Assembly: GCA_900550025.1 (NCBI GenBank)
Contig: URQP01000081.1
Span: 1-12,496, forward strand
Direction: 5' to 3'
DNA: 12,496 nucleotides
Origin: an uncultured Porphyromonadaceae bacterium
Lineage (GTDB): Bacteria > Bacteroidota > Bacteroidia > Bacteroidales > Muribaculaceae
In this document: positions 1 to 12,496 of the stretch, piece after piece
Numbering within the stretch: position 1 is the stretch's first letter
Layout of the letters: each line of letters opens with the position of its first letter
Notes under the pieces: generated by a model
Databases searched by the model: none
What the model was told of the DNA's origin: nothing
Seen by the model: the letters and a program-made list of their open reading frames with translations, nothing else
Position numbers and translations under genes: made by a program

Positions 1-1
1 G

Positions 2-313
2 AAACGCGCCACGTCGCATCCGACTTCCCCTATCAGGTGCATCGCCGTCAGCGCGACCACTACCGTAGGCGGCATCAACGGCATTACTACCGGAAGCATT
101 AGCGTATATCCGAATCCGGCAACCGATTTCATCCGTATTGACAACAGCGGAAACGCTATCGGAACTGTCAAATTGGTCGACATGTCGGGCAGGACTGTAG
201 GCGAATATGATTTTAAGGCGGAAAATACGGCGACAATCGACGTTTCCACGCTCGAAAAAGGCGTATACTTCCTCATCACAGACAACGGAAAACTAAAGGT
301 AATCAAGCGGTAA
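2..313 (+). CDS. C-terminal part of a secreted protein with T9SS type A sorting domain (5' truncated)
   Basis: Open from the window edge in frame 2; 103 residues are visible, ending in TAA at 311-313. The last ~70 residues read ISVYPNPATDFIRI, then a KLVDMSGRTV strand, then LEKGVYFLIT and a basic end KVIKR. This is the usual pattern of the Bacteroidetes Por/T9SS type A C-terminal sorting domain, which directs Sec-exported cargo through the outer membrane and is then removed. The preceding stretch contains SPIRCIAVSATTTVGGIN. An 'IRC' turn just before a linker and sorting tail also occurs at the ends of some fimbrillin-like and FISUMP-type domains, but too little is visible to name the functional domain. 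The protein is probably surface-attached or released; its substrate or role cannot be inferred. A large hairpin follows the stop, so transcription probably ends there. Confidence 0.85.
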   Translation, partial: KRATSHPTSPIRCIAVSATTTVGGINGITTGSISVYPNPATDFIRIDNSGNAIGTVKLVDMSGRTVGEYDFKAENTATIDVSTLEKGVYFLITDNGKLKVIKR

Positions 314-335
314 CCGCAATTGCCAACCAATAGTA

Positions 336-370
336 AGAGCCGTCAGAGCGGATTTCGCTTTGGCGGCTCT
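336..370. terminator. Bidirectional hairpin terminator between converging genes
   Basis: Positions 336-350 pair with 356-370 as a 15-bp stem containing two G-T wobbles, with a 5-base loop (GATTT). It lies between the stop of the T9SS cargo gene (313) and the leftward gene ending at 376, so it can serve both. No long T-tract follows on either side, so its strength as an intrinsic terminator is inferred from the stem alone. Confidence 0.7.
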
Positions 371-375
371 CTATG

Positions 376-861
376 TTATCTATTAAGATTTTCGAGGCGG
401 CGCAGCAGGATTTTACGGTCTTCTATGGAAAATTCCGACAACGGCAACAGCAGGAAACGTAGGCCTTTGCCTTTAAGATATAGTTCCGCATAACTGCCAT
501 CCGTCTGACAACGGCAAATATCAGCAAATCCATAATACCGGCTACCCGCCACCTCATCCCTGTCATTGTAAAAAATCCATTCCAATCCGTCATCCTCAAT
601 CCGCACACGGCTACGGCGGACAGACGACACACATTCTTCAGAGAAAGCATAATACACATATACAAACCCCAAAAGCATCGGCAGCACGATGAACACCGCC
701 ATCAACGCCACGTAGATGAAATTGAGATTCACGAACGACAAGGCAATGAACGGCAGCACAATCAAGACGAAGATGTACCATTTATCCGACAGATAACGGC
801 TGAACAGACGCTTCACATACACCGGAGCGCCGGTCTTGAATATGCCGGATTCCGCCACCAT
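376..861 (-). CDS. Small uncharacterised membrane protein with two transmembrane segments
   Basis: This is a 161-residue protein from the ATG at 861. The frame also runs back to a TTG at 888, but that would overlap the upstream gene by 23 bases; the ATG lies 4 bases after that gene's stop, so it is preferred. An N-terminal cytosolic stretch (VYVKRLFSRYLSDKW) leads into two adjacent hydrophobic helices (IFVLIVLPFIALSFV and YVALMAVFIVLPMLLGFVYVYY). A soluble C-terminal domain of about 90 residues follows, rich in beta-like segments (RVRIEDDGLEWIF, AELYLKGKGLRFLLLP). The two-helix plus PH-like C-terminal layout resembles YcxB-like or DUF-type membrane proteins, but no diagnostic motif is seen and I do not assign a function. 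It is the last gene of a tightly spaced leftward group, so probably co-transcribed with the DUF486 protein and the C45 hydrolase. Confidence 0.75.
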   Translation of the reverse strand: MVAESGIFKTGAPVYVKRLFSRYLSDKWYIFVLIVLPFIALSFVNLNFIYVALMAVFIVLPMLLGFVYVYYAFSEECVSSVRRSRVRIEDDGLEWIFYNDRDEVAGSRYYGFADICRCQTDGSYAELYLKGKGLRFLLLPLSEFSIEDRKILLRRLENLNR

Positions 862-865
862 ACCA

Positions 866-1243
866 TCATTTCTTGTCCAAAAACGCAAAATATACGGCCG
901 CCACGAGCAGCAGGAACGAAACTACGTGATTCCATTTGATTGACTGCCCCTGAAACAGGAACGTGGCGACTACCGTAAATACAATCAATGTTATTGCTTC
1001 TTGCAGCACTTTCAGTTGCACAAGCGTGAAAGGACCGCCGTTGCCCACATATCCGATGCGGTTTGCCGGCACTTGGAACGAGTATTCGAACAAGGCTATT
1101 CCCCATGAAAAAAGAATCACGGCGTAGAGCGGCCAGTTTTTCGTGATACCAAGCTCGCCCATACGCAAATGCCCGTACCATGCCAATGTCATAAACACAT
1201 TCGACACTATGAGCATCACTATCGTAGTCAATGTAGCATTCAT
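866..1243 (-). CDS. DMT-superfamily membrane protein, DUF486 type
   Basis: This 125-residue, almost wholly hydrophobic protein has four predicted membrane helices (about residues 3-22, 38-55, 80-98 and 106-122). Recognisable DUF486 features are FMTLAWYGHL near the N-terminus, SWGIALFEYSFQVPANRIGY in the middle and QLKVLQEAITLIVF after it. The length is normal for the family. DUF486 proteins are half-size relatives of drug/metabolite transporters, and their substrate is unknown. The start codon overlaps the stop of the upstream hydrolase gene by four bases (ATGA at 1240-1243), which implies translational coupling. No promoter is seen in between. What connects it functionally to the hydrolase is unknown. 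Confidence 0.85.
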   Translation of the reverse strand: MNATLTTIVMLIVSNVFMTLAWYGHLRMGELGITKNWPLYAVILFSWGIALFEYSFQVPANRIGYVGNGGPFTLVQLKVLQEAITLIVFTVVATFLFQGQSIKWNHVVSFLLLVAAVYFAFLDKK

Positions 1244-2319
1244 TTCTTTAAGAGTTTCTCGATTGTAACATATCTTTTCTTATAATTCTCAATACTTTGC
1301 TCGCGGTTCTGTTCATTTATGCTTTTTAATTCCCCGATGTTGAGATAATTTTGCCCGTTGTCGCGCCTCATCGGGAAAACCTTTTTCTTCAGGGCTTTCG
1401 ACTTCTCGCAGGCAGGAGCCTTCCACGTGACGGAATCAGCGCGCAAACATTCAGGCACGCCGCCCTCGAAAATCCACGCCGGCTCCACTACCCCGCAAGG
1501 CGGATAGCCCAACACAGTCCACATAGTCGTGGCCATAGGATTATCACCGGGATTGACACCTTCAATCACCACAGAAGCCGACGAGCTGTAGCGCGGGATA
1601 AAATCGCGGTCGACCACCCACTCCACCGTGTCCGCGGCGAAATCCTTATCTATGAGCGAGTGGTAGAACGAGCGCGAAAGCGTTTCGGTAAACACAGCCG
1701 GAGTGACGTTCCTCTCTTTTATGAAAGGAGCGAGCAGCTTCTCGGCGTTCTTTTCGCGTATGTAGCCGTATCCCTCGTCCTCACGTCCCGATTTGGAGTA
1801 ATTTGTGCGTATCATATATCCGGCCACGTCGAAGCGGCGGTATGAATAGTTGCAAGTCTCGAAATAAGCCGCTCCGCCTCTTGCGTCGATTACGCCGAAA
1901 TTCGCCTCAACGCCGAGCGGCTTAGGCAGTGTCTGCAACAACCGCTCGAAATCGTCTACCGTGGCGCACGAGGCAAGTGCCTTGCTCATCAGCAGTCCTT
2001 CTTGGTCCATCGTTGTCACCGTGTCGGCTTTCAGATTGTAGGAAGCCGTGTTCATCACCGCAAAACCTGTGGCATTATAGCCCGCCCATGCCTGACGGCA
2101 CAGAGTGTCGGTGGCGTTGAAAAGGGCGACATACTCATAGCCGCCATTCTCAGGCACAATCTTTTCCACCTTGTTATCCAAATCGGAAGCGTCGCGGTGC
2201 TTCCACAGCAGCGGCCGTCCGTTTGCCGTCAACGTGCCGGAAACGATAGCCGAAGTGCATGCGGCCACCTCCGCGGCAGCCGCGCAGCACATCAGCGCAA
2301 TATAGATTATCTTTTTCAT
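1240..2319 (-). CDS. Secreted C45/penicillin-acylase-like Ntn hydrolase (carcinine hydrolase / isopenicillin N acyltransferase family)
   Basis: This 359-residue protein starts with a signal peptide (MKKIIYIALM, then an Ala-rich stretch ending EVAA). Cys21 follows immediately, and CTSAIVSG plus GRPLLWKHRD is the N-terminal nucleophile block of this Ntn-hydrolase superfamily. Further family landmarks are the ANFGVIDARGGAAYFE strand pair at about 139-154 and RTNYS at 171-175, where an Asn normally assists catalysis. The family hydrolyses or transfers amide-linked acyl groups; the substrate here is not readable. It is probably periplasmic. The sequence before Cys21 (VAAC) also resembles a lipobox, but in this family the Cys is expected to become the free catalytic N-terminus. 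The gene follows the CotH-family gene by 47 bases and overlaps the DUF486 gene, so it leads or sits inside a leftward operon. Confidence 0.85.
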   Translation of the reverse strand: MKKIIYIALMCCAAAAEVAACTSAIVSGTLTANGRPLLWKHRDASDLDNKVEKIVPENGGYEYVALFNATDTLCRQAWAGYNATGFAVMNTASYNLKADTVTTMDQEGLLMSKALASCATVDDFERLLQTLPKPLGVEANFGVIDARGGAAYFETCNYSYRRFDVAGYMIRTNYSKSGREDEGYGYIREKNAEKLLAPFIKERNVTPAVFTETLSRSFYHSLIDKDFAADTVEWVVDRDFIPRYSSSASVVIEGVNPGDNPMATTMWTVLGYPPCGVVEPAWIFEGGVPECLRADSVTWKAPACEKSKALKKKVFPMRRDNGQNYLNIGELKSINEQNREQSIENYKKRYVTIEKLLKK

Positions 2320-2346
2320 ACCGTAGCGAATTACGCCACGAAATTA

Positions 2347-2377
2347 CAAATTAATCCCATCATATCCTACATCACAA
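2347..2377 (-). promoter_or_regulatory. Possible internal promoter for the C45 hydrolase gene
   Basis: On the minus strand a TTG (2375-2377) is followed after 20 bases by TTAATTTG (2354-2347), one mismatch from the Bacteroidetes -7 consensus TAnnTTTG. This puts a transcription start shortly before the ATG at 2319. The -33 part lies inside the last codons of the CotH-family gene. The match is imperfect, and read-through from the CotH promoter is an alternative. Confidence 0.3.
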
Positions 2378-3929
2378 TCTTATATGAACTGCCGTCGCTC
2401 AAACGGACTATATACATATTTCCGGAATCAAGACGGAACGATTCGGCCTCCGACATATTGTAACGGCTGCCGACGACTATGCCGTCAACCGTGTAAACCG
2501 CACACGAAAGTCCGCCGGCGTATGATATTGTCAAAACAGAACCATCGGCATCAATGACAACCTTATTGCTATTCAAAGCGGTCACACCGGCTTCTGTGCC
2601 AAACATCGTGGACATATTCTCGTAGTTTCTCGCATACCAATCCTTTACATAGCCAGTCTCATCCGCAATATTCTCCTTTAAAGCGACCGGATTCCCGTTC
2701 CATTTCAAATATTCCCGGTTCCAAGCTCCGGAAAGAGTAAACATATTGGCATAGCCGTCGATACATTGATAAACATTTTCCATAGAGAATACCGTTTGGC
2801 TCAATTCGTCCCATTTCCGCGCCAAATCATCCTTGAATCCGTCGATATTCTCATTGTACAAATAATAGAAAAGTTTCAGTTTAGTAAGCCTTGTGAGCTT
2901 TGCCATCTCGTCTAAATACCCGCCATTCCAATTGCCGCCCAGCGACATATCCATATCCCATGGTGTCACCAGATATTTATGCCCTTCCGTTATGTTGACA
3001 GTACTCAAAAAAGTATTCTTCATCACATTGTCACCGTAATTGCAAGCCATCGACATTATTATATAATCCGAGAGATTGTCTTTATCAAGATATTCGGCAT
3101 AATTCAGAGCGAACACATCCGACGGTTCCTGAAACAAGTCGATGAAGTCCATCAACGGCCGCCAAGCCTCTGCCGACGGATAATCGTCAGGATATTGCAA
3201 CTCCCATCCTTCCCATTCTTCAGTATCAGTCGGGGCCGTTTCGTCATACCCGTATAGCGTCGTGGCATCCGTCCACGAAGAACCTTTATAAAGCAATCCC
3301 CTGGTTACCACGCTGCCGTCGTCCTCCTCTTTCGCTTTCTTCAAGCCGAGCAGCTTGCGGTTGATTTTATCCGTCATACAATAAAGTCCATGATAATTAC
3401 CGTTGATAAAAACTTCCACGAACACGCCAGCTGTTCCGTTACGGTTGTCGTAGTCGGTATCATATGGCGTACGGCTCACCAGATTCCACAAGTCGAAACA
3501 CACCCTGTTGCGCATTCGCGCCCTGTCGATAGCCATAGCGTCGAGAATCCAATTGTCGTCCTCACGGATTCCAAAGACATTGACATCGGTTTTCTCCCCG
3601 TTATCGTCATACATTTTAATGGCAAACGACTTCTTCTCATACGCAAGAGAAGTAGCGCCACGGTATTTCAGTTTACAGTTATATTTAACCGTCGGCTGCC
3701 CTCCCTCAGTCCGGGCTTGGAGGTCGAATATCTCAATGATTCCCGGCACATACTCTTCCTTGTTTACCGACTCTATGTCAGTACAAATATTCACCAACGG
3801 AATGGAATTACAATCGGCCGCGTCCCTCAACGCCTCATAATCGCTCACGGCCTCACAAGCCGCCACATCCACCACACACATAGACGGCAACAACGCCGCC
3901 AACACAAAACAAATTTTATATTTCACCAT
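2367..3929 (-). CDS. CotH kinase family secreted protein with T9SS-like C-terminal tail
   Basis: This 520-residue protein begins with a signal peptide (about residues 1-24). CotH-family landmarks in order are LKYRG at 87-91 with the basic KK at 99-100, IREDDNWILDAMAIDRARMRN at 121-141, GLYCMTDKINRKLL at 181-194, NYGDNVMKNTFL at 297-308 and TPWDMDMSLG at 322-331 (the last is the acidic metal-binding-like motif). Family members adopt an atypical protein-kinase fold; spore-coat CotH phosphorylates proteins, but the substrate of bacteroidetal homologues is not established. The last ~65 residues (VVIDADGSVLTI, AVYTVDGIVV, YIVRLSDGSSYKIVM) look like a degenerate T9SS type A sorting tail, implying surface delivery. 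A well-formed promoter lies 34 bases upstream, and the C45 hydrolase gene follows by 47 bases. Confidence 0.9.
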   Translation of the reverse strand: MVKYKICFVLAALLPSMCVVDVAACEAVSDYEALRDAADCNSIPLVNICTDIESVNKEEYVPGIIEIFDLQARTEGGQPTVKYNCKLKYRGATSLAYEKKSFAIKMYDDNGEKTDVNVFGIREDDNWILDAMAIDRARMRNRVCFDLWNLVSRTPYDTDYDNRNGTAGVFVEVFINGNYHGLYCMTDKINRKLLGLKKAKEEDDGSVVTRGLLYKGSSWTDATTLYGYDETAPTDTEEWEGWELQYPDDYPSAEAWRPLMDFIDLFQEPSDVFALNYAEYLDKDNLSDYIIMSMACNYGDNVMKNTFLSTVNITEGHKYLVTPWDMDMSLGGNWNGGYLDEMAKLTRLTKLKLFYYLYNENIDGFKDDLARKWDELSQTVFSMENVYQCIDGYANMFTLSGAWNREYLKWNGNPVALKENIADETGYVKDWYARNYENMSTMFGTEAGVTALNSNKVVIDADGSVLTISYAGGLSCAVYTVDGIVVGSRYNMSEAESFRLDSGNMYIVRLSDGSSYKIVM

Positions 3930-3963
3930 TCAATTAAATATTATATAATCCCTTTTTGACCCA

Positions 3964-3995
3964 CAAAGATACCACAAGTCGAGCGCAATGCCAAA
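3964..3995 (-). promoter_or_regulatory. Bacteroidetes-type promoter of the CotH-family gene
   Basis: On the minus strand TTTG (3995-3992), exactly 20 bases, then TATCTTTG (3971-3964) match the -33/-7 consensus TTTG-N19-23-TAnnTTTG without mismatch. The -7 box ends 34 bases before the ATG at 3929, giving a leader of roughly 27 bases. It shares the 200-base divergent region with the methyltransferase promoter. Confidence 0.75.
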
Positions 3996-4069
3996 ACCGA
4001 CCTGCCGCAGTCCCGGAACAAAGCTAATAATCCAATCTGGCAGTGCCAAATCTGAAAACTCCGTTTTCG

Positions 4070-4101
4070 TTTGTCTCTGCTCTCGCCTTTTAGTATATTT
4101 G
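4070..4101 (+). promoter_or_regulatory. Bacteroidetes-type promoter of the methyltransferase-led cassette
   Basis: TTTG (4070-4073), 20 bases, then TATATTTG (4094-4101) match the consensus perfectly. Transcription would start near 4108, about 23 bases before the ATG at 4131. This also rules out the in-frame TTG at 4071 as a start, because it lies within the -33 element. No operator-like repeat is obvious around it, and no controller (C-protein) gene is seen in the window. Confidence 0.75.
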
Positions 4102-4130
4102 CATACAATAAGCAGTATATAGCAGAAATT

Positions 4131-5102
4131 ATGGCAAACAATAGTTTAAAAGAGGCGAAAGCAGCCAAGAACGACGAGTTCTACACTCAATTCCACGACA
4201 TAGAGGTTGAAATGAACGCATACCTTGAATATGACCCCGACGCATTCAGGGGAAAGACCGTCCTGCTGCCTTGCGATGATCCCGAATGGAGCAACTTCAC
4301 ACGGTTCTTTGCCGCCAAGTTCGACGAACTTGGATTGAAAAAACTGATTTCTACGAGCTATGCGCCGGATAGCAAACGATATAAAACACCTTATCAAACG
4401 TCTTTGTTTGAGCGGGATGCGCCACAATTCGACCCGCAAAAGACTTCTGTCAAAGGCAAGATATTCGTATTAGAACGAGATAAAAGCGGCGACGGACGCA
4501 TCAACATAGACGACCTTGAGTGGGAATACTTGGACGGTGACGGCGATTTCCGTAGTAAAGAAGTCACAAAATTGCGTGACGAAGCTGATTTCATCATTAC
4601 TAATCCTCCGTTTTCACTTTTCAGGGAGTTCTTGGCATGGATAATAGAAGGAAGAAAAAGATTTGCTGTAATAGGCAATATGAATGCTATTACTTACAAA
4701 GAAGTTTTCCCTTTGATAAGAACTAATCAAATATGGCTTGGAGCAACAGGAAATGGCAACGATATGGTATTTGGTGTTCCTGAAGGAGCTAAAGTTGACG
4801 ATAAGGATAAGCAAAAAGCTGCCCGCTTAGGATATGTCGGAAATTATACTCGATTAGGAAACTCCTGTTGGTTTACAAGCATAGAACACGGTCGCCGCCA
4901 CCAACCTCTTTCACTAATGACAATAGCTGACAATCTGCGGTATTCCAAACATAAAGAAATAAGGGGGAAATCTGCCTATGACCACTATGACAATTATGAT
5001 GCCATAGAAGTACCTTTTACTGATGCTATTCCGTCCGATTATAAAGGTGTAATGGGAGTTCCTATTTCTTTTTTGATAAAATATTGCCCGGAGCAATTTT
5101 AA
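4131..5102 (+). CDS. EcoRI-type adenine-specific DNA methyltransferase, body (C-terminus displaced by a +1 frameshift)
   Basis: From the ATG at 4131 the frame gives 323 residues. EcoRI-methylase-family features are KNDEFYTQFHDIE at 13-25, CDDPEWSNF at 48-56, FIITNPPFSLFREFL at 154-168 (NPPF is the adenine N6-methylation catalytic motif IV) and GVMGVPISFLIKYCPEQF at the end. The family normally continues after 'P-x-Q-F' with a short tail containing an ILG motif and ending in basic/hydrophobic residues. Here the frame hits TAA at 5100-5102, while the missing tail is intact one base later (cassette at 5101-5235), so one extra T in T5097-T5100 breaks it. Restored, the enzyme would be 367 residues. 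It would transfer methyl groups from S-adenosylmethionine to adenine in a specific site. The second half is clearly more A+T-rich than the first. It leads the accessory cassette. Confidence 0.85.
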   Translation: MANNSLKEAKAAKNDEFYTQFHDIEVEMNAYLEYDPDAFRGKTVLLPCDDPEWSNFTRFFAAKFDELGLKKLISTSYAPDSKRYKTPYQTSLFERDAPQFDPQKTSVKGKIFVLERDKSGDGRINIDDLEWEYLDGDGDFRSKEVTKLRDEADFIITNPPFSLFREFLAWIIEGRKRFAVIGNMNAITYKEVFPLIRTNQIWLGATGNGNDMVFGVPEGAKVDDKDKQKAARLGYVGNYTRLGNSCWFTSIEHGRRHQPLSLMTIADNLRYSKHKEIRGKSAYDHYDNYDAIEVPFTDAIPSDYKGVMGVPISFLIKYCPEQF

Positions 5103-5112
5103 AATCTTAGGG
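5098..5112 (+). repeat. Inverted repeat, left copy (IR-L)
   Basis: TTTAAAATCTTAGGG. It encodes the junction F-K-I-L-G in the frame that continues into cassette A. It is the exact reverse complement of 5352-5366. The base before it (T5097) differs from the corresponding base beside the right copy. Confidence 0.95.
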
Positions 5113-5235
5113 ATGGCATCTTCCGCTGGATATAATGCTGATATTGTTGGGCTTCCTTTCAAAGGGAAAAAAGATGCCAGACCTTTGGTTAATAAAAAAA
5201 ATCGTTATGCAAGAGTGTTTATCAAACATAATTAA
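5101..5235 (+). other. Cassette A: methyltransferase C-terminal tail in current orientation (44 codons)
   Basis: Frame from AAA at 5101 to TAA at 5233-5235. It reads KILGMASSAGYN, then IVGLPFKGKKDARPLV, then NKKNRYARVFIKHN. This is the tail expected after the methyltransferase body ending CPEQF, but it lies in the +1 frame relative to that body. It has no own start or ribosome-binding context at its beginning, so it is a gene end and not a separate gene. Compared with cassette B it shares KILG at the start, PL in the middle and FIKH at the end. Confidence 0.85.
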
Positions 5236-5366
5236 ATATGCTTAATAAATATACGTTTGTATACTTTAACGCCTTTAATAAGGGGTTGTGCTATACGGCT
5301 CTGAGGATTCCATAATCCATTTGAGAAACCTTTTCCCTCACTTTCGGTAGCCCCTAAGATTTTAAA
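5232..5366 (-). other. Cassette B: silent alternative methyltransferase C-terminal tail on the opposite strand (43 codons)
   Basis: On the minus strand, starting in the right inverted repeat (F-K-I-L-G), the frame stays open to TAA at 5234-5232. It reads KILGATESEGKGFSN, then GLWNPQSRIAQPLIKG, then VKVYKRIFIKHI. It aligns with cassette A at KILG, A-x-PL and R-(V/I)-F-I-K-H. The shared residues are often spelled with different codons (ATC/ATT, AAA/AAG), so the likeness is at protein level and not a recent duplication. It has no start codon in this orientation; it would be expressed only after inversion joins it to the methyltransferase body. Confidence 0.85.
5352..5366 (-). repeat. Inverted repeat, right copy (IR-R)
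   Basis: CCCTAAGATTTTAAA on the plus strand, the exact reverse complement of 5098-5112. It lies 21 bases before the start codon of the BRO-family gene, so inversion leaves that gene and its immediate leader unchanged. Confidence 0.95.
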
Positions 5367-5387
5367 CTAACTTATATATATGACAAT

Positions 5388-6236
5388 ATGACTCAACATA
5401 ATACAATAAAACTGTTTGAAGAAAAGAAAGTCCGTGCCATTTGGGACGACAAGGATGAAAAATGGTACTTTTCAATAGTTGATGTCGTGGCTATTCTGTC
5501 AGAAAGCCCTAACCCACGAAAATATTGGAGTGTTTTAAAAACACGCCTCAAAAAAGAAGGTAGTGAGTTGACTACAAATTGTAGTCAACTGAAAATGAAA
5601 GCGGCGGATGGAAAAATGTATCTTACCGACGTGGCCGACACAGAACAGCTTTTCCGGCTTATACAGTCCATTCCATCCCATAGAGCAGAACCGTTCAAAT
5701 TATGGATGGCACAAGTGGCTGCTGAACGGCTTGACCAAATGCAAGACCCGGAACTTTCCATCAACCAAGCTTTGACAGACTACAAACGGTTAGGCTATTC
5801 GGACAATTGGATAAATCAAAGGCTTAAATCAATAGAAATACGTAAAGACCTGACAAACGAATGGAAGAGGCACGGATTGCGGGAAGGAATGCAGTTTGCT
5901 ACGCTCACAGACATCATCTATCAAACATGGAGCGATATGACTGCCAAAGAATATAAAAAATTCAAAGGATTGAAAAAAGAGAATCTGCGTGACAATATGA
6001 CCAACAAAGAGTTGGTACTCAATATGCTTGCAGAATTGTCAACCAAAGAAATTTCAGAAAGCAAACAACCCGAAACATTCGGCGAACATATAGATATAGC
6101 AAAAGCCGGTGGTGAAGTAGCACGTAATGCACGTTTGGAATTAGAGCAAAAAACAGGGAAGCCAGTCATAAGCCCTCTCAATGCCAAAACCGGAATTTAC
6201 TTAAACCTGCCTGAAAAGAATGAACATGAAGAATAA
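5388..6236 (+). CDS. BRO-N domain protein, DinD/phage antirepressor-like
   Basis: 282 residues. An N-terminal BRO domain at about 8-115 has IKLFEEKKVRAIWDDKDEKW, YFSIVDVVAILSES and NPRKYWSVLKTRLKKEG, followed by FRLIQSIPSHRAEPFKLWMAQV. This is the DNA-binding-type domain found in baculovirus BRO proteins and phage antirepressors. The C-terminal half carries KGLKKENLRDNMTNKEL and GGEVARNARLELE, resembling the C-terminal region of DinD-like proteins (E. coli DinD promotes RecA filament disassembly). Its role here is unknown; position between the methyltransferase and the nuclease suggests a regulator or damage-linked accessory. It starts 152 bases after cassette A ends, immediately past the right inverted repeat, and the nuclease gene follows after 12 bases, so those two are surely co-transcribed. 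Confidence 0.85.
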   Translation: MTQHNTIKLFEEKKVRAIWDDKDEKWYFSIVDVVAILSESPNPRKYWSVLKTRLKKEGSELTTNCSQLKMKAADGKMYLTDVADTEQLFRLIQSIPSHRAEPFKLWMAQVAAERLDQMQDPELSINQALTDYKRLGYSDNWINQRLKSIEIRKDLTNEWKRHGLREGMQFATLTDIIYQTWSDMTAKEYKKFKGLKKENLRDNMTNKELVLNMLAELSTKEISESKQPETFGEHIDIAKAGGEVARNARLELEQKTGKPVISPLNAKTGIYLNLPEKNEHEE

Positions 6237-6248
6237 AACATTAAAGTC

Positions 6249-7421
6249 ATGAAAACTACATTACATACAGAATGGACTGTTGCAGATGTCTGCAAAGGCT
6301 TTACATATAACGAATTGGAGGGTAAAGGCTTGTTCGGGCTCTACGGACGGCTCACCATCCAGCCGGAATATCAACGGCACTATATCTACAATGACGGCAA
6401 ACGCGATGTGGCAGTCATTGAATCGCTGTTGAAAGGCTACCCAATCGGGCTGATATACTTCAACCGCACAAACGACGGACGGTATGAAGTGCTTGACGGT
6501 CAGCAACGCATCACGTCTTTCGGCAGGTTTGTAACAGGAAAATTCGCCATAAGAGATGCCGATGGCAATGTGCAGTATTTCTCAGGTTTGCCCCAAGAAT
6601 TGCAGCAAAGGATTATGCTGACCCCATTGCTTATCTACGAATGCGAAGGAGATGAAAGAGAAATAAAAGACTGGTTTCAAACGATAAACATCATGGGTGT
6701 GCCGCTGAACGAGCAGGAAAAGCTCAATGCCATTAATTCAGGTGAGTTTGTCACGGCTGCCAAGCGTGTGTTCAGTAATTCGCAAAACGCCGAAGTTCAA
6801 AAATGGAGCCATTACATAAAGGGTGATGTCAAGCGCCAAGATTACTTAGCAGAAGCCTTAAAATGGGTATGCGCAAGCAAAGGGATGACCATAGATGCCT
6901 ATATGAGCCGGCACCGCCGCGACACGTCCATAAGCGAACTTGAAAACTATTTCCGCTCCGTGATAGATTGGGTTTCCACTACATTTACTATGGTGGAACG
7001 GGATATGTGCGGTCTGGAATGGGGGCGGCTCTACGAAACTTACCATAAGACACCTTACAGCATCGACCATGTGACGGAGCGTGTGCTTGCCCTGCAAGCG
7101 GACGAGAGCATCAAATGCCTACGCAACATCTATGAATACGTATTAGGAGGTGAACAAGACAAAAGTCTGCTTCAAATCCGTTTGTTCGAAGAGTCAACTA
7201 AACGTGCGGCATACACCCGCCAAACCGAGGCAGCCAAAGAAAAAGGCATTTCCAACTGTCCCCTGTGTGCCATAGGCGACAATGCCAACAAGACACGTAT
7301 CTACAAGTTCAATGAAATGGATGCCGACCATGTGACCGCATGGAGCAAAGGCGGTGCTACTTCTATTGAAAATTGCGAGATGCTGTGTAAAACGCATAAC
7401 CGTTCAAAAGGTAATAAATAA
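6249..7421 (+). CDS. DUF262 (ParB-like) plus HNH endonuclease fusion, probable restriction effector
   Basis: 390 residues. The N-terminal DUF262 domain (about 1-160) shows [10 protein letters not shown] at 38-47 and the signature DGQQRITS at 83-90, characteristic of the GmrS/SspE-type N-terminal domain linked to nucleotide-dependent control. A helical middle follows (about 160-330). The C-terminal HNH nuclease has a Cys pair CPLC at 337-340, the catalytic block DADHVTAW at 358-365 with His361, Asn375 and the closing CKTHN at 380-384, which completes a zinc-binding HNH fold. All key residues are present, so it should be an active nuclease. GmrSD and SspE carry a DUF1524-type nuclease domain; this one has the standard HNH with zinc knuckle. 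Next to a DNA methyltransferase it is the likely cleavage partner, but whether it senses modified or unmodified DNA cannot be told from sequence. Confidence 0.9.
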
Positions 7422-7445
7422 TGTAATATATCGCAGAATATGCGT

Positions 7446-7484
7446 ATTTTGAGGAAGTTATGAAAGTATCAACTTCCTCAAAAT
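7446..7484. repeat. Perfect 14-bp inverted repeat with 11-base spacer around the recombinase start
   Basis: ATTTTGAGGAAGTT (7446-7459) and AACTTCCTCAAAAT (7471-7484) are exact reverse complements, separated by an 11-base spacer that contains the upstream ATG of the recombinase gene (7460). It has no T-tract after the stem, so it is a poor terminator. The size is in the range of tyrosine-recombinase core sites (two arms around a short spacer). It could equally hide the start codon in a messenger hairpin. It is not similar to the 5098/5352 repeats. Confidence 0.8.
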
Positions 7485-8404
7485 TGTATATGCAGAAAAC
7501 ATTCAAAGAAATTTCAAAAAACTGGTGCGAAACAAAACGCCCGATAGTAAAGCACTCCACTATGTGTGCTTATTTGCTGACGTTGCAAACCCATTTACTG
7601 CCTTATTTCGGTGCAAAGACAGCCATCACAGAAGATGATGTCCAGCAGTTTGTCATTCATAAACTTTCGTGCGGTCTTGCGCGTAAAACCGTAAGGGATA
7701 TGGTAGCCGTATTAAAATCGGTAGCCAAATACGGAAGAAAACATAAGATTTTTCCATTCGAGGATTGGGAAATAGAATATCCTACAGAAACGGAAATGAA
7801 CCGATTGCCAACTTTGGCAATAGAGCATCAACGCATACTAATGCGACATCTGATTGAAAAGCCGACAGCACAGAACATAGGTGTACTGTTGTCACTCTGC
7901 GCAGGCATGAGAATAGGAGAAGTATGCGCACTGCAATGGCAAGATGTGGACTTCTGCCAACGGATTATCACAATAAGGCATACCGTAGGACGAGTTTATA
8001 ATTGCGAGTTAAAATCCACAGAGAAAATACATTCATCGCCCAAAACGAGAAATTCATACCGAGAGATACCCATCTCAAACCTGCTATTCCAATGTCTGAA
8101 AACGGTCAAGAAAGCCTCTGCATCTCCGTTTGTGGTCGGCACGTCAGAACATGCAAAAGAGCCACGCTCATATCGTGACTATTTTTCCCGGTTATTAAAG
8201 CGTCTCGGCATACCCCAAATCGTATTTCATGGGCTTAGGCACACCTTTGCAACCCGGTGTATAGAAAGCCAATGCGATTACAAGACAGTAAGCGTGATAC
8301 TCGGTCATTCCAATGTGGCGACAACACTTAACCTATATGTACATCCGAACCTCAACCAGAAAAAGAAGTGTGTCGAGCGGATGCATAAGTTTTTAGAAAT
8401 CTAA
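7460..8404 (+). CDS. Tyrosine site-specific recombinase (integrase/invertase)
   Basis: 314 residues from the ATG at 7460; a second in-frame ATG at 7490 (residue 11) is possible and would clear the hairpin that contains the first. An N-terminal SAM-like/core-binding region (about 12-105) precedes the catalytic domain. All catalytic residues are visible: Arg151 in CAGMRIGE, Lys195 in SSPKTRNSYREIP, His257 and Arg260 in HGLRHTFATR, His283 in ILGHSNVATT and the nucleophile Tyr293 in NLYVHPNL. It is therefore predicted active. The length fits both small integrases and XerD-like invertases. It lies 38 bases after the HNH gene, probably in the same transcript. It is the natural candidate for flipping the 5098-5366 segment and/or for mobilising the island. 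Confidence 0.93.
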   Translation: MKVSTSSKLYMQKTFKEISKNWCETKRPIVKHSTMCAYLLTLQTHLLPYFGAKTAITEDDVQQFVIHKLSCGLARKTVRDMVAVLKSVAKYGRKHKIFPFEDWEIEYPTETEMNRLPTLAIEHQRILMRHLIEKPTAQNIGVLLSLCAGMRIGEVCALQWQDVDFCQRIITIRHTVGRVYNCELKSTEKIHSSPKTRNSYREIPISNLLFQCLKTVKKASASPFVVGTSEHAKEPRSYRDYFSRLLKRLGIPQIVFHGLRHTFATRCIESQCDYKTVSVILGHSNVATTLNLYVHPNLNQKKKCVERMHKFLEI

Positions 8405-8418
8405 ACGTTTACGTTCCT

Positions 8419-8448
8419 AACCACCCTGTAAATCAAGCCGGGGCGGTT
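8419..8448 (+). terminator. Weak hairpin after the recombinase gene
   Basis: AACCACCCT (8419-8427) pairs with GGGGCGGTT (8440-8448) with one A-C mismatch and one G-T wobble, around a 12-base loop. It starts 14 bases after the recombinase stop and is followed by A/T-rich sequence but not a clean T-run. Plausible end of the cassette transcript. Confidence 0.4.
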
Positions 8449-8531
8449 ATCAAATTCTTATTTCGGGAGGATTTTTGGAGAACCGGGTGCTACAGCCTAC
8501 TTTTGCGCTGTGGTAATCTAAAAAATACACT

Positions 8532-8624
8532 ATGAAAGGATTGATAGAGCATATAATCAGCGAGGGCGACCTCGTATTGCGCGAGATACAACCTGCGGAA
8601 AAAATAATAGCCGCACACAGATGA
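8532..8624 (+). CDS. Possible 30-residue small ORF (unidentified)
   Basis: ATG at 8532 to TGA at 8622-8624 gives MKGLIEHIISEGDLVLREI and a short tail ending AAHR. It has the basic start and mixed amphipathic look of small phage or chromosomal leader peptides, but I recognise no family. No clear ribosome-binding site precedes it. It contains a 5-bp stem closed by a GCGA tetraloop (8561-8574), and a 7-bp stem lies just upstream (8490-8496 with 8507-8513), so the stretch 8480-8620 may be structured RNA or the remnant of a gene cut by insertion of the island. Otherwise I see nothing in the 249 bases between the recombinase and the next gene. Confidence 0.25.
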   Translation: MKGLIEHIISEGDLVLREIQPAEKIIAAHR

Positions 8625-8653
8625 CGGGCGGCACGGAAAACATCGAAGCCCTA

Positions 8654-9388
8654 TTATTTCGAGTGTTTGGAGTGGGCGCGGCGCAGCTTAACGTGATAGT
8701 TGCGCTTTTTGTAGCCGGGGCCGTTGTAATGATAAGCGAAATTGTTCCAGTCGTGGGCTTTCAGATAACGCACAAGGTTGTTTGTCTTGCAGAATTGTGC
8801 GAACAGTTCGAGCTGTTCCGCCTCCGACTCGCTCATACGGCTGATGAATTCGTCGAGCGACTTGCACCCGCATTGCTTCCAGTTGAAGCCTCCTATCTGG
8901 AACATTCCCCAGAACGTGGCTTTCTCGGCTATCTCCTTATTGATTTTACGCGCACTTTCCAATCTTGCCCACTGAGCTTTTCCATAAGAACCATATTTCC
9001 GGGTATTAGGCCGCTGGAATGCCGTGCTTTTCGCATATTTTGAGTAACTTTTCCCAGCCTTGCGCATAAACCTCTTGAAAACGACAAGATCGAAGTTCAC
9101 CAATGGAATACCCGGCTCAGCAAACCCTTGATGGGCACTCCCCGCCTCTATCTCGACCACGGCCTTCATTGTCGCCACATCTATCCCAAGTTCCTCTGCC
9201 ACGCGCTGATAGTCATCATCCGTCAGTTTATAGTATTTGTCATTATTGACTGGAGTCTGTATGGTATCCGCCTTTATAGACACTGTATCGGCTTTTACCG
9301 CAACCGAATCGGCAGTCCGCGCATCACAAGCCTGCGCTTGCCATGCGAAAGCGACCGGCAAAAAAAGTAGCAATGCAAGTTTTTTCAT
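8654..9388 (-). CDS. Secreted N-acetylmuramidase-family (PF11860-like) cell-wall hydrolase
   Basis: From the ATG at 9388 the protein has 244 residues with a typical signal peptide (MKKLALLLFLPVAFAWQAQA, cut before Cys21). The ATG at 9424 is rejected because it adds 12 residues before this signal and lies inside the upstream terminator hairpin. A low-complexity linker (VAVKADTVSIKADTIQ) leads to the enzyme domain from about residue 55. Landmarks are VVEIEAGSAHQGF at 77-89 (Glu79 is the likely catalytic acid), ATFWGMFQIGGFNW at 157-170 and WNNFAYHYNGPGY at 214-226. These match the N-acetylmuramidase domain found in phage lysins and bacteroidetal proteins, which cleaves the glycan strand of peptidoglycan. 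It is probably periplasmic or envelope-associated. It lies downstream of pepD but beyond that gene's terminator, so it likely has separate or read-through expression. Confidence 0.85.
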   Translation of the reverse strand: MKKLALLLFLPVAFAWQAQACDARTADSVAVKADTVSIKADTIQTPVNNDKYYKLTDDDYQRVAEELGIDVATMKAVVEIEAGSAHQGFAEPGIPLVNFDLVVFKRFMRKAGKSYSKYAKSTAFQRPNTRKYGSYGKAQWARLESARKINKEIAEKATFWGMFQIGGFNWKQCGCKSLDEFISRMSESEAEQLELFAQFCKTNNLVRYLKAHDWNNFAYHYNGPGYKKRNYHVKLRRAHSKHSK

Positions 9389-9402
9389 AAGGAAAGTATT
9401 AA

Positions 9403-9443
9403 AATATAAAAGAAGGGTGTGCATCCCGAAAAATGCACACCCT
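9403..9443 (-). terminator. Intrinsic terminator of pepD
   Basis: 9414-9424 and 9433-9443 form a perfect 11-bp stem with the 8-base loop CCCGAAAA. Read on the minus strand it is followed by a T-rich stretch (CTTTTATATTTT, from about 9412 down to 9401). It begins 15 bases after the pepD stop. It ends only about 25 bases before the muramidase ATG. Confidence 0.85.
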
Positions 9444-9457
9444 GCATGACACCGTCA

Positions 9458-10924
9458 TTATTCAGCTACCATCTCAAGAATCCTGACAAGATGACGCCAG
9501 AACTTCTCCACAGCCGGAATGTGCATCGATTCTTTCGGAGTATGCACATCGCGCAATGTCGGACCGAAAGAAATCATATCCAGCTTCGGATTCATCACAA
9601 GGAAGTTGCCGCATTCCAAGCCGGCATGCAAAGCCGTGCAAAGCGGAGTAATGCCATACAAATCCTCGTATGCCTTAACCGCAATCTTCAGAATCTTGGA
9701 ATCCATATTTGGAGTCCAACCCGGATAGCCGTCGCCTTGCTCCACTTCAGCACCTGCAAGCTTGAAATGTGCAACCATTTCGCCGGCGATTTCGAATTTG
9801 CGGGTTTCTTCCTCGCTGCGCTGGGATGTAGTAACCACAATCTCGTCTTTCTCACGTTCAATGCGGATAAGGGCAAGATTGGTAGAAGTGCTTACCATAC
9901 CCTTGATGCTGCGGCTCATCGCTATCACTGCATTAGGAGCAGAATACACGCAATATACAACCCTCTTTGCAGTATCACCGTCGATTACATATTCAGGAGC
10001 GTCAGCCGATTCGAGCTTGACAAGCTGGCTGTCCTCTATTCCTTTATATTCCGTCTCGATTACAGCCGCAAAATTATTGAGACGCGCGCGCAAATCTTCT
10101 TTCTTGTCGGCAGGCACACCGATTACAGCGTATGCGTTGCCCGGAATCACATTGCGCAGCTCGCCTCCGTTGATGTCGGCAATAGCAATGTCGCCATAAG
10201 CCTTATAGCAATCGTAGAGGAAGCGGGCAAGCAGTTTGTTGGCATTAGCACGTCCGAGATGAATGTCGGAACCGGAGTGTCCGCCTTTAAACCGCAACAA
10301 CGATACGGTAAAGAACTGGTATCCGGCAGGAACAGCCGCACGTGTATAATGGAATTTTCCGATAGTGTCGATACCACCTGCACATCCCAAGAAAATCTGT
10401 GCCTCGTCCTCTGAATCAAGATTTATAAGGATATTGCCGGTCATCATGCCTTCTCCGACATTTTTCGCCCCGGTCAAGCCGGTCTCCTCATCTACAGTGA
10501 ACAACGCTTCCAACGGCCCATGCTCATACGTCTTGTCGACCAAAGCAGCAAGCGCGCCGGCCATACCGATACCGTTATCAGCGCCGAGAGTCGTCTTATA
10601 GCCTTTGGAATGCACCCACTCACCGTCTATTTCCGTCTCAATCGGGTCGGTCTCGAAATTATGCGTTTCGGGTTTTGTCTGGTTAGGCACCATGTCCATA
10701 TGTCCCTGCAAAACCACCACAGGTGCATTTTCCTTACCCGGAGTGGCAGGCACACGCATCGCGACATTGCCGATAGCGTCGGTTTTTGCTTCTATGTTGT
10801 GCCTTTTGGCAAAATCGAGGAGGAATTCACGGATCTTTCCTTCCTTTTTCGACGGACGCGGAACCTTGGTTATCTCGTCAAAAATACCCCAAATGAGTTC
10901 CGGTTTAAGTTCTTTGATAGTCAT
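9458..10924 (-). CDS. pepD: Cytosolic aminoacyl-histidine dipeptidase (M20 family PepD)
   Basis: This 488-residue enzyme is the normal family length. Zinc-peptidase landmarks are VLQGHMDMVP (His75, Asp77), LGADNGIGMA (Asp116), VDEETGLTGA (Glu146 general base, Glu147 ligand), NLDSED (Asp170 ligand), GGHSGSDIHLGRANA at 214-228 (dimerisation lid, substrate contact) and DVHTPKE with His461. It hydrolyses a broad range of dipeptides, including Xaa-His, in the cytoplasm as part of peptide turnover. There is no signal peptide. It starts at the first ATG, 148 bases from the divergent small membrane protein gene, and ends just before a strong terminator. Nothing abnormal in the active site. Confidence 0.95.
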   Translation of the reverse strand: MTIKELKPELIWGIFDEITKVPRPSKKEGKIREFLLDFAKRHNIEAKTDAIGNVAMRVPATPGKENAPVVVLQGHMDMVPNQTKPETHNFETDPIETEIDGEWVHSKGYKTTLGADNGIGMAGALAALVDKTYEHGPLEALFTVDEETGLTGAKNVGEGMMTGNILINLDSEDEAQIFLGCAGGIDTIGKFHYTRAAVPAGYQFFTVSLLRFKGGHSGSDIHLGRANANKLLARFLYDCYKAYGDIAIADINGGELRNVIPGNAYAVIGVPADKKEDLRARLNNFAAVIETEYKGIEDSQLVKLESADAPEYVIDGDTAKRVVYCVYSAPNAVIAMSRSIKGMVSTSTNLALIRIEREKDEIVVTTSQRSEEETRKFEIAGEMVAHFKLAGAEVEQGDGYPGWTPNMDSKILKIAVKAYEDLYGITPLCTALHAGLECGNFLVMNPKLDMISFGPTLRDVHTPKESMHIPAVEKFWRHLVRILEMVAE

Positions 10925-10993
10925 AGATGTTTACAATTTTAAATAAGATACTTATATCTGAAAATTATTGTTAAAATCAAACTATTTCGCCCT

Positions 10994-11028
10994 CTAAGGT
11001 ACGAAATAAAATTCAGTAAACCCACAAA
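10994..11028 (-). promoter_or_regulatory. Possible pepD promoter
   Basis: On the minus strand TTTG (11028-11025), 23 bases, then TACCTTAG (11001-10994), which has one mismatch to TAnnTTTG. It would leave a leader of about 65 bases. A second imperfect -7 box, TAATTTTC (10967-10960), lies nearer the gene without a good -33 partner. Confidence 0.3.
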
Positions 11029-11044
11029 ATTGTGCCGCTTTCTG

Positions 11045-11052
11045 TATATTTG
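11045..11052 (+). promoter_or_regulatory. Bacteroidetes -7 box for the small membrane protein / OmpH operon
   Basis: TATATTTG matches TAnnTTTG exactly and ends 20 bases before the ATG at 11073. A TTG at 11030-11032 is only 12 bases upstream, shorter than the usual ~20, so the -33 element is not clear. Confidence 0.5.
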
Positions 11053-11072
11053 CAGTCAAAATTGTAATTGAA

Positions 11073-11243
11073 ATGGCAACAATATTGCTTTCTATCGGCG
11101 TGATTACGCTGTGTATCGTGTTGTTAGGAGTAAAAGTTTTTTTCGTGAAAGGCGGTAAATTCCCATCAATGCACATCCACGACAATCCGGCAATGCGCGA
11201 GAAGCATATACATTGCTACAAAGAAGAATTGGAAAATAATTAA
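11073..11243 (+). CDS. Conserved-looking 56-residue single-pass membrane protein
   Basis: ATG at 11073 to TAA at 11241-11243. One hydrophobic helix (ATILLSIGVITLCIVLLGV) is followed by KVFFVKGGKFPSMHI and a short polar tail HDNPAMREKHIHCYKEE with a single Cys. The pattern of a small anchor plus 'KFP..HI..N.AMR...I.C' resembles small membrane proteins commonly found in Bacteroidetes genomes; I know of no assigned function. An exact -7 promoter box lies 20 bases upstream and the OmpH-like gene begins 27 bases downstream, so the two are probably one operon, suggesting an envelope-related role. Confidence 0.75.
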   Translation: MATILLSIGVITLCIVLLGVKVFFVKGGKFPSMHIHDNPAMREKHIHCYKEELENN

Positions 11244-11270
11244 TTAAACACAAAATCAATAAAAAACGAA

Positions 11271-11873
11271 ATGAACAGTTTTAAAAGAGTTGTCAGAGCC
11301 TCTGTCTTGCTACTGGCCGCCATTTTATTCGCACAATGCAGTAACGGCAACGAACAAAAGCCGGCAAATGCAGCGACCAATACCACAACAAACGGGAATG
11401 TCGACATAAAAATCGCATACGTAGACGGCGACTCGCTGATGAACAACTATAATTTTGCCAAAGACGTGAACGAGGCAATGCTCCGCGGGCAAAACAAGCT
11501 CGACAACGCGCAACGCCAGAAAGCCAACGAATTGCAACGCTTCTACGGAGAAATAGACCGGAAGTACAAAAACAACGAATACCTCACGCAAGAGAGCTTC
11601 AACGCCGACCAGCAAAAATACCAGAAGATGCAAGGCGACGCTGCCAACTATATGTCGAACTTGGAACGCTCCGTGCAAAATGAGCTGATGATGAACACGC
11701 AGCAACTCACGGATTCTGTCAACAAATACATCGCCGAATATGCTAAAAAGAACGGATATTCGATAATCTTGCGTAAAGAGGCCACTTGGTATATCGGCAA
11801 TGTAGACGACGTGACAAACGAAGTGATAAAAGGCTTGAACGAACGCTACAACAAAGTGGACTCGAAGAAATAA
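11271..11873 (+). CDS. OmpH/Skp-family periplasmic lipoprotein
   Basis: 200 residues. The N-terminus MNSFKRVVRA plus a hydrophobic stretch ending LFAQC is a lipoprotein-type signal with Cys23 as the lipidated residue. A flexible Asn/Thr/Ala linker follows, then the OmpH start KIAYVDGDSLMNNYNFAK at 48-64. A long charged coiled-coil region (about 65-150) and a C-terminal strand GYSIILRKEATWYIG at 162-176 complete the Skp-like fold. Skp/OmpH proteins are trimeric holding chaperones for unfolded outer-membrane proteins; membrane-anchored versions are frequent in Bacteroidetes. The gene is preceded by the 56-residue membrane protein and ends 40 bases before a strong terminator. Confidence 0.9.
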   Translation: MNSFKRVVRASVLLLAAILFAQCSNGNEQKPANAATNTTTNGNVDIKIAYVDGDSLMNNYNFAKDVNEAMLRGQNKLDNAQRQKANELQRFYGEIDRKYKNNEYLTQESFNADQQKYQKMQGDAANYMSNLERSVQNELMMNTQQLTDSVNKYIAEYAKKNGYSIILRKEATWYIGNVDDVTNEVIKGLNERYNKVDSKK

Positions 11874-11913
11874 AAAGACCACGCGGCATCAGCATTTGTT
11901 CTGCATAATATGC

Positions 11914-11947
11914 GGGGAAGCCTTAAGAAAAAGGTTTCCCCTTTTTT
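11914..11947 (+). terminator. Intrinsic terminator after the OmpH gene
   Basis: GGGGAAGCCTT (11914-11924) pairs with AAGGTTTCCCC (11931-11941) over 11 bp with one G-T wobble and a 6-base loop, followed directly by six T (11942-11947). It ends only 15 bases before the hflX start, so hflX needs read-through or a promoter overlapping the hairpin. Confidence 0.9.
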
Positions 11948-11962
11948 AGCCATAACCAGACT

Positions 11963-12496
11963 ATGATTGAAAACAAAAACATATCCGGATACGAGAACGA
12001 GAAGGCCGTGCTTGTCGGCCTGATAACACAGTCGCAAGGCGAATCGAAAGCGAAGGAATATCTCGACGAACTGGCTTTCTTGGCCGAGACAGCAGGAGCA
12101 GAAACGGTAAAAACCTTCCTGCAACGTGCCGATTACCCTAACTCACGTACATTCGTAGGGAAAGGAAAGCTGGAAGAAATCAAGGCATTCATAGAAGAAA
12201 ACGGCATCGAGCTTGTCATTTTCGACGACGACCTTTCGTCGAAACAAGTGCAAAACATCGAGAACGAGCTGAAAGTGAAAATCCTCGACCGCACAAACCT
12301 GATTCTCGACATTTTCGCCAAACGCGCACAGACGGCCACAGCCCGCACACAAGTGGAGCTGGCGCAATACCAATATCTGCTGCCGCGTCTGACAAGAATG
12401 TGGACGCACTTGGAACGCCAGCGCGGAGGTATCGGGATGCGTGGGCCGGGAGAGACACAGATAGAGACCGACCGCCGTATCATCCTCGACAAAATT
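11963..12496 (+). CDS. hflX: GTPase HflX (3' truncated by window end)
   Basis: 178 residues are visible from the ATG at 11963. The N-terminal HflX domain starts with EKAVLVGLITQ and contains TFVGKGKLEEIKAFI at 63-77, LVIFDDDLSSKQVQNIE at 84-100 and LDRTNLILDIFAKRAQTA at 108-125. The family signature RQRGGIGMRGPGETQIETDRR at 152-172 precedes the G domain, which is cut off. HflX binds the large ribosomal subunit and splits or rescues stalled ribosomes, notably in stress. No frameshift or oddity is seen. The start lies 15 bases after the OmpH terminator. Confidence 0.95.
   Translation, partial: MIENKNISGYENEKAVLVGLITQSQGESKAKEYLDELAFLAETAGAETVKTFLQRADYPNSRTFVGKGKLEEIKAFIEENGIELVIFDDDLSSKQVQNIENELKVKILDRTNLILDIFAKRAQTATARTQVELAQYQYLLPRLTRMWTHLERQRGGIGMRGPGETQIETDRRIILDKI

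Follow-up and report, generated by a model that had tools for sequence, protein, structure and literature searches.

Can the C-terminal end of an EcoRI-family DNA methyltransferase be exchanged by DNA inversion, and what would such an exchange be for? The question is raised by the window, by which we mean the whole 12,496-nt stretch analyzed here, in which a sequence-only reading had proposed an invertible cassette. We estimate at roughly 0.8 the probability that the cassette, at 5098-5366, belongs to a family of shufflon-like arrays on the methyltransferase C-terminus, whose flips would presumably change the methylated sequence. Such a shufflon is well supported in the relatives and likely in the window.

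The window carries two facing tails and an interrupted joint

The features of the window on which the argument rests are as follows.

4131..5102 (ATG at 4131), + strand: EcoRI-family N6-adenine methyltransferase body, 323 codons, ending CPEQF-stop (PF13651, E 3.5e-115, profile positions 2-295 of 345; PADLOC MTase_II)
5098..5112, + strand: left repeat arm at the body-tail joint, predicted recombination site (in 12 other array loci, TTTGAAATCTTAGG with 0-1 mismatch stands at this place)
5098..5235, + strand: forward tail 1, MASSAGYNADIVG type, including its stop, in a frame that differs from that of the body as assembled (tail type joined to a body in P0072, L018 and L115)
5113..5351, no strand: segment predicted to invert (a counterpart segment is inverted between L040 and L117)
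5232..5366, - strand: silent reverse tail 2, ATESEGKG type, including its stop (pN/pS 0.15-0.38 against six homologous tails)
5352..5366, - strand: right repeat arm, heading the silent tail (repeat search)
5388..6236, + strand: Bro-N-domain protein, PADLOC candidate PDC-S13 (PF02498, E 2.5e-10; PDC-S13, E 4.1e-136)
6249..7421, + strand: GmrSD_N (DUF262) and HNH nuclease, predicted restriction enzyme (PF03235, E 1.7e-20; PF01844, E 1.6e-7; PADLOC REase_II, E 2.3e-86)
7460..8404, + strand: tyrosine recombinase, predicted to invert the tail cassette (PF00589, E 2.2e-25; association with arrays)

The body scores 385 bits against PF13651 (EcoRI_methylase), whose gathering cut-off is 26.4. Its match ends at profile position 295 of 345, while six tailed homologues match as far as positions 342-344, and the tail is therefore the C-terminus of this family.

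A repeat search of the window recovered the perfect 15-bp inverted repeat that the sequence-only reading had placed at 5098-5112 and 5352-5366 (TTTAAAATCTTAGGG, arms 239 nt apart), and no other 15-bp inverted repeat with arms at most 300 nt apart. When the window was shuffled 300 times with its dinucleotide counts preserved, a repeat of this kind (15 bp, within 300 nt) arose once. The two facing frames are also as they had been read: FKILG...RVFIKHN on the forward strand (45 codons counting the F, stop at 5233-5235) and FKILG...RIFIKHI on the reverse strand (44 codons counting the F, stop at 5232-5234), the stops overlapping as TTAA. Both are genuine tail types of the family, since tail 1 is like the end of protein P0072 and tail 2 is like the ends of P0099, L041, L042 and L043.

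What failed is the joint. The body had been thought to read into F-K-I-L-G, with inversion exchanging one tail for the other in frame at that junction. Instead, the body frame (...LIKYCPEQF) ends at a TAA at 5100-5102, inside the repeat, and because the FKILG frame is offset by one from it, neither tail can be read on from the body, whichever way the segment lies. With its stop inside the repeat and one frame off both tails, the window copy therefore gives no full-length enzyme by ordinary reading.

To set against the window, we had 103 loci (22 from a viral collection, 80 from genomes, and the window itself) and 120 homologous proteins, listed out of 7999 scored, with 88-93% body identity. 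The genome loci are the best 80 of 386, and the viral loci are 22 of 36, L023-L036 (n = 14, mostly <53% identity) being left out. Of the 99 loci reaching at least 30 nt past the body, window included, 97 have an open joint, with body and tail in one reading frame as a shufflon should have them. A stop is seen only in the window and L038, both of them arrays of tails (2 of 14 arrays versus 0 of 85 other loci). The body-side tail of L038 is found in frame on a 322/323 body in P0008, so open versions of that joint exist.

The window copy is thus an OFF state, a recent mutation, a site of ribosomal +1 frameshifting at UUU-UAA or an assembly error. We give even chances to an OFF or dying allele, in which the frames clash in the run of Ts where the body ends and neither orientation makes a tailed enzyme. 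The in-frame TAA, and the restriction of such stops to two array loci among 99, speak for it. Set against it are the three open genes downstream of the cassette, the mostly synonymous change in the silent tail, the UUU-UAA context, which we take to resemble known +1 frameshift sites, and the chance of an assembly error.

Related loci carry arrays of alternative tails

At least two alternative tails headed by short inverted or direct repeats, as expected of a shufflon, were found at 14 of the 103 loci (the window, L001, L037, L038, L040-L043, L046, L052, L053, L079, L097 and L098). In each, one tail lies beside the conserved body and one to three silent tails follow before the next gene, giving two tails in total in five loci, three in seven and four in two. 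In 13 of the 14 arrays, TTTRAAATCTTAGG stands at the head of the tails with no more than two mismatches. The exception is L043, whose silent-tail repeat is too diverged to match; nearly all array repeats are of the TTGAAATCTTAGG type. Their exact shared core is 13-20 bp long, and the switched part comprises the last 32-74 residues of the methyltransferase.

A nuclease gene lies downstream of the methyltransferase gene in 93 of the 103 loci, the adjacency expected of a type II restriction-modification system, and the contigs of the remaining 10 stop within 870 nt. A Bro-N gene stands between array and nuclease gene in five of the 103 loci, all arrays (the window, L001, L040, L041 and L042), and also in L117 and L148. 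In L004 and L058, two EcoRI-family methyltransferase genes with apparently differing tails stand in tandem ahead of one nuclease gene, apparently a fixed means of holding two tails.

A scan of the viral collection for the window's exact joint returned one unrelated stretch only (L147). The usual joint was found in L148, which is an array, in L149, on the contig of L001, and in L150, a 1156-nt stretch with one repeat copy.

Inverted states occur in nature

Two Phocaeicola massiliensis strains differ by the predicted event. DSM 17679 (L040) and TSDC17.2 (L117) share 99.6% identity across 6986 nt on the upstream side and 5631 nt on the downstream side, and between these flanks a 394-nt tail segment, 98.2% identical, lies in opposite orientation with its ends in the repeats; L117 is without the third tail of L040. 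L117 comes from OY725995.1, a 76,873-bp sequence labelled plasmid 21; since it shares about 13 kb at 99.6% with a 3.1-Mb DSM 17679 scaffold, it may be a chromosomal piece. Other pairs are more diverged: the entire 563-nt array is inverted between L037 and L038 (84% identity), and 254 nt are inverted between L040 and L001 (87% identity).

Public proteins carry different array tails on the same or nearly the same body. All 120 listed homologues have a body joined to a tail and read CPEQF[E/K]ILG across the joint, beyond which they diverge into many different tails. The three tails of L037 are each joined to a body among them: in P0019, which is L037's own protein, and P0020 (323/323 body residues), in P0021 (323/323) and in P0043 (321/323). 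L040, L117, L038 and L001 each have one silent tail that also occurs joined to a body matching at 322-323 of 323 residues (P0110, P0106, P0007 and P0092). For the other array loci, no silent tail on a matching body was found among the 120 listed proteins. Ungapped body counts of 80/323, 82/323 and 272-275 were misregistered and excluded.

Assembly breaks point the same way. Four of the 80 genome contigs (L039, L048, L069 and L109) stop within the repeat, 5-12 nt beyond the body, out of 26 that stop at any point in the following 8 kb. The continuation contig ends in the repeat in genome G013 and starts in it in G014, and in G016 the nuclease, recombinase and silent tail are on a separate contig; in G015 (L069), no matching recombinase was found. 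Such breaks would fit mixed orientations within a sample.

A lack of any related genome with the segment reversed would have counted against the sequence-only reading, and at the level of the family the reversal is seen, in L040 against L117. Its central proposal, that an EcoRI-family methyltransferase has a C-terminal cassette able to invert, is therefore strongly supported by the relatives, through this inversion and the L037 tails on near-identical bodies, and falls short at the window's own out-of-frame joint. The rearranged states are those of relatives, not of the window's cassette.

Silent tails are mostly maintained as protein. Tail pairs that include a silent copy gave pN/pS values of 0.07-0.44 across six tail groups, pairs more than 6 codons apart in length being left out, with one exception, the CNRG pair of L040/L042 (1.03); the L040/L117 pair has too few changes. 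The low values imply this maintenance, which would be expected if the tails are regularly expressed.

A tyrosine recombinase gene accompanies the arrays

A site-specific recombinase gene near the array is a further mark of a shufflon. All 13 testable array loci have one after the nuclease gene, against none of the 75 testable single-tail loci (Fisher p 8e-16). Fifteen of the 103 loci lie on contigs too short for the rule used and were left out of this count, among them array L052, which does have a recombinase gene. Arrays outside the 103 also have it: L117, L148 and G086 (L136/L145), the last found via its recombinase. One exception is G537/L151, with a recombinase and a nuclease remnant and no array or methyltransferase within the 8.5 kb fetched. 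In the window, the Bro-N and nuclease genes separate the switch from the recombinase gene, three genes to which the sequence-only reading had made no reference. The recombinase carries R...HGLRH...GH...Y (from residues 151, 257, 282 and 293), presumably the expected catalytic motifs of tyrosine recombinases.

With this association in hand, two other accounts of the arrays can be weighed. In the first, silent tails are passive leftovers of duplication or gene transfer, without active inversion. The out-of-frame window copy, the broken nuclease or recombinase frames in some array loci (L046, L098 and L043) and the one tail pair at pN/pS 1.03 would suit it. At the level of the family, however, it is contradicted by the inversion between near-identical strains with breakpoints in the repeats. 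Array tails on identical bodies in public proteins, the mostly synonymous change in silent tails and the complete recombinase association in testable loci also count against it, and we give it hardly any credence. In the second, general (RecA) recombination or an unlinked recombinase would invert the segments, and the adjacent recombinase gene would be a hitch-hiker. Homologous recombination would have to work on the shared core of 13-20 bp, which is short for it, and the 13/13 versus 0/75 association also counts against this account, which we regard as very improbable.

The recombinase belongs to a wider lineage. Matches at E 1e-90 or better occur in 11 of 393 sampled genomes of the order, three of the array type (G001, G013 and G086) and eight at 47-51% identity. 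Three of these eight adjoin HsdS genes (L154, L155 and L158), with perfect 43- and 50-bp inverted repeats at the HsdS genes of L154 and L155; the scanned neighbors of the other five are Mrr-type nuclease, AAA or peptidase genes. The two hsdS repeats (L154:3553-3595 and L155:5070-5119) contain AAATTTGAGATTTCCG, which is like AATTTGAAATCTTAGG of the tail arrays; the two kinds of repeat are possibly related recombination sites. More distant relatives in array genomes, at 42-47%, adjoin TonB-dependent receptor genes (L132 and L134), a SufBD gene (L131) and an unidentified gene (L133).

The tail probably determines the target sequence

In an alignment of 96 enzymes, the columns average 0.96 bits of entropy at residues 1-323 and 2.33 bits beyond, so that no other part of the enzyme varies as much as the tail. 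The body has a second, less variable stretch at residues ~211-235 (1.9-2.2 bits), and the last strand of the tails is conserved. When the inner tails were clustered by average linkage, about 30 types emerged (the cut used gave 34 clusters, including a few singletons that are truncated or frameshifted); under single linkage, unrelated tails fell together, apparently via chimeric proteins. Several types are common to divergent bodies across phyla. The ATESEGKG type occurs in Bacteroidales, a Spirochaetia genome (L076), Leptolinea (L108) and an Anaerolineales genome (L113), and the ITDR type in Bacteroidales, Methylococcaceae (L101) and Anaerolineae and Anaerolineales (L102/L110).

Some tails are irregular. 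In P0106, present in 130 contigs, and in the silent tail of L117, the end of an ITDRQ tail is replaced by MYAHSFANYNLICLIRTRA, apparently a frameshift yet found in many contigs. The tails of P0033, P0066, P0068 and P0070 resemble chimeras of known types, or known types with an internal deletion or duplication, which may be assembly artefacts or products of within-tail recombination.

Model alignments to M.TaqI, MmeI and CamA mostly end at residues 317-330, which would place the start of the tail near the point at which the target-recognition domain starts in solved gamma-type N6-adenine methyltransferases. A PDB sequence search gave a chance match only for P0072 and none for the nuclease, and no Foldseek match fell below E 0.001. 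In VIA-align, the structures placed above the DNA enzymes are mostly KsgA/Dim1- and METTL5-type RNA methyltransferases, so that the ranking says little on function. On two grounds, its variability and its start near the gamma-type recognition boundary, the tail would be the part that sets the target; a tail switch is then likely to change the target sequence, and specificity switching is the most likely purpose of the arrays.

We propose that the tyrosine recombinase of the nearby downstream gene would invert short tail-coding segments at the TTGAAATCTTAGG-type repeats and thereby supply an unchanging EcoRI-type adenine methyltransferase body with one of two to four different C-terminal tails. 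Each flip of the tail, as the predicted target-recognition part, would change the methylated sequence. The adjacent DUF262-HNH nuclease would then have to follow the specificity of the methyltransferase, because one nuclease gene goes with all tails of an array, an arrangement that would argue against a nuclease recognizing a fixed site independently of the methyltransferase. Nuclease and tail showed no overall signal of covariation (p 0.10). In its furthest form, which we offer tentatively and would not bet on, the whole specificity would reside in a portable tail of 32-74 residues shuffled by a dedicated recombinase, the nuclease, itself lacking a fixed target, would take its target from the methyltransferase, one inversion would reprogram both, and the T run would add an OFF state.

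A contrary account keeps the switch and leaves the target unchanged: the tails would alter activity, nuclease pairing or escape from phage anti-restriction proteins. A nuclease that does not track tail type overall is what a constant site would give, and the conserved last strand and the second variable stretch within the body fit as well. The inner tail, however, is the most variable part, with about 30 types, several spread across phyla, as is the case with target-recognition domains, and it sits about where gamma-type enzymes place theirs, going by their known domain order. We therefore consider an unchanged target rather unlikely and retain specificity switching.

Should the tail prove to be the recognition domain, every array would offer a ready set of two to four specificities on one body, and some 30 tail types exist. 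Target could then be decoded directly from tail sequence, specificities might perhaps be swapped with a module of fewer than 80 residues, and a phase-variable Bacteroidales methylome would come within reach. The arrays also raise the question of how one nuclease survives alongside a changing methyltransferase. In the literature searched, which excludes the Milman 2023 survey, we found no published account of inversion-driven switching in an EcoRI-family methyltransferase.

Comparison with known systems

Ordinary EcoRI-family methyltransferase and DUF262-HNH pairs likewise have the nuclease gene downstream of the methyltransferase gene; unlike the arrays, the 75 testable non-array loci are without a silent tail or an adjacent recombinase. 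We also considered a GmrSD modification-dependent nuclease, which half fits: GmrSD_N is present, but the nuclease domain is HNH (PF01844), and there was no match to PF07510 (DUF1524).

In BREX, inversion occurs within the pglX methyltransferase gene, and the arrays resemble it in placing the inversion inside a methyltransferase gene of a defense system. We rejected BREX as the identity of the window system, since the best matches in a PADLOC scan of four window genes were MTase_II, REase_II and PDC-S13, and the scan showed no PglX.

For type I HsdS, the switching of specificity by inversion is well documented. As in invertible-hsdS systems, inversion here would swap the recognition modules of a restriction-modification system with a tyrosine recombinase, and sister recombinases of the array type adjoin hsdS genes with inverted repeats. 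Unlike in those systems, inversion here affects the final 32-74 residues of a single-chain EcoRI-family methyltransferase, and no HsdS domain lies at the switch; a type I hsdS inverton was rejected, as none of the six window sequences scanned matched PF01420 (Methylase_S). One such phase-variable type I system with invertible hsdS is Spn556II/cod of S. pneumoniae (PMC4948785).

The arrays also resemble the R64 shufflon, in which the constant body of pilV receives alternative C-terminal ends lying in short inverted repeats through the tyrosine recombinase Rci. Both have a constant body, several alternative C-termini in short inverted repeats, a recombinase gene near the array and multi-segment inversion. 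The R64 shufflon makes a pilus tip protein, whereas the product here is a DNA methyltransferase encoded next to a nuclease gene, beyond which the recombinase gene lies. PMC5903667 names R64.
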